Below are positions 1 to 64,000 of a stretch of 64,000 nucleotides of DNA, piece by piece; positions within the stretch are counted from its first letter, which is position 1, and the number at the start of each line of letters is the position of its first letter. Position numbers and translations under genes: made by a program. This DNA comes from an uncultured Granulosicoccaceae bacterium. Its GTDB lineage: Bacteria > Pseudomonadota > Gammaproteobacteria > Granulosicoccales > Granulosicoccaceae. Below the pieces are notes generated by a model. It saw only the letters and a list, made by a program, of their open reading frames with translations, made no database searches and was not told the DNA's origin. Where the stretch lies: the NCBI GenBank assembly GCA_938020525.1, contig CALIHW010000062.1, forward strand, positions 1 to 64,000, written 5' to 3'.

Positions 1-167
1 TGGCAGCGCATCGATATGCCCGCAGCGTGTAAAAATCACCACTAATTCGAAGACGAAGTGATCAAACTTCCAAAAAAAGACGCCAAACAAACCGTAAGCG
101 CTTGTCATCGTGTTCAGCTATTGCCTGATCGACCAGAAATCACCACGAATGAGTCGCTTGCCCGAAC

Positions 168-188
168 TTCATGAATAAAGCAGGCTAG
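168..188 (-). repeat. Terminal-repeat-like end (ttcatgaataaagcaggctag), reverse orientation, IS1380-like from memory
   Basis: Reverse complement ctagcctgctttattcatgaa closely matches the other ctagcccggattattcatgaa copies in this window. Confidence 0.55.
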
Positions 189-311
189 AGGAGTGCAAAC
201 ACATCAGCATGTGAAAGATCTGCGCGGCACTCCTTACTTCCTGACACAAATCGAGAGACCATGCCTCATGCTAGCTGCGCGACAGCGCACCGGACGCCCG
301 GGCGGGTTCTG

Positions 312-333
312 CCAGCCCGGATTATTCATGAAT
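312..333 (+). repeat. Terminal-repeat-like end (ccagcccggattattcatgaat)
   Basis: Matches the core of the 2584 and 49262 ends. Confidence 0.55.
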
Positions 334-424
334 TTACTCGCTATGTGTTTATTGGCTGCTACCGGTTGTTCCTACGACTAGCGGAACAAAGCAATAGATA
401 GATACATCTAGATACTCCAGGCAA

Positions 425-2038
425 CTAACCATCAAAACAAATAAACGCAACGTTGAAATTAGCAACTTGCTCACCCGAAACAACCCGGACAGAGCCGCCA
501 GAGCCTACCGCATCACACACAACTCTAACCTCTAGATTAATTTTTTCCTCCGGCATCAACACACCAGCAACTGGAGATATAACCAATTGAGGACTACTGC
601 TAAATACTGCATAGTCCAGTTCATCGCTACCTGCATTGCTGATCTCAAGATTCGCAACAGTAAAGGAACTACCCAAAGGCGCGGGAAGAAACTGAGCAGC
701 CTGACCATCCCATGGCGCTTCCAGCTTACCACCAGGAATTATTTTCTCACACCGGTATTCCATTCCTTTCTGATCATTAGCAAACAATAGCTGCGTGTCA
801 TTATCATTGCTAAATTCAATGTCAGATAACACTCCTTGCCCGATAAAATCGATAAATTCTAAAACTACAGATTCCCTGATACGCCACAGAAAACTTATGC
901 TCCCATTCTTATTGGTATACGAACCATTGCCTAAATTGCCAAATAGTAAACGCTCTCCACTGTCGCATTGCCAGACCGTTTCGTCTTCCCCCTCTTCAGC
1001 CGAATTAGATATTTCATTTATTAAATTAACGACGCTACCCGATGCACCGAAAATACAGTTGTGTATCTCCCCATCTATTTCGAGCTCAAGCTGCTCGTTA
1101 TCGAGGTAACGGACTGGTGCAACCGCCAGGCCGGTACCTGCAAAATTCAAACTGAGCTGTTGTTTTGATTCATCAACACTAAAGGCAAATGCAGATGCCC
1201 CTGTTGCACTTGTACTCGAACCACTTCCATCGCTGTAAAATTCTAACTCAAACCCGTAACAACCCCAGCTGTGGATACTCTCCTGCATGGTATCGGCAGT
1301 AACAATCCGTTCAAATATTGAGGGCTGTGGTGAGCAAGTTGAACGACCATTCCACCCAAAACCATCGCCGTCTTCATCCACGCAAGCAGTAATAATCTGC
1401 TGAGGTATTACACACGACTGAGTTCCATCCCAACCCCAGCCATCACCATCTTCATCGACGCACTCAATCGCATCAACCTCAACTATTCTTGCACCTTCAA
1501 ACGGCTGTAGATCCGAGCCTTGTATCGTCTCTATGCGCCAGTGTTTAGAGGTTACAGCACTCTCACCTCGCAAATCTAAAATAAGGTTCCCGGGCTCTAT
1601 TGCTTCATTACCAGGTTGATTTTCATAAGAAATATCAATTGATGATTCCGCCACCAGTGTTTCAAATTCACCATCACTGTCTACGTCTGCAAGTAAACTA
1701 AACTTCGATAGACTACGGCGTTGGCAACACTCTGCCTGATCATTTTTTGCGCTCAAACGCACACCGGAAACAGTTACAAATTCCGGCGTATCAAAATTAA
1801 TAAAACTTAATGACCCAACTCCACCATTGCGCATGAGCGTGTGCCCATTCTCAAACCCGCCAGAGGTTGAAAATGCATTGACTGGATCAATAATCGTATC
1901 GTGTGACACCACTACTGTGCCATTGGATACATCAAAAACATCAGTGCCTGAGACATCAGGAAAATCGTCCGCAGGTGCAGCAAAAGGGAGTAAAAGAAAA
2001 AAAGCAACGATCAGAAAAGATCTTAGGGGTGTATGCAT
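425..2038 (-). CDS. Secreted protein with two VDEDGDGxGWxGxxSC repeats and a C-terminal Ig-like/choice-of-anchor-like domain
   Basis: ORF 425..2056; signal peptide MHTPLRSFLIVAFFLLLPFAAPA suggests start near 2038; paired Cys/Asp-Gly repeats. Confidence 0.75.
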   Translation of the reverse strand: MHTPLRSFLIVAFFLLLPFAAPADDFPDVSGTDVFDVSNGTVVVSHDTIIDPVNAFSTSGGFENGHTLMRNGGVGSLSFINFDTPEFVTVSGVRLSAKNDQAECCQRRSLSKFSLLADVDSDGEFETLVAESSIDISYENQPGNEAIEPGNLILDLRGESAVTSKHWRIETIQGSDLQPFEGARIVEVDAIECVDEDGDGWGWDGTQSCVIPQQIITACVDEDGDGFGWNGRSTCSPQPSIFERIVTADTMQESIHSWGCYGFELEFYSDGSGSSTSATGASAFAFSVDESKQQLSLNFAGTGLAVAPVRYLDNEQLELEIDGEIHNCIFGASGSVVNLINEISNSAEEGEDETVWQCDSGERLLFGNLGNGSYTNKNGSISFLWRIRESVVLEFIDFIGQGVLSDIEFSNDNDTQLLFANDQKGMEYRCEKIIPGGKLEAPWDGQAAQFLPAPLGSSFTVANLEISNAGSDELDYAVFSSSPQLVISPVAGVLMPEEKINLEVRVVCDAVGSGGSVRVVSGEQVANFNVAFICFDG

Positions 2039-2147
2039 GACAAATCCTTTTATCAATGACAGTTAGGAGTAGAACCTTCTCCCGAGTGTAGTCCATATTC
2101 TCCAATACTCAACCACGCCACTGATACTCATTTTTCCGTGCTTGCGT

Positions 2148-2437
2148 CTAGCCTGGGTTATTCATCAGGCGACAAGTAACTATTGGCGAAATGCTATGTA
2201 TACAGTTCCAAACCACTTTTTTTAGCACCTTTTTCGAAATAGCAGAATGTCTATTCGACGCCAGAAGAAAATCTGGCGTCACATCTCGGCCCATCGTCTT
2301 CGGCACGTGGCGAGCCACGTTTCTCAGACTCCGTTTCTTCAGGCGATTGGCCGACCTGTTTAGCCAGATTTCCACTGGACGCCACATGTCGTTAGCAATT
2401 AGGCTCATGAATAATCCAGCTAGAATAATCCAGGCTA
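2148..2437. mobile_element. MITE-like or degenerate IS remnant with terminal inverted repeats (right end partly duplicated)
   Basis: Left ctagcctgggttattcat; right atgaataatccagctag followed by aataatccaggctag. Confidence 0.5.
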
Positions 2438-2583
2438 GAAAGTTCGCATAACATCTGTTGAATAGAGTCACTCTGAACAGGTGAATTGTTGACAGAGATC
2501 GGATTTTACCCTTTACTGCCCTGCTCCTGCGTTAACCTGTTGTAGAACAACACAAACTTGTATTGCGCTACGTACTTGTATTG

Positions 2584-2767
2584 CCTAGCCCGGATTATTC
2601 ATGAAAATGACGGCATCCCGCTTGATCCTTGATTCCACAGCCAATTTTTTCTCTTGCAAATATCTGTAAGCCAAGTAAATGAAAACATGGAACGCGAGAA
2701 GAAAATACCCTGTGAAACCAATGCTCTGCGCGCTATGCTCGCCATTTCACGAATAAACTGGGCTAGG
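2584..2767. mobile_element. 184-bp MITE-like element with about 23-bp terminal inverted repeats
   Basis: Left cctagcccggattattcatgaaa; reverse complement of right end cctagcccagtttattcgtgaaa (20/23 identical). Confidence 0.65.
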
Positions 2768-2799
2768 AAAAACCCACAAACCGGCAACTTCAATAAGTG

Positions 2800-3357
2800 A
2801 TGACCAACCACATAGTTCAGAAACATCCGGATCATGGCACCCGAGAATTCAAGCTGGTAGACGATGCAATCGAATACAGGATCTCTGGTCCGTTTGGTGA
2901 CGAAGAATTATCAGTCGTTTTATCGGTATTAGCACCCGAGCCAGTTGCGGACGAGTCGATGCTGTATTTTATAAGCGAAGTAAATCGCGAAGCGCTGATC
3001 AAAATGTATGTCGATCTGCCGGATGCAGAAACTTTTGCCAAGTTTGTCAGCACGGTGCAGCAACGAATCAGAGAAGAAAGCTTTGGTCAACTCGATGCAG
3101 TCAACCGTAAAACCGAGATCACTCAAGAGCAAGTCGACACGACCATTCGTATGTTAGAAACTAATTTGGATCCATCAAGCATTGAAACGTTACTTGCGAA
3201 CCTGCATCGACTCTCTGCAGCACCAGACAATAGTGAACAACTAGGCAAAGTTGTCGAAGCATTCAACAAACTCGGCATACAGCAAGGCCAGGTACTGACC
3301 TACGCACCGTTCTTTAATACACTGCTTTCAAGTACAGATCTGGATGAACTAAGCTAA
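2800..3357 (+). CDS. Hypothetical protein
   Basis: ORF 2797..3357 (GTG/ATG start), no recognised family. Confidence 0.65.
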   Translation: MTNHIVQKHPDHGTREFKLVDDAIEYRISGPFGDEELSVVLSVLAPEPVADESMLYFISEVNREALIKMYVDLPDAETFAKFVSTVQQRIREESFGQLDAVNRKTEITQEQVDTTIRMLETNLDPSSIETLLANLHRLSAAPDNSEQLGKVVEAFNKLGIQQGQVLTYAPFFNTLLSSTDLDELS

Positions 3358-3394
3358 AAAGTCATTGTGCAGGTTTTGATCTCCGGGAAAAGTC

Positions 3395-3655
3395 ATGGCA
3401 GCGAAGATAGAAATTTACGGAACCAGCTTCTGTCGGCATTGCCTGGCCGCGCGACAATTGCTGGACTCAAGACAAATCGACTACACCGAATACCTAATTG
3501 ATCTAATGCCGCTTGAGCGCGCTGAGATGCTTCGCCGTTGCGGACGCAAGAAAGTACCTCAAATACTAATTAACAACATACCAATTGGCGGCGACGAAGA
3601 TCTGATGGCACTGGATGCCAGTGGTGAGCTGAGTCGACTATTAGCGCATAACTAA
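3395..3655 (+). CDS. Glutaredoxin-like protein with CRHC active-site motif
   Basis: KIEIYGTSFCRHCLAARQLLD, KKVPQILINNIPIGGDEDLMALDASGEL. Confidence 0.9.
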   Translation: MAAKIEIYGTSFCRHCLAARQLLDSRQIDYTEYLIDLMPLERAEMLRRCGRKKVPQILINNIPIGGDEDLMALDASGELSRLLAHN

Positions 3656-3674
3656 CTGCACAATCAGCTTAAAA

Positions 3675-4133
3675 CTATGGCAGCGGCACGTGTAGAGCAT
3701 ATTTAAACAACGCAAAAAACACCATCATAATTACTCCTCCAAAACCCCAGTACAAAAGAAGTGTTTTTATAGACCATCGATCATGCATCGCTGCGACCAA
3801 ACCACCAGCAAAGGCTATCGCTCCCGCTGGTAAAAACCCGACAACTGGCATGAGAAAGCAAGCCAAAATCATCGTTATAACAAGCAGTAGCCGACGCCAC
3901 CAGTCGCCCGGACCAAATCCATCAGACTCCGATGGTCTGAGGAACTGTGTAACAAAAGAAATACCTGCTGTAAGCACCAATACCAGAGCTACCGTTTGCG
4001 GGAAGACCTGACTATCGCGGTCTGTATAACTGGTTGTATCCCATAGCGTTACAAGCCCCACAACTACAAACAGGGCAGATACAACTAATGAACCGAGGTT
4101 GCCTTTTGTATTTGATAATGCTGACTTAGCCAT
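3675..4133 (-). CDS. tctB: Tripartite tricarboxylate transporter small membrane subunit TctB
   Basis: Hydrophobic about 150-aa protein directly downstream of TctA; ATG at 4133 gives an 8-bp ATGGCTAA overlap with the tctA stop. Confidence 0.85.
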   Translation of the reverse strand: MAKSALSNTKGNLGSLVVSALFVVVGLVTLWDTTSYTDRDSQVFPQTVALVLVLTAGISFVTQFLRPSESDGFGPGDWWRRLLLVITMILACFLMPVVGFLPAGAIAFAGGLVAAMHDRWSIKTLLLYWGFGGVIMMVFFALFKYALHVPLP

Positions 4134-5634
4134 TATCCGAAACCTCCTGCACCCGGCTTTTCCGACGAGCCATATAAAGAGGCACAATAAGGGTAATCAA
4201 AGTGAACGCCAGAATTGCCTGTGAAATTGGTCGGCCAAAAAACATTCCAAAAAGGTTTTTGGTAGCAGCGCCTATTGTCCACCCCTGCACAAAACCCTGC
4301 TCTGCAATCGGCCCAAGAATCAATCCCAATACAATTGGTGAAGCAGAGAACCCAAATTTGGCAACTACCCAACCAAATACGCCAAGACAAAGCATTAGAA
4401 AAACATCGGTGACGCTATTGCGAATAGAGAAAGTTCCAATGATTGTCATAAAGCCAACTGTTGGCACCAGCACAGCCTTTGGAATGGTTACGATCGATTT
4501 ATACGCATAGCGCCCTATCAACAATCCTGCCGGCAGCATTAAAAGCGTAGCGATAATCAGCCCATATATAAACGTATACACAATAGAACCGCTTTGCGAA
4601 AACATAGTAGGCCCGGTTCTTACCCCCTGAACCAGTAAAGCACCGAGTACAATAGCGTCAGGCGGTGTTCCAGGAATACCCAGCACTAACGTGGGAACAA
4701 AACCTCCACCAACAGTCGCATTGTTTGCGGATTCTGTAGCCATAATGCCATCGGGTTCACCCTCACCAAAACGCTGTTCCGGACTTGCCGTGCGCTTAGC
4801 TTCCGAGTATGCAACGAGCCCGGCAACTGAACCTCCGGCACCCGGTAAAATTCCAACAAGTGTTCCAATTATTGAGGAGCGAACAAGATTGAATTTGGAT
4901 TTCATAGCGAGATTAAAAGCCTCACCAATCCGAACCGACCTAACGTCATCCTCAACTTTTAAATGCCGATCAGGTGTTGCAACAAGATCTATTAGTACCG
5001 GGATGCAATATAGACCAATCATGGCGCCTACCACACCAAACCCGCCAATAAGCATCTGGCTTCCAAACGTAAGCCTGATATCGGCTGAAATCTCTGCAAC
5101 CCCGACAGTTGAGAGAATCATTCCAAACGCCCCGCCCGCCAAGCCTTTAATCACATTACCGCTCGACAAAGACGCTATCAAAGATAACCCGAATATTGAT
5201 AACCAGAAATATTCAACAGGCCCAAACGCCAACGCTACTTTGGATAGTGGTGGCGCTAGAAACAATAAAGCGAATGCGCCAACAAGACCACCAAAAACAG
5301 AGGCGAAACAAGCCAACGCGACTGCAAGATCACCATCGCCCTTTTTTGCCATTGGATAGCCATCAAACGTTGTAGCTATGGCTGAAGGCGTACCCGGTGT
5401 ATTGAGCAGGATCGCCGCATACGCCCCACCATAGATTGCACCAGTATAAATAGCACCCAGTAAGATTAGCGCTGACGCAGGCTCCATACTGAAAGTGATA
5501 GGAACCAACACAGCCAGCGCCATAGTGGCGGTTAATCCCGGGATTGATCCAACCACAGTACCAGCTACAACACCAAACAGCGCGAGGGCGAGGTTGAATG
5601 GTGTCAGCGCTGATATAAACTGACTTAGCTCCAT
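4126..5634 (-). CDS. tctA: Tripartite tricarboxylate transporter large permease TctA
   Basis: 502 aa; GxIPGLTATMALAVLVPITF, GILPGAGGSVAGLVAY, TPGTPSAIATTFDGYP. Confidence 0.95.
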   Translation of the reverse strand: MELSQFISALTPFNLALALFGVVAGTVVGSIPGLTATMALAVLVPITFSMEPASALILLGAIYTGAIYGGAYAAILLNTPGTPSAIATTFDGYPMAKKGDGDLAVALACFASVFGGLVGAFALLFLAPPLSKVALAFGPVEYFWLSIFGLSLIASLSSGNVIKGLAGGAFGMILSTVGVAEISADIRLTFGSQMLIGGFGVVGAMIGLYCIPVLIDLVATPDRHLKVEDDVRSVRIGEAFNLAMKSKFNLVRSSIIGTLVGILPGAGGSVAGLVAYSEAKRTASPEQRFGEGEPDGIMATESANNATVGGGFVPTLVLGIPGTPPDAIVLGALLVQGVRTGPTMFSQSGSIVYTFIYGLIIATLLMLPAGLLIGRYAYKSIVTIPKAVLVPTVGFMTIIGTFSIRNSVTDVFLMLCLGVFGWVVAKFGFSASPIVLGLILGPIAEQGFVQGWTIGAATKNLFGMFFGRPISQAILAFTLITLIVPLYMARRKSRVQEVSDNG

Positions 5635-5665
5635 TGGGCTGAAATCCCGGGACTACAGCAAACGC

Positions 5666-6637
5666 TTATTCGATCAAGCCAGCGGCACGAGCATCAGTAA
5701 TATACTCTTCAATACGTTCCGCCATGAAGTCTGACATTTCATCTGCACCTACATCCAGCATTGCAAAACCACCGTCAAGCATTGTTTTGCGAAATTCCGG
5801 ATCGTTGTTAATTTCTCCAATCATGTCAGACCAGAGCTTGGTAGTTTCCGCGCTGGCGGTATTCGGAAGTGCAATGCCACGGTAAGCGCCGCCAGTCATA
5901 TCATAGCCAAGCTCTTTAAATGTTGGTACATCTGGAAACAACGGATGTCTTTCGCCCATAGCAACAGCAAGCATGCGTACTGCATCTCCCTGCTTAGCAC
6001 CAACAGATGTGTAGCCCCACTCAGCTTTTGTCTGATTTCCAAGCAACGCTGCTACAGCAGCACCGGTTCCTTTAAAGGGCACGTAGGTCGTAGTGATACC
6101 AGCTAACTTATCAAATTTTATCTGCGCAAGATGGTTTGCACTGGCTTTACCCGAACCAGACAGTGTCACTTCACCGGGCTTGGCTTTCGCGTCAGCAACC
6201 AAATCGGCCAGAGTTTGGTATGGGCTATCAGCATTCACTACAATCGCATCTGGCGTGTAGTGAAACATATAAAATGTATTTAGCTCTTCGGTTTTAAAGC
6301 CAACATCTTTTTGCGCCGGTTTGATAATAATGTGCGGAAGATTCACGCCCATGATTGTATGACCGTCACCGCTTAGGCCATTTAAAGAGGCCCAACCGAC
6401 CGCACCACCGCCTCCCGGCTGATAGGAAATCACCAGATCTTGTCCGAATTTTTCTTTGAAAAACGGCTGTTGAAATCGCGCAGAAATATCAGATTCCCCG
6501 CCCGGTCCAAAAGGTATGACATAACTAACAGGACCGCTTAACTCAGCCGACGCGGCCATGCCAACATGTGCTGAAAGCAGGATCGCAGCGGCAGTCTTTA
6601 CTAATGAATTTTTGATCATATTTTTCCTCCAAATCAT
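5666..6637 (-). CDS. tctC: Tripartite tricarboxylate transporter substrate-binding protein (Bug/TctC)
   Basis: Signal peptide; PVSYVIPFGPGGESDISARFQQPFFKEKFGQDLVISYQPGGGGAVGW. Confidence 0.93.
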   Translation of the reverse strand: MIWRKNMIKNSLVKTAAAILLSAHVGMAASAELSGPVSYVIPFGPGGESDISARFQQPFFKEKFGQDLVISYQPGGGGAVGWASLNGLSGDGHTIMGVNLPHIIIKPAQKDVGFKTEELNTFYMFHYTPDAIVVNADSPYQTLADLVADAKAKPGEVTLSGSGKASANHLAQIKFDKLAGITTTYVPFKGTGAAVAALLGNQTKAEWGYTSVGAKQGDAVRMLAVAMGERHPLFPDVPTFKELGYDMTGGAYRGIALPNTASAETTKLWSDMIGEINNDPEFRKTMLDGGFAMLDVGADEMSDFMAERIEEYITDARAAGLIE

Positions 6638-6964
6638 GAATGATTACTCCGCAATTCAAAAACAACGAGAATCAGCGGAGCTGCACACCAATATCCATGT
6701 TTATCTCACTAAATGCAATCTCAGTTTTACATCAGGCGAGAAATCGGTAAACAATTACTTTAAGATCAGCTCAAGGTGTGAGCACAGTGATACGATAGAT
6801 ACGGTAGCCCCACGCTCCATACTTTTCTTGCAGTGCTACGGATGAATTTCCACATACCGTTCATGTTATCGCACACCGGGGAAGACCATTCCCACGTTTG
6901 CTAAAGACCATGAGATAAAACTACTGGTGTTCCATCAGGCCCACCGGCTTTAAACAGCTTGGTT

Positions 6965-8467
6965 TCACTTTCTAAATAGCGTTGTTTTGGCTTTGAGCAC
7001 AGAGTGTGTGGTGATTAGATCTTCACTGCTTTGAGAGATTGCAGCCACATATCGATCGGGGCGTATCCACACTGCGTTGGTACCCAGTTGATCCAGCAGG
7101 CTATTCAATTCCGGATATTGATCAGCGGACATGCTAATGATTTCTTTGTCAAGGTTATCGGCATCACACGCTTCACGTGAGACAAACAAGTGTTTGTAAC
7201 CGACAATATCGTCCAGCTTACATTGTGCTCGCGCAATGATTGGTTGCGCCGCAGGGCGACCGACAGGATCTTTGTCATGTTCAGGCTCACTGTACATAAC
7301 AGCGCTCGGCCCCAGCTTTGGCTGAATAGATTTGATGGTTGCGTTCCCAGCAGCTCGTCTCTGCGCCATTTGCAATGCGCTTTTTTGATCAAGTGAGTTT
7401 ATCAGTCCACCCAAACTTATAGCCGTTTCAATATAGGCACGCGCATGCGGTGCACGTTCCGCTTGATAGGAATCCAGTAGTGAACTATCGAATTGTTGCC
7501 TTATCACCGCTTTGAGCTTCCAGGCAAGGTTTGATACATCTCTGATGCCCGTACACATACCCTGCCCCATAAACGGAGGTGTCAGATGCGCCGCGTCACC
7601 GGCTATCAGCGCTCTACCCTTGCGCCAACGGAAGGCAAGTGCAGATTTAAATGTGTATATCGCGCTGCGTTCAATGGTCGCATCTTCCGGTGTGATCCAG
7701 CGCGACAAGAGTTTCCATACATTTGAATTTTCACTGATATCTTCATCGCGTTCACCGGCAAGTATAGCCATCTCCCAGCGTCTTCTGTCACCCGGATTTC
7801 TACAGTAAGTCATTGGTCTCGTTGCGCTGCAAAATTGAATGGAATGATCTCCAAGATCCGGCCTTTGGCGTTTCAACAAAAGATCCACCACCAACCATCT
7901 TTCATTAAACCCAAGATCATCCATATCACCGCCGATATAGCTTCGTACCAGTGAGTTTGCACCGTCGCACCCAACAACGTATTGAGCTTTAACAAAAACT
8001 GTTTTATTGGTACTTAAGTTTCTACCAGCTAACTCTATATGGCCTTCATTCTCGATAATCGATTGTATTTCACAGCCAGGCATATCAGTTACATTGTCTA
8101 ACTTGCTAACGCCTGCTCGCAACAACCTTTCGAGATCTGGCTGATGGAGTCGATAGCTGGCATGCCAGCCTTGTTGTGTAATACTTTGATCTCTTGGCCA
8201 ATCAAGCAACAACCGTCCTTGATCATCCTGAAAACGCATACCCAGATTTACACGTATGCACTTGCGCAACTCATCTGAAATACCCACTGTTTGAAAAACG
8301 CGCATGGTTTCATCATCGAAATGCACTGCGCGCGGTAAAGGATAAAAACTTGATTCACGATCGATAACGATCACACTAATACCGACGCTACCCAGCAAGT
8401 TAGCAAGAGTGGCCCCGGTCGGACCATAGCCGACTATGGCAACTTCTACTTCAGTTGTCTCACGCAT
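6965..8467 (-). CDS. FAD-dependent aromatic monooxygenase (MhpA-like hydroxylase)
   Basis: VAIVGYGPTGATLANLLG Rossmann; GRALIAGDAAHLTPPFMGQGMCTGIRDVSNLAWKL. Confidence 0.92.
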   Translation of the reverse strand: MRETTEVEVAIVGYGPTGATLANLLGSVGISVIVIDRESSFYPLPRAVHFDDETMRVFQTVGISDELRKCIRVNLGMRFQDDQGRLLLDWPRDQSITQQGWHASYRLHQPDLERLLRAGVSKLDNVTDMPGCEIQSIIENEGHIELAGRNLSTNKTVFVKAQYVVGCDGANSLVRSYIGGDMDDLGFNERWLVVDLLLKRQRPDLGDHSIQFCSATRPMTYCRNPGDRRRWEMAILAGERDEDISENSNVWKLLSRWITPEDATIERSAIYTFKSALAFRWRKGRALIAGDAAHLTPPFMGQGMCTGIRDVSNLAWKLKAVIRQQFDSSLLDSYQAERAPHARAYIETAISLGGLINSLDQKSALQMAQRRAAGNATIKSIQPKLGPSAVMYSEPEHDKDPVGRPAAQPIIARAQCKLDDIVGYKHLFVSREACDADNLDKEIISMSADQYPELNSLLDQLGTNAVWIRPDRYVAAISQSSEDLITTHSVLKAKTTLFRK

Positions 8468-8474
8468 CGACTTA

Positions 8475-9458
8475 TTAATCTGAATACTGGCCGTAAAGCC
8501 ACGGGCAGTTAATCAGTGGCGGTGCACGCAATCCTCTGGATGCCGTTTCCAGTCGCATATCCCGAAAAGCCTTGCGTTCAGCCTCGTTGAGATAGAGCCG
8601 TTCGTGACCCCAGTAGCTCGGGCCGACCTCTGTCTCATGTGCTTGCCAGGTACTTTGATCAATGATTCGACCACCCCAACCGCTTTCGACAAAAAATTCT
8701 GATGGCGTATGTGCATAAAAGCTGGTCATATAGTCGTTGGTGTGTCGACCGAGTGTATAAGCCACCCTGTTTTGTTCAAGCTGTGCAAGATCATAGCCCT
8801 GACCCACATCATCCAGATTGTCGTACTCCACCATAAAGTGATGAAAGCCGAGTTTCTTTGAACCGACAATCGCAAAGCTATGATGGCGCCCGTTTACATG
8901 AAAAAAGTACAGTGGTATCGGTGTGTATCCATAGTCACTTAAACGAAAACCGAGAACATTCTGATAAAATTCAGCCACCGCCTCGACGTCTGAAACATGA
9001 AGTACTGCGTGCCCCATTCCGTACGGGCCGGTTTTGAATCCATCGATTGGGCGACCGGGCAAGAAAGGGTCAGTTACTTTCTCCGGGTTCCAAACCAGCT
9101 CTACGCGATAACCTGCCGGATCAGTAAAGTAAATTAACTCACTGACATATCGGCGATCAGCAAGTGACGCTGTCCCCTTTGTTACTGCATAACCTTCTTT
9201 TTCAATACGAACCGCGTAGCTGTCAAGGTCTTTCTGACTTTCAACTTCCCACCCAATGTAGGCCAAAGTATCGCCGGGTTCATCAGATATTATTAGACGT
9301 TGCACCTGATCGTCCATACGAAAGGCGATATTCCTTCCACCCCTGTCGAGAACCTGCATGCCCAGCAGTTTTCCGGCGAAGGTTCGCCACTCTTCAGTTT
9401 TTCTGGAAGATACTCCCAAATAAGAAAGTGCTGAAATCACAATCAATGCGCCCGACAA
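8475..9458 (-). CDS. Extradiol ring-cleavage dioxygenase, type I (BphC-like, two VOC domains)
   Basis: GHAVLHV, GFHHFMVEY and PSEFFVESGWGG fit the H-H-E metal ligands. Confidence 0.9.
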   Translation of the reverse strand: MSGALIVISALSYLGVSSRKTEEWRTFAGKLLGMQVLDRGGRNIAFRMDDQVQRLIISDEPGDTLAYIGWEVESQKDLDSYAVRIEKEGYAVTKGTASLADRRYVSELIYFTDPAGYRVELVWNPEKVTDPFLPGRPIDGFKTGPYGMGHAVLHVSDVEAVAEFYQNVLGFRLSDYGYTPIPLYFFHVNGRHHSFAIVGSKKLGFHHFMVEYDNLDDVGQGYDLAQLEQNRVAYTLGRHTNDYMTSFYAHTPSEFFVESGWGGRIIDQSTWQAHETEVGPSYWGHERLYLNEAERKAFRDMRLETASRGLRAPPLINCPWLYGQYSD

Positions 9459-9650
9459 TCTGTTACCTGCAGTTTAAACTATCCGGCGGCCAAAACATAA
9501 GCGGATAAATGGATCTTTACTGACTAACTTACTAATAGATTAATTATTCAACCCCGGGTCGGATAGTGCCTTCATTACCCACCTGCTTCACTTAGTATTT
9601 TGAAATCGATTGTGTGTCAATAGATATTCAGATTAACTCATCAGCATCAG

Positions 9651-9837
9651 GTAGGGTGGATAAGCTAACCCAATGCCAGGTTACGATGTATATCCATCTG
9701 AGTGTGCACAATATCATTACATGCACCGCCTTCAAAGCGCATCCACCAATGTCGCTCATAGAATTTTCAAGAGCTGATTGTAAATTGGTTATTAAAGTTA
9801 ACGACATTCGGTGGATGCGCAAGCTTATCCACCCTAC
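9651..9837. repeat. Inverted-repeat element (MITE/REP-like) with perfect 16-bp outer arms and imperfect inner arms
   Basis: gtagggtggataagct (9651-9666) vs agcttatccaccctac (9822-9837); inner gcgcatccaccaatgtcg vs cgacattcggtggatgcgc. Confidence 0.75.
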
Positions 9838-9942
9838 GTTAAAGGCTTTTCTTATCAAGCATAGCGTGCCAAACAAAAACTACACAAAAAACCTCACCAA
9901 ATATATATCACTTCTCGTAGGGCGGATACTTCAGTTGCACCA

Positions 9943-10614
9943 TTAGCCACCTGATTGATCTTCAGGGCATGGGGTACCAGCAACACCCCACGCCAAAATA
10001 TCATTGACATGCTCCTGTAGACTGTAAGGTGCAGGTTCCCGATTACCACCTGGTGACCATGCCCAATGAAGTATCAGGTCATGGTTAAGGTGTTCGGCAA
10101 TTTCAAGCGTGTCGCGACCACCATTGGTTTCGGGGTCACGCAATTGCTCGCATATTTGCCGTGTTGTACGTCCAAACCAATGTGCATTGGCTGGTGCCAA
10201 CGCCCAGCTCATCGCAACACGAGGCGCTGCGTGTTTTGTGGTGTTGGCATTATCCCAATCATCACTTTTGGTGGTATGGCATGTGCTGCAAAGAATAGTT
10301 TCAGCACCAATGCGGCTGTTACCCGCTTGTATGTTCATACCGTGTACGCGTGGTTTGCCATAAGAGGGCCCTGACCACATGGGTCTATCCGACGGACCGG
10401 TATGACAATTAGCACAACGCGGATGACTGGCGACCTGGAATATCCTTGACCACGCGTTAAGGCCTTGCGCTTTGCTAACGGAGCCAGCTGCTGGCGGGCT
10501 AATTTCAACTTTCTCATCGGCGGCCATCGCAACTGTAAACACAATAGCTGATGATAGCGACAAGGTTACAACAAGTCCTTTGTGTAAGAGCATTTTACTC
10601 ATAATTTTTCTCAC
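9943..10614 (-). CDS. Periplasmic c-type cytochrome-like protein with two CxxCH motifs
   Basis: Signal peptide, CANCH and CSTCH; immediately downstream of iorB-like gene. Confidence 0.8.
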   Translation of the reverse strand: MRKIMSKMLLHKGLVVTLSLSSAIVFTVAMAADEKVEISPPAAGSVSKAQGLNAWSRIFQVASHPRCANCHTGPSDRPMWSGPSYGKPRVHGMNIQAGNSRIGAETILCSTCHTTKSDDWDNANTTKHAAPRVAMSWALAPANAHWFGRTTRQICEQLRDPETNGGRDTLEIAEHLNHDLILHWAWSPGGNREPAPYSLQEHVNDILAWGVAGTPCPEDQSGG

Positions 10615-12866
10615 ACGAAATCAATTTGTTTATTAAACGGTAGTTCGCGTATACGCCGACCGGTTGCTGCGAATATGGCATTACCCAATGAAGGTGCTGA
10701 AGGCGGAACACCCGGTTCACCAATACCGCGAATTTTTTCAGCGTTGCTCAACGCAACAATTTCAAATTCAGGCACTTGGTACAAACGCATACCCTCAAAC
10801 GCATGGTAGTTGTCTTGCTGTGCTGTGTGGTTCTCGAACGTGGTTTCACAGTTCATAGCGTGGGCCATACCGAAAATAACACCTCCGAATACCTGCGCCT
10901 CCAGATTGATCGGGTCTAGTACGTCTCCCACATCAACCACAACAAAGACTCTATCGATCTTTATTCCTACATCAGTATGGGTAACCTCAGTGACGATGGC
11001 AGTGGGCACACCAAACGATAAACAGAATGCCACTCCACGGCCGCGATTCTCGCTTATAAAGGATCCATTCCAACCGGAAATTTCCCCTACTTTCTCTAAC
11101 ACTTTGCGCGACGTATCATCAAGGCATAAGCGAATGCGCTCGGCAAGAGGATCAGCATCTGCTTTGTGAATGAGTTCATCCAGTAGTGAGTCATGGAAAA
11201 AACCATTACCAGATGCACCCACTGAGCGCCAGGAGGATATCGGCACCATGACAGGTGCGCGGTAACCAGTAACTCGATAGTTAGGAATAGCAAACCGCTG
11301 ATCCCAAGACCCTGTGGTGATGGTGGCATCCGGTCCAGGAATATTCATACCCATGAGCCTGCCAAACCAATCAGCCATTAACCCTGATTGCCCAACTGAT
11401 AAATCAAACGCTTCTACTTTTCCATCGACCACTTTGCCCCGACCTTTTGCAACAGCACCCGGACGCAAATAATCGTGTGTCATATCTTCTTCGCGTGACC
11501 AAACCAATTTAACCGCAGTGCCCTTCATCGCCTTGGCAATTTCCACTGCTTGCAACACATGCGTGTCTTCGAGTTTATGGCCAAAGCTACCACCCATCGG
11601 CTGAACATAGACAAAGACCATATCTTTATCTAACCCGGTCATCTCAGCTGCGTGATCTCGAACAAAAAGCGGAATTTGTGTGCCTGTCCAAATTTCACAT
11701 TGATCGTCAGTTACCTTAACGATGGCATTCATTGGCTCCATTGGAGCATGTGCCAGATAAGGCACTTTATAAACGGCTTCAAAATTATCGCCCTCTTCCA
11801 AAGCTGTCGTGACATCACCGTCATCACGCTGACGATGATCGCGATGCTCTTCACTGTTTACTGCTTTTTCTATTTCGGCAAATATTTCCTGTGTGCCGGC
11901 AGGGTAAGGACCAGCGGCCCACTTTATATCAATCGCATCCACTGCACGCCATGCGCGCCATGTATTGTCTGCTATCACCGCTATACCATTCTCGACAGGC
12001 AGCACTTTTTGCACGCCACGCATGGATTCAGCAATACTGGCATCAAAGCTTTCCATCTTTGCCCCTAGCCCCGGATTGGCTCGAACAGCCGCGTGCACCA
12101 TACCTTTAACACTGACATCAATACCGTATTTTTCTGTACCAGTGCACTTTGCCGGCATATCGATACGCTGCATAGGCTTGCCCAGATATTTCCACTCACT
12201 CTGTGATCGTAGCTCTACCTCCGTAACGGGCTCAATGCTTGCTGCATCTGATGCCAGTTCGGTATAAGACAATCGAGTGCCGTCGGGCATAACAACAAAG
12301 CCGTCTTCGGTTTTGAGTTGATCACGTGTAATACCACTTTGAAGGGCCGCGGCTTCTTTTAAAGTTTCACGCGCAATTGCACCAGCCATACGCAATTTTA
12401 CAAACCCGTCTGGCACAGTTGAGGAGCCGCCAGTGATTTGCATTGCAAGTAACTTTGCAGGTACGTGCATAAACTTGCGTACGTTTTCGGCCATGGCACT
12501 TTTATCGTAAGCAGGAAACGGCACACTCTCTTCCATGACCACGCCGTTGTAATAAGCAGGGCCTGGCATGCCAGGTGACAGGTTTGCAATGGCAGGATCA
12601 ATATCAAGCTCCTCAGCAATTAATTGCGCCTGCATGGAATAAGCGCCCTGGCCTTTATCGGCACGCGGTGTAATTAAGGTCACGCCGTTGGCATCAATTT
12701 TCACGTAAGGCGTGATTGCTCCTTCGCCTTCCTGCAAGTCAGATAACAACGGGTTTTTAATCGGGCGTTTGGCAAGGTAGGTGCCAAACACAACACCGCC
12801 AGCTATGGTTGCTGAGCCGATCAAAAAAGTACGTCGAGTTATGGTGCGTAAACGGCCCATGATCAA
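10611..12866 (-). CDS. iorB: Molybdopterin-binding xanthine dehydrogenase family subunit (isoquinoline 1-oxidoreductase beta-like)
   Basis: 751 aa, TAT-like N-term [71 protein letters not shown]. Confidence 0.9.
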
Positions 12867-13324
12867 ACCTCTTGTAGCTTTTTAGCTGCAGCTTTTACCG
12901 CTGTGCGAATACGGGGATAGGTACCGCATCGACACAAGTTTCCAGACATAGCAGCATCTATTTGATCGTCACTCGGGTTCGGATTGGTTGATAGTAAAGA
13001 GGCTGCCTGCATAATCTGCCCGGACTGACAGTATCCGCACTGAGCAACCTGATTTTCAATCCAGGCTTGCTGAACAAAATGCAGTGAGTCGGGTGCACCC
13101 AGACCTTCGATAGTTTTGACCTTGCTGTCGCCAAGATCGCCGACAGCCAGCTGACAGGAACGCAAGGCATAACCATTTACATGCACAGTGCAAGCCCCGC
13201 ATTGTGCGATTCCACATCCGTACTTTGGGCCGGTTATACCAAGTTCATCTCGCAACACCCATAACAAAGGCATTTCTGGCTCTACGTCTATGGTGTAAGA
13301 TGTATCGTTGACTGTAATTTCCAT
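12863..13324 (-). CDS. iorA: [2Fe-2S] subunit of xanthine dehydrogenase family oxidoreductase (IorA-like)
   Basis: [20 protein letters not shown] and [10 protein letters not shown]...[16 protein letters not shown]. Confidence 0.95.
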
Positions 13325-13358
13325 ACTATTTACTTGCGATTGCAGTGGACCGGATCGA

Positions 13359-13390
13359 AGTGTAGCCTATGGGGTATACCCCGTAGTCAA
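13359..13390 (-). promoter_or_regulatory. MerR-type promoter for iorA: -35 TTGACT (13385-13390), 20-bp spacer, -10 TACACT (13359-13364), spacer palindrome ggggtatacccc
   Basis: Read on minus strand TTGACTACGGGGTATACCCCATAGGCTACACT; divergent MerR gene. Confidence 0.65.
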
Positions 13391-13402
13391 GCGTGTAACG
13401 CA

Positions 13403-13765
13403 ATGCTCATTAACGAACTGGCGAAAGCCACCGGCTTAAGCAAAGATTCCATTAGACACTATCAGGAGATGGGTCTACTGGAAGTAGAACAACAAGCAGC
13501 CGGCTCCCGAACCTATAACCAGTACCCGGACGTTAATCTGGGTAGAATCGAGATTATAAAATCAGGTAAGTCGATGGGCTTTACCCTCAAAGAGATTTCA
13601 GCGCATATCAATGCGTACTTTTCCGGACATCTCACTGCTGATGAGCAGATAAAAATATTTGAAAATAAACTAATAGGTGTAAACGCGAAAATTGAGGAAC
13701 TCAAAGAATCAAGATCATACATCAAACACAAGCTCGCCCTGCTAAAGTCGGGAGCGGGATGCTAA
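13403..13765 (+). CDS. MerR family transcriptional regulator
   Basis: MLINELAKATGLSKDSIRHYQEMGLLEVEQQAAGSRTYNQY; ORF opens at 13334 but the family N-terminus fits 13403. Confidence 0.9.
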   Translation: MLINELAKATGLSKDSIRHYQEMGLLEVEQQAAGSRTYNQYPDVNLGRIEIIKSGKSMGFTLKEISAHINAYFSGHLTADEQIKIFENKLIGVNAKIEELKESRSYIKHKLALLKSGAGC

Positions 13766-13911
13766 ATATGTATTGGAATTATTCAATCGAATTAGAGAGC
13801 CTCATACACTCCAAAAAGCAGTCTTCCTTTAACCAAGCGGTCACAGTAGTCTTAACATTGATCACATTAAGCCCGGTAGAAAATCACGCTTAGGAAAGCA
13901 GGCAAGCATTT

Positions 13912-14385
13912 ATGACTGAAGTGTATTTTGCAGGCGGGTGTCTTTGGGGTGTGCAGGAATTTCTGCGCCATGTTCCCGGGGTGATTGCAACAGAGGCTGG
14001 TCGTGCCAACGGCACCAGTCACTCAACCGAAGGTGAGTATGACGGGTACGCGGAGTGTGTTCGAGTTCAGTTTGCAGCAGAGCATCAATCTGTTGAAGGC
14101 CTGATGCCATACTATTTTGAGATTATCGACCCCTACAGTGTTAATCGCCAAGGCGCTGATGTAGGTCCGAAGTATCGTACCGGCGTGTATAGCCAGCATG
14201 CTATTCATCTTGAGCAGGCACGCCGATTCATTGATATGCGATCAGATCGCGAGCAAATAGTTGTAGAAGTGCTGCCTCTGACAAACTATGTTGCAAGCGA
14301 TGCTGAACATCAGGATCGGTTAGCGCGGTGTCCGGATGACTATTGCCATATCGATCAATCACTGTTACATAAGTACCAGCAATAG
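13912..14385 (+). CDS. msrA: Peptide-methionine (S)-S-oxide reductase MsrA-like
   Basis: EVYFAGGCLWGVQEFLRHVPGVIATEAGRANG...YDGYAECVRVQF. Confidence 0.9.
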   Translation: MTEVYFAGGCLWGVQEFLRHVPGVIATEAGRANGTSHSTEGEYDGYAECVRVQFAAEHQSVEGLMPYYFEIIDPYSVNRQGADVGPKYRTGVYSQHAIHLEQARRFIDMRSDREQIVVEVLPLTNYVASDAEHQDRLARCPDDYCHIDQSLLHKYQQ

Positions 14386-15352
14386 TTCGAGCTTTGCGCT
14401 GATCACACCAAACTCTTGCCAAACTATACGACTATCATTGGTTTTCCAACCCTGCGCCGCCAGGCTATCCATATACCATAAGCACCCAGACTAACCATTC
14501 CAAACGCACCGCCACCCACTTTAAGCGAGGGTGGTTCAAGCGTAAGCGCACTATGCACCCCGTCCTTGTGTCGATATCGAATAAGATGAAATAGTAGTTG
14601 TTCACCGGAACAAAGGGTTGAACAACTAATGACCAGGTTCCGCCGCATTTAGCATGCCAACGATTACTGAACAGTTCATAGCTTACTGTTGTTAAACGAT
14701 TGAGAAATGGATGAGGAGTCAAAACAGCATCGTTGCTTAATGTAAACATCCCAACGCGGCAACCGGCAGGCAATCGTTGTGGCTTCTGGATACTTCACAC
14801 CAGATAGCATCCCACGTCGAGTTTAGGACTTGCAGCGGAGACTCGCGCTCATGCCTGGTGCATGCATTATATTTATTATGCCATCGCTTAAGGTTACTGC
14901 AGATTATGCCAATAACTGGTAGACGCGATCCTTGATCTACAGGTATTCATCTAATGGAGCACGGTGGGATAAAGTAATTTTAAAATGACGAATCAATGAG
15001 ATACACCTGAATCTTATTATCTAGTGTTTCCTGTATACATACAAAAACTGCCAAGCAGTTTTAAATCAAATTCTTATCTCACTCTGTTGCCCCATTCCCT
15101 GGCGGCATGCCGATGAGTGCTGTGCTTTCCAGATTTCCTTCGGATTTGCAACCCCTATCACACATTGCACAGATGCGTGTCTGATACCGGTTGTGCATCC
15201 ATATTTCAATAGAAAGTATCAATGCCAGCTGTCGATAACCGAGTTCAACGCTGCTTGCAGGAACTCTTGTCAGCATAAACCTGGTGCAGTTGAACCGTAA
15301 TTCAATTGTGCGACGACCTCCCCTATACCTAGTCTGCGCTGAATGGTGACGA

Positions 15353-15958
15353 ATGCTTATTAAAATTTTCAGTACGGCCGCGCTATTGATCATGTCCTGG
15401 CAAACTGTAGTGAATAACAACATTAGAGAGGAAGTCAGAGCACTACAAAGTAGCGTGCAGGAAACACAATCTTTTGTCAGGCAGGATATGTCAAGCATTG
15501 GTCAGACAAACTTTGCTGAAACAAAGAAGATAAGTGAAAACCTCGAAGCCTATGTGAGCCTGCAGGAAGAAAACCTGGCAGCGTCTAAAAGAGTCGAGGG
15601 AGAAACCGAGGTGTTGCAGGCTAAGCTCAAATCCACTCAGAAAAAATTGGCATCGAAAGAGAGTGAGCTTGAAAAGGCTAACGATCTCGCAGCGCTTTCC
15701 CGCGCCTATGCTGAAGTACTTCAAGCAGAAGTGTTTGGAATAAGAAAAAATGGAGCAGCCGCTTCAAGGTCACTGCTGGCAACCAAGGAAGCTATCTACA
15801 AATCAGGGTCAAAATTTCCAAAACACAAAGACACTCTTCGAAAATTGATGGGGCCAATAGACCTTCTGGCCGGGCAATGGAAACGTGGGGACTATAGCGG
15901 ATCGAGCATTGAGATACGAAAAAAATTGAAGTCTGTAATTGATGCACGCGGAGCCTAA
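15353..15958 (+). CDS. Coiled-coil membrane-anchored hypothetical protein
   Basis: N-terminal hydrophobic segment, long heptad-like E/K/L helix; first gene of co-directional set. Confidence 0.65.
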   Translation: MLIKIFSTAALLIMSWQTVVNNNIREEVRALQSSVQETQSFVRQDMSSIGQTNFAETKKISENLEAYVSLQEENLAASKRVEGETEVLQAKLKSTQKKLASKESELEKANDLAALSRAYAEVLQAEVFGIRKNGAAASRSLLATKEAIYKSGSKFPKHKDTLRKLMGPIDLLAGQWKRGDYSGSSIEIRKKLKSVIDARGA

Positions 15959-15969
15959 CGGGTTAGTGG

Positions 15970-16500
15970 ATGTACGCCATGCGTAGGTTGAAATCGACCA
16001 AACAAACTAGCCACCCCGATAAAGCATCATTGCGGCGAGGAATCGTGGTTATGGCATTTTCGTTAATGCCACTAATGATCCCTATGGCTATTTATGCCTC
16101 TCTGGTGGTTGTCACCGACATCGAACACCAACGCAGCATCGGTGCCGAAACCGAATATGCAGCAATAACCTATCCGGTGAAAGGTAAGACGGTACAGAAC
16201 TCTTTTACCGCAAAAGGCGTAGTAAAAAACGTGCCTGATGGTTACTACGCATACACAAGCACTGGGTCTGACAACTTGCTGTGGCCGAAATTTGCAGTTG
16301 CGAAAGGCAACTGGTCAATGGATATGACAGCCACCGGCGAACAAGGCTACAAATACAATATAGTGGTTATGGCTGTAAAACAGGAAGGTAAAAACAAGAT
16401 TGAAAGCTGGTTCAAGCGCGGTAAAGAATCCGGTAAATATCCACCGCTGACTGAAATTGCCGACATGCGCACTCTTGCTACTGTCAGGGTGGAGAAATAG
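15970..16500 (+). CDS. Hypothetical protein with one TM helix and a periplasmic domain
   Basis: TM GIVVMAFSLMPLMIPMAIYASLVVV; 2 bp before the next gene. Confidence 0.7.
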   Translation: MYAMRRLKSTKQTSHPDKASLRRGIVVMAFSLMPLMIPMAIYASLVVVTDIEHQRSIGAETEYAAITYPVKGKTVQNSFTAKGVVKNVPDGYYAYTSTGSDNLLWPKFAVAKGNWSMDMTATGEQGYKYNIVVMAVKQEGKNKIESWFKRGKESGKYPPLTEIADMRTLATVRVEK

Positions 16501-16502
16501 CT

Positions 16503-17687
16503 ATGCAGTCGGGTGCGCAAAGCCAAAACGTAGCAATTGAGAACGGCAAGCCTAAAACCAGAATGAACTGGCTGGACGGCGCACGGCTGGCCGCAGCGTT
16601 TTTCATTATCGCAATTCATACCTCCAGTGATAGTCAAGGGGGCGCTTTTAAAAGTGAAGAAGTTGCAGACAGAGTTTTCCCTGTATTGTTTAGATCATTT
16701 GCCGAAATCGCAAGCACCGAATTTTTTATTCTGGTCTCATTGTTCTTGCTATCTATGTCATTAGCTAAGCAAAGTGCAGGCTATCTTGAAACTATGCTGA
16801 TTCAAGCACGTCGTCTGTTGGTTCCCTTTTTTGCGTGGACCATTTTCTATGCATTTTTCAGGTTATATAAAGCATATTCTCTAGGGTATGAAGATGCAAT
16901 ATTTGATCAACTAGGCAGTGTGCAGGTTTGGATCGGCTATTTCTTCCTCGGTAATGTTAATTACCATATGCATTTTCTGCCGACGCTTTTCCTCTTGTTA
17001 CTTTTTCACAGAGTATACAAGCTTGCCATAGATTTTCCGATGTTGGGTCTTATCATTATTCCCATGCTATACCTGAACATCTCGCTCCAGGACTGGATAT
17101 GGTCAACTATAAAAGATAGAACAGCTATTGACTATAGCGTGCGTTTGGTAAAAGTTCTCACATATACAGGATACGGGTTCTTCGCGTATAGCTTATACGG
17201 TATTTGGAAGCGCGGTTTCGATAAAGATACATCAAGTATATTATTGGGTTTTGCGTCATTATTACTTTTTATTGGTTTGCTTATCAAAGCGATCTACGCC
17301 TACAAAGTTGGCGTGTCGGGTGAGTTTATCGTTCGTAGAGATATGATCTACTACGCTCACTACTTGTTCCCATGTGCTCTGCTGGTCGGGTTTTTTGCCT
17401 CCCAATATATGCCATGGCCAGATAAATTATCAAACTGGTCAAAGTTTTCCTTTGGCATGTACCTTATTCATCCCGCGGTAATTGATTTAATAGACATGGC
17501 TATTGGCGACGCAGCGCTGTCAGCTACGGCGTATGTTTTGACAAAATATACTTTCACCGCTTCGGTAACATTTTGTATTGCAGTTACGATCAGCAGGATT
17601 CCTCTGCTGGCATGGACAATTGGTCTTGGGCCGCTACCCAGCATCAAATCATTTTCCTCAAAAGCACTCAGATCACAGCATTCCTAA
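16503..17687 (+). CDS. Acyltransferase family 3 membrane protein
   Basis: MNWLDGARLAAAFFIIAIHTSS, FSFGMYLIHP; multiple TM helices. Confidence 0.88.
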   Translation: MQSGAQSQNVAIENGKPKTRMNWLDGARLAAAFFIIAIHTSSDSQGGAFKSEEVADRVFPVLFRSFAEIASTEFFILVSLFLLSMSLAKQSAGYLETMLIQARRLLVPFFAWTIFYAFFRLYKAYSLGYEDAIFDQLGSVQVWIGYFFLGNVNYHMHFLPTLFLLLLFHRVYKLAIDFPMLGLIIIPMLYLNISLQDWIWSTIKDRTAIDYSVRLVKVLTYTGYGFFAYSLYGIWKRGFDKDTSSILLGFASLLLFIGLLIKAIYAYKVGVSGEFIVRRDMIYYAHYLFPCALLVGFFASQYMPWPDKLSNWSKFSFGMYLIHPAVIDLIDMAIGDAALSATAYVLTKYTFTASVTFCIAVTISRIPLLAWTIGLGPLPSIKSFSSKALRSQHS

Positions 17688-17719
17688 ACGCTAAACTCAT
17701 ACCAGAACGGATACATTAG

Positions 17720-19291
17720 ATGCAACATAAAGATTCTAATACTGAAAATTCGCAGGCACCGTCGAAAAAACTTACCGACGGTACAGAGTCTATCGTTTCT
17801 GTTTTTCTAGGGGCATTGCTAGCCCTTGGTATAGTTTATGTCGGCGCGAATATGGACCAAACACATAAAGCGAGTAACACTGTTTTGGCTCAAGGTGCTG
17901 GTGGAGGCGAAAACATCATCCTTGGAGCAGCCTTGGACGGAAATATGCCTAAACACAACGGGTTAATGTGTGCCGCTGATTCATCAGGTGTTAGCAATAG
18001 TAGCTGCCTGATCAAGAAAGCCGCAAACGCCTGCACCGTGGGCGAAGAGCTCTGTGAGGCAGATGTGGATATTGGTAAGGTTGCGTGGAAATACTTTGAA
18101 AACAACTTCCAGCCGGAAACAGGCCTTGTTAACTCAGTTAACAACTTCAAATCAACCACTTTGTGGGATACCGGGTCAGCGTTAGCAGCAACAATCGCAG
18201 CCTATGACTTTGGATACATCGATAAAAAGGATTTCGATGATCGAATAATGGCATTGCTGAAGTCGCTGACTACGATGGAGCTTTTCGACGATGCGGCACC
18301 TAACAAGGTATACAACACCAAAACGTTGAAGATGGTGGATTACGCCAACAAGGAAAAACCAGACGGTATTGGCGTATCGGTGTTGGATATGGCAAGACTG
18401 ATGTCCTGGATGAATACTCTGGCCTGTATGCACCCGAAATACTATTCAATGGTAGGTAGTGCGCTGTCCAGGTGGGATTACACGGACATAATTAAAGATG
18501 ATCGGATGTGGGGGCTTGCTCGTGACAAAAAGGACTCAAAAAAAATCAAGATCCTGCAGGAAGGGCGTCTTGGCTACGAGCAATATGCGGCCAAAATATT
18601 CCGTAACCTCGGCTTTGATGTCGATGTAGCTGCGAGCTATGAGAATGAATACCGTGGAAACATTGAAATTATGGGTGTTGATATTGCTTACGACACCCGT
18701 GACCCCCGAGACTACCATGCCAATAATTATGTAGTGACAGAGTCTTACACCATGGATGCTATGGAGTTGGGACTGGATAGAGAAAATACTAATCTTGTAA
18801 GGAACATATTCGAGGTGCAGAAAAGGCGCTGGCAGGATACTGGCATAGTAACCGCGATCTCCGAAGACAATATCAATCAATCACCCTGGTTTTTGTATAA
18901 CACAATATTTAATGCTGGTTTGCCATGGCAGACTACAAACAGCAGTGATGTGAAATATGATCATTTGAAAACGGTATCTGTTAAAGCGGCAATGACTATG
19001 GCCATACTTTATCCGGAGGACGAATACAGTGCTGTTCTATCTCAGGCTATCGAGAGTGCTTACGACCCAGAGAAAGGATGGTATTCAGGTATCTATGAAA
19101 ATGGTGCCGGCTATAACACCGTAGTAACAGCAAATACAAATGGGGTTATCTTACAAAGCCTGCTTTATAAGAAGTATGGGGCTCTATTTCCACACTGTGA
19201 GAATTGTAGCAAGCTTATAGATATTGAGTCCGATGTGAAAAAGCCGGAAAGAATACAAACTTCTTGTATTTCATGCGACCTTCCCCATTAA
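17720..19291 (+). CDS. DUF3131-like (glucoamylase-fold) exported protein
   Basis: WDTGSALAATIAAYDFGYIDKKDFDDRI, YENGAGYNTVVTANTNGVILQSLLYKKYG. Confidence 0.75.
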   Translation: MQHKDSNTENSQAPSKKLTDGTESIVSVFLGALLALGIVYVGANMDQTHKASNTVLAQGAGGGENIILGAALDGNMPKHNGLMCAADSSGVSNSSCLIKKAANACTVGEELCEADVDIGKVAWKYFENNFQPETGLVNSVNNFKSTTLWDTGSALAATIAAYDFGYIDKKDFDDRIMALLKSLTTMELFDDAAPNKVYNTKTLKMVDYANKEKPDGIGVSVLDMARLMSWMNTLACMHPKYYSMVGSALSRWDYTDIIKDDRMWGLARDKKDSKKIKILQEGRLGYEQYAAKIFRNLGFDVDVAASYENEYRGNIEIMGVDIAYDTRDPRDYHANNYVVTESYTMDAMELGLDRENTNLVRNIFEVQKRRWQDTGIVTAISEDNINQSPWFLYNTIFNAGLPWQTTNSSDVKYDHLKTVSVKAAMTMAILYPEDEYSAVLSQAIESAYDPEKGWYSGIYENGAGYNTVVTANTNGVILQSLLYKKYGALFPHCENCSKLIDIESDVKKPERIQTSCISCDLPH

Positions 19292-21462
19292 AGTCGATTT
19301 GGCTATGCTTATGCGTTCTATCAATATCTAGTACAACGATAGGAGCAGAAGCCGCTCAGACGGAGTTATTGAACGAGCCTGAGAGCCTGTTGGAAATTGC
19401 GCAAATGCTTAATTGCGTCGCCACATCTGCAGATGCTGGCGACGTTCTTCACAAGTTAAAGGGAAACATACACCACCAAACACTGCTTCCATTTGAGGAT
19501 GGCTTAAACAGCCAGAAATTCTCACTACACGCTGGTACCATGGACATATTGCTAAAGTCCCTCACTGCAGCAAGCCGGCGATTTCCTGATAGACAAACGC
19601 AAATAGAGGAAACCCTGCTTCAGTGGTCGTACTGTGACTTAATTAAGGATGATAATTACTTCGATATTTATGAGGAGGCGGGTGACTTACAAGTATCAAG
19701 GGTTGAATACCAATCACCAGTTGACTGGAAAGGATTTCAATCACTAGGTTTGCTGGATGATAAGACTAACCGCTTTCAATTCTCTGCCTATTTAGATGAT
19801 GATGTACCCCGTGTTTTCTATGAAAAGCGATTCCACAATCTGTTTCGTGAGCGATGTTTACCCCACCCCCACGATGGAGAATTGTTCTATGACAAGAATA
19901 CATTCTTTCCTCAACGACTCACCATTAATAGTGATGACACCACTAAAAAATATCCACTTGCATGGAACTCATCCTGTAGCGTAGAGGCTAACGAGGGCGC
20001 AGACAATGACTGGTATACGTTAGAGAAACAGACAATTGAAGTTCAGGCCGCCGCCAGACGTGCTGAAGAAAAACGAATTACTGAAGAACAAGCGGCCAAG
20101 AAGCGTATTGCCGAGAAGTTAGCAGCGGACAACGCAGCCGCAGAGAAGTTGGCTGCGGAGAGGTTAGCTGCTGAAAGGGCAGTGGCAGTAAAGCTGGCTG
20201 CAAAAAAACGAGTTGTGGAAAAGCTCGCAGCTGAAAAAGCAGCGGCAGAGAAACAAGCTGCGGAGAGGTTGGCTGCTGAAAGAGCAGCGGCTGAAAGGCT
20301 GACTGCCAAGAAACAAGCCGCGGAAAAGCTAGCAGCAGAAAAGGCAGCCGCAGAGAAACAAGCTGCGGAGAAGTTGGCTGCTGAAAGAGCAGCGGCAGAA
20401 AAGTTGGCTGCCAAGAAACGAGCCACGGAAAAGCTAGCTACGGAAAAGGCAGCCGCAGAGAAGTTGGCTGCAGAGAATGCAGCGCAGAAGCTGGCAGCCG
20501 AAAAGGCAGAGGCCGAGAAGTTGGCGGCCAAGAAAAGAGCCGTAGAGAAGTTAGCGGCAGAAAAAGCAACGGCCGAGAAGCTAGCCGCAGAGAAACTAGC
20601 AGCGGCAAAGGAAGTGGCCGCAAAGCAGACGGCAAAGAAACTAGCAGCGAAAAAGTTAGCTGCAAAAAAGGCTGCAGCTGAGAAACTAGCGGCACAGCAA
20701 AGAGCTGCCGAGAAATTAGCAGCTGATCAGTTAGAAGAAGTTATGCAGGTCACTTGGGTAGAGGTGCCTGCATCTAGTTTGCAACCAGCTTCTGGCGGAT
20801 TACCAAGCAATATAGTAATAGAGGAAAAACCCAGTGTTCCCATTACTCCAGGTGCTACTAAGAAAAGAAAAAAATTAGGAATTAGTGGTTCTTTTGGTTT
20901 GTCTAATAAATCCTTTAGTTCGGATGGATTTTCCTTTAACGCTGGCATTAGCTACAAGCCGATTAAGAACAGTTACTGGTTTATTAGATCATCAGTCAAA
21001 ATCACTGACAGTGATGACCCACTAGTCTATAGCTGGGGTATAGGCTACGACGATTGGCACAAAAAAACCTGGGCCGTACAGCTCAACCACTGGGGACCAA
21101 TAAAACCCGGAGAAGGATTTGATGTAGAAAAAGCGGTTTTTTCAATATCCTACAAATTTGATTCTGTTTTCATGCAGAAAAATAAGCTTGGCAGCTTTGC
21201 CTCATTCTCGCAGAATCTTTCAGGTGACCCGACACTCACATGGGGTGTGTCGTGGTCTCCACGGAAAAAATGGTTTATACGTAGTAGCTTCAGCAAGAAT
21301 TTAACTGGTGATAGAGCTACCTGGTCATACGGGTTTGGCTATGCAAACTATAGTGCTAATACTTTCAGTTTTGAATACAACAACTGGGGGCTGAATGAGG
21401 TTCTGGAAGATAATTTCAAAAAGAACGGTATATTATCACTAACCTATCGCTGGTCATTCTAA
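19264..21462 (+). CDS. Exported protein: N-terminal DUF3131-like remnant, about 220-aa A/K/E helical linker, C-terminal outer-membrane beta-barrel-like domain
   Basis: Signal peptide; WSYCDLIKDD motif; AAEKLAAEKAAAEK repeats; SYWFIRSSVKI...YSWGIGYDDW...AVQLNHWGP repeats ending in LTYRWSF (terminal F). Confidence 0.8.
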   Translation: MYFMRPSPLKSIWLCLCVLSISSTTIGAEAAQTELLNEPESLLEIAQMLNCVATSADAGDVLHKLKGNIHHQTLLPFEDGLNSQKFSLHAGTMDILLKSLTAASRRFPDRQTQIEETLLQWSYCDLIKDDNYFDIYEEAGDLQVSRVEYQSPVDWKGFQSLGLLDDKTNRFQFSAYLDDDVPRVFYEKRFHNLFRERCLPHPHDGELFYDKNTFFPQRLTINSDDTTKKYPLAWNSSCSVEANEGADNDWYTLEKQTIEVQAAARRAEEKRITEEQAAKKRIAEKLAADNAAAEKLAAERLAAERAVAVKLAAKKRVVEKLAAEKAAAEKQAAERLAAERAAAERLTAKKQAAEKLAAEKAAAEKQAAEKLAAERAAAEKLAAKKRATEKLATEKAAAEKLAAENAAQKLAAEKAEAEKLAAKKRAVEKLAAEKATAEKLAAEKLAAAKEVAAKQTAKKLAAKKLAAKKAAAEKLAAQQRAAEKLAADQLEEVMQVTWVEVPASSLQPASGGLPSNIVIEEKPSVPITPGATKKRKKLGISGSFGLSNKSFSSDGFSFNAGISYKPIKNSYWFIRSSVKITDSDDPLVYSWGIGYDDWHKKTWAVQLNHWGPIKPGEGFDVEKAVFSISYKFDSVFMQKNKLGSFASFSQNLSGDPTLTWGVSWSPRKKWFIRSSFSKNLTGDRATWSYGFGYANYSANTFSFEYNNWGLNEVLEDNFKKNGILSLTYRWSF
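20043..20725 (+). repeat. Degenerate tandem coding repeats (Ala/Lys/Glu-rich, TolA-like)
   Basis: Repeated gcagccgcagagaa(g/a)ttggctgcggagaag units. Confidence 0.9.
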
Positions 21463-21615
21463 AGCAGGAGTGAACTGCGGAAAGCAGGAGAATTTTCTTC
21501 TAAAACAGATTACTTGTTCTTTGGAAAAACAGCTGTATAGGGGTATATAGTTAACGTGCTGATGTGATGAAAAATCATGCAATAATAGCGCATACACATA
21601 CAGTAATGCGGTCAT

Positions 21616-22770
21616 CTATTTCGAGTTATGGACCGGTGTTTTATGTAGGTTGGCCATTTTTCCAATTGACTGCGCCAGCTTCTCTATACCACTAACGTTA
21701 TACAGATTAGTAAAAATGATAACTGCCCCTTTGGTCTCGGGATAGAGATACATAATGGCAGTTACTCCCGGTGTAACGCCAACATGGTACATTTCACGAG
21801 ACCGATTTACGGGCTTTACTTTGTTAGTATCCCACCCCAAACCGTAATAACTCAGAGTCCCGTCTAATAGCTTCACCGGTTGATGCGCTTGTTTTATAAG
21901 ATCGAGCGGCAATAGTTTACCGGTCAAATAGGCAGATGCAAATCGAGCTATATCAGTTGCTGTACTGAGCATGCCACCACTGGGTATTTTATTGGTCAAG
22001 TCAACGTATTTGGTATTAGCTAATTTTCCTTTTTTGTCCTTGTTATAAAGGCCGGCTCGGTTATATACGATATCCTCTGATCTCTCTGCGATGGTAGATT
22101 CCATCGCAGAGGTCTGTAGAATGTTCCGATCGATGTATTCCTCATAAGATAAATCAGAAACAGACTCAATTATGCACCCCAATATGTTATACCCATAAGA
22201 AGTGTACTTATATGCACTACCCGGATTATGAATCAAAGCGTCATTGGAGAATATCGATAAAGCACCAGTGACCGTCTTGTAGCGCTTTGCACTATATAAC
22301 TCTGCCTCAAATTTTGACCAAGGCATGGAATAAGAGCGAACACCTGCTGTGTGGCTGAGTAACTGTCTGATCGTTACCAGGTGAGGTTTTTCAGGGAACG
22401 CTGAACAATAGCTCCATACTGGTGCATCTAGGTCGATCTTTCCGGCCTGGTAGAGCTGCAATATGGCAGTCGCAGTTATTGGTTTAACGATTGAAGCGGC
22501 CCGATAGACTGTATCAGCGTTTGCTGGTAGAGCGTGTTCCACATTGCCCAAACCGAGCCCAGCTGCCCACTCAAGCTGCCCCTGCCGCACAACAGCAAAT
22601 GACGCACCGGGAATTCCATCGACCCGCATTTTCTGGTCGATGAGAGAAAGGATATCCTGCTTTTTTGAAAATGGTATTGCTTGAGCGATGGAACTAATCA
22701 GAAAAATAGTCACCGCTACCAACGGAAATAGAAAATGCTGCAGAATAGGTTTTTTTCCAACTGCGACCAT
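21616..22770 (-). CDS. Serine hydrolase, beta-lactamase (class C-like) family
   Basis: YRAASIVKPITATAILQL (SxxK), YTSYGYNILG (YxN-like), exported. Confidence 0.88.
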   Translation of the reverse strand: MVAVGKKPILQHFLFPLVAVTIFLISSIAQAIPFSKKQDILSLIDQKMRVDGIPGASFAVVRQGQLEWAAGLGLGNVEHALPANADTVYRAASIVKPITATAILQLYQAGKIDLDAPVWSYCSAFPEKPHLVTIRQLLSHTAGVRSYSMPWSKFEAELYSAKRYKTVTGALSIFSNDALIHNPGSAYKYTSYGYNILGCIIESVSDLSYEEYIDRNILQTSAMESTIAERSEDIVYNRAGLYNKDKKGKLANTKYVDLTNKIPSGGMLSTATDIARFASAYLTGKLLPLDLIKQAHQPVKLLDGTLSYYGLGWDTNKVKPVNRSREMYHVGVTPGVTAIMYLYPETKGAVIIFTNLYNVSGIEKLAQSIGKMANLHKTPVHNSK

Positions 22771-22841
22771 GGCACTTACCTCGAATTTATTATGTTAGTG
22801 AAATTCATTTATTAATCATCAAGGAAGTTCGTAGTTGACCT

Positions 22842-22857
22842 TACTGACCCGTCAGTA
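22842..22857. promoter_or_regulatory. Palindrome tactgac-cc-gtcagta downstream of a -35-like TTGACC
   Basis: Perfect 7-bp arms; TTGACC at 22835-22840. Confidence 0.4.
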
Positions 22858-23011
22858 TGTATTGAATAATTTAGTCTTAGAGCACTGAACTGCTCGCAGG
22901 TCAAAAGAACAAGCTATGTATAGGACATATTTAGAAACGGAATATGAGATAGCGCCATAATAATTTGCGTGAAATATTGTTGTCTGCAAGTCAAGCAGTC
23001 AAACTCGACGC

Positions 23012-24085
23012 TTATCTGCTACTGAGAGAAGACACTATTTCATTGAGTATCGGCCGTATTACTACTCGACGGTTTTGAGCATGATCCGCTTCGGTAGTTC
23101 CGCTATTCAGTGGCTGAGACTCTCCCATTGCAATAGTATCAATGCGCCCGTAGTGTAAATTCTTGCTTACCAAGTAATCCTTTATTACAGCAGCTCGAGC
23201 TTGAGTGAGAATTTTGTTGTATTTCTCTGTGGCACGTTTATCAGCATGCGTTTCGATCTCATAGCGGTAACTTCCGCACCTTTGTGCCTGTACTGCGAAC
23301 TTATCGAGTATTGGCGTAACTGAAGGTTTAAGTACAGATGAGTCGGTATCAAAGAGCTGTAGATGCACAGACCAGGTTTGTGCACAGTTAACCGGCACTT
23401 CGTCTGCGGTAGCAATTGATACCGGAATCGCTTCTGATTCAGCCTTATTATAGTCTTCAATAAACAGATCAACGACGCCTAAAACCGCATCGTACATCCA
23501 TTCGCCACGATGCTCGCACCAATTAGAGTCGTCACCGTTACCCCAGGTGCCTAGTTTAAATTGCGTATCAGGGCGCCGAAGTATACTGGCCGACTGGCTA
23601 AATGAAACCCAAACACTGTTGCGACAACATTGATCAGCACACATCTTATTCTCATTAAGATCTCCTGATATTGGATTTGGCTTAACAACGATGGCCCCCC
23701 CGGTATACGAAGGGAACACTGACATTTCCGGCATACCCGGAGTGGTTTTCATTTCCTCTTCTGTCAACATGCGGAGCCCGGCGTTTTCCAGGCGCAGACG
23801 AACTTGTTCTTCCAAGTCGTCGTCACGAAGCGTGATGCCATTTTTCTTGCTGCTGGCAAATACGTTGTCCAGCAAAACATAAACGCCCTCAAGCCCTGCA
23901 AGAGACGCGTAATTTTTGAGAAACTCCTCTGACCCTACCTGTAATCCGTTGCCACCACTTGGGTAGTAGACCTCCGGTAGTACCGGGCTTGATGGCGCTG
24001 CTTCTTGCGCTATTGTGACGGAGGCCGAAACCAGCATCCCAGCCAGGAAACAGAGCAATGCCGTAGCTTGTGCACTTTTACCCAT
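23012..24085 (-). CDS. OmpA-family (peptidoglycan-binding) exported protein
   Basis: FDTDSSVLKPSVTPILDKFAVQAQRCGSYRYEIETHADKRATEKYNKILTQARAAVIKDYLV; start M at 24085 begins a signal peptide. Confidence 0.8.
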   Translation of the reverse strand: MGKSAQATALLCFLAGMLVSASVTIAQEAAPSSPVLPEVYYPSGGNGLQVGSEEFLKNYASLAGLEGVYVLLDNVFASSKKNGITLRDDDLEEQVRLRLENAGLRMLTEEEMKTTPGMPEMSVFPSYTGGAIVVKPNPISGDLNENKMCADQCCRNSVWVSFSQSASILRRPDTQFKLGTWGNGDDSNWCEHRGEWMYDAVLGVVDLFIEDYNKAESEAIPVSIATADEVPVNCAQTWSVHLQLFDTDSSVLKPSVTPILDKFAVQAQRCGSYRYEIETHADKRATEKYNKILTQARAAVIKDYLVSKNLHYGRIDTIAMGESQPLNSGTTEADHAQNRRVVIRPILNEIVSSLSSR

Positions 24086-24592
24086 AACCGCCCTCCGCCT
24101 AACATTGTGCCCGTGTATCGGACAGGCCAATCGCTTCTTTACCCAACTAATATCAGTTTGTGGTTTTAGTTCAATGTCTGTTTATACCTTCACAAAAAAG
24201 ATCCAAAACCCCTACCAGATCCCTTGCCAACCTACCCCCTTACCAGAGGCTTTTCTGATGATCAATTAACCTGGTGTGAACTTCTTGTAGGTGTAAGTTA
24301 CAGACGGCAGAGTTTTAGTATTGCGACTCACATAACCAGACAAGCCCTGAAAAACTGCAACACTCAGCGGCAATGTTAGGAAAAAGACAAGTTAACCCGC
24401 ACACAGCTCAATGCAATCGAACATCACTTTTTCAAACTGCTCTTACTCAACAACCAAAAGCGGTTTACTGAGTTTCTCTTTCAAAACAAAAATATAGATT
24501 CATGTAGTTGGCCCATATTTTCGGTGAGTATCCATTTACACCCCATAATATGTCTGCTGGTTATGCAAATAGAAAAACCGTTTATACGTCGC

Positions 24593-26221
24593 CTATATTT
24601 TCTGTTTTTTATCGCCCATCATTCCATCCTTCCATTTTTTATCATCCATTTTCTTAAGGCTATATTGGGCAAAGTCACGACCGACATCGCCGTAGCGGTA
24701 ATACGGTACTACATTATATGACTCCAGCGCCGGGCCTTCATCTGAAAATCTCGTGGCAATACTGAGTATATGCTTGTACCCAAGATCACTTGCCAACGTA
24801 GCTATTTGCATATCCTCACGATGATTACTCAGACTAACCAATATCAGTTTGCAATCCACCAGAGAAGTACGTTCCCAAAAATCGCGATCTGAAGCATCAC
24901 CGTGCACACAATTGATACCGGAAGCTTTCAGCGTTTTAGTGTGAGCATAATTTTCCTCAATGCCAACAATATCGGTATAGCCAGAATCAACCAGTGATTG
25001 ATACGCCCCCTGCCCAACTCGCCCCATTCCCAGTACCGCGATACTCGCGCCCCTGAGTGACTCGATGACCTCCTCAGGCAATCTTTCATTGCGCTCATAG
25101 ATATCGAGCTTTTGTTGATGACGCCGATATAATTCGTGGGCCTTTTTGTTTAACGGTGTGGCGACAAAAAACGACAGTGCCATAGCCAGTGCCAACGTGG
25201 TAATCCAGTCTTGCCCAAGCATCCCGGCTTGAGCGGCAATGGCCGCAACTATTAATCCGAACTCGCTGTAATTGAAAAGGCTCAGCCCAGTGAGCCAGGC
25301 GGTGCGGGCACGAAGACCAAAAGCCGTCAGCAAGGTAAAGTAGATCAGTGGCCGCAGTACAATTAAAATACCGAGTACAACCGCGACCGCAAGCAGTTCC
25401 AGCCTGGGAAAACCGTAGTATCCAATCTGCAAAAAGAAACCAATCAACAGCAAGTTCTTTAAGCCGAATAGTTGTTTATAAAGCTCTTGCGCTTTTGGCC
25501 GGTTGCCGTGCCCGATCAACATGCCAACAACAATAGCGCCAAGCCCACCTTTCAATGAAACAGTCTCAAATAACTCTGCTGCTCCCAGTGCGAATACAAC
25601 ACCACCAAGCAACAACAGCTCACCATGACCCAACAATGACAAGTATCGTCTGGACAGAGGAATCAGTACAGGCAGGCCAAGCAATAATATAGCCCAGGGT
25701 GACGGATAATGGCCGGATGATACCACCAGATAAACAACTACCAATATATCCTGCACAACCAAAATACCAATAGCTATTGATGCATAAAATGAGTTTGACT
25801 CTCCTCGTTCTTCAAAAAGTTTGACAGCAAGAACGGTACTCGAAAAGGACAGTGCAAAAGCAAGAACCCACGGCTCTATTACTGTTTCAAATTGCAGCGG
25901 CGAATAGATTGCACCTACCATAATAATAACGGCAGTCGTTAGTGGTAGTGCGATCAGCATATGCAAAATCGCAGATCCCCACACGTAGCGTGGCTTTAGT
26001 TCATCCAATTTAAGGTGCAAGCCGATCATGAATAGCAGTAACACAATGCCTGCGTCAGCCAGAGGCTTGAGGTTTTCACCATCACCAATGCCAAGCATAT
26101 GAGCTACAAAGCCGGCTGCAAGATAGCCAAGTAATGGCGGGTATCCCAGATGCCTGACGGCAAGGCCCGCAAAGAACGCAATAATTACAACGGTAATTTC
26201 ATTACCCAACAACCCTGTCAC
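24593..26221 (-). CDS. Kef-type cation:proton antiporter with RCK/TrkA-N domain
   Basis: YLAAGFVAHMLGIG, SFSSTVLAVKLFEERGE, IAVLGMGRVGQGAYQSL. Confidence 0.92.
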   Translation of the reverse strand: MTGLLGNEITVVIIAFFAGLAVRHLGYPPLLGYLAAGFVAHMLGIGDGENLKPLADAGIVLLLFMIGLHLKLDELKPRYVWGSAILHMLIALPLTTAVIIMVGAIYSPLQFETVIEPWVLAFALSFSSTVLAVKLFEERGESNSFYASIAIGILVVQDILVVVYLVVSSGHYPSPWAILLLGLPVLIPLSRRYLSLLGHGELLLLGGVVFALGAAELFETVSLKGGLGAIVVGMLIGHGNRPKAQELYKQLFGLKNLLLIGFFLQIGYYGFPRLELLAVAVVLGILIVLRPLIYFTLLTAFGLRARTAWLTGLSLFNYSEFGLIVAAIAAQAGMLGQDWITTLALAMALSFFVATPLNKKAHELYRRHQQKLDIYERNERLPEEVIESLRGASIAVLGMGRVGQGAYQSLVDSGYTDIVGIEENYAHTKTLKASGINCVHGDASDRDFWERTSLVDCKLILVSLSNHREDMQIATLASDLGYKHILSIATRFSDEGPALESYNVVPYYRYGDVGRDFAQYSLKKMDDKKWKDGMMGDKKQKI

Positions 26222-26889
26222 CCATGATCATCGGCAAAGCGCAGGCCTGAGTAATTTTAACCAAGCCAATAGCACGAGCTGTGAAACGCAGGTAGTCTTC
26301 AACGTATTCAAAGTACAGGAACGAACCATCAAGTGAGGGCACCAACGCTAACCCTGGGAAATTACTTAGCAGTGGACCATACCAGGTGTTATTCATTAAT
26401 AAGATTCGATTCCCAGTTGTACTTGATCGGCTCCACGCCTGTTGGATTCATTTATATATCAACAGCTATTGCAATCCAAGAGCCGCCGCTACCTGTTAAC
26501 GGAACACTTTGCGATGTATGTTCATATTTCAAGCGAAAACGTGACTTGATCTCATATATCCATGGCCCTGCAAATAAAAAAGCGGGCATACCCGTAGGAA
26601 TACCTTGACAGACAATCCCATTCAACCAGTATAACTAACTAGTTACCGGCCTACATCACTTGCGCACTACATAAGTTTTCAGACAAACAACCTTTAAGCA
26701 ACCAATGCGGCACTTGAGCTCCACTATTTGCTATCGTTAGATATCTGGATGCGTATTCATGTGAGCGCTTTATTTTGTGTGTACCTAGCAAGTAGTTTGG
26801 ATTGACTGTGAGCTTTACCTTTTGGAATATGAAGACTATATTCATCATATTCTTCTTGTGCTATCGGCGTCTTTATATTGGGCTAAGTT

Positions 26890-29709
26890 ATGAAAAAAGC
26901 CGCAATACCTCACAACGAAGAAGGCCGTCTATCTGCCCTTGAACGCTATGGTATTCTCGATACCCCACCCGATGCCACTCTGGATAGCATCACTCAGGCT
27001 ACCGCCGATCTTTGCGAAACCCCAATCGCCCTGATCAGCCTGATCGATTCCTCTCGTCAATGGTTCAAGAGCTGTGTCGGTTTGGCCGTGAAAGAAACAT
27101 CACGCGATATAGCATTTTGTGCACACGCAATCCTGGAACCGACTGAACTCACGGAAATTAACGACACCCTGCTTGACAAACGCTTCGTAGACAACCCTCT
27201 GGTAACTGGTGATCCGAAAATACGATTTTACGCAGGCAAACCACTGATCACTTCAGATCAGTTTGTGCTAGGTACTCTATGCGTGATCGATGTTGTGCCT
27301 CGCCAACTAAGCAATGCTCAAAAAGACGGACTAAGTCGTTTGGCGCAAGTTGTCACAGATATTCTCGATGAACGGCACTGCTCCCGGCTTGGCGCTATTG
27401 AACAGGCCATAGAGCAAACAGCAAGAGATGGTGTTCTGATCACTGACCCCACTCAGCCGGACAACCCGATCATTTATTCAAACCAAGCAATAGAAAAAAT
27501 AACCGGTTACTCAACGGCCGAATTAACAGGTCGCAATTGCCGACTCTTTCAGGGACCAGACACTGATCCTGAGGCAATTTCATACTTGAGAAAGGCGATC
27601 TCTGAGCATCAATCTCATACGGTAGTATTAAAAAATTATCGAAAAGACGGCACGATGTTTTGGAATGAAGTGACCGTGTCGCCAATAAAAGACAGGCTGG
27701 GTAGAACCATCAATTATGTTGGCATCCAAAACGACATAACTGACCGTATACTCGCAAAAGAACAAAGCACCAGACTAGCTGATGTAACTGCAGAAGCAGA
27801 CATAGCGCGAGCATCTCGCAACCGTCTGGCTCAGATTGTCGAGGATTCAGCTAATGAAATATACGTCACTAACGCTGATACCTACGTAATGCTGGACGTC
27901 AATCGGGCCGCCCGCAAAAATCTCGGATACACGCTGGAGGAAGCCCGAAAGCTCAAGCCCTGGGACTTTGTAGAAGGCATGACAAGTGAGAACATAGAAT
28001 TGCTCACAGATCCGCTGCGAAAAGGTACGCTTGATGCGCAGGTATTTGAAAGTGTGCATAAACGAAAAGATGGCTCAACATATCCAGTGTCTGTGCACTT
28101 ACAGTTTATGACATCTCAAACTCCACCTGTATATACCGCGATTATTCAGGACATATCTGACCGTGTACGTCAGGAAGAGATGATAAAACTACGTGATCGT
28201 GCCATCGAAGCGCTTGATGTGGGTGTTTCAATCACAGATGCTACAAACGAATCATTTCCACTGGTCTACGTTAATCACGCCTTGTGTGAGATGACAGGCT
28301 ATACGAGCGAAGAACTGCTCGGTCAAAGTGCCAGTGTTTTGCAAATGGACAATCAACATCAACCCGATCACCACATAATTCACAAAGCTCAAACAGCGGG
28401 CGAAGCCGTCCAGGCTACTTTAAAGTGCACTCGAAAAAACGGATCAAACTATATGAGTGAGCTATCGTTGTCTCCGGTTTATAGCAACTCGGGCGAGTTA
28501 ACACACTACATAAGTATTAACCGGGACATCACCGAAAAACTCGACACAGAGGCAAGATTACGTCAGGCGCAAAAGATAGATGCCATCGGACAACTATCTG
28601 GCGGGATCGCTCATGACTTTAATAATTTGCTCAGTGTAATTACCGGAAACCTTGAGTTTCTTTCGCTTTCCACTACAGATAAATCGCAGCGTATCTGTAT
28701 AGATGAGGCTGAGAAAGCAGCCGACATGGGTGCCAGGTTAACTCGACGTCTTCTAACTTTTGCAAAACAAGGCCAACTCGAACCTGTCGTTCTTAATGTT
28801 AACAAGCACGTACTCAACGCACTCGAGCTGCTGCGTTCAACCATTGGAGAAACGATCAGCCTCCAATCCCAATTGGCACCGGATTTGTGGCGTATTAATG
28901 CAGACCCAAGCGAAATCGAGAATACAGTGGTTAACCTGGTTCTCAATGCTCGTGATGCTATGCCGGACGGTGGAAATATCAGAGTTGAGACCAATAATGT
29001 CAGTTTAAAAAAGGACGAAAAATATGACGACCCCGAGATTCCTCCGGCAGACTATATCAAGCTATCTGTAACTGACAATGGTTACGGTATGACCAACGAG
29101 GTTGTAGAACGCATCTTTGATCCGTTCTTTACCACCAAGGATGCTGGCAAAGGCACGGGCCTGGGGCTGGCAACAGTTCACGGCTTCATCAATCAATCCG
29201 GTGGGTATATCCGTGTTTTTTCAACACTGAACAATGGCACGAGTATCGTGTTGTATCTGCCAAGATATACTGATGCAGCTACACTTCCAGAAGCAATTCT
29301 TCCAAACAGAGCACAACAGATCACCACTGATGCCCGCATTCTTGTTGTCGAAGACAACGATATGGTGCGTAAAATGACAGTTAAGCGATTGCGAGTGATG
29401 GGCTACGCAATTGACCAGGTTAGCACCGGCAAGGATGCGATCGAATTTCTCAAACAAGATGCAGATATTGACCTGATACTTTCCGATGTGGTCATGTCTG
29501 GCGGCATATCCGGTTTTGACTTAGCCAACTGGGTTGAAAACAATCTGCCACAGTGCAGCATTCTATTGGTGTCAGGTTACACTGCACTTGACACTCAAGG
29601 CTTTGAGCACCAAACCTCTGACCTGATCATCCTTCAGAAGCCGTACAGCATTACTGAGCTACAAGAAGGTATAAACACCCTACTTAAACTCGATATACAA
29701 GTTACTTAA
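26890..29709 (+). CDS. Hybrid sensor histidine kinase: GAF - LOV/PAS - PAS - degenerate LOV/PAS - HisKA/HATPase - receiver
   Basis: [16 protein letters not shown] (LOV photoactive Cys motif); [44 protein letters not shown]...[10 protein letters not shown]. Confidence 0.92.
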
Positions 29710-29731
29710 AAATGGCCATCATAAAGCAGAC

Positions 29732-29771
29732 AAAAAAAGCCACCCGACTGAACACAACAGCCGGGTAGCAA
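29732..29771 (-). terminator. Putative rho-independent terminator (minus strand)
   Basis: Minus strand gctacccggctg-ttgtgtt-cagtcgggtggc followed by ttttttt. Confidence 0.65.
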
Positions 29772-29786
29772 TTTGGTTACTCGAAA

Positions 29787-30279
29787 TTAAGGCTGTGGTG
29801 TGATGGCTACGCGCAGTACCGGACCGTTCAGACTTACCGACTGACCGCGACCAGTCAGGCTGCTAACGCGAGTATCAGCATCTGCTGGTCCACTGTTTGG
29901 CTCGGACTGGCGTACCGGTACCGGGCTCTTCGTCCACTTCTGTACCCGCATCCCAAATGGCAATGTCACTGGCCACGACTTCACCCGAGATTGGCTGCCC
30001 GCCGACGAAGAGATCCAGACTATTGTCTGTATCAGTTGGCGTGTAGTACCAGTCATTTGACGGTATAAAAATGGTTACAAAGCCAAGCTTGTCACCATCA
30101 ATCGCACTCAACGTAAACTCGTGCGCTCCGCTGGGGCCAAGCGCCAAGCGCATCCGCACCAACCGGCGTATTGAAGACTGCGACACCAGGGACGACGCCG
30201 GCGTACGGGGCGGTGTTGCCATCTTCCAAACGGCTTCAAGATCGGCATTAGCGGCACGGAGAATCACAACCAATAGCAC
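29787..30279 (-). pseudogene. Frameshifted Spondin_N-domain-like protein gene
   Basis: LGPSGAHEFTLSAIDGDKLGFVTIFIPSNDWYYTPT...AIWDAGTEVDEEPGTG in one frame, continuing VPVRQSEPNSGPADADTRVSSL in another; upstream EDGNTAPYAGVVPGVAVFNTPVGADALG in a shifted frame. Confidence 0.7.
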
Positions 30280-30635
30280 AGCATACTCATACCAAAGGAC
30301 AGGACAATCTCACCAGCAGACAGTTAAATCGTTGCGTCAAGATTGTAGTTGGTGCTAGAACACAGAATGAAAGCACAAATCCCAGTCAGTTAGCAGTGAC
30401 TATCCAGGTTAATTCTCAAAATTTCATTGACCGTCCTGTCTAAATTAACCCCTGTGAGTAAGCTGATCTATGTCTCGAAAAATAATCTTATAATCCCATA
30501 CTTACCTGTAAACTAGGCCACATATTTCACATAAAGCAAACCCATTTAACTCAAAATCGCTGATACCAGAACCGCTTCCTCCGTTTTTTCTTCCCAGGAT
30601 GAGATCATAGATTTTTTTCCAGCGGTCATCTCATT

Positions 30636-31058
30636 GTGAAATTACTTTCCCTGCTCATTCTTCTCTTCGGATACTCCTCACATGCAAGTGCCGATCTTAT
30701 CTGCGAAGACTTAATTGGAGCATGGTCCAGCGAACGTCACGACACTTCACTCAGCAGTGACCGTCGAACCATCAAAGCACTATATCCCGATGGGTCGTAT
30801 TGGATAAAATTTATTCACGATAACGGAACAGAAATCACTGAGCAGGAAGAACACGGAGCCTGGACGTGCGATGGAAAAATACTTGGTATAAAAATTAACA
30901 AGATAGACGATGAGTCCGTTTCCTTTTACAACATATACAATCTATTGCAACTAAGCACATCATTCCATTCTATGCAGCCTATCGCCCCGAATTGCAGCAA
31001 CGTGCTCGGTGATTGTAGTGCAGACATTGTTCTCGAGTACTACAGGGTTTTAAACTGA
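30636..31058 (+). CDS. Small secreted hypothetical protein
   Basis: Signal peptide MKLLSLLILLFGYSSHASA; 140 aa. Confidence 0.6.
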   Translation: MKLLSLLILLFGYSSHASADLICEDLIGAWSSERHDTSLSSDRRTIKALYPDGSYWIKFIHDNGTEITEQEEHGAWTCDGKILGIKINKIDDESVSFYNIYNLLQLSTSFHSMQPIAPNCSNVLGDCSADIVLEYYRVLN

Positions 31059-31157
31059 ATTTTTTCCATTAGTTCTGTACCTGCCATTGTTTTGTGCATG
31101 TAATAGGCATGACGATAAACGGGACAGCCATTCTAAAAAGAAAGGCCGAGCCAAGAT

Positions 31158-31628
31158 TTACCAGACACCGTCATTACCCATTGATATCCAGGGCTCTATC
31201 GGCTCTAACGGTTTACCATCTTGTATTAACTCCAGCGTGATAAGTTCAGGTGTTACTACAAACGCCACTCTACCATCTTTGGGCGGGCGATTAATCGTCA
31301 CTCCACGATCTATCAGTTTTTGGCAGGTCTCATAAATATTTTCAACCAGATATGACAGATGGCCGAAATTGTTGCCTCGCTGGTAACCGTCACGGGGCTC
31401 GTGGTTGTAGCATAACTCTATTTCCGGGCGGATCACGGATCGATACTCTACGGCATCGCTCCCGATATCGCCGCAGGCAGCCAGAAAAATCAGCGTAAAA
31501 CGCCCGTCTTCAATATCCCGATTTTCGACATCTTTGCGACGCAACTCGGTAAAGCCCAGTTTGTCGCAATAGAATTCCAGTGACTCCTCAATGCTGGAGG
31601 TTCGAATCATTGCATGCAGGTATCTCAT
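31158..31628 (-). CDS. Glyoxalase/VOC family protein (lactoylglutathione lyase-like)
   Basis: MRYLHAMIRTSSIEESLEFYCDKLGF...IELCYNH...NNFGHLSYLVENIYETCQKL. Confidence 0.85.
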   Translation of the reverse strand: MRYLHAMIRTSSIEESLEFYCDKLGFTELRRKDVENRDIEDGRFTLIFLAACGDIGSDAVEYRSVIRPEIELCYNHEPRDGYQRGNNFGHLSYLVENIYETCQKLIDRGVTINRPPKDGRVAFVVTPELITLELIQDGKPLEPIEPWISMGNDGVW

Positions 31629-31954
31629 CCTTTTATTCCTGTGCTGAGTAACGGCTGACACATCTGATCGTCATCATTAACCCTCTGCCGCTACGGTGTT
31701 TCGACGCGTACAATTACCAGTTAAACGAAGTTCTAAAGTAATAGTACCGATTTTTTTGGACAGCGATTGAGCGACTATACTCACTGACAACTACACCTCT
31801 TGAGTTTTTTTGAACAGGTTAGCTACAATCCATGTATGATGTTGCGGCATCAACAGCAGTCCGCAAGATAAGTCTGCCGACTTTATTCAGAACGACGAGA
31901 AATGCCATAGCGACCGCGTCTTAAGACAGTATAGGTCTACAGAGTAGCTAAGGA

Positions 31955-34900
31955 ATGGAATCAAACATAGCGATGTGGCTTGGCCAACTAGGCCTGGACC
32001 AGTACGTCGGAATGTTCGAGGAAAACGATATCGACGTTTCGGTGCTGTCCGAACTCGATCACGATTTGCTGAAAGAAATTGGTGTCACATCAGTCGGGCA
32101 TCGAATAAAAATTCTTAAAGCAAGCCAAGCTGCCTCTTCGCCGCAGCAACCAGCCGCTGATGTTGCTGAAACAAACCACAAGTCCACCCTGCCATCAACT
32201 ACCACAGACAAGTCTGACGACGAAACAATCCGGCAGCCGCCCGACACATCACATTCTGATCGCAGCGACCCCGGGGAACGCAAGCAAATTACAGTCATGT
32301 TCTGCGACATGGTCGGCTCGACAAGACTGTCTACGTTGTACGACCCGGAAGACTACACTGAAATAATAAAAAGTTACCACGCCACCTGCACCGAAGTAAT
32401 CAGTCGGTATGACGGCTATATTGCGCGCTATATGGGTGACGGGATTCTGGCCTACTTCGGCTATCCACTATCTTATGAGAACAATGCAGAGCGAGCGATT
32501 CGTTCAGCACTGGAAGCTGTAAAAGAAATAGCAACTCTTGAGCCACAGCCCAACCTGCGTCTGCAATGCCGGATCGGAATTGCCACCGGGCTGGTGGTGG
32601 TCGGCGAGAAACTGATTGGTTTAGCCAATGAGTCAGTCGCAAGCGGCGATACACCGAATCTGGCAGCCAGACTGCAGTCTATCGCTGAACCTGATCAAAT
32701 AGTTGTTGCCGATAGCACCAGGCGTTTATGCGGCGATCTGTTTCACTGGGCTGAGCTGGGCTCGCATCACTTGAAAGGTTTTGTCGAGCCGATTCCAGCA
32801 TTTGCTGTCTCACCCGTCGATACGATGGAAAGTCGTTTTAGCGCAACGCGTCATCAAATGGCCAGCGGTATTGTCGGACGCGATCCGGAGATCGCGCTAT
32901 TACACGATCGATGGCAAAGTGCCTGCAACGGTGAAGGGCAGATGGTATTGATTAGTGGCGAAGCGGGGATGGGTAAGTCCCGTGTAGCGCACGAGGCGAG
33001 CAGCCGTTTGCAAAGCCAATCATCTAACCTGCAAGCACAAGAACAAACAAAATTTCAGAAGGCAATTCTACAGTGCTCGCCGTATCACATGGAAAGTGCG
33101 CTATATCCAGTAATCGATTACTTCAGTCGAAAATCAGGTCTTTTGCCCAATGACAACGAAACAACCCGGCTGCAAAAATTACTCGCAACTATCAGTGGCG
33201 GCCAGTCGCTCGCGGAATGCGACCTCGACTTGCTGTTGCAACTAAACGCCACGCAATTACCAGACAGTGATCAGGATCTGTTACCGCAGTCTGCCGCACT
33301 GCGCAAACAACGAACGCTGGATCTACTGGTTGCCTGGTTCGTACATTTATGTAAAGAGCGACCATTACTTTTGGTATTCGAAGATGTGCACTGGATGGAT
33401 CCAACTACACACTCTTTTCTTCTGCAGTTGCTCGATTCACTAGCGGATGTTTCCATGTTGATCATTGCAACCGCTCGACCATCACTGACCTATGATTTTG
33501 GCGGACATACCGCTGTTACGCAATTGGCGTTGAATCGACTTGCACGCAGCCAGATGAGTGAGATAGTAGCTTTTGTTACCAACGACAAATCTCTGCCGAA
33601 ACCAGTCACTCGAGATATTCTGGACAAGGCAGATGGTATTCCACTGTATGTTGAAGAACTGACTCGCTACGCACTTGAGTCTGGTCACTTACAGGAGCAC
33701 GAGACCAGTTACAAACTTATCGGGCCAATGCAAAAAATTAATATTCCGGCCACCCTTTATGACTCGTTATCCGCCCGCCTTGATCGCCTCGGAGATGCCA
33801 AGGAAATCGCACAAGTGGGTGCGGTAATCGGCCGGGAATTCAATTTAGGATTATTGCAAGCGGTACTCGGCATCCCCGAAGACAACCTGCTCGGCAGCTT
33901 GATGATACTCATGAACATTGGGCTGTTAGCACGTAAGAGCAATGAAAGCGGGACCAACTTTCTGTTTAAACATGCACTGATGCGTGATGCCGCCTATCAG
34001 GGATTGTTAAACAGTCAACGGCGCCACTGGCATCAACGTATTGCAAACACAATTAAGGAACTTTTCCCAACGATTGTCGACACTCAACCGGAACTACTGG
34101 CACAGCACTACACTGACGCCGGTATGGTTAAAGAAGCGCTTGGTCAATGGCATTTATGCGCCAGCCAGAACCTGGAAAAATTTAACAATCTCGAAGCCGC
34201 CGAGCAAGCCGGACATGGCCTGGAGTTGTTAACCGGCGATGATGCCAGAGAAGAGCACGCAATGGCAGAAATCAATTTACAGCTTGCCGTGGCCTACGCA
34301 CTGCGTGCATCAGAAGGATACTCAGGCGGCGGTTCAGAGGCAGCCTTTACCCGAGCCTATGAGCTTGCCTCAATCCACCAGCAGCTGGACGCCATGAGTG
34401 CTTCAGCAACCGGCCTTTGCTCCGCCTTTCATGTTGGCGGACAGATGAGAAAAGCCTACGATATCGCCCTTCAATTGGGGCAAAACACACAAATACCAGA
34501 ACTGGTTTCTGATTCGAACTTTCTGAAAGGCCAGACCCTCTATTCCCTGGGCGATCCGCGTACAGCACTCAAGCTTTACGAAGAGACTTTAGCTGCGCAC
34601 GATAATTCCGCAGCGTTTAGTGAGTCTGCAAAGCTACGCAACAAATTATTTGATCGCAAATGTGCCAGCTGGCAGTACATGCAACGCTGCAAGCTCTTAC
34701 TGGGATACCCCGATCAGGCAGACGAACTTTGCGAGAAAGCCGTTGCAAGAGCATTCGAACTTGACCAGACCACCGCCAAATGCGCCACACTGATTGGGCA
34801 CTGCCTGCACATGCAACGAACCGCCAGGAACCCATCCAAACAGGCAACATTACTGGAGTCGATAACCGACCAGCATCAAGTCAGATACTGGCGTGCATGG

Positions 34901-35431
34901 GCCAGTTACTGCAACGGCGTAGCTGCCATGTTTAATGGCAGTTATATAGAAGCAGAAAGATTGATTAGTCGCTCGGCGGAAGCGCACCGCGATATGGATT
35001 CGTCTATGGGTATGCCAACCATCCTGGGCACACTGGGAGAAGTCTATCAACACCAGCGCTTATTCGATAAAGCACTTAGCACCTATGATGACGCCATCTC
35101 TGTGGCAGAAGGCACAGAAGAACACTGCGATCTGGCAGAACTCTATCGCCAGCGTGGTGAATGTTTGCTGGCGCAAGGCTCAACAACCGATGATGACGCG
35201 ATAAACGCACTGCAAAAATCACTATCGATCGCACGCGATCAACAGGCACGGTGGTGGGAATTACTCACTGCGACCAGCCTTGCTAACGTCTGCTTAGCGC
35301 AGGGTAACGCACGCGATGCCTATCAAGAGTTACATCCGGTGGTATCGACAATAACCGAGGGCACCAGGCTTCAAGCCCACGAACAGGCGCAACAACTGAT
35401 TGAACGCTGCAACGCAGCTTTAGCCGTTTAG
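31955..35431 (+). CDS. SAM domain - class III adenylate/guanylate cyclase - AAA/STAND ATPase - TPR protein
   Basis: SAM: WLGQLGLDQYVGMFEENDIDVSVL; cyclase: ITVMFCDMVGSTRLS...RYMGDGILAYFGYP; P-loop ISGEAGMGKSRV; VFEDVHWMDP; C-terminal TPR-like region. Confidence 0.93.
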   Translation: MESNIAMWLGQLGLDQYVGMFEENDIDVSVLSELDHDLLKEIGVTSVGHRIKILKASQAASSPQQPAADVAETNHKSTLPSTTTDKSDDETIRQPPDTSHSDRSDPGERKQITVMFCDMVGSTRLSTLYDPEDYTEIIKSYHATCTEVISRYDGYIARYMGDGILAYFGYPLSYENNAERAIRSALEAVKEIATLEPQPNLRLQCRIGIATGLVVVGEKLIGLANESVASGDTPNLAARLQSIAEPDQIVVADSTRRLCGDLFHWAELGSHHLKGFVEPIPAFAVSPVDTMESRFSATRHQMASGIVGRDPEIALLHDRWQSACNGEGQMVLISGEAGMGKSRVAHEASSRLQSQSSNLQAQEQTKFQKAILQCSPYHMESALYPVIDYFSRKSGLLPNDNETTRLQKLLATISGGQSLAECDLDLLLQLNATQLPDSDQDLLPQSAALRKQRTLDLLVAWFVHLCKERPLLLVFEDVHWMDPTTHSFLLQLLDSLADVSMLIIATARPSLTYDFGGHTAVTQLALNRLARSQMSEIVAFVTNDKSLPKPVTRDILDKADGIPLYVEELTRYALESGHLQEHETSYKLIGPMQKINIPATLYDSLSARLDRLGDAKEIAQVGAVIGREFNLGLLQAVLGIPEDNLLGSLMILMNIGLLARKSNESGTNFLFKHALMRDAAYQGLLNSQRRHWHQRIANTIKELFPTIVDTQPELLAQHYTDAGMVKEALGQWHLCASQNLEKFNNLEAAEQAGHGLELLTGDDAREEHAMAEINLQLAVAYALRASEGYSGGGSEAAFTRAYELASIHQQLDAMSASATGLCSAFHVGGQMRKAYDIALQLGQNTQIPELVSDSNFLKGQTLYSLGDPRTALKLYEETLAAHDNSAAFSESAKLRNKLFDRKCASWQYMQRCKLLLGYPDQADELCEKAVARAFELDQTTAKCATLIGHCLHMQRTARNPSKQATLLESITDQHQVRYWRAWASYCNGVAAMFNGSYIEAERLISRSAEAHRDMDSSMGMPTILGTLGEVYQHQRLFDKALSTYDDAISVAEGTEEHCDLAELYRQRGECLLAQGSTTDDDAINALQKSLSIARDQQARWWELLTATSLANVCLAQGNARDAYQELHPVVSTITEGTRLQAHEQAQQLIERCNAALAV

Positions 35432-35483
35432 CAACAAACTCATAAAAATAATACGAAAAAAATACTCTATCGACACACAGGAG

Positions 35484-37160
35484 GTGCGAATTATGATTAT
35501 CAAGTCACCATGGATCAGTAACGTATCTAACAGGTCTGCATCTATACACTACTGGACGAATCACCAAATTAGCTCTAGTAAAAATGTTCAGCAAACTCGT
35601 GCTCTGAGTTTTGCGCAAGTAATATGGTTACTTATATTGGCAGTCGCCGTCAGCGCGTGTAGTGATGCCACAGACACAGATCAGCAAACAACAAACACAA
35701 CCGTCGAAGATACCGAAGTACTAAGCTCTTCTGCTACGAGCACGTCTACAAACAGCACTACTGCAACCATCGCGTCCGAGACTGCAAACAAAACGCCCAC
35801 CCCCCAGTCAACTACAGCTAACTGCCTCGCCTTGGCAGATTGGTTAACCGCAGACTCACTTCCCGTGGATTCATCGCAAGACGCAGCGCTCTGCTCGCCA
35901 CAACAATTTGCCTGGCAATCGTTTCTTTATCTTGCCAACCGATCAGAAACCGGGCAACCAAGATTTACCTCATGGATGCCCTCTTATGGCGTTTTTGTCA
36001 GTCCGGGTGAAGCTCCAGTTCCGTTTGGCAAACACCCGCCAGACAAGTGCTCTGCATCTAATCTGCAAATTGAAGAATTACCGGCAACGGGGACACAACC
36101 ATCCTTTTACAGCAATCTAATTAAACAGGCTGGCTCGGATCAACCTTTGATTGACCACAATGGCAACTATGTGTGGTACTCAATTGCGATCAATATGCCC
36201 ACCTACAATATGCTAACGCAGTGCGAACTGTACAAGGAAGGCTGTGCTGGGAATATCAAACCCGGTGGACAGGCCGGTGGACAGGGCGTTGATATGCAAA
36301 ACTACCCCGACCTGGCATTTCCAAATGGCGCAGTGGAACTCAAAACCAGTTGGAAAGTATTATCAGACAAAGAAGCTGCCAGTGACCTGTTCTATACCAC
36401 TGAAGGGCACATACAGACACCCGCGCCAGGAGGCGAGTGTTCACTGGCAACACTGGGACTGGTTGGCATGCACATCGTTAGTAAAACACCGCAAGACCCA
36501 TCACTAACCTGGGCCACCTTTGAGCATCGCGCCAACGCACCTTACTGCACGGACCTGTCGGCCGCACCTCCAATCGGCAAAAGCTGGAATTTTTTTAACG
36601 CAGAAACCTGCGACAACTGCACCACTAATCGCTATGACAAAGATCAACCGGCGCAAGTTTGCCGCATGCATCCACAGGGAGATTCTTCATTGGGTATTTG
36701 GCCAGACGGCAAAGACTGCGACGTAGACAGTAGACGTTTTTTATGCAGTGCAGAAACCCAAACTATGCTGGCTAAAAATACAAAGGCCATCAACAGCATT
36801 AATACCAGTGCACAGAGTCTGATACAGAATCACCCGGAACTGATTGATCCGGTTTGGTCAAACTACGAGTTAACCGGCAATGTATGGATGAAAGACGGCA
36901 TAGACATACAGCAAATCAATTATATGGCAGGATCCCTGTCTGCCGCGAACACCTCAATGGAAACATTCGTACAAAACGGCATCGCCGGTCAGACCGCAGA
37001 CAACAATTGCTTTAGTTGCCATACCCGCAACCTGGGTAACGGCCAGTACTTACCTCCCGCCGGGCTAAGCCACATCTACGACAAAATTCAGCCTGGCACA
37101 GGCGGCTGTGAAGCCGGAACACTTCCGTTGGCATGCGGCAACTACCACACTGGAGGGTAA
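35484..37160 (+). CDS. Exported lipoprotein-like protein with a single C-terminal CxxCH (cytochrome c-like)
   Basis: Lipobox-like AVAVSACSD; NNCFSCHTRNLGNG; AWQSFLYLANR, LTWATFEHRANAPYC. Confidence 0.75.
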   Translation: MRIMIIKSPWISNVSNRSASIHYWTNHQISSSKNVQQTRALSFAQVIWLLILAVAVSACSDATDTDQQTTNTTVEDTEVLSSSATSTSTNSTTATIASETANKTPTPQSTTANCLALADWLTADSLPVDSSQDAALCSPQQFAWQSFLYLANRSETGQPRFTSWMPSYGVFVSPGEAPVPFGKHPPDKCSASNLQIEELPATGTQPSFYSNLIKQAGSDQPLIDHNGNYVWYSIAINMPTYNMLTQCELYKEGCAGNIKPGGQAGGQGVDMQNYPDLAFPNGAVELKTSWKVLSDKEAASDLFYTTEGHIQTPAPGGECSLATLGLVGMHIVSKTPQDPSLTWATFEHRANAPYCTDLSAAPPIGKSWNFFNAETCDNCTTNRYDKDQPAQVCRMHPQGDSSLGIWPDGKDCDVDSRRFLCSAETQTMLAKNTKAINSINTSAQSLIQNHPELIDPVWSNYELTGNVWMKDGIDIQQINYMAGSLSAANTSMETFVQNGIAGQTADNNCFSCHTRNLGNGQYLPPAGLSHIYDKIQPGTGGCEAGTLPLACGNYHTGG

Positions 37161-37164
37161 CAAT

Positions 37165-39216
37165 ATGAGTTATCTCGATCTGCCTCGCGTACACTTTGGT
37201 GGTACTTTTCAAGCCTCACCCAGTACGCTCAATAACACACCGAATAACTATGATCCTGCTTTTCAATCAGCGGAAAAAACAGAACTCTACTGGGCACCTG
37301 ATGGCAATGGCATTTTCAATTTAGTCGACTGCTCAGTTACTGCACTAACCGGGTCTGATGCAACTACAGCAGACACAGATAGTTTGTATCGGCAACCAGT
37401 TACCGCCATCTATACCAAAGCGCCGCCAAAGATTGTCGATCTGGATCCCGCACAACAAAATGTTTCGGAAATCTGGGGGCTGAATATTCAAATAGGCTAT
37501 CCAGGTGGTGCTCATGTTTCCGGTGTATTTAAGGCAACACCGTTCAGTGGTATATGGCAGAACGCACAGGGACCCAAAGCGCCGCACGACAGTTCCAGCG
37601 GCGCTGCTTATTTTCAATCGGTTCTATCGGAACTAACGTGGGACTGTCGCGACTCATTAATATTGCAATCACTGCAGCAGCGATCACCTGATCGATTGTC
37701 GATGAAATTTATACTCAGCGCCCACAACAACCACAGCCCGGAATATCTCTTCAACACAAAAACTCTGCAAAGCCTGCGCGAACAACTCGGTGACATCGGG
37801 AACATTGTCAACAAACTGGAAGTCCTGAAAGACTACCGGCAAATGAACCCTCACAAAGCCGAACCCGGCTCACCACAACCAACACCAGGAACCCAGTTAG
37901 GCTTATTGCCTACAAAAAACTATGTGCAAATTATGTGTCGACAATTGATTGGTGAGCAACTCACCAGAACCCACCTCGATACGATTCTCAACGCTACCAG
38001 GCAAGAAAATAAACCCGGATCAACATACGAATTTGATCATGGGAATATTGTCGGAACGATTGGTTCATACAGTAAGGAAAAACCAGATTTTTATACACCC
38101 GCACGCTCACTTATTCCCACCAAACCTGAAAAAGAATTTTGCCAGTGTTTTTACGCCACCGCTAAAAATGACCCTGCCAACGACCGCATTACACTTGACC
38201 TTGGTGATTCTCTGCCAGTTGACTGGCCCGGACAAAGCCCGTGGTGGGAAAAACTTGGTGATCTGTCTGTTGGATACTGCAAAGCCGGATCTTTTGTAAA
38301 ATTGGCAGACATACCCTACATCAATGATTCAGCGCAGGGTAAAAGTGACCGTTCAGCATCTGACTTCATATATAAGCGTGCCGGAATTCTCGACATTGAT
38401 ATTACCGAGCACCGTGATGCCCTGTCTCTACCGTTAACCATTGTCGGCACACCGAACTACAAACAACATACTTTTCTACAGGAAGATATGAACGGATTTA
38501 GTATTCGGGCCGACCGTTTTGTTTTCAGAATGAACCCCGGGGTCAAAACATCCGAAAGCAACTATCCTGAGGGAGATACTCAACCACTTGGAATTCACGT
38601 GCGGCAATTCGGCGAGATTGTCACCACACACAACAACGCACCATTGCATGTTTCTCTACAAATACTTTCACAAGCGGAAGCGGAAAAGTATACGCGCGGT
38701 ACCGTTGGTACCTCGGGTTCTGCCGGTATTAAAAATCTGTCTATACCTGAAGGCAATGACGCCAGTGTGCAAGTAGATTCTCACACTGCAGTTGTCGAAA
38801 AAAACGGCGTAGCACATTTCACACTAACCGCCTCAGACCCGGGCAATCCGCGTCAGCATGTGGATGGACAGATTTATTTTATACGTTACTTTTTGCAGGC
38901 CGGAAACACTGAAATCGAACTCACTCAGGACCCTAACAATCTGATCACTGTTATGAACTATGATGTACCCAGAATTGATGGAGCAGTGAGCTGGGACAAC
39001 GGAATAGGAGAAATCCTGAGGCAATTTGCTTTCCTCTATCCAGTGATGGATCGTATCGGATTGTCAGACCATCAGCGGGTTAAAACCAACGCACAGGAAA
39101 TAAAAATGGTGTTGTCATTTCCGATAACTCACCCCCTACATATGCCGGTAACCCGTGATCTGTCAGTTGCCAAACGCAAACTGATAATTGACTGGCTGAA
39201 CGCCGGTGCACCGTAG
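37165..39216 (+). CDS. Conserved hypothetical protein starting MSYLDLPRVHFGGTFQASPSTLNN
   Basis: ORF 37108..39216; ATG at 37165 after GGAGG-like RBS. Confidence 0.75.
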   Translation: MSYLDLPRVHFGGTFQASPSTLNNTPNNYDPAFQSAEKTELYWAPDGNGIFNLVDCSVTALTGSDATTADTDSLYRQPVTAIYTKAPPKIVDLDPAQQNVSEIWGLNIQIGYPGGAHVSGVFKATPFSGIWQNAQGPKAPHDSSSGAAYFQSVLSELTWDCRDSLILQSLQQRSPDRLSMKFILSAHNNHSPEYLFNTKTLQSLREQLGDIGNIVNKLEVLKDYRQMNPHKAEPGSPQPTPGTQLGLLPTKNYVQIMCRQLIGEQLTRTHLDTILNATRQENKPGSTYEFDHGNIVGTIGSYSKEKPDFYTPARSLIPTKPEKEFCQCFYATAKNDPANDRITLDLGDSLPVDWPGQSPWWEKLGDLSVGYCKAGSFVKLADIPYINDSAQGKSDRSASDFIYKRAGILDIDITEHRDALSLPLTIVGTPNYKQHTFLQEDMNGFSIRADRFVFRMNPGVKTSESNYPEGDTQPLGIHVRQFGEIVTTHNNAPLHVSLQILSQAEAEKYTRGTVGTSGSAGIKNLSIPEGNDASVQVDSHTAVVEKNGVAHFTLTASDPGNPRQHVDGQIYFIRYFLQAGNTEIELTQDPNNLITVMNYDVPRIDGAVSWDNGIGEILRQFAFLYPVMDRIGLSDHQRVKTNAQEIKMVLSFPITHPLHMPVTRDLSVAKRKLIIDWLNAGAP

Positions 39217-39603
39217 GACCCTGTGACTGCAGCTTTACCTGTGATTAAAGTGCTACCTGTGATTCATGACAGCTGACAACCCATCTCTATTGGGCCTGGC
39301 AATCGATTATGGCGAGCGTCCTTCGAGCGCGCGGGTTAACTTTAGACGGATATGAACATGAGCCGGACACCAGATACCCTAAAAGGCAAATTGGAGCTTG
39401 GTTCTGAGTATCTCGCTGTGACAAATCAGCTTTATATGCGGAAAAGATTCCGCACGTTAGTACTTTTTTACAGCGATTATCCGTGTCAATTGCCACTCAC
39501 CAATTCTGGAATATCGCCGTACTGAAATAAATTCTTGTTGGGTTGGCTGGCAGAACCGACTACTATTGACGGTTTTCGCAAATCAATTTTCAAAGGGTCT
39601 GCA

Positions 39604-40110
39604 ATGGAAAGTGTGGTAGAAAAATTACTCTACCGATCGCGCTGGATTTTGGCGCCGATCTACCTCGGTTTAAGCATTGCTCTGATCGCGCTCGGCATTA
39701 AGTTTTTTCAGGAATGCATTCATCTGGTGCTGCATATTCTGGAGATGAAAGAGGCAGACATGGTGCTGGTTGTGTTGTCGCTTATCGACATGGCCATGGT
39801 CGGCGGGCTGATCGTAATGGTGATGATGTCCGGTTACGAGAACTTTGTCTCCACCCTGGATGTTGCCGAAGATGAAGAGAAACTCAGCTGGCTCGGCAAG
39901 ATGGATTCCTCTTCTCTAAAAGCCAAAATAGCGGCAAGTATTGTCGCCATCTCATCTATACATCTGCTTAAGGTATTTATGAATGCACAAAACACAGAGA
40001 ACGACAAAATGCTCTGGTATGTAATTTTACACATAACGTTTGTTATTTCTGCATTCGCAATGGGCTTTCTCGATATACTCGCCGCCCGCGCAAGACGCAA
40101 CGCCGGATAG
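39604..40110 (+). CDS. UPF0114/YqhA-like membrane protein
   Basis: [37 protein letters not shown]...[22 protein letters not shown]. Confidence 0.9.
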
Positions 40111-40377
40111 AAAAATCTACCGGTCGGCATTCAGCGGGGCTAAGCGGGTGCGGCTGGAAGGCATCATCTCGGCGTTGTTGAAGTAACTGGTGTTGTTGGT
40201 AAGCAATATCTCACTAACACTATAGATAGTTAATCTACAAAAGGGGCGAAGCTATCTCGCCCTTTCGCTAATTCCAGATTAGTCGTTGACCTCAACAATG
40301 GCCCTATCGGGCATGAGCAAATGTCGAGGGACAGGGACTCTAAAACTCTAAAAAGAAAACCGAAGAATGAAGACCAT

Positions 40378-41067
40378 CTAGTCGATGCAGCGCCACGCCG
40401 GGCGTTCGGCGATAGATTCCGGGAGGCGAGTATTGTCGTCGCCGCACGCAAGTGACAGTTGTTCTGTGACTAGTCCGCTAACACCGGTAAGGTCAGTGGC
40501 TTTTATATTGGTCAGATAAAGATAGGCGCCGGTAAGATCGACACCGTCGAGGGTGGTGTTTCGCAAATCCGCTCGAGCCATATAGGCGTAGGTCAGTGTG
40601 ACGTTTTTCAGGGTAGCACCAGTGAAGTCAACACGGCCGAATTCTGACTTGTCCATACGCGTATTGATAAGTGTTGCTCCGCTCAGGTTGGCGCGTGAAA
40701 ACTCAGCCTTGGACAGGTCGGCACTCTGCAGACTGGCGCCATTGAAGTCGCTGCGATAGCCGAGCGCCCTGGTCAGATTCGCACCAGTCAGGTTGGCGTT
40801 CTGCATACGCGTGCGAACCATGATTGCGCGGCTGAGATTGGCACCGCTGAGATCCACTGATCTCAGATCGGACGAGCTGAAATCCGTCGAAACCATTTCA
40901 GCACCAGACAGGTTTCTGCCTTTCAGAATTTTGTTGGTTTTCTTACAACCCGACCAGTCAACTCCCGGCGCGGGTCTGGAGGTACAGCCTGCGTGGGCAA
41001 TCTGTGTGCGCAACAGGCCGGTGACAACCAGGCAGATTGCGATCAAATAGCTGGGTCTCTTAAACAT
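40378..41067 (-). CDS. Secreted pentapeptide-repeat protein
   Basis: Repeats LSGANLSRAIMVRTRMQNANLTGANLTRALG; signal peptide. Confidence 0.9.
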   Translation of the reverse strand: MFKRPSYLIAICLVVTGLLRTQIAHAGCTSRPAPGVDWSGCKKTNKILKGRNLSGAEMVSTDFSSSDLRSVDLSGANLSRAIMVRTRMQNANLTGANLTRALGYRSDFNGASLQSADLSKAEFSRANLSGATLINTRMDKSEFGRVDFTGATLKNVTLTYAYMARADLRNTTLDGVDLTGAYLYLTNIKATDLTGVSGLVTEQLSLACGDDNTRLPESIAERPAWRCID

Positions 41068-41255
41068 GGTCTGGGTCCTTGAGCGACGTTTCTAGTGAGA
41101 CTGCAATGGGGCAACGTGTTCCCTCACAATAACACGTTGACGCGCTTGCACGTCAGTGTCCACGGCCGAGCAATCGCTTCGCCCTGCACAGTAGATATTG
41201 GATAAAAGCATTACCTGGCGCTATAGCTTTCGATAAATAGTCATCGCTCCGTTAA

Positions 41256-41477
41256 CGTGAGCAATCTTTGGTCTATCAAGACAAGCCAATTATTCAACTC
41301 GTATATCTGCCTGAAAACTCTCGGCCAGTGGCAGTTTGCATACTCGCAGCAAAGGATGCGGCTGCAAAAGAAGTATTATCCGGACTTCATGCAGACATTC
41401 AGTATGCCTATTGGCAAGATGAAGATCATGCAGTCATTGTGGTAGGCCACATGCCCGAAAAACACTTGACGCAGTGA
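41256..41477 (+). pseudogene. Fragment resembling the C-terminus of a transmembrane anti-sigma factor
   Basis: EQSLVYQDKPIIQLVYLPENSRPVAVCILAAKDAA... in frame after an upstream stop; no TM or zinc-finger part present. Confidence 0.4.
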
Positions 41478-41579
41478 CAAAACAGGTAGCTGGCACTGTA
41501 TTTACAGCAAGTTAAGCTGCGCACCGTTGATCAAAGATCCATGAATGCAAGAAGTCTCAAGATTATCTCCGTATTAGTA

Positions 41580-41606
41580 AGACACACAGATAGTCTGTGT
41601 GTCTTT
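41580..41606. terminator. Perfect 11-bp hairpin agacacacaga-tag-tctgtgtgtct, terminator-like
   Basis: Stem-loop downstream of isochorismatase-family gene (minus) and the plus-strand fragment. Confidence 0.5.
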
Positions 41607-41629
41607 ACTCGATATGCTGGTTAATACAA

Positions 41630-42505
41630 CTAAGATTCCTGCAATAGTTTTACGGTATCACTTGTAGTCCATACAGCATTCGCCATGTAGCGGAAATTAG
41701 TAATCGCAGCCAGGTAACCGTCACCTTCGGGCAATTTCGCCGCTGCAGTTGCATCCTTTACCACAGCAACTTCAAAACCGTCCTCAAGCAGCTCGCGCAT
41801 ATGGCTTTCTGTACACAGGTTTGCCGACATGCCAGCCAGTATGACCTGATCAACACCGCTTTTGCGTAACTGCAGCGTTAGATCGTTGGTATCGTTTCCA
41901 TAAACTTTATGTGGTGAGGTAACAATCGTTTTACCGTCCTCCATGTATTTCTTGTACTGAGGCATAAAGTCAGCACCTGAGCCTTCAAAGCCTTCAACGT
42001 TTAAAGGCCCGCGCCGATCAAACATACCAATCTTGTGCATCAGCTTTTCCAGTGCACCTTCAAATTTCCAGCCGTGATCGGTGGGGTAATAATAATGTGG
42101 TGAGACCGCTACAGTGATCCCTGCTGCTTTTGCCGCTTTAAATAGTGACTCTATATTTTCAACTGTGTTGTGTTCAGTGACGCTAGCGCCAATCACACCC
42201 CAGGTCACTCCGTCAGGATGAAGAAAATCGATTTGCGGGTCGGTAACCACAAGTGCAGCTCGAGACAAGTCGAGCTTCATGTCAGAAGGTGGCAGTGCAG
42301 GCTCTGCCGGATCTGCGTACGGGTTGTCATTGTCAGCAGCGGCACGACCTGCAAACGTTGCTGCAACACCGGCAGCACCAACAGCAGCAGCTCCTTTCAG
42401 CGCTTCGCGTCTGGAAATGCCATGGTTGGCCTGTATATCTTCGTGGGTATCATTACACTTGCACATTGAATTGCATCCATAAGTAGTTTCAGGAGCAATA
42501 ATCAT
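41630..42505 (-). CDS. TAT-exported isochorismatase/cysteine hydrolase family protein
   Basis: SRREALKGAAAVGAAGVAATFAGRAAA; ALVVTDPQIDFLHPDG; VDQVILAGMSANLCTESHMRELLEDGFEVAVVKDATAA. Confidence 0.9.
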   Translation of the reverse strand: MIIAPETTYGCNSMCKCNDTHEDIQANHGISRREALKGAAAVGAAGVAATFAGRAAADNDNPYADPAEPALPPSDMKLDLSRAALVVTDPQIDFLHPDGVTWGVIGASVTEHNTVENIESLFKAAKAAGITVAVSPHYYYPTDHGWKFEGALEKLMHKIGMFDRRGPLNVEGFEGSGADFMPQYKKYMEDGKTIVTSPHKVYGNDTNDLTLQLRKSGVDQVILAGMSANLCTESHMRELLEDGFEVAVVKDATAAAKLPEGDGYLAAITNFRYMANAVWTTSDTVKLLQES

Positions 42506-42517
42506 AGGGTGCCAGAT

Positions 42518-42576
42518 GTATCAATTTGTCCGAATATGGTCCCAATAACATTGTATCGGTATCAATTCGTCCTAAT
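42518..42576. promoter_or_regulatory. Pair of 18-bp direct repeats, candidate AraC-family binding sites
   Basis: gtatcaatttgtccgaat (42518-42535) and gtatcaattcgtcctaat (42559-42576), 16/18 identical. Confidence 0.6.
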
Positions 42577-42594
42577 CTCGATTATTCTGCTTTT

Positions 42595-43530
42595 ATGGAC
42601 TTCGAACACGTCTTTGATCAGTTGGAAATCACCGCCAATCCTTTTGCACTCTGCGAGATCGAGGGCAAGTGCAGTCTGAACATGGGTCGGGATGCCAATG
42701 CGTCATTGCACTACATTCTCACTGGTGAAGGTGAGCTAACCATACAAGATTTTCCACCTGTCTCTGTCACCGCAGGTAGCCTGGTTCTTATACCGGCACT
42801 GCAAAATCATGAGTTAAGAAGCTTCGGTATCATCGATGATTCGCACTTCACATGTGATCCACCAGAACTCAAGTTAAAGCATCTGCTTAAAATAGAGAGC
42901 GACAGTTATTCGAATGGCCGAATCACAGCTCTGTGCGCCCATCTTCAAGTTGGTTTGCGCGGTGCGGTTGATGTCATAGATCTGCTTCGCAGTCCAATCG
43001 CAGAACATATAGACGAACGCAACGCTTTACACTCAACTGTGGGACTAATGTTAAAGGAGCTGAGCCAGCCATCATTGGGAAGCCGTGCAATGATTAAAGT
43101 TCTGCTAACTCAGTGCGTTATCGAGTTGCTTCGTAGTCGTTTAATCGAGGGTGGTTCAGAGATGCGTTGGATGGCCGCGCTCCGGGATCCAATGATGTGG
43201 ACCGCGCTCAGGGCTATGCTTGATGAACCAGGGGATCCTCATACAGTGGATACGCTCGCCGAACGAGTCGGTATGAGCAGGTCAGCTTTTGCAGCCCGTT
43301 TTGCTTCCGCTTATGGTAGTGGCCCGATAGAGTTGCTCAGAGACCTACGCCTGCGCAGAGCAGCAGAACTATTGCGTGATACGAGTTTGCCAGTAAAACG
43401 AATAGCGCAAATGGTTGGTTTTAATAGTCGGACTGCTTTTAGCAGGCTATTTGAAAAACAAATGAAAAGAGCCCGACTGAATATCGGCAAACCACTATCG
43501 AAGGTTAATAGACGAGTAAGTGCTATATAA
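42595..43530 (+). CDS. AraC family transcriptional regulator with N-terminal cupin
   Basis: ADEQ-like HTH: TLAERVGMSRSAFAARFASAYGSGPIELLRDLRLRRAAELL...IAQMVGFNSRTAFSRLFEK; start revised from 42526. Confidence 0.88.
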   Translation: MDFEHVFDQLEITANPFALCEIEGKCSLNMGRDANASLHYILTGEGELTIQDFPPVSVTAGSLVLIPALQNHELRSFGIIDDSHFTCDPPELKLKHLLKIESDSYSNGRITALCAHLQVGLRGAVDVIDLLRSPIAEHIDERNALHSTVGLMLKELSQPSLGSRAMIKVLLTQCVIELLRSRLIEGGSEMRWMAALRDPMMWTALRAMLDEPGDPHTVDTLAERVGMSRSAFAARFASAYGSGPIELLRDLRLRRAAELLRDTSLPVKRIAQMVGFNSRTAFSRLFEKQMKRARLNIGKPLSKVNRRVSAI

Positions 43531-43576
43531 GTTCGAGGGGCTCGGGCCTCACAGTCATATCAAAATTGAATCAACA

Positions 43577-44635
43577 CTACACCAAAGTAGCAGCAATCTC
43601 ATCAGCCACCTCAAGTGCGCCTTCAAGAAAGCCTCCGTACTGCGCACCCATCTCAGTGGAACCAAAATGCAAACGCCCTTGCCAGAGATTTTGTAACGCA
43701 TTGGGTCTGCCGTAGACTGGATGACGATGCAAAGGCACTTGATCCAACTCCATTGCCGTATGCGGGTCAAATGCCCAGTCATACAACATGATAGTTTCAG
43801 GGTGTGCTGCGACGTCGCCAAACAGTATGCCCAGTTGCGTTGCAATCGCCTTTTTAAGTGCTTCTGCGTTACCTTTGCGGTGATTGGCTGGTGTCCCTAC
43901 AAATCCAAACAATGCATAGGGTCCACCTTCAACGGGTGAAGCATCATGAATTTCAGCCAATGGCCCGCGTCGACTCATGGCATCACCGGACAGACCTTGC
44001 TCTTTCCAGAACGGAGTCGCATAAGTGATAACCGCTTTGGCGTGACCGGCCATCCAGGTCGGGATATTTTGCGCCGCCTTGATTACCTGCTCTGACAATG
44101 CAGGTGCAAAAATTAAGTTCGATGCAATTCGTGGTGGCAACGCAAGCACCACCTGGTGTGCATTAAAAACAGAACCATCAAGCGTGTACGCTTCTATATC
44201 AGCATCGGTAATCCCTTCTGATAGTTTGCTAACTGGTGTAGCCAGATGAAGACGCTCTGCAGGCAATTGTTCCACCAGCTTATTGATAAGTTTTCCGAGC
44301 CCGCCCTGCAAACGCCAGGATCCCTGCATAGACGCCATACCTTGCCCACGGTGAGCATCGCCGTTTTCATCCTGGTACATCAAATCACCCTGATACGCCT
44401 GATCAAAACGACTCAGCTCAAGTTGTTTCAATAGAGACTCAATTCGCGGTTGGCCCGGCCAGAACCACGACGGCCCGAGATCATAACCTTGTCCATCGAT
44501 AGTTTCGGTAAGAATACGACCACCCCACCGATCACGCGCCTCGACAAGCTGCCAATCGCGACCAGCCGCCTGAAGCTTACATGCGAGTGAAAGACCGGCC
44601 AACCCGCCACCTATTATCAGGACATCGGTTTTCAT
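43577..44635 (-). CDS. FAD-dependent amine oxidase-like oxidoreductase
   Basis: VLIIGGGLAGLSLACKLQAAGRDWQLVEARDRWGGRI. Confidence 0.9.
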   Translation of the reverse strand: MKTDVLIIGGGLAGLSLACKLQAAGRDWQLVEARDRWGGRILTETIDGQGYDLGPSWFWPGQPRIESLLKQLELSRFDQAYQGDLMYQDENGDAHRGQGMASMQGSWRLQGGLGKLINKLVEQLPAERLHLATPVSKLSEGITDADIEAYTLDGSVFNAHQVVLALPPRIASNLIFAPALSEQVIKAAQNIPTWMAGHAKAVITYATPFWKEQGLSGDAMSRRGPLAEIHDASPVEGGPYALFGFVGTPANHRKGNAEALKKAIATQLGILFGDVAAHPETIMLYDWAFDPHTAMELDQVPLHRHPVYGRPNALQNLWQGRLHFGSTEMGAQYGGFLEGALEVADEIAATLV

Positions 44636-45330
44636 TAAAACGACTCGGTTTGTGGTCTTAAGTCGAGCTCATGCGTCCATACCGACCTTGGTTGTTGCGC
44701 CAGACGCAGATACTCGGCGGCTATCTCTTCTGTTTTCATCATCGTAGCCGGATCGGCTTTGTGCAACTCACGGCTGGCTGGGGTATCGATTAAACCATCG
44801 AGCAGTGTATGCACAACATGAATACCCGATGGTTGAAACTCACGCGCCAGTGACTGAGTTAAGCCACGCAGCGCAAACTTGGCTGAAGCAAAAGCCGCAA
44901 AGTTACGCCCACCACGGATTGATGCGGTGGCACCGGAAAAAATCATCGTACCGCCACCTGCATCAATCATTGAAGGTACAACCGACTGCGCCAGGCTAGC
45001 CGCAGACAACATCATGTTTTGCCAACAGGCTTGAAACTCATCTAGTTGTGTTTCAAGAAACGGTTTGATCACAAGCGTAGCAGGGTTGTGCACGACCAGC
45101 TGCGGTGCGCCGTATTGATCTATGATGCCTTGCACAGCAGATTGCACCGCATCACCATCAGAAAGATCGCAAGACAGCCCTATCTGGTTGTCCGTGTTGT
45201 TTACGATAAAAATGTTTGAGCGTCGCAAGCCAACAGACACATAACCGCTATCCGCAGCGACTTGCATTAATGTCTGGCCCAAACCAGAACCAGCACCAGC
45301 AATCAGCGCAAGCGGTCGTTGTTGTTTCAT
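44635..45330 (-). CDS. Short-chain dehydrogenase/reductase
   Basis: LIAGAGSGLGQTLMQVAADSGY, FSGATASIRGGRNFAAFASAKFALRGLTQSLARE. Confidence 0.92.
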   Translation of the reverse strand: MKQQRPLALIAGAGSGLGQTLMQVAADSGYVSVGLRRSNIFIVNNTDNQIGLSCDLSDGDAVQSAVQGIIDQYGAPQLVVHNPATLVIKPFLETQLDEFQACWQNMMLSAASLAQSVVPSMIDAGGGTMIFSGATASIRGGRNFAAFASAKFALRGLTQSLAREFQPSGIHVVHTLLDGLIDTPASRELHKADPATMMKTEEIAAEYLRLAQQPRSVWTHELDLRPQTESF

Positions 45331-45685
45331 ATCTGTTTTATCCTATTCGAGTAGATGTTTTAAATCGCCAATGAATCGATGTTTGTATGGCCCATTTATC
45401 AAAACGCACTTTGACGTCACCCCGGTATCACATCCCATTATCTATAAGCACTCTATCTTTAAACCATCTATCCATAAGCCACCTATGCATGTGCAGCGTC
45501 AGTGCGCGATGTATGCCTAGGTGGCGATGTAATTAAGCGGTACCAGAACGCACATCCAACATAGGCACATGGAATAGCTTTAACGCAAACGCATAGGTGC
45601 GAAGCAGGCTCGCTGAGACAACTCCGATTGTCAGAATTGCTTGTGCCAGGCGACTTCACAATACAGGCACTTATCTGTGCTGCAA

Positions 45686-45713
45686 AATATACCTATCAGT
45701 AGATAGTTGTCAA
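45686..45713 (-). promoter_or_regulatory. Minus-strand promoter TTGACA-N16-TATATT with TetR-type operator in the spacer
   Basis: Minus strand ttgaca actatctactgatagg tatatt; operator shared with 46125-46141. Confidence 0.7.
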
Positions 45714-46090
45714 TGTCGAGAATCGAGTATTGGTACAGGCGAACTTACAGCAAATGTGGCAATTTCTGCCGCAACAACACCAAAGCGTAGTTTACGGAAT
45801 CCAGATACAGGCAGATTGTCTGTACTGATGATAGGCACAGTCAGTGAGTTGATGAACTAAAACAGAGTTTCAAAGCCGGATCACTGCAACCGTTTCACAC
45901 CTATATTATTAATAATTAAGCGTTTTTATAGCGTTCTAGTAACAGCACCCTCGCATGTTCGCCAGGGATTGTGATGGTTATTTTGTGATGCGCACATCCG
46001 TGGCCTAGCGCTGCTCACAACGACTTCCCTGCCCTGACCCCCAAAATGCATGGGCGGCTTATTTGTAATTGACCGATGTGAAATTGGGAC

Positions 46091-46150
46091 TTGATTTACG
46101 CAAAAACCACTATAGAATATCAATCTATCTACTGATAGGTAACTATCTAC
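46091..46150 (+). promoter_or_regulatory. Promoter/operator of cupin gene: TTGATT-N16-TAGAAT followed by ctatctactgataggta operator
   Basis: 17-bp reverse-complement identity with 45690-45706; second half-site actatctac just downstream. Confidence 0.65.
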
Positions 46151-46182
46151 CACCTTAGTTCAACTAAAACCGGGGTCAAATA

Positions 46183-46863
46183 ATGGAAATTAATGCTGAT
46201 TTTGAGCAAATCGCTACTGCACACACTGCGCAAATGGATTGGGTTGATTCACCAATTGTCGGGGTGAGTCGGCGCATGCTCGACCGTATCGGTGACGAAG
46301 TCGCCCGTGCAACCAGTATTGTGCGCTACGCACAAGGTTCCAGCTTCTCGCCACATGTTCATAGCGGAGGCGAGGAGTTTCTCGTTCTAAACGGAGTTTT
46401 TCAGGATGAGCACGGAGATTTTCCGGAGGGTACTTATATTCGCAACCCGATTGGCACAGCACACAAACCGGGTTCCGAACCCGGCTGCGAAATATTTGTC
46501 AAGCTATGGCAGTTCGATGATGCCGAAAAAGAAATTCTGCGCGTTGACACAGAAAAGTTAACCCTGAGCGCGCTGCCGAATACGCAAGGCGTCAGTAACG
46601 CAGTGTTGTATGAAGATGCACGCGAAACGGTACAAATACAACAATGGGATGCTGGCACAGAGCAATCTGTCGGAGATCCGGGTGGCGCAGAAATACTAAT
46701 GATCAGAGGAGCCATTAACTACGACGGTGAAACGTTTAGCCAACACGAATGGATACGCCTGCCCTGTAACAAGTCGGTCACCATGATGGCAGGTAACGAT
46801 GGCGCGAGAATTTGGATGAAAACGCGTCATCTCACAGAGATTAAAACGCCACCCTCTAGCTAG
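46183..46863 (+). CDS. Cupin domain protein (ChrR-like double cupin)
   Basis: GSSFSPHVHSGGEEFLVLNGVFQDEHGDFPEGTYIRNPIGTAHKPGSEPGC. Confidence 0.88.
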   Translation: MEINADFEQIATAHTAQMDWVDSPIVGVSRRMLDRIGDEVARATSIVRYAQGSSFSPHVHSGGEEFLVLNGVFQDEHGDFPEGTYIRNPIGTAHKPGSEPGCEIFVKLWQFDDAEKEILRVDTEKLTLSALPNTQGVSNAVLYEDARETVQIQQWDAGTEQSVGDPGGAEILMIRGAINYDGETFSQHEWIRLPCNKSVTMMAGNDGARIWMKTRHLTEIKTPPSS

Positions 46864-47024
46864 TGGGCCACTTGATAAATAGAGTAACAGTTTTCTTCGC
46901 CACAGACGCCATAGCTGCGTTAAAAAAACTCGACGTAGGCCCTGCTATGCCTGCGTTTTTTTGCCTTGCGCTGACGCCTGTGGCTGTGAAAACTTAGTCA
47001 CCCTATTTATCAAGCGGCCCACTA
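46861..47024. mobile_element. 164-bp MITE-like element forming a near full-length hairpin
   Basis: tagtgggccacttgataaatagagtaac...ttttc vs reverse complement of right end tagtgggccgcttgataaatagggtgac...ttttc; inner arms also pair. Confidence 0.8.
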
Positions 47025-47151
47025 GCATCCAGAAACAGCGCTACTGCGGTCGGCTCACGCGACGCGATATTTTACCGACTACATGTAGTTAGCTAATGGG
47101 TAGTCCCAAATGAATTTCAAATTACCCCTCTAATTTATAAGGAATAAAGCC

Positions 47152-47460
47152 ATGTTTGACTTCAACAATTTAAAGAAAATTCCCAAGCTTGCAGAACTCG
47201 CACCACAGGCAATGGAGGGATTTAAAGCACTCGATTCAGCGGCACTGGCAGAAGGTGCCATCTCAAAAAAGAATAAGGAACTGATGGCAGTTGCTGTGGC
47301 ACTGACAACCCAGTGTGGCTATTGCCTGGAAGTACATCGAAAGGCTGCAATAGCCGCTGGCGCCTCCGATCAGGAACTTGCAGAGACAGTCTTTGTTGCA
47401 ACGGCACTACGTGCAGGTGCGGCTCTCACTCACGGTACTCATCTGGTCGACGCCGGATAG
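47152..47460 (+). CDS. Carboxymuconolactone decarboxylase/AhpD-like protein
   Basis: KNKELMAVAVALTTQCGYCLEVHRKAAIAAGASDQELAE (CxxC...H). Confidence 0.92.
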   Translation: MFDFNNLKKIPKLAELAPQAMEGFKALDSAALAEGAISKKNKELMAVAVALTTQCGYCLEVHRKAAIAAGASDQELAETVFVATALRAGAALTHGTHLVDAG

Positions 47461-47569
47461 ATAACATTGTTCAAATTCAGGTTTCGACAAACCCTTTCTG
47501 TTTTCACTAACGTTTAATTAATAAGCGTTATTTTTTACCACAACCTAAAGTAAATTTAAGGATACAACT

Positions 47570-47944
47570 ATGTTAGCGTACTCAGTAATAGGTGCTAAAG
47601 ATCTTCCACGGGCTCAGGCATTTTACAATTCACTGCTAGAACTGGTAGGTGGCAAAGAATTGATGGGACTTGATAGAATCAAATTCTATGGTACTGATGC
47701 AGGCGGCGCTATGCTTGCTGTCTGTACCCCTGCTGATGGCAATGCACAGAGCTGCGGCAACGGGCAGCAGATTGCTATTCCCGGTGGGTCTCCCGAAGGT
47801 GTCGACGCACTCTACAACAAAGCCCTTGAGTTGGGTGCATCTGATGCAGGTGCTCCAGAACAGGCGTTGCCCTTCTTTTATGGTGGTTATGTTCGCGATC
47901 CTGAAGGCAACAAAATCGGCTTTGTTCACTTAACACCTGCATAA
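47570..47944 (+). CDS. VOC family protein
   Basis: MLAYSVIGAKDLPRAQAFYNSLLELVG...GGYVRDPEGNKIGFVHL. Confidence 0.88.
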   Translation: MLAYSVIGAKDLPRAQAFYNSLLELVGGKELMGLDRIKFYGTDAGGAMLAVCTPADGNAQSCGNGQQIAIPGGSPEGVDALYNKALELGASDAGAPEQALPFFYGGYVRDPEGNKIGFVHLTPA

Positions 47945-47969
47945 TTTCAAATGTAACGGGCATTACGGA

Positions 47970-47999
47970 AAGACGCTTACAAGGGTAAGCGTCTTTTTT
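47970..47999 (+). terminator. Rho-independent terminator
   Basis: aagacgcttac-aagg-gtaagcgtctt followed by tttt. Confidence 0.9.
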
Positions 48000-48360
48000 G
48001 GATACCAGAGAATCTGTAGCTTGCTTTTTCAGGACTACGCAATAAATTTATTCAGGTATCTGTATCCAGAAAGGTAACGCGTACGGTTTTTATCAGAACT
48101 AACAGAATTTGACATCCCCGCACATCGGTAGTGCGTTAATCTGATTGCACCATTCTCCAGCGGTAGACGGAGCAGGCGTCGAACTAACTGGGCTAATCTC
48201 CGGCGCGGTTACTGCAGGTGGGTTTGTTGATAGTGCTTTTTTTTCTCAGCTTTATTCAGCTTTAGTTTTAGTGACGACCTCAATGTCTGTGCCACAACCT
48301 ATTGGCAGGTATAATCAAGCCATAGTCAGGCAGTTAAAAATATTTTGTAGATGAAACAAG

Positions 48361-48921
48361 ATGGACAGACGAACTGAACTTTTAAATTGTGCAGAAAACG
48401 TAGCAAGACGCCGCGGCTATGACGGCTTCAGCTACGCTGATCTGGCTGATGAAGTAGGTATCAGAAAAGCCAGTATTCACTATCATTTCCCGTCAAAAGC
48501 GGACCTGGCAGTGGCTTTGATCGAACGCTATGCCAGTACTTTTGGCGATGCACTTGCCGTCATCGATGAAACCTCCGATATCGCATCTGACAGACTGGCG
48601 GCTTATGTGCAAAGTTATCGCAGAGCCTTAAGCGGCGGCGCCAAGCTGTGTTTGTGTGTAGCCTTTGCAATCAGCCGTGACTCATTGTCTGAAGAAGCAT
48701 TGGCCGAGCTGGATGCCTTTCACGCAAGTAGCATTATCTGGTTAACCAAAACCTTTGAACTTGCGAGCAAGGACGGCAGCGTCACTCACACAGGCGATCC
48801 GACAGAAGAAGCAACCGCCTTGTTAGCCACAGTAGAAGGCGCTCAGCTGGTAGCGCGTGCTGCGAATAAAGTCGCAGACTTTGATCAGGCAACCCGGCTG
48901 TTTTTATCTCGACTCGCCTGA
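48361..48921 (+). CDS. TetR family transcriptional regulator
   Basis: ARRRGYDGFSYADLADEVGIRKASIHYHFPSKADLAVALIERY. Confidence 0.93.
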   Translation: MDRRTELLNCAENVARRRGYDGFSYADLADEVGIRKASIHYHFPSKADLAVALIERYASTFGDALAVIDETSDIASDRLAAYVQSYRRALSGGAKLCLCVAFAISRDSLSEEALAELDAFHASSIIWLTKTFELASKDGSVTHTGDPTEEATALLATVEGAQLVARAANKVADFDQATRLFLSRLA

Positions 48922-48975
48922 CAGGTGCGTGTCACTGCAAAACAGCCCGTAGCGTTCGACCATTTATTCAACAAT

Positions 48976-49212
48976 TCACTCCCGGGAGTCTCGCGGCTCA
49001 ATCCGTGCGATCAATCTCGTTGCCATAACCTGAAGATGTTCAGCCAAGCGGTTCGAGCTCTCAGCAAGCCAAACGCCGATCGGCCAGCCGGATTCTTCCG
49101 GATCTGAATCTTCAACCGAAACCAGGCGTATCACCAAGGCACCTCGACTTGCAATCGCCTACTCACCCTCCAGAGCTGACCGGGTAATTTTCGAGAGTTG
49201 TTTGCTTGCCAT
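48976..49212 (-). pseudogene. 79-codon ORF interrupted by an in-frame TAG (stop at 49159-49161)
   Basis: MASKQLSKITRSALEGE*AIASRGALVIRLVSVEDSDPEESGWPIGVWLAESSNRLAEHLQVMATRLIARIEPRDSRE*. Confidence 0.35.
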
Positions 49213-49261
49213 GAGGATATTTGGTACTGAAATTGACGAAGGTGCGGGCCAAGCCCTCCCT

Positions 49262-49318
49262 CTAGCCCGGTTTATTCATGAAAATGACGGCATCCCGCTT
49301 GATCCTTGATTCCACAGC
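49262..49318 (+). mobile_element. Solo end of the same element family as 2584-2767
   Basis: 57 bp identical to 2585-2641 except one base (ggAtt/ggTtt). Confidence 0.75.
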
Positions 49319-49386
49319 GACTTAAACCACAGCAATTCTCAAAACCGGTGATAATATAGAGCTCCAACTCGCACATTTAACGACTA

Positions 49387-52300
49387 ATGCCTATATCGCA
49401 GCGCTGGCAGCTCAATCGCGCTGGCATCACCAATGTCTATCAGTACGAGAATGAGGTACTGACATTTCGCGATGGTCGGTTGCTGTTGCGCGGGGTTAAC
49501 GGCTCCGGTAAGTCAACGGCGATGAACATGCTGTTGCCGTTTCTACTGACCGGCAAAACCCGCGGCATTGATGCAGCCGGCGAACAGACCGGGGTATTAA
49601 AATCCTGGATGCTTTCCGGACGTGATGAAAAGCAACCAGTTGGCTACCTGTGGCTGGAGTTTTCCCGAACAGCACTGACCGACTCTGCCAACAACCAACA
49701 GCAAACCGAGCACCTGTCTTTTGGTTGCGGTATTAAAGCCAATAGAGCCTCGGATACTATTAACACCTGGTGGTTTGTAACCTCCCAGCGACCGGGCATC
49801 GATTTCCAGTTACTCGAACAGCAACTGCCGTTATCTGTTGACTCGCTTCGCAATGCCATTTCTCCCGATCCGGTATTTGCGCAAGACAAGCGTGCCGACT
49901 ATCGCGCTGAAGTAACGCGACGCCTCTACAGTGGCGCACCGATTGATTCATTTCTCGACCTGATCAATGCCGTGCGTAACCCTCGCGTAGGTGACCGAAT
50001 AGATGTCGACTTACCGCAGTATCTAATAGATGCATTACCAAACCTGTCTGAAACTGCGCTGATAGAAGCCGCTCGACCACTGGATGATCTTGACGAACAT
50101 CGACGCAATGTTGCAGATCTTAAAACCACCGCAACCGGCCTCGATGGCATCACTCGCACTTATCGCAATTACGCCGTCACAGAACTACAACACGAGTATC
50201 AACAAGGACGCCAGGTGTTGTCTACGTTACGCAGTAAACGGCGCGATTTAAAAACAGCACTGCAAAACACCACTGACGCAGAGCAGGCAGAGATCGACGC
50301 ACGCGAACATCAGGCAGAATCAGAACAAAAGATAGATCATTTACAAGAGCAGATTCATGCACTGGAACAATCACCAGCGTACACACAGGGTCAACAACTC
50401 GAAGACTTGCGTCGTCATGTTGAAAGTCTTGATCACACTCTGCAGCAAAACGCAAAAAATGTAGATAGGCTGGAATCAAGATTGCCGCAAGCAGCAGGTG
50501 CAGTTACACAATCAGAGCAACGCACAGAACAGCACTGGCGGGAGTTAACAGAAGAACTGACCAAAATAGCCCGCGATGCAGACAATTGTGCACTCAAACA
50601 AAAACCCCCAGGCATAATGCCAGTCGCGCGCCTTGCCATTGAAAATGCGGCATTGCCAAAGCTCAGCGAACCGCTGGAACCCTTCGACAGTAACAGCTGC
50701 AACTCGCAACTCAACGCAGTCAATAGTGCTGCTGCGGCACGCAAGGGCGATATCGAAACCATACGCCAACAGTACCGTGTTGTAGAAAAAGCTGAAGCTA
50801 CCTTTAAAGATGCAGACACAGATCGCAAACAGGCGAGTGATATAGTCGACGATAGCATGCAACGCTTTGAGCTCGGACGCGATAAGCTCAAATCCGTCAG
50901 ACAGCAGTGGGTCAACAGTGTTGCCGCCTGGGTAAAAGAAACAAGAAAGGCAATTGTTAGCGCAGTAACTCCAAGCGGCTTCGACAAGGTTCAAGCCACT
51001 TATCTCAACACATCAGATACCGATAGAGTAGAGCTCCAACAAGCAGAGCTGTCGATCTATCGGCAGGAGCTACACAGCGGAATCAGCACGTCCATCAACG
51101 CCCAACAACGGACTGTTATTACCCTTGAATCACAGCAAAAGGAAGCAGCTGATCGGCACGAACTGGCGCAACAAGAACTGACCCGGTTGCAGGCAATGAC
51201 AGAGCCTGAAGTCCCGTGTCTTAACTGGCAACACCGCAGCGGATCAAGCTTTGCGGATCTGGTCGATTTCAAAGAACACTTATCCGCTGCACAGCGCGCA
51301 GCTATTGAAGCCGCACTTGAAGCCAGTGGCTTGATTTCAGCCACGCTCTCTGCAGAAGGCGCGATGTTGGCTAATGGTGAGTTGATAGCGACCAGTGGCG
51401 ACCTGGCTGACAAGCCGTTAAGCACCCTGCTCAAGGTTACGTTACCGGAAAATTCAACCATTGAACAAAGTAGCGTGCTGAGTTTACTGGAAAGCATCAA
51501 TACAGATTGGAATACAACCCACTCAGCTACCATTACTGACACTGGTAAATTTAAACTTGGTGTACTCACCGGACAACACTCAAAAACGCAGGCAGAGTAT
51601 GTAGGCATCAGTGCGAGACGAGAAAAACTCGAAGCACTTCGTCGTGAAGCCAAAGAACAACTTAAGCACTGCGAAGAAGAACTGACTCATATCAGCGCCA
51701 CTCACAATGCCGCCATCGCTTTTCTGCAACAGCTCAATACACTGCGCGAGACACTACCAACTCTGACTGATGTAGATAGTGCGCAAGCCAGCGCCCTGGC
51801 ACTTGAAGAGCAGCTAGCGGTTGCAAGAGACAGATTACAGGAAAAAGAAAAACGCTTGAGTGATGCGGAAAAAAGTCTGCACGTGGCTGACGAAGAACAC
51901 CAACGTCTTTGCAACTCGCTATCACTGCCAACTAATAAAGCACAATTAAACACACTGGAGCTCACGTTAAACGAGATCACTATTCAGGCAGATAAATCAA
52001 AACGTCTGGCTGTGATTGTGACACAAGCCTGTCACGACTGGACCGCATCAGTTGAACATTTACGTCGTGCCGTGCAGGATCTGGAACTGGCAACAACAAG
52101 ACTTCGTGACAGCCAGTCAGAATACGATACACAGCAGGCGCGACTCAGCACGTTGCAAGCTACACTTGGCACCAGCTATCGTGAGGTTATAGGTGAAATA
52201 AAAGAATATAAAAGCCAGCTGCGGGTATGCAAAGAGGGCTTACCTGCGGCAAAAGAACACACGGAGGTTACTATTCGCGCAGCCGAAACCGCTCGAGGTG

Positions 52301-53565
52301 AAGTTAAAAACTGCACGGCAGCCCAACAACAGGCAGAACTTCATTGCGCAACGCAACATAAACATTTGCATCAAGTGACCGAAGTACCGGGACTACTTAC
52401 CGCCGTAGCACAACAGTCAGAACAACCACAGCCAGACATCACGCACCACAGTGCCGACGCCGACGGGCTGGATTCACTGCTTGCCACACTCAAAACGTTA
52501 CTGCCATCCGAAAATCAAAGTACCCATGCCGATGGTGTGCGAATTTCTTTGCGCCAACGACGCAACCTGCTCGGCGCCGGATGGGATGCCGAAGATCATC
52601 AACCCGATCAGTCACTGCCAATGAGCATCACGGTGACCGGTCCACTCGGTCAAATGCCAGTGGCAGAATCATTGATTACCGTGCAAACACAACTTACGCG
52701 ATTACAGGCATTGTTAACTGAAAAACAAGATCAGGCGTTACGCAATCTCTTGCAGGGCATGATCGCAAGAGAAGTCGCAGAAAAAATGTTTCAGGCAAAG
52801 CGATTGATTGATCGTATGAATGATCGACTCTCAAGCGTTACCACAAGCCATGGCATTGGCGTAAAACTGCGCTGGCGTCAATCACCCGATCTTGAGGACG
52901 CAGTTGCCAACACAGTAGCCATACTCGGCAAGCAGCCAGATCTGCGTACCGAAGAGGAAGAAAGTACCTTGCGTGAGGCACTGGCCAGCGCGTTGGACGA
53001 AGCACGCCAACTGTCACCAGATGCACCTTACAGGCACTTAATTGCCCAGGTATTCGATTATCGTGCATGGCATGAAATGCATGTGTTGCTACGCCGCGGT
53101 GAAGAAACAGCTAAGCGCCTGACCCGTCGAACACCATTGTCAGAAGGCGAGAAAAAACTCGTGTCCTATCTGCCATTGTTTGCAGCGGTTGCCGCCAGTT
53201 GCGATGCTCTGGCAGATACCGGCGAGAGTTCAGTGCCAAGATTTTTATTGCTTGATGATGCTTTTGCCAAAGTCTCTGAAGATAATCATGCAGCCCTCTT
53301 TGGTTTGCTGGTGGACCTTGATCTGGATTTTATCGCCACCAGCGAACGACTGTGGGGAACACATGCAAGCGTGCCCGGTTTAGCCATCACAGAAGTTGTT
53401 CGCGATACCGAGCTCGGTGCCATATTGCTCGAACACAGTCACTGGGATGGCAAAGAACTGCACTTATCTGCACCGATGAATCTGGAACAAGACACATGGA
53501 GCGGTGGTTTACTGCCAGTCGAGCAAACCGGTTACCAGCGGCCAGATTCACCTGCCACAGATTGA
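49387..53565 (+). CDS. jetC: Wadjet type II-like SMC/MukB-like ATPase JetC (TIGR02680-like)
   Basis: FRDGRLLLRGVNGSGKSTAMNMLLPFLLTG (Walker A), long coiled coil, TPLSEGEKKLVSYLPLFAA signature, PRFLLLDDAFAKVSEDN Walker B. Confidence 0.93.
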   Translation: MPISQRWQLNRAGITNVYQYENEVLTFRDGRLLLRGVNGSGKSTAMNMLLPFLLTGKTRGIDAAGEQTGVLKSWMLSGRDEKQPVGYLWLEFSRTALTDSANNQQQTEHLSFGCGIKANRASDTINTWWFVTSQRPGIDFQLLEQQLPLSVDSLRNAISPDPVFAQDKRADYRAEVTRRLYSGAPIDSFLDLINAVRNPRVGDRIDVDLPQYLIDALPNLSETALIEAARPLDDLDEHRRNVADLKTTATGLDGITRTYRNYAVTELQHEYQQGRQVLSTLRSKRRDLKTALQNTTDAEQAEIDAREHQAESEQKIDHLQEQIHALEQSPAYTQGQQLEDLRRHVESLDHTLQQNAKNVDRLESRLPQAAGAVTQSEQRTEQHWRELTEELTKIARDADNCALKQKPPGIMPVARLAIENAALPKLSEPLEPFDSNSCNSQLNAVNSAAAARKGDIETIRQQYRVVEKAEATFKDADTDRKQASDIVDDSMQRFELGRDKLKSVRQQWVNSVAAWVKETRKAIVSAVTPSGFDKVQATYLNTSDTDRVELQQAELSIYRQELHSGISTSINAQQRTVITLESQQKEAADRHELAQQELTRLQAMTEPEVPCLNWQHRSGSSFADLVDFKEHLSAAQRAAIEAALEASGLISATLSAEGAMLANGELIATSGDLADKPLSTLLKVTLPENSTIEQSSVLSLLESINTDWNTTHSATITDTGKFKLGVLTGQHSKTQAEYVGISARREKLEALRREAKEQLKHCEEELTHISATHNAAIAFLQQLNTLRETLPTLTDVDSAQASALALEEQLAVARDRLQEKEKRLSDAEKSLHVADEEHQRLCNSLSLPTNKAQLNTLELTLNEITIQADKSKRLAVIVTQACHDWTASVEHLRRAVQDLELATTRLRDSQSEYDTQQARLSTLQATLGTSYREVIGEIKEYKSQLRVCKEGLPAAKEHTEVTIRAAETARGEVKNCTAAQQQAELHCATQHKHLHQVTEVPGLLTAVAQQSEQPQPDITHHSADADGLDSLLATLKTLLPSENQSTHADGVRISLRQRRNLLGAGWDAEDHQPDQSLPMSITVTGPLGQMPVAESLITVQTQLTRLQALLTEKQDQALRNLLQGMIAREVAEKMFQAKRLIDRMNDRLSSVTTSHGIGVKLRWRQSPDLEDAVANTVAILGKQPDLRTEEEESTLREALASALDEARQLSPDAPYRHLIAQVFDYRAWHEMHVLLRRGEETAKRLTRRTPLSEGEKKLVSYLPLFAAVAASCDALADTGESSVPRFLLLDDAFAKVSEDNHAALFGLLVDLDLDFIATSERLWGTHASVPGLAITEVVRDTELGAILLEHSHWDGKELHLSAPMNLEQDTWSGGLLPVEQTGYQRPDSPATD

Positions 53566-53569
53566 CCAG

Positions 53570-55159
53570 ATGACCGCTGAACCGAACAATAACAAGCTCA
53601 ACAAAAATAGCGTAAGCCAGCGCAACCCACTTCAAGGCGACGACAGTGCAGACGAAGCACGCCTGTTGTTTCGCTACCTTGGTGGTGAAGAATGGCGTGA
53701 GTACCGAGCTATTTTGTCTGTGTTTGCAGACACATTCTTTACCGAGTTTTCTCCTGATGATGTTATCGCGGCGTTGCGAAAAACTGAAGTCGATATCGAT
53801 GACGCGGTGGTGGCCGACCGGCTCGAAAGCCTACGCGGCTGGGGCAATCTAAGCGCTTCAACGTCGGTTGGCAACCCGGCCAGTCTGGATGACTATTACA
53901 AACGTCGGCATCGTTACTTAATTACCCGCGCCGGACAGGAAGTCTACGATATCGTCGAGGGCATACTGCATCGTATCGATGATGTTAGTGATGTACAGGC
54001 AGGAAGACTCAGAGACTTACACCGTGCACTGGAACAACTGATCACACTGTGTGAACGAGATCTGAATACGATAGAAGCAGATTCTATCGTCGATGCCGTG
54101 CGTATGGTGTTTGACCCACATGAATCGTTCAGTACCGAGATCACACAGTTCTTTGCATCGATCAATCAATGGCAAAGCCGCTTTGATCTAGACGCAGACG
54201 AGATCACCTTCTTTGCAGAAGTGCTGGTCGGCTATGTATCTGAACAACTGGTAGAAATAGAACGCATGGCGCGTCCGATTGCCAACAGTTTGCAAATACT
54301 GTCGCCACATATCGATCAGGTTGTACAACACGCACGCTCCGGTCTTGCAGCGCGGGTTGAAGACGCAGGTCTTGCGGAGTCAGTGTCGGTGCGTTATCCA
54401 AAAGGCTCACAACAATCCGACTGGAATCATCTGATGAGATGGTTCGGCGCTGGCATTGATGGATACTCACGCCTTGATGCTCTCACTCGCCAGGCACTGG
54501 CCGCAGTGCGCACACTTACCGGCAACCTGACGCGATTATCACGCGTTGGTGCCGGTGCTGCGTCAAGACGCAGAGACTTTGTAAAGCTTGCACGCTTTAT
54601 TGATGCAGCCGAGGATCAAGATCAGGTACAAGCACTACTGGCTGCGTCTTTTGGACTGTACCCATCACGCCATTTAGGCATGTTGGCGGCAGACGCCGAC
54701 GACCCGGTCGCCACCTCTACTACCTGGCAAAAAGCACCAACAGCGATGGTACCCATCAGCTTACGAGAACGCGGTGAAAGAATTCAACGCGGAAGCTTCA
54801 GTAAAGTGCAAAATCGCGCTGCCGAACGTGAACAACTGCGCATGGCACGCCAACGGGCACGCGATGAAGAAACACTTACAGCGCAAGAGCTGTTAAATGC
54901 TGCCAACACTCACGGACAACTCACCGAACTTAATGTAAGCCCGCGTGCCATGCGACGCTTGCAAATGCTCATGTCGGCTTCTAGTGCGCAGCGCAAACCC
55001 GGCCAGACTCAGCGCAATGCCAAAGATAAAGATCTGCAGTGCACGGTAAAACGTTCACCCGGTCAGCAAGTAAGAATTCACTCAAGCGATGGAACACTCA
55101 CGCTGAACGACGCTGAAGTGTTTATATACTCCACTGACCAGTGGCAACAACATGGCTGA
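53570..55159 (+). CDS. jetA: Wadjet type II-like kleisin JetA (DUF2397/TIGR02677-like)
   Basis: Position in locus; ARLLFRYLGGEEWREYRAILSVFADTFFTEFSPDDVIAAL; ORF opens at 53504, ATG 53570 follows the jetC stop. Confidence 0.85.
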   Translation: MTAEPNNNKLNKNSVSQRNPLQGDDSADEARLLFRYLGGEEWREYRAILSVFADTFFTEFSPDDVIAALRKTEVDIDDAVVADRLESLRGWGNLSASTSVGNPASLDDYYKRRHRYLITRAGQEVYDIVEGILHRIDDVSDVQAGRLRDLHRALEQLITLCERDLNTIEADSIVDAVRMVFDPHESFSTEITQFFASINQWQSRFDLDADEITFFAEVLVGYVSEQLVEIERMARPIANSLQILSPHIDQVVQHARSGLAARVEDAGLAESVSVRYPKGSQQSDWNHLMRWFGAGIDGYSRLDALTRQALAAVRTLTGNLTRLSRVGAGAASRRRDFVKLARFIDAAEDQDQVQALLAASFGLYPSRHLGMLAADADDPVATSTTWQKAPTAMVPISLRERGERIQRGSFSKVQNRAAEREQLRMARQRARDEETLTAQELLNAANTHGQLTELNVSPRAMRRLQMLMSASSAQRKPGQTQRNAKDKDLQCTVKRSPGQQVRIHSSDGTLTLNDAEVFIYSTDQWQQHG

Positions 55160-56306
55160 CAATCAACGCGACCAACTACAACAAGCAGCACGCCACTTAC
55201 TACAGCAGCCACTCACCTGCGCCGAGCACTATCCGGAAATTTTCGCACTGATACGCCGTCATCAACAAACCTTGGATCGCTGGTACACACAACGACTGGG
55301 TTATCGGCTACATGTAGCGAGTTCCACTGCACGACTGTACAAATCCACCGTGATCCCGCATCGCCCTCAATTGCGTGCACCGGTTGGCAGTAAACGTCAG
55401 ATGTCACAACGCGAATCTACCCTATTGGTGTTAATACTGGCGGCAGTAGCGGCAGGCCCGCGTGTAATTAGTCTGCGTGATCTAATCGATGATGTACGCA
55501 GCCAGGCAACCGACGCAGATATCACACTCAGTAACGAACCTATTGAAAGACGCGCACTGATCATCGCACTGAAATGGCTAATCCAAAACGGTATCGTGAA
55601 AGAACTGCATGAGCACATCGACCGCTATGAACACGACGATACAGCCGATGCGATTCTCGAGATCGATCCGGACAGAGTAGGACTCCTGCCGCTCGCCATA
55701 CTAGGTCGCGCAGAAAATACCGAGCAATTACTTGATCGTACAGATCGTCGCACCAATACCAGGCAATGGATGCGTGCGCAATTAACCGAAGACCCCGTGT
55801 TGTATAAAACTGATGTCAGTGACTACGAATGGTCAGAACTGCGGCGCAGACTCGGAGAAGAAATAACCATGCTGGATGAAATGTTCGATCTGCAACTTGA
55901 ATCGCGTGCCGAAGGCATTGCTGCAATTGACCCCGACGGAAGCCTGACCGATCAACCGTTTCCATCCACCGGCACCGTCGGCCACGCGGCGCTACTATTT
56001 ATAGAACATCTCATGCAAACGCCAGATATGAGCTGCACCGAAGATCAGGCCGTGCAAATCATTGAAGAACTGGCAGAGCAGAACCAGAAACACTGGTCTA
56101 AAGCACGAGTGCAGAGTCCGCAGACTTTTTTGCGTGAGGTTGTACATTTACTGATTGACCATCGTTTGCTGGAAAAAGACGACACCCACTACACCTTGTT
56201 ACCCGCCGCCGCACGCTACCGACACAACACCACCATTACCAGCAATGACTCAGTTGATGAATCAGAAGATCAATCCACCCCTATGCAACAGGACACACTC
56301 TGGTAG
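55152..56306 (+). CDS. jetB: Wadjet type II-like JetB (DUF2398/TIGR02678-like)
   Basis: 8-bp overlap with jetA; ARLYKSTVIPHRPQLRAPVGSKRQMSQRESTLLVLILAAVAAGP. Confidence 0.85.
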   Translation: MADNQRDQLQQAARHLLQQPLTCAEHYPEIFALIRRHQQTLDRWYTQRLGYRLHVASSTARLYKSTVIPHRPQLRAPVGSKRQMSQRESTLLVLILAAVAAGPRVISLRDLIDDVRSQATDADITLSNEPIERRALIIALKWLIQNGIVKELHEHIDRYEHDDTADAILEIDPDRVGLLPLAILGRAENTEQLLDRTDRRTNTRQWMRAQLTEDPVLYKTDVSDYEWSELRRRLGEEITMLDEMFDLQLESRAEGIAAIDPDGSLTDQPFPSTGTVGHAALLFIEHLMQTPDMSCTEDQAVQIIEELAEQNQKHWSKARVQSPQTFLREVVHLLIDHRLLEKDDTHYTLLPAAARYRHNTTITSNDSVDESEDQSTPMQQDTLW

Positions 56307-56309
56307 CTT

Positions 56310-57530
56310 ATGTCTATACCGGATTCACTGTCACACGATGCACTAGCGCCACTTTGGGAAAAGATACGTCAACGGCTGGATAAGTACGGGCCAGACAGGC
56401 GCGGTACGATAAAACTGCCGCGCCTAACAGACAACGCCGCACTGATATTGTCCTCTTTGTTAGATAAAAAACTTACCTCTCGTATTAACCTGGACGAGCT
56501 CGAAGTATCGTTAACAGCAAAAGGCGTCGGCTCCGACCTTACAACAGCACTGGATATCCTCGGCTATCCCGCAAGTGCCAGCCGTGAAGCATTTCGTGCC
56601 GCCAACCTGCGTCGAGCCGATGCACGAACAGCGGTTGATAATGCCATCACCAGCTGGCCCGAAACATGGTGCGAAGAATGGGTAGAATGGTTGTTCCGCT
56701 CAGGCATCATGGCAAACACCAACAATCACTCTGCCCTGCAACTAGTGGAACAAGTTCGCAGAGTACTTGATTATCTAAAAGATACACAACACCAGCAAAT
56801 CGCCCGCAATGACCTGGCAGTAAAGCTATTCGGTTCATCACACGCCCTTGACGACAGCACCGCCATAGAACGCGCTGCACGCAGAACCCTATGGCACAAG
56901 ATTAACAAAACTCCCGACTATCACGAGAGACGCGCTGTCTGGAGTGCTGCAGGCATCACCACAGACCGGGTCTCGACACCGGTTTTGAGCTGGAGCTTAA
57001 AACTTCACCCACACACTGCACTGGGTAAACTTTGTAACGCAGCAAACGAGGCAGGCATACCACTGCACTTAAGCACACTTGCACTGGAGCAAAATGAAAT
57101 TCGCGGTATCGAGATACAAAAACCCATATTGGTGGTAGAAAACCCCAGATTAGTAGAAGCTGCAGCCGAACGCCAAGTCAATCAAACTGTAATCACCACC
57201 AACGGCAATCCATCCAATGTGGTGATCATACTGATTAAAGCGCTGCTACAGCAAAACATCGAAATACTCTATCACGGCGACTTTGATGCCGCAGGCATCG
57301 CTATCTGCAAGCGCATGTTTACCATGGGTTGCAAACCCTGGCTAATGAGTGCTGAAAATTATATCAACGCACTTGAAAAGGCCAGTCGGCTCAAGCTGAC
57401 ACTACCGCTTGAAGATTCTGCCTATGGAGATACACCGTGGGACAATGAACTGCAAACACAACTGACAAAACACAAACTTGTGATTCACGAAGAATTGTTG
57501 ATAGACGAGATACTCGACACCCGTTTCTAA
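56310..57530 (+). CDS. jetD: Wadjet type II-like nuclease JetD (DUF3323 + DUF2399 Toprim-like, TIGR02679-like)
   Basis: ILVVENPRLVEAA...IEILYHGDFDAAGIAICKRM (Toprim E and DxD-type motifs). Confidence 0.88.
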   Translation: MSIPDSLSHDALAPLWEKIRQRLDKYGPDRRGTIKLPRLTDNAALILSSLLDKKLTSRINLDELEVSLTAKGVGSDLTTALDILGYPASASREAFRAANLRRADARTAVDNAITSWPETWCEEWVEWLFRSGIMANTNNHSALQLVEQVRRVLDYLKDTQHQQIARNDLAVKLFGSSHALDDSTAIERAARRTLWHKINKTPDYHERRAVWSAAGITTDRVSTPVLSWSLKLHPHTALGKLCNAANEAGIPLHLSTLALEQNEIRGIEIQKPILVVENPRLVEAAAERQVNQTVITTNGNPSNVVIILIKALLQQNIEILYHGDFDAAGIAICKRMFTMGCKPWLMSAENYINALEKASRLKLTLPLEDSAYGDTPWDNELQTQLTKHKLVIHEELLIDEILDTRF

Positions 57531-57661
57531 CTGTCTTCTATAGATCAAGCTTGCACTCATGATTGATTGCCCGATGCGTTTATATGATATGACGCGGTAT
57601 CTCGGACCTAATAGTTGATTAATGAACGATCACCTCTTTTACTTTTTAAAAAGATCAGTTC

Positions 57662-57793
57662 AATTACAGAAATCTGGAATTGCCGAAGTTCAGGCAGTAC
57701 GCGATCGAGGACCCGCATGGGTTCCTTGAGGATGCGGGCGAACTTCTAATCAGTGACGAGATCCAGCGCGCACGCTCTTTAGCTCGTTTATGA
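57662..57793 (+). pseudogene. Remnant of AAA_14/DUF4143-type ATPase gene
   Basis: 44-codon frame NYRNLELPKFRQYAIEDPHGFLEDAGELLISDEIQRARSLARL* resembling the YVNLEDPxxRxFAxxDPRGFL...DEIQRAP block. Confidence 0.6.
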
Positions 57794-57962
57794 AGGTGCG
57801 AAACGAGAAAATTGTCAGACAAGCCAACAAAGAAAACGAGTGCAGCGGGCACTTCCAGGAGTCTCACCACAAGTCGCAGGCCTTCGAATAGGTTCTGAAC
57901 TTTACTTTCGAGAATTGTCGTGTATTATTATTTGGGATATTTATCCCAAATAAGGAAATCTA

Positions 57963-59045
57963 ATGTTTAACATCAATTTTGTGAACACTATTGCTGCCTC
58001 AGCTGTATTGTTGTTAGTTGGGTGCGGGGGAAATGGAACGAATTCAGATAATCCGAACGAATCAGGAGAAACCAACACAGACAGTACCAGCCAATTCAAT
58101 CCTGATCTGGAAGGCATGGTAAACAGTGGTGAGCCCGGGGGGGATATCACAGCCATTGCAGGATTGTGGGATGGCACAACAAGCAATGGTGACGTGGTTT
58201 ACTGGAGCTTTGCTGCCGATGGTGTGTTGACGCGCTACGACTTTCAGCAAGATGGTATACCTTCCGCGTCGGGTGAAAATTGTTATTCCGTCAGTGAGCC
58301 TATCACCGTTACACCTGAAGGCGGCGAAGACTACTCCATTGGAAATGTTGCTGTGACTGCTGTGGTGAATGGTGAGTCTCTTAGTATTACGTTTCTGGAA
58401 GCAGACCAGTTTGATCTGGATGAAAACGGTGATACTCAGGAAACGCCGGTGTTTGTGTGGACAAGACTTACCACACCCATGCTGGAAGATCTTAATAGCT
58501 GCACGCCATCAACTGATGATATCCAGACTACTGATGAGGTTGCTGGCGATCGTCCACTTAACCCATTAATACCTGATCCACCTACCGATACGGTATCTTT
58601 GTCGACCTTTTTCAATGGTAGCTTTGATGGGGATGCGATGACCGGCGTCGGCTTTACTTTACTAGAGCAGGCAGGTTCCGCCTTACATGTAAGAGGATTT
58701 TGGGGCAGCCCTACTTCTTATTATGAGGTTATTATGGATATAAATGAAACCACTGATGGCACATATCAACTCGACAGTGGCAACGGCGGAGTTTTTCAAA
58801 TTATTGGTGGCGATGCCGTCGCAGCTTCGTTTAGCAGTTCTGGAGAGTCGTCAGACACAGTTACATTTGCCTGGGATAGAGATGCAGGACTAATAGCGGG
58901 TGATTTCGCCTTTACTGCGGTTGGTGATGACGATTCCCGCGTGGATGTAAGTGGTGAGTTTAATACCGCAGTTGGTAGCGATGGTAATGCCTGGCATTGC
59001 AACTTTGACGATGAGGTAATCAGCATTTGCTGGTTTACTGAATAG
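57963..59045 (+). CDS. Lipoprotein, hypothetical
   Basis: Lipobox LLLVGCGGNG; Asp/Thr/Ser-rich beta-type sequence. Confidence 0.8.
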   Translation: MFNINFVNTIAASAVLLLVGCGGNGTNSDNPNESGETNTDSTSQFNPDLEGMVNSGEPGGDITAIAGLWDGTTSNGDVVYWSFAADGVLTRYDFQQDGIPSASGENCYSVSEPITVTPEGGEDYSIGNVAVTAVVNGESLSITFLEADQFDLDENGDTQETPVFVWTRLTTPMLEDLNSCTPSTDDIQTTDEVAGDRPLNPLIPDPPTDTVSLSTFFNGSFDGDAMTGVGFTLLEQAGSALHVRGFWGSPTSYYEVIMDINETTDGTYQLDSGNGGVFQIIGGDAVAASFSSSGESSDTVTFAWDRDAGLIAGDFAFTAVGDDDSRVDVSGEFNTAVGSDGNAWHCNFDDEVISICWFTE

Positions 59046-59412
59046 TTGACTCAACTCGGAGACACAGCTCGTTAATTTGATCACTGATAAGGTTACCGGA
59101 CCATTCTCAAAATCAATGGCATCGCAAAACGCGAACTGCCATCACTGAATTCCCGGTTAGACAAGACGTTGAAATTTCCATAGTAACTGTTGACACCCCA
59201 ATGGATTTTTAACAGTATTCTCCTTGGAGGGAGAACTTCTCCCTGGAGGATTAGTGTCTTGCTGACTTGCGCACGAGCGGAGACTACACAACCGTATCGA
59301 TTTATCAGTAAAAATGCATCCGCGGCGGTCCACTATCAATCACACATTGAATCTACTGACAACAACTCAGGGTGTGGCCCGACGGTTGTATTAGCTACTC
59401 GGCGCTGATTAT

Positions 59413-62388
59413 ATGGCTGCAGAAAAACGCCGACTAACGATTCTTAACTGCGATATGGTCAGTTCGACGGTGCTCGCCGAGGAACTCGACCCCGAAGTTT
59501 TCGAAGTCGTGATGCAGTCTTTTATCGATCTGTCTGTCAAGATAATTGAACGCAATAACGGAGTATTTGCACTCAATACTGGTGATGGGTACGAAGCATA
59601 CTTTTACCCGGGAACCGGCTCACCGGGGGCCGTATACGCGATTGAATGTGGCCTTGATCTTCAACGCTCACTGAAGACTCGGAATGCAAATTCGGAACAT
59701 CCGCTTTCGGTGCGTGTTGGAATCACTACTGGCCAGGTGGTGCTTAGCCCACATAAGCTGAGCTCAAATGTCGAAGTTGATATCGCCTTTGGAAAGCCGG
59801 CACATTTGGCCGCTCGTGTGCAGTCTGCGGCACAGGCAGGCTCGGTTTATGTCGATGATGCCACCAAAGAAAGTGCGTCATCTTATTTTAATTTTCACAA
59901 TGCCGGAGATCAAATACTTAAGGGAATCAATCTGCCGGTAACTCTCTGGCGAGTTGATAGCCAGCGCCAGTCTGAATCCCGTTTTCAAGCTAGTGTTTCT
60001 TCCCTTTCACCACTGGTTGGCAGAACTGTAGAGATCAGTCAACTGAGGTTGTGCTGGCAGAACGTCAATGCTGGTAACGGCGAAGCAGTCGTTGTTGTGG
60101 GTGAGCCGGGCATGGGTAAATCGCGCCTGGTTTACGAAGTTTGTAACCTCATTGAACAGCCGCCCATCGTATTACAGTGTCTGGAAAATCACGAAAATAC
60201 CCCTCTCAGACCATGGACGAGATTGTTTGAGTCCATATCTGAAATCAGTCCTCGTGAGTCAGTTGCACAACGACGCGAAAAACTTGCCGCCACGTTGCGC
60301 ACTGTTTTGCCACTGAAGCCTGAGCAGCAACAATCAATGCTGTCACTGATGTTGCAGTCGGCTGAGACAAGCACTGATGAAAACGTTTCTCCGAAACAAA
60401 AGCTTGAAGGCTTGTGCAACGCGATCGTTGATGCGGTACTGCAGCTCTCGCGAAAACAAGCACAACTGATCGTGATTGAAGACCTGCACTGGATTGATCC
60501 GACTTCGCAAATGCTTCTGGAAACTTTGCTCGAACAAATAAATGCTGAACGGGTATTTATATTACTGACCAGTCGACCCGAGAAGCGCGAATACATTGAG
60601 CAGAAAAATCTTCATCACATTCACCTGACAAGGTTAACTCATAGCGAAACCGTACAACTGGCCATGTTTGAGCTGGAGGATAATGAATCTGATCGCGTCG
60701 AAGAGATTGTGCGATGGGCAGATGGCGTGCCGCTTTTTGTTGAAGAAATTGTAAAAAGCTCGATCACATCAGGCGATAGTGTTGCACTTAACATTAACCC
60801 AGGTCAGCACAGTGAGTTTCGCCCCGATGTGCCCAACTCATTGCAAGATCCCCTGCTCGCGCGCCTGGACCGACTCGGTACTGCGAAACAGCTGGCTCAG
60901 GTGGCTGCTGTGATTGGCCGTGAGTTTGACGTGGAAACACTCAGCTTACTGAAAGCTTCAGCGCCGGATCAAATTCGCAGCGATTTGAATCGTCTTGTCG
61001 ACGCAGGTATTTTGGTAACCCTGGACGCGAGCGATGAAAACTTCACATTCAAACACGCTTTGATTCAAGATGTTGTTTATAAAAATCTGCTTAGTCGCGA
61101 TGCAAAAAAGCTGCATAAACGATTGGCCAATATCTATCAGGAAGAATTCGGTGATATTCAAAGCTCTCGGCCAGAAGTGATCGCACATCATTTCAGCATG
61201 GCTGGCGAGTGGCAGCTTGCATCCAGACTGTGGCTAGAGGCTGGAATAGCAGCGCGCGATACCGGATCAAGCCTGGAAGCGAAAGGCCGTCTTGAGCGAG
61301 GTCTTGAAGCGGCAAACCAACTTAAAGACAAACAAGAGGCACAAAGCCTACAGATACAAATTCAACTGATTCTCGGTCAAGTGATTAGCGCGCACTACGG
61401 ACCAATCAATCAAGAGGGACATCGTGCTTTTGAAAATGTCGTTGAACTTGCCGAAGCTCTGGGTGACGAGGTCAGCGTGGTGTCAGCGCAAACCTACCTG
61501 GTGTGGTTGCATTTCGATTCAGGTGAGTTTGAAGTGACATTGTCTGCCGCTGCAAAGCTGACCGAATATGCGAAGACAGTAGGTAATCAACAAGCAGCGG
61601 CACTGGGTTTACTCGGTGCAGGTATGTGTCAGTTTGCAATGGGAGACTTTGTTCAGGCCAAAGTATCTCTACAAGAATCACTCAGCTATCTTGAACATAA
61701 ATTCGAACATGTGGAAGGCTACCCCGGCAAAGCCTATACCTACCTGGGGTTCGTTAATCATATTCAGGGGGATGCCAACAGCGCATTTTCACTCTGCAAA
61801 CACTCGATAGAAATCAGTGAAGATAAAGCCGCCTACGATCTTGCAGCGGCGCTCGGAAATTCTTTGTATTTGAATGTGCTCCAGCATGATCTGAAAACCA
61901 TGGAGGCAACCTCTTCAAGGCTGATGCAACTGGCGGATAAAACCGGTTTTATCAAATGGTATTACCATGGTGCTTTTTTCTTTGGCAGTGTACGGGCCGC
62001 GCAAGCGGATAGCGCTGGCCTTAAGATGATGCGAGAAGCCATTGATCGCTTCGAACAAGCAGAGGAAACCGTTGAGCTTACTATTTTTTACGGGTTGCTT
62101 GCTGACCGCTATTTAATGCATGACGAATATAATGAGGCAATCCTCTGGGTCAACAAAGGCCTGAATCTAGTGAGTACCTATGGCGAGTGCTTTGTCGAGG
62201 CACCGTTGCTTAGGCTGAAAGCCCGGTGCCTTACCCAGGCTCAGCCCGAGAAGACGACTGAGATAGACCAACTCAACCAACGGGCGGATGCCGTCGCGGC
62301 TTCGCAAAGTGCTGTGATTTGGCAAGCTAACCAAAAAAACAGGAAAGAGAGCAACGATATAGTTAAAATACCGGCAAGGTTTCCATAG
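59413..62388 (+). CDS. Class III cyclase - AAA/STAND ATPase - TPR protein (no SAM domain)
   Basis: LTILNCDMVSSTVLAEEL...LNTGDGYEAYF; VVGEPGMGKSRLVYEV; VIEDLHWIDPTSQ; TPR-like C-terminus. Confidence 0.92.
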   Translation: MAAEKRRLTILNCDMVSSTVLAEELDPEVFEVVMQSFIDLSVKIIERNNGVFALNTGDGYEAYFYPGTGSPGAVYAIECGLDLQRSLKTRNANSEHPLSVRVGITTGQVVLSPHKLSSNVEVDIAFGKPAHLAARVQSAAQAGSVYVDDATKESASSYFNFHNAGDQILKGINLPVTLWRVDSQRQSESRFQASVSSLSPLVGRTVEISQLRLCWQNVNAGNGEAVVVVGEPGMGKSRLVYEVCNLIEQPPIVLQCLENHENTPLRPWTRLFESISEISPRESVAQRREKLAATLRTVLPLKPEQQQSMLSLMLQSAETSTDENVSPKQKLEGLCNAIVDAVLQLSRKQAQLIVIEDLHWIDPTSQMLLETLLEQINAERVFILLTSRPEKREYIEQKNLHHIHLTRLTHSETVQLAMFELEDNESDRVEEIVRWADGVPLFVEEIVKSSITSGDSVALNINPGQHSEFRPDVPNSLQDPLLARLDRLGTAKQLAQVAAVIGREFDVETLSLLKASAPDQIRSDLNRLVDAGILVTLDASDENFTFKHALIQDVVYKNLLSRDAKKLHKRLANIYQEEFGDIQSSRPEVIAHHFSMAGEWQLASRLWLEAGIAARDTGSSLEAKGRLERGLEAANQLKDKQEAQSLQIQIQLILGQVISAHYGPINQEGHRAFENVVELAEALGDEVSVVSAQTYLVWLHFDSGEFEVTLSAAAKLTEYAKTVGNQQAAALGLLGAGMCQFAMGDFVQAKVSLQESLSYLEHKFEHVEGYPGKAYTYLGFVNHIQGDANSAFSLCKHSIEISEDKAAYDLAAALGNSLYLNVLQHDLKTMEATSSRLMQLADKTGFIKWYYHGAFFFGSVRAAQADSAGLKMMREAIDRFEQAEETVELTIFYGLLADRYLMHDEYNEAILWVNKGLNLVSTYGECFVEAPLLRLKARCLTQAQPEKTTEIDQLNQRADAVAASQSAVIWQANQKNRKESNDIVKIPARFP

Positions 62389-62397
62389 TGGTTCGCG

Positions 62398-63489
62398 ATG
62401 AAAAGGACAGTCGGCGATCTTTTCCTGGATCTGGAGCAGATCGATCCCAGCCTGAAAACCGGGCCTCAGATGCTCGGCAAACTGGCACGCAGACAAGTAA
62501 AGTCACAACCCTACAGCCAACAAGCGCTGTTTGCTGCTATGGCGTCTGGACAGGCCGCGCTGTTTGATGCCTACCCCTCTCCAATTGCAGGCCCTCGCGC
62601 TGCAAACCCGGTTAAACACATTGAAACCGTACTCAAGAGAATGGGTCGGCACAAACGTTTTAACGTGCGCTGCGGGCCAAGTGGCTCAGACAAATATTTA
62701 AACGGACACGAACTGGTCCAGCGCTGGCACAGCTCGCGAGCGATTGTCAACGTCACCGATTTGCATATACGTGAAACCGCGATTGAGCGATTGGCTGATC
62801 CGGCTAGTCTGAGCTGGTTCAATGTGCTTCCAGATTGCGGGGAGGACGCAGCGGCACAGGAGATGATGTCTCTGGTGGTCAGCTCGCGTGGCTGTTTTTC
62901 AGATTCACATTCAGATGCCCCAGATAGCAGTAACTATTGCTTCACTGGCGAGAAAGTTTGGTTGTACTGGGATACTTTTGAGGGGCAGAAACTCGGGCTG
63001 GAAGATTGTTCTGTGGATACGGTGTATTCAGATTGCTCATTTGATTTGAAGCGTTTTCTGCAATTGCGCTCAGCTCGCTGGCTCACCGTCTCTGCGGGAC
63101 AGGCGTTATTCCTGCCTGGAGAGTACACCCACAAGGTCATCACCACTGAGCGCTATATTGGTGTGGGTAGTTTTTTTGTCAGTCTGCCGAATAGTTTGCG
63201 TTCTTTATCCAGGTGGAATTTACACGGGCCTTTGTGGTCTCAGGGGCAAGCAACCGTTCAGCAAGACCGCGCCTTGCTGGATATCACCAGACAGGTTAAT
63301 CAAAAGGTGAAAAGATTACGTTCACGGAGCGCAAAGTTTAAGCAACGGCTTGGTTACAACCACCTTCCTACTGCATTGGAGCATTGGCAGCGATCAACAG
63401 GTAAACGCCAGAAACAAAGAATAATGTCCTCCCCCATCTTGTCTGATTACCTGCAGTTGCTTCACGAAGTAAAAACCACTGCCGGTTAG
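62398..63489 (+). CDS. JmjC/cupin-like putative 2-oxoglutarate oxygenase
   Basis: SHSDAPDSSNYCFTGEKVWLYWDTFEG...AGQALFLPGEYTHKVITTERYIGVGSFFVSLP (HxD...H). Confidence 0.65.
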   Translation: MKRTVGDLFLDLEQIDPSLKTGPQMLGKLARRQVKSQPYSQQALFAAMASGQAALFDAYPSPIAGPRAANPVKHIETVLKRMGRHKRFNVRCGPSGSDKYLNGHELVQRWHSSRAIVNVTDLHIRETAIERLADPASLSWFNVLPDCGEDAAAQEMMSLVVSSRGCFSDSHSDAPDSSNYCFTGEKVWLYWDTFEGQKLGLEDCSVDTVYSDCSFDLKRFLQLRSARWLTVSAGQALFLPGEYTHKVITTERYIGVGSFFVSLPNSLRSLSRWNLHGPLWSQGQATVQQDRALLDITRQVNQKVKRLRSRSAKFKQRLGYNHLPTALEHWQRSTGKRQKQRIMSSPILSDYLQLLHEVKTTAG

Positions 63490-63570
63490 AAGTTACTTTG
63501 TAGCGTTCATGTCGCCTGATCTCAATAGCAGAATCTCGGAGGCTACTATGGATAGTAGCGAGCATCACTT

Positions 63571-64000
63571 ATGAGTAATAAACAAATGCCCCGGTTTATT
63601 GGCCCAGGACAAAAGTCAATTGCGGCACGACCCGGATTAAAACTCGCAGATTATTACATCAGTACTCCCAATGTTGTATTCAACAAGAAACTAACCAGAG
63701 CGGACTTGGCAGTGCTGCCATATGAGTCTTTACCTCTTGCTGTCTGTTCAGCGGCTGCAGTCAGCAGGCAAGCACTCACCAGGATGCAACAATGCATTAA
63801 ACGTATGACACAGGGCAAGTGGGATTCGATCTATGTACCGACCAGGCCTGGGGATGGCAACAATTCTGGTAACGGGATGACCGGAATCTTTTTACAACAG
63901 CCAGGCATGGAGGTCACTGTTAAATCAGGCAAGTCTGATGAATTAAAAACCAAATACTGGTGGCCGAAGATTCGTCGCTATGAATCGCGGTATCGTGTGC
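63571..64000 (+). CDS. Hypothetical protein, truncated by window end
   Basis: ATG at 63571 opens a frame to the last base: MSNKQMPRFIGPGQKSIAARPGLKLADYYISTPNVVF... Confidence 0.6.
   Translation, partial: MSNKQMPRFIGPGQKSIAARPGLKLADYYISTPNVVFNKKLTRADLAVLPYESLPLAVCSAAAVSRQALTRMQQCIKRMTQGKWDSIYVPTRPGDGNNSGNGMTGIFLQQPGMEVTVKSGKSDELKTKYWWPKIRRYESRYRV

What the first reader, a model, noticed from the sequence alone, without database searches (positions are those of the whole stretch)
49387..57530. Complete type II Wadjet-like locus with gene order C-A-B-D
Seen: four tightly packed co-directional genes (gaps/overlaps from +3 to -8 bp) encoding an SMC-like ATPase with intact Walker A, signature and Walker B, two accessory proteins, and a Toprim-like protein with E and DxD-type motifs. 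Established: TIGR02677/02678/02679/02680 form a conserved four-gene neighbourhood equated with JetA/B/D/C of type II Wadjet, an anti-plasmid SMC system. The order I recall for Jet operons is A-B-C-D; here the ATPase gene is first. The order may affect stoichiometry or mark a sublineage.
Basis: partly seen in the sequence, partly recalled or inferred. Interest (0 to 1): 0.75.

Follow-up and report, generated by a model that had tools for sequence, protein, structure and literature searches.

The report
Type II Wadjet with reordered genes
These four genes encode a known kind of bacterial machine that recognises and cuts plasmids; the unusual thing is the gene order (motor gene first), which arose once and is now shared by a small family of these systems found in two distantly related groups of bacteria.

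Summary
Window 49387-57530 carries four tightly packed genes in the order jetC-jetA-jetB-jetD. All four match type II Wadjet profiles (PADLOC JetC2/A2/B2/D2; TIGR02680/02677/02678 above cut-off, TIGR02679 below it). Profiles of C, A and B match the solved Neobacillus vireti type II Wadjet complex (9QE0/9QE1). The JetD model resembles the MksG nuclease, topoisomerase VI-A and Spo11, with invariant E and DxD. The order is a real departure: annotated plasmid loci and an even draw of Actinomycetota are A-B-C-D. On a tree of 85 loci, C-A-B(-D) needs one change (support 100), so it marks one sublineage. The host is a gammaproteobacterium, but outside its own family the nearest relatives are Acidimicrobiia (Actinomycetota), which points to cross-phylum transfer. 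One correction: JetC's Walker B is not wholly standard. The catalytic Glu is Asp (LLLDDAF) here and in 34 of 84 type II JetC proteins, always paired with a nearby Lys. Function is most likely ordinary Wadjet plasmid restriction; nothing was tested experimentally. A gene-order variant of a known system, of modest interest.

The parts
49387..53565 (+). jetC (type II): SMC-like ATPase motor subunit, 1392 aa; Walker A GVNGSGKS, signature LSEGEKKL, Walker B FLLLDDAF with Asp at residue 1291 where Glu is usual
   Evidence: PADLOC JetC2 4.9e-281; TIGR02680 673 bits over cut-off 463; profile hits 9QE0 JetC 3.6e-166; motifs
53570..55159 (+). jetA (type II): kleisin-like subunit, DUF2397, 529 aa from ATG 53570
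   Evidence: PADLOC JetA2 2.2e-129; TIGR02677 over cut-off; PF09660 1.7e-96; profile hits 9QE0 JetA 2.3e-120; model matches 9QE0_E and MukF
55152..56306 (+). jetB (type II): KITE-like subunit, DUF2398, 384 aa
   Evidence: PADLOC JetB2 9.6e-88; TIGR02678 over cut-off; PF09661 8.9e-73; profile hits 9QE0 JetB 1.6e-129
56310..57530 (+). jetD (type II): Toprim nuclease, DUF3323 + DUF2399, 406 aa; E277, D324, D326 invariant
   Evidence: PADLOC JetD2 3.1e-84; PF09664 7.7e-29; TIGR02679 158 bits (below cut-off 196); model (pLDDT 94) matches MksG nuclease 8B7F, Topo VI-A, Spo11
48925..49386 (.). left border zone: conserved TetR gene ends at 48921, jet operon starts at 49387; a same-genus genome keeps the TetR side without jet genes
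   Evidence: L136: TetR 90% aa identity, nothing homologous to the jet genes; no DUF2397 in G401

Best explanation
A complete type II Wadjet (JetABCD) anti-plasmid system. JetC dimers with JetA and JetB form an SMC motor that should extrude small circular DNA using ATP. JetD, a Toprim nuclease of the MksG/Topo VI-A/Spo11 kind, should cut the DNA once extrusion is complete. The operon belongs to a single-origin sublineage in which the order A-B-C-D became C-A-B-D. It is shared by Acidimicrobiia and one gammaproteobacterial family and was probably moved between them horizontally. Shown here: family membership, motifs, fold, order and its single origin. Inferred: the activity, which rests on characterised homologues, and the horizontal transfer (direction unknown).
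For: Profile matches of all four proteins. JetC, JetA and JetB profiles each hit the N. vireti type II complex 9QE0/9QE1 with strong scores; that complex cleaves circular DNA (PMC12647877). JetD fold and invariant catalytic residues. Order survey and trees. Host is a gammaproteobacterium by rpoB, while the nearest jet relatives outside its family are Acidimicrobiaceae. Patchy presence: DUF2397 in 7 of 48 family genomes, and flanks not shared between family members that carry it.
Against: TIGR02679 match is below its curated cut-off. The Walker B catalytic Glu is Asp, which could slow or abolish hydrolysis, although it is conserved across 34 JetC proteins. The genome is a MAG and nothing was assayed.
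Confidence: 0.88

Rival explanations
1. The system is type II Wadjet, but the C-first order was selected because JetC is needed in excess (nvJET is C2:B1:A1 per monomer), so the order tunes subunit supply.
For: Reported type II stoichiometry JetC2JetB1JetA1 (PMC12647877); C first in every complete member of the clade.
Against: All other type II lineages, presumably with the same stoichiometry, keep C after A and B. A single rearrangement inherited by descent explains the pattern without selection.
Confidence: 0.15
2. The operon is a catalytically weakened or decayed Wadjet, because the Walker B Glu has become Asp.
For: D1291 in place of Glu; Glu is the usual general base in SMC/ABC ATPases (own knowledge).
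Against: The same Asp is fixed in 34 of 84 JetC-II proteins across many genera with mostly intact reading frames, coupled to a Lys four residues on; the Toprim residues are also intact.
Confidence: 0.06
3. It is a chromosome-organising SMC (MukBEF/MksBEF-like) and not a defence system.
For: JetA model also matches MukF.
Against: Patchy distribution (7 of 48 family genomes), variable surroundings, presence of JetD, and far stronger matches to the type II Wadjet families than to Muk/Mks.
Confidence: 0.04

Closest known systems
Neobacillus vireti type II Wadjet (nvJET; PDB 9QE0, 9QE1)
   Same: JetC, JetA and JetB homologous over nearly full length; same four components
   Different: Bacillota JetC proteins in the survey carry the usual Glu in Walker B and A-B-C-D order; the order of the nvJET operon itself was not checked
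Actinobacterial and proteobacterial type II Wadjet loci (TIGR02677/78/80/79; Streptomyces, Pseudonocardia, Cupriavidus plasmids)
   Same: Same four families, one tight operon
   Different: Order A-B-C-D; about 21-28% JetC identity to the window
Acidimicrobiaceae C-A-B-D loci (L045, L047) and same-family loci (L038, L039, L040, L179)
   Same: Same order, same clade, same LLLDDAF-type Walker B; up to 62% identity over concatenated A+B+C
   Different: Flanking genes are not shared (L179 flanks not compared)
Type I Wadjet / MksBEFG
   Same: Same architecture of SMC, kleisin, KITE and Toprim nuclease; JetD fold closest to C. glutamicum MksG 8B7F
   Different: Only weak profile scores to type I models

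Membership tests
Type II Wadjet | JetC of TIGR02680 / JetC2 family with Walker A, signature and Walker B | tested here: met
   TIGR02680 673 bits, cut-off 463; motifs present, Walker B Glu replaced by Asp as in 33 other members
Type II Wadjet | JetA of DUF2397 / TIGR02677 | tested here: met
   207.6 bits, cut-off 165.9; PF09660 324 bits
Type II Wadjet | JetB of DUF2398 / TIGR02678 | tested here: met
   140.9 bits, cut-off 124.7; PF09661 246 bits
Type II Wadjet | JetD of DUF3323+DUF2399 with Toprim E and DxD | tested here: met
   PF09664 and PF11796 above cut-off; PADLOC JetD2 3.1e-84; E277/D324/D326 invariant; fold
Type II Wadjet | JetD over the curated cut-off of TIGR02679 | tested here: not met
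   158 bits against 196; full-length match all the same (residues 31-403), and Pfam/PADLOC JetD models are met, so this is read as divergence within the family
Type II Wadjet | All four genes in one operon | tested here: met
   Junctions +4, -8, +3; co-transcription not tested
Type II Wadjet | Usual gene order A-B-C-D (typical, not defining) | tested here: not met
   C-A-B-D here; A-B-C-D in 20 of 21 four-gene loci of an even draw of Actinomycetota
Type II Wadjet | Restricts small circular plasmids | not testable with these tools
   needs transformation and cleavage assays

The most novel reading that the evidence does not exclude
The window's JetC belongs to a large branch of natural SMC motors that use Asp instead of Glu as the Walker B general base, coupled to a Lys in the following loop. 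If active, this branch may hydrolyse ATP with altered kinetics, which would give a slower or more tightly gated loop-extruding plasmid sensor.
Probability: 0.25. Interest if true: 0.5.

Novelty: new variant of a known kind. Interest (0 to 1): 0.33.

Why it matters
Gene order in Wadjet operons can serve as a lineage marker: C-A-B-D arose once, has been kept in systems that have diverged widely in sequence, and is found in two phyla. It gives a natural test of whether order affects SMC complex assembly. The shared Glu-to-Asp change in Walker B gives a natural test of how an SMC motor works without the canonical catalytic residue.

Tried and rejected
Single-sequence PDB searches with JetD and JetB found nothing; an alignment profile found JetB, and JetD was placed only by fold. 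TIGR02680 hits in other genomes of the phylum were nearly all partial matches well under the cut-off, most of them at the C-terminal Walker B end, and were not counted as Wadjet. 16S was absent from the MAG, so rpoB was used for the host. The ~428-aa gene upstream of jetA in Nocardia was considered as a JetD replacement and set aside: it has no Pfam or PADLOC defence match, and by eye its N-terminal region looks like a helix-turn-helix regulator. An all-against-all neighbour search timed out and was repeated on a smaller set. No paper in the held library discusses type II loci under these family names; Doron 2018 and the nvJET structure paper were not read, so prior notice of C-A-B-D there is not excluded. 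Promoter and terminator scans gave no more hits than shuffled sequence.

Full report
What is there. The four ORFs are at the stated coordinates, on the + strand and tightly packed. The most likely jetA start is ATG 53570, four bases after the jetC stop. Junctions are +4, -8 and +3, and similar short junctions recur in related loci.

What they are. PADLOC, NCBIfam and Pfam agree on type II Wadjet: JetC2/TIGR02680, JetA2/TIGR02677/DUF2397, JetB2/TIGR02678/DUF2398, JetD2/DUF3323+DUF2399. One caveat is that TIGR02679 scores 158 bits against a cut-off of 196. Profiles built from homologues hit the solved N. vireti type II complex for JetC (3.6e-166), JetA (2.3e-120) and JetB (1.6e-129). The JetD model (mean pLDDT 94) has the C. 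glutamicum MksG nuclease 8B7F as its best structural match, then topoisomerase VI-A and Spo11. TM-scores are low (0.3-0.5), as would be expected if the domains are arranged differently, but the match probability is 1.00. E277, N278, G299, D324, D326 and G329 are invariant in 41 JetD proteins. The JetA model matches 9QE0_E first and MukF/MukBEF chains next.

Gene order. Six annotated plasmid loci (Streptomyces, Cupriavidus, Pseudonocardia) are A-B-C-D. A scan of genome contigs with a JetC alignment gave 80 loci. With profiles of all four proteins, the loci held at that point that have all four genes were 51 A-B-C-D, 10 C-A-B-D and 4 D-A-B-C; this set is biased towards the window because the window protein was the confirming query. 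In a less biased even draw of 399 genomes from the phylum of a Nocardia genome (Actinomycetota), fetched loci with all four genes were 20 A-B-C-D, one with jetD on the opposite strand upstream of A-B-C, and none C-A-B-D. In the window's own family, DUF2397 occurs in 7 of 48 genomes. Five of these loci are C-A-B-D, one is C-A cut by a contig end, and one (G402, same genus) is A-B-C, so a second, different type II locus has entered the same genus.

One origin. On a tree of concatenated A, B and C from 85 loci, C-A-B against the rest needs one change, with support 100 (shuffled mean 12.4). A separate JetD tree gives the same single change. The clade holds the window's family, Acidimicrobiia, two MAGs labelled Actinomycetes, one labelled Proteobacteria, one unclassified, and, as sister, Actinomycetospora with C-A-B and no jetD. 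FastTree was used; the tree has one very long branch (L032), and the root is a midpoint.

Host and movement. The MAG has no 16S match. Its rpoB region is about 69-72% identical to gammaproteobacterial genes and about 66% to Sinorhizobium, so the host is a gammaproteobacterium. The nearest jet relatives outside its family are Acidimicrobiaceae, which implies transfer between phyla; the direction is not shown. The contig is not foreign contamination: G401, same genus, has the amine oxidase and TetR genes of the left flank at 79% and 90% amino-acid identity, with no jet genes after the TetR. Flanking genes are not shared between the window, L038, L039 and L040. Together these point to a mobile or repeatedly inserted operon, though no recombinase or repeat boundary was identified.

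The Asp of Walker B is there, but the following residue, the usual catalytic Glu, is Asp (D1291, FLLLDDAFAKVSE). The same Asp occurs in 34 of 84 JetC proteins, in all C-A-B(-D) members and in their sister actinobacterial lineages. All 34 have Lys four residues on, where 48 of 50 Glu-type proteins have Gly. The tree needs two changes, the second due to the long-branch row L032. The trait is therefore old and shared, not a defect of this locus. Its effect on the motor is unknown.

How it most likely works. By homology to nvJET, which cleaves circular DNA (PMC12647877), and to type I Wadjet (PMC10586767), JetABC should extrude small circular DNA with ATP, and JetD should cut it when extrusion is complete. 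This is inference; no activity was measured.

Verdict. An ordinary type II Wadjet system by composition and fold, in a rare gene order that marks one sublineage. Whether the order matters for function is open.

Noticed in passing
L091:14390-16684, L096:14487-16646, L104:14507-16636, L074:14485-16785 (minus strand): Actinobacterial jetA-B-C loci without an adjacent jetD. In L091, L096 and L104 the jetA is shortened (the L091 protein covers only the C-terminal part of the JetA profile) and a ~710-765 aa SMC/AAA ATPase (best PADLOC match mad3, then LmuB) follows jetC; L074 has a full-length jetA and the homologous ATPase ORF on the opposite strand. Possibly a Wadjet derivative with a different partner.
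   Followed up: partly
L052, L054, L098 (Actinomycetospora): Sister group of the window's clade: C-A-B order with no jetD, and no DUF2399 found in any of the three genomes.
   Followed up: partly
L090:5603-6886, L112:5496-6779, L114:2125-3405: Nocardia jetA-B-C loci without adjacent jetD; a 77-81% conserved ~428-aa gene lies just upstream of jetA, with no Pfam or PADLOC defence family; probably a regulator.
   Followed up: partly
L065, L068, L076, L115: A further gene order, D-A-B-C, in Labedaea, Nocardia seriolae, Allokutzneria and Lentzea.
   Followed up: partly
window 31955-35431 and 59413-62388: Two large adenylate/guanylate cyclase + AAA ATPase proteins (the first also with SAM and TPR domains), the second downstream of the jet operon; the second matches TOMM kinase/cyclase below its cut-off.
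   Followed up: no
G402:C8 (L178): Same-genus genome with a different, A-B-C ordered type II locus cut by the contig end.
   Followed up: partly
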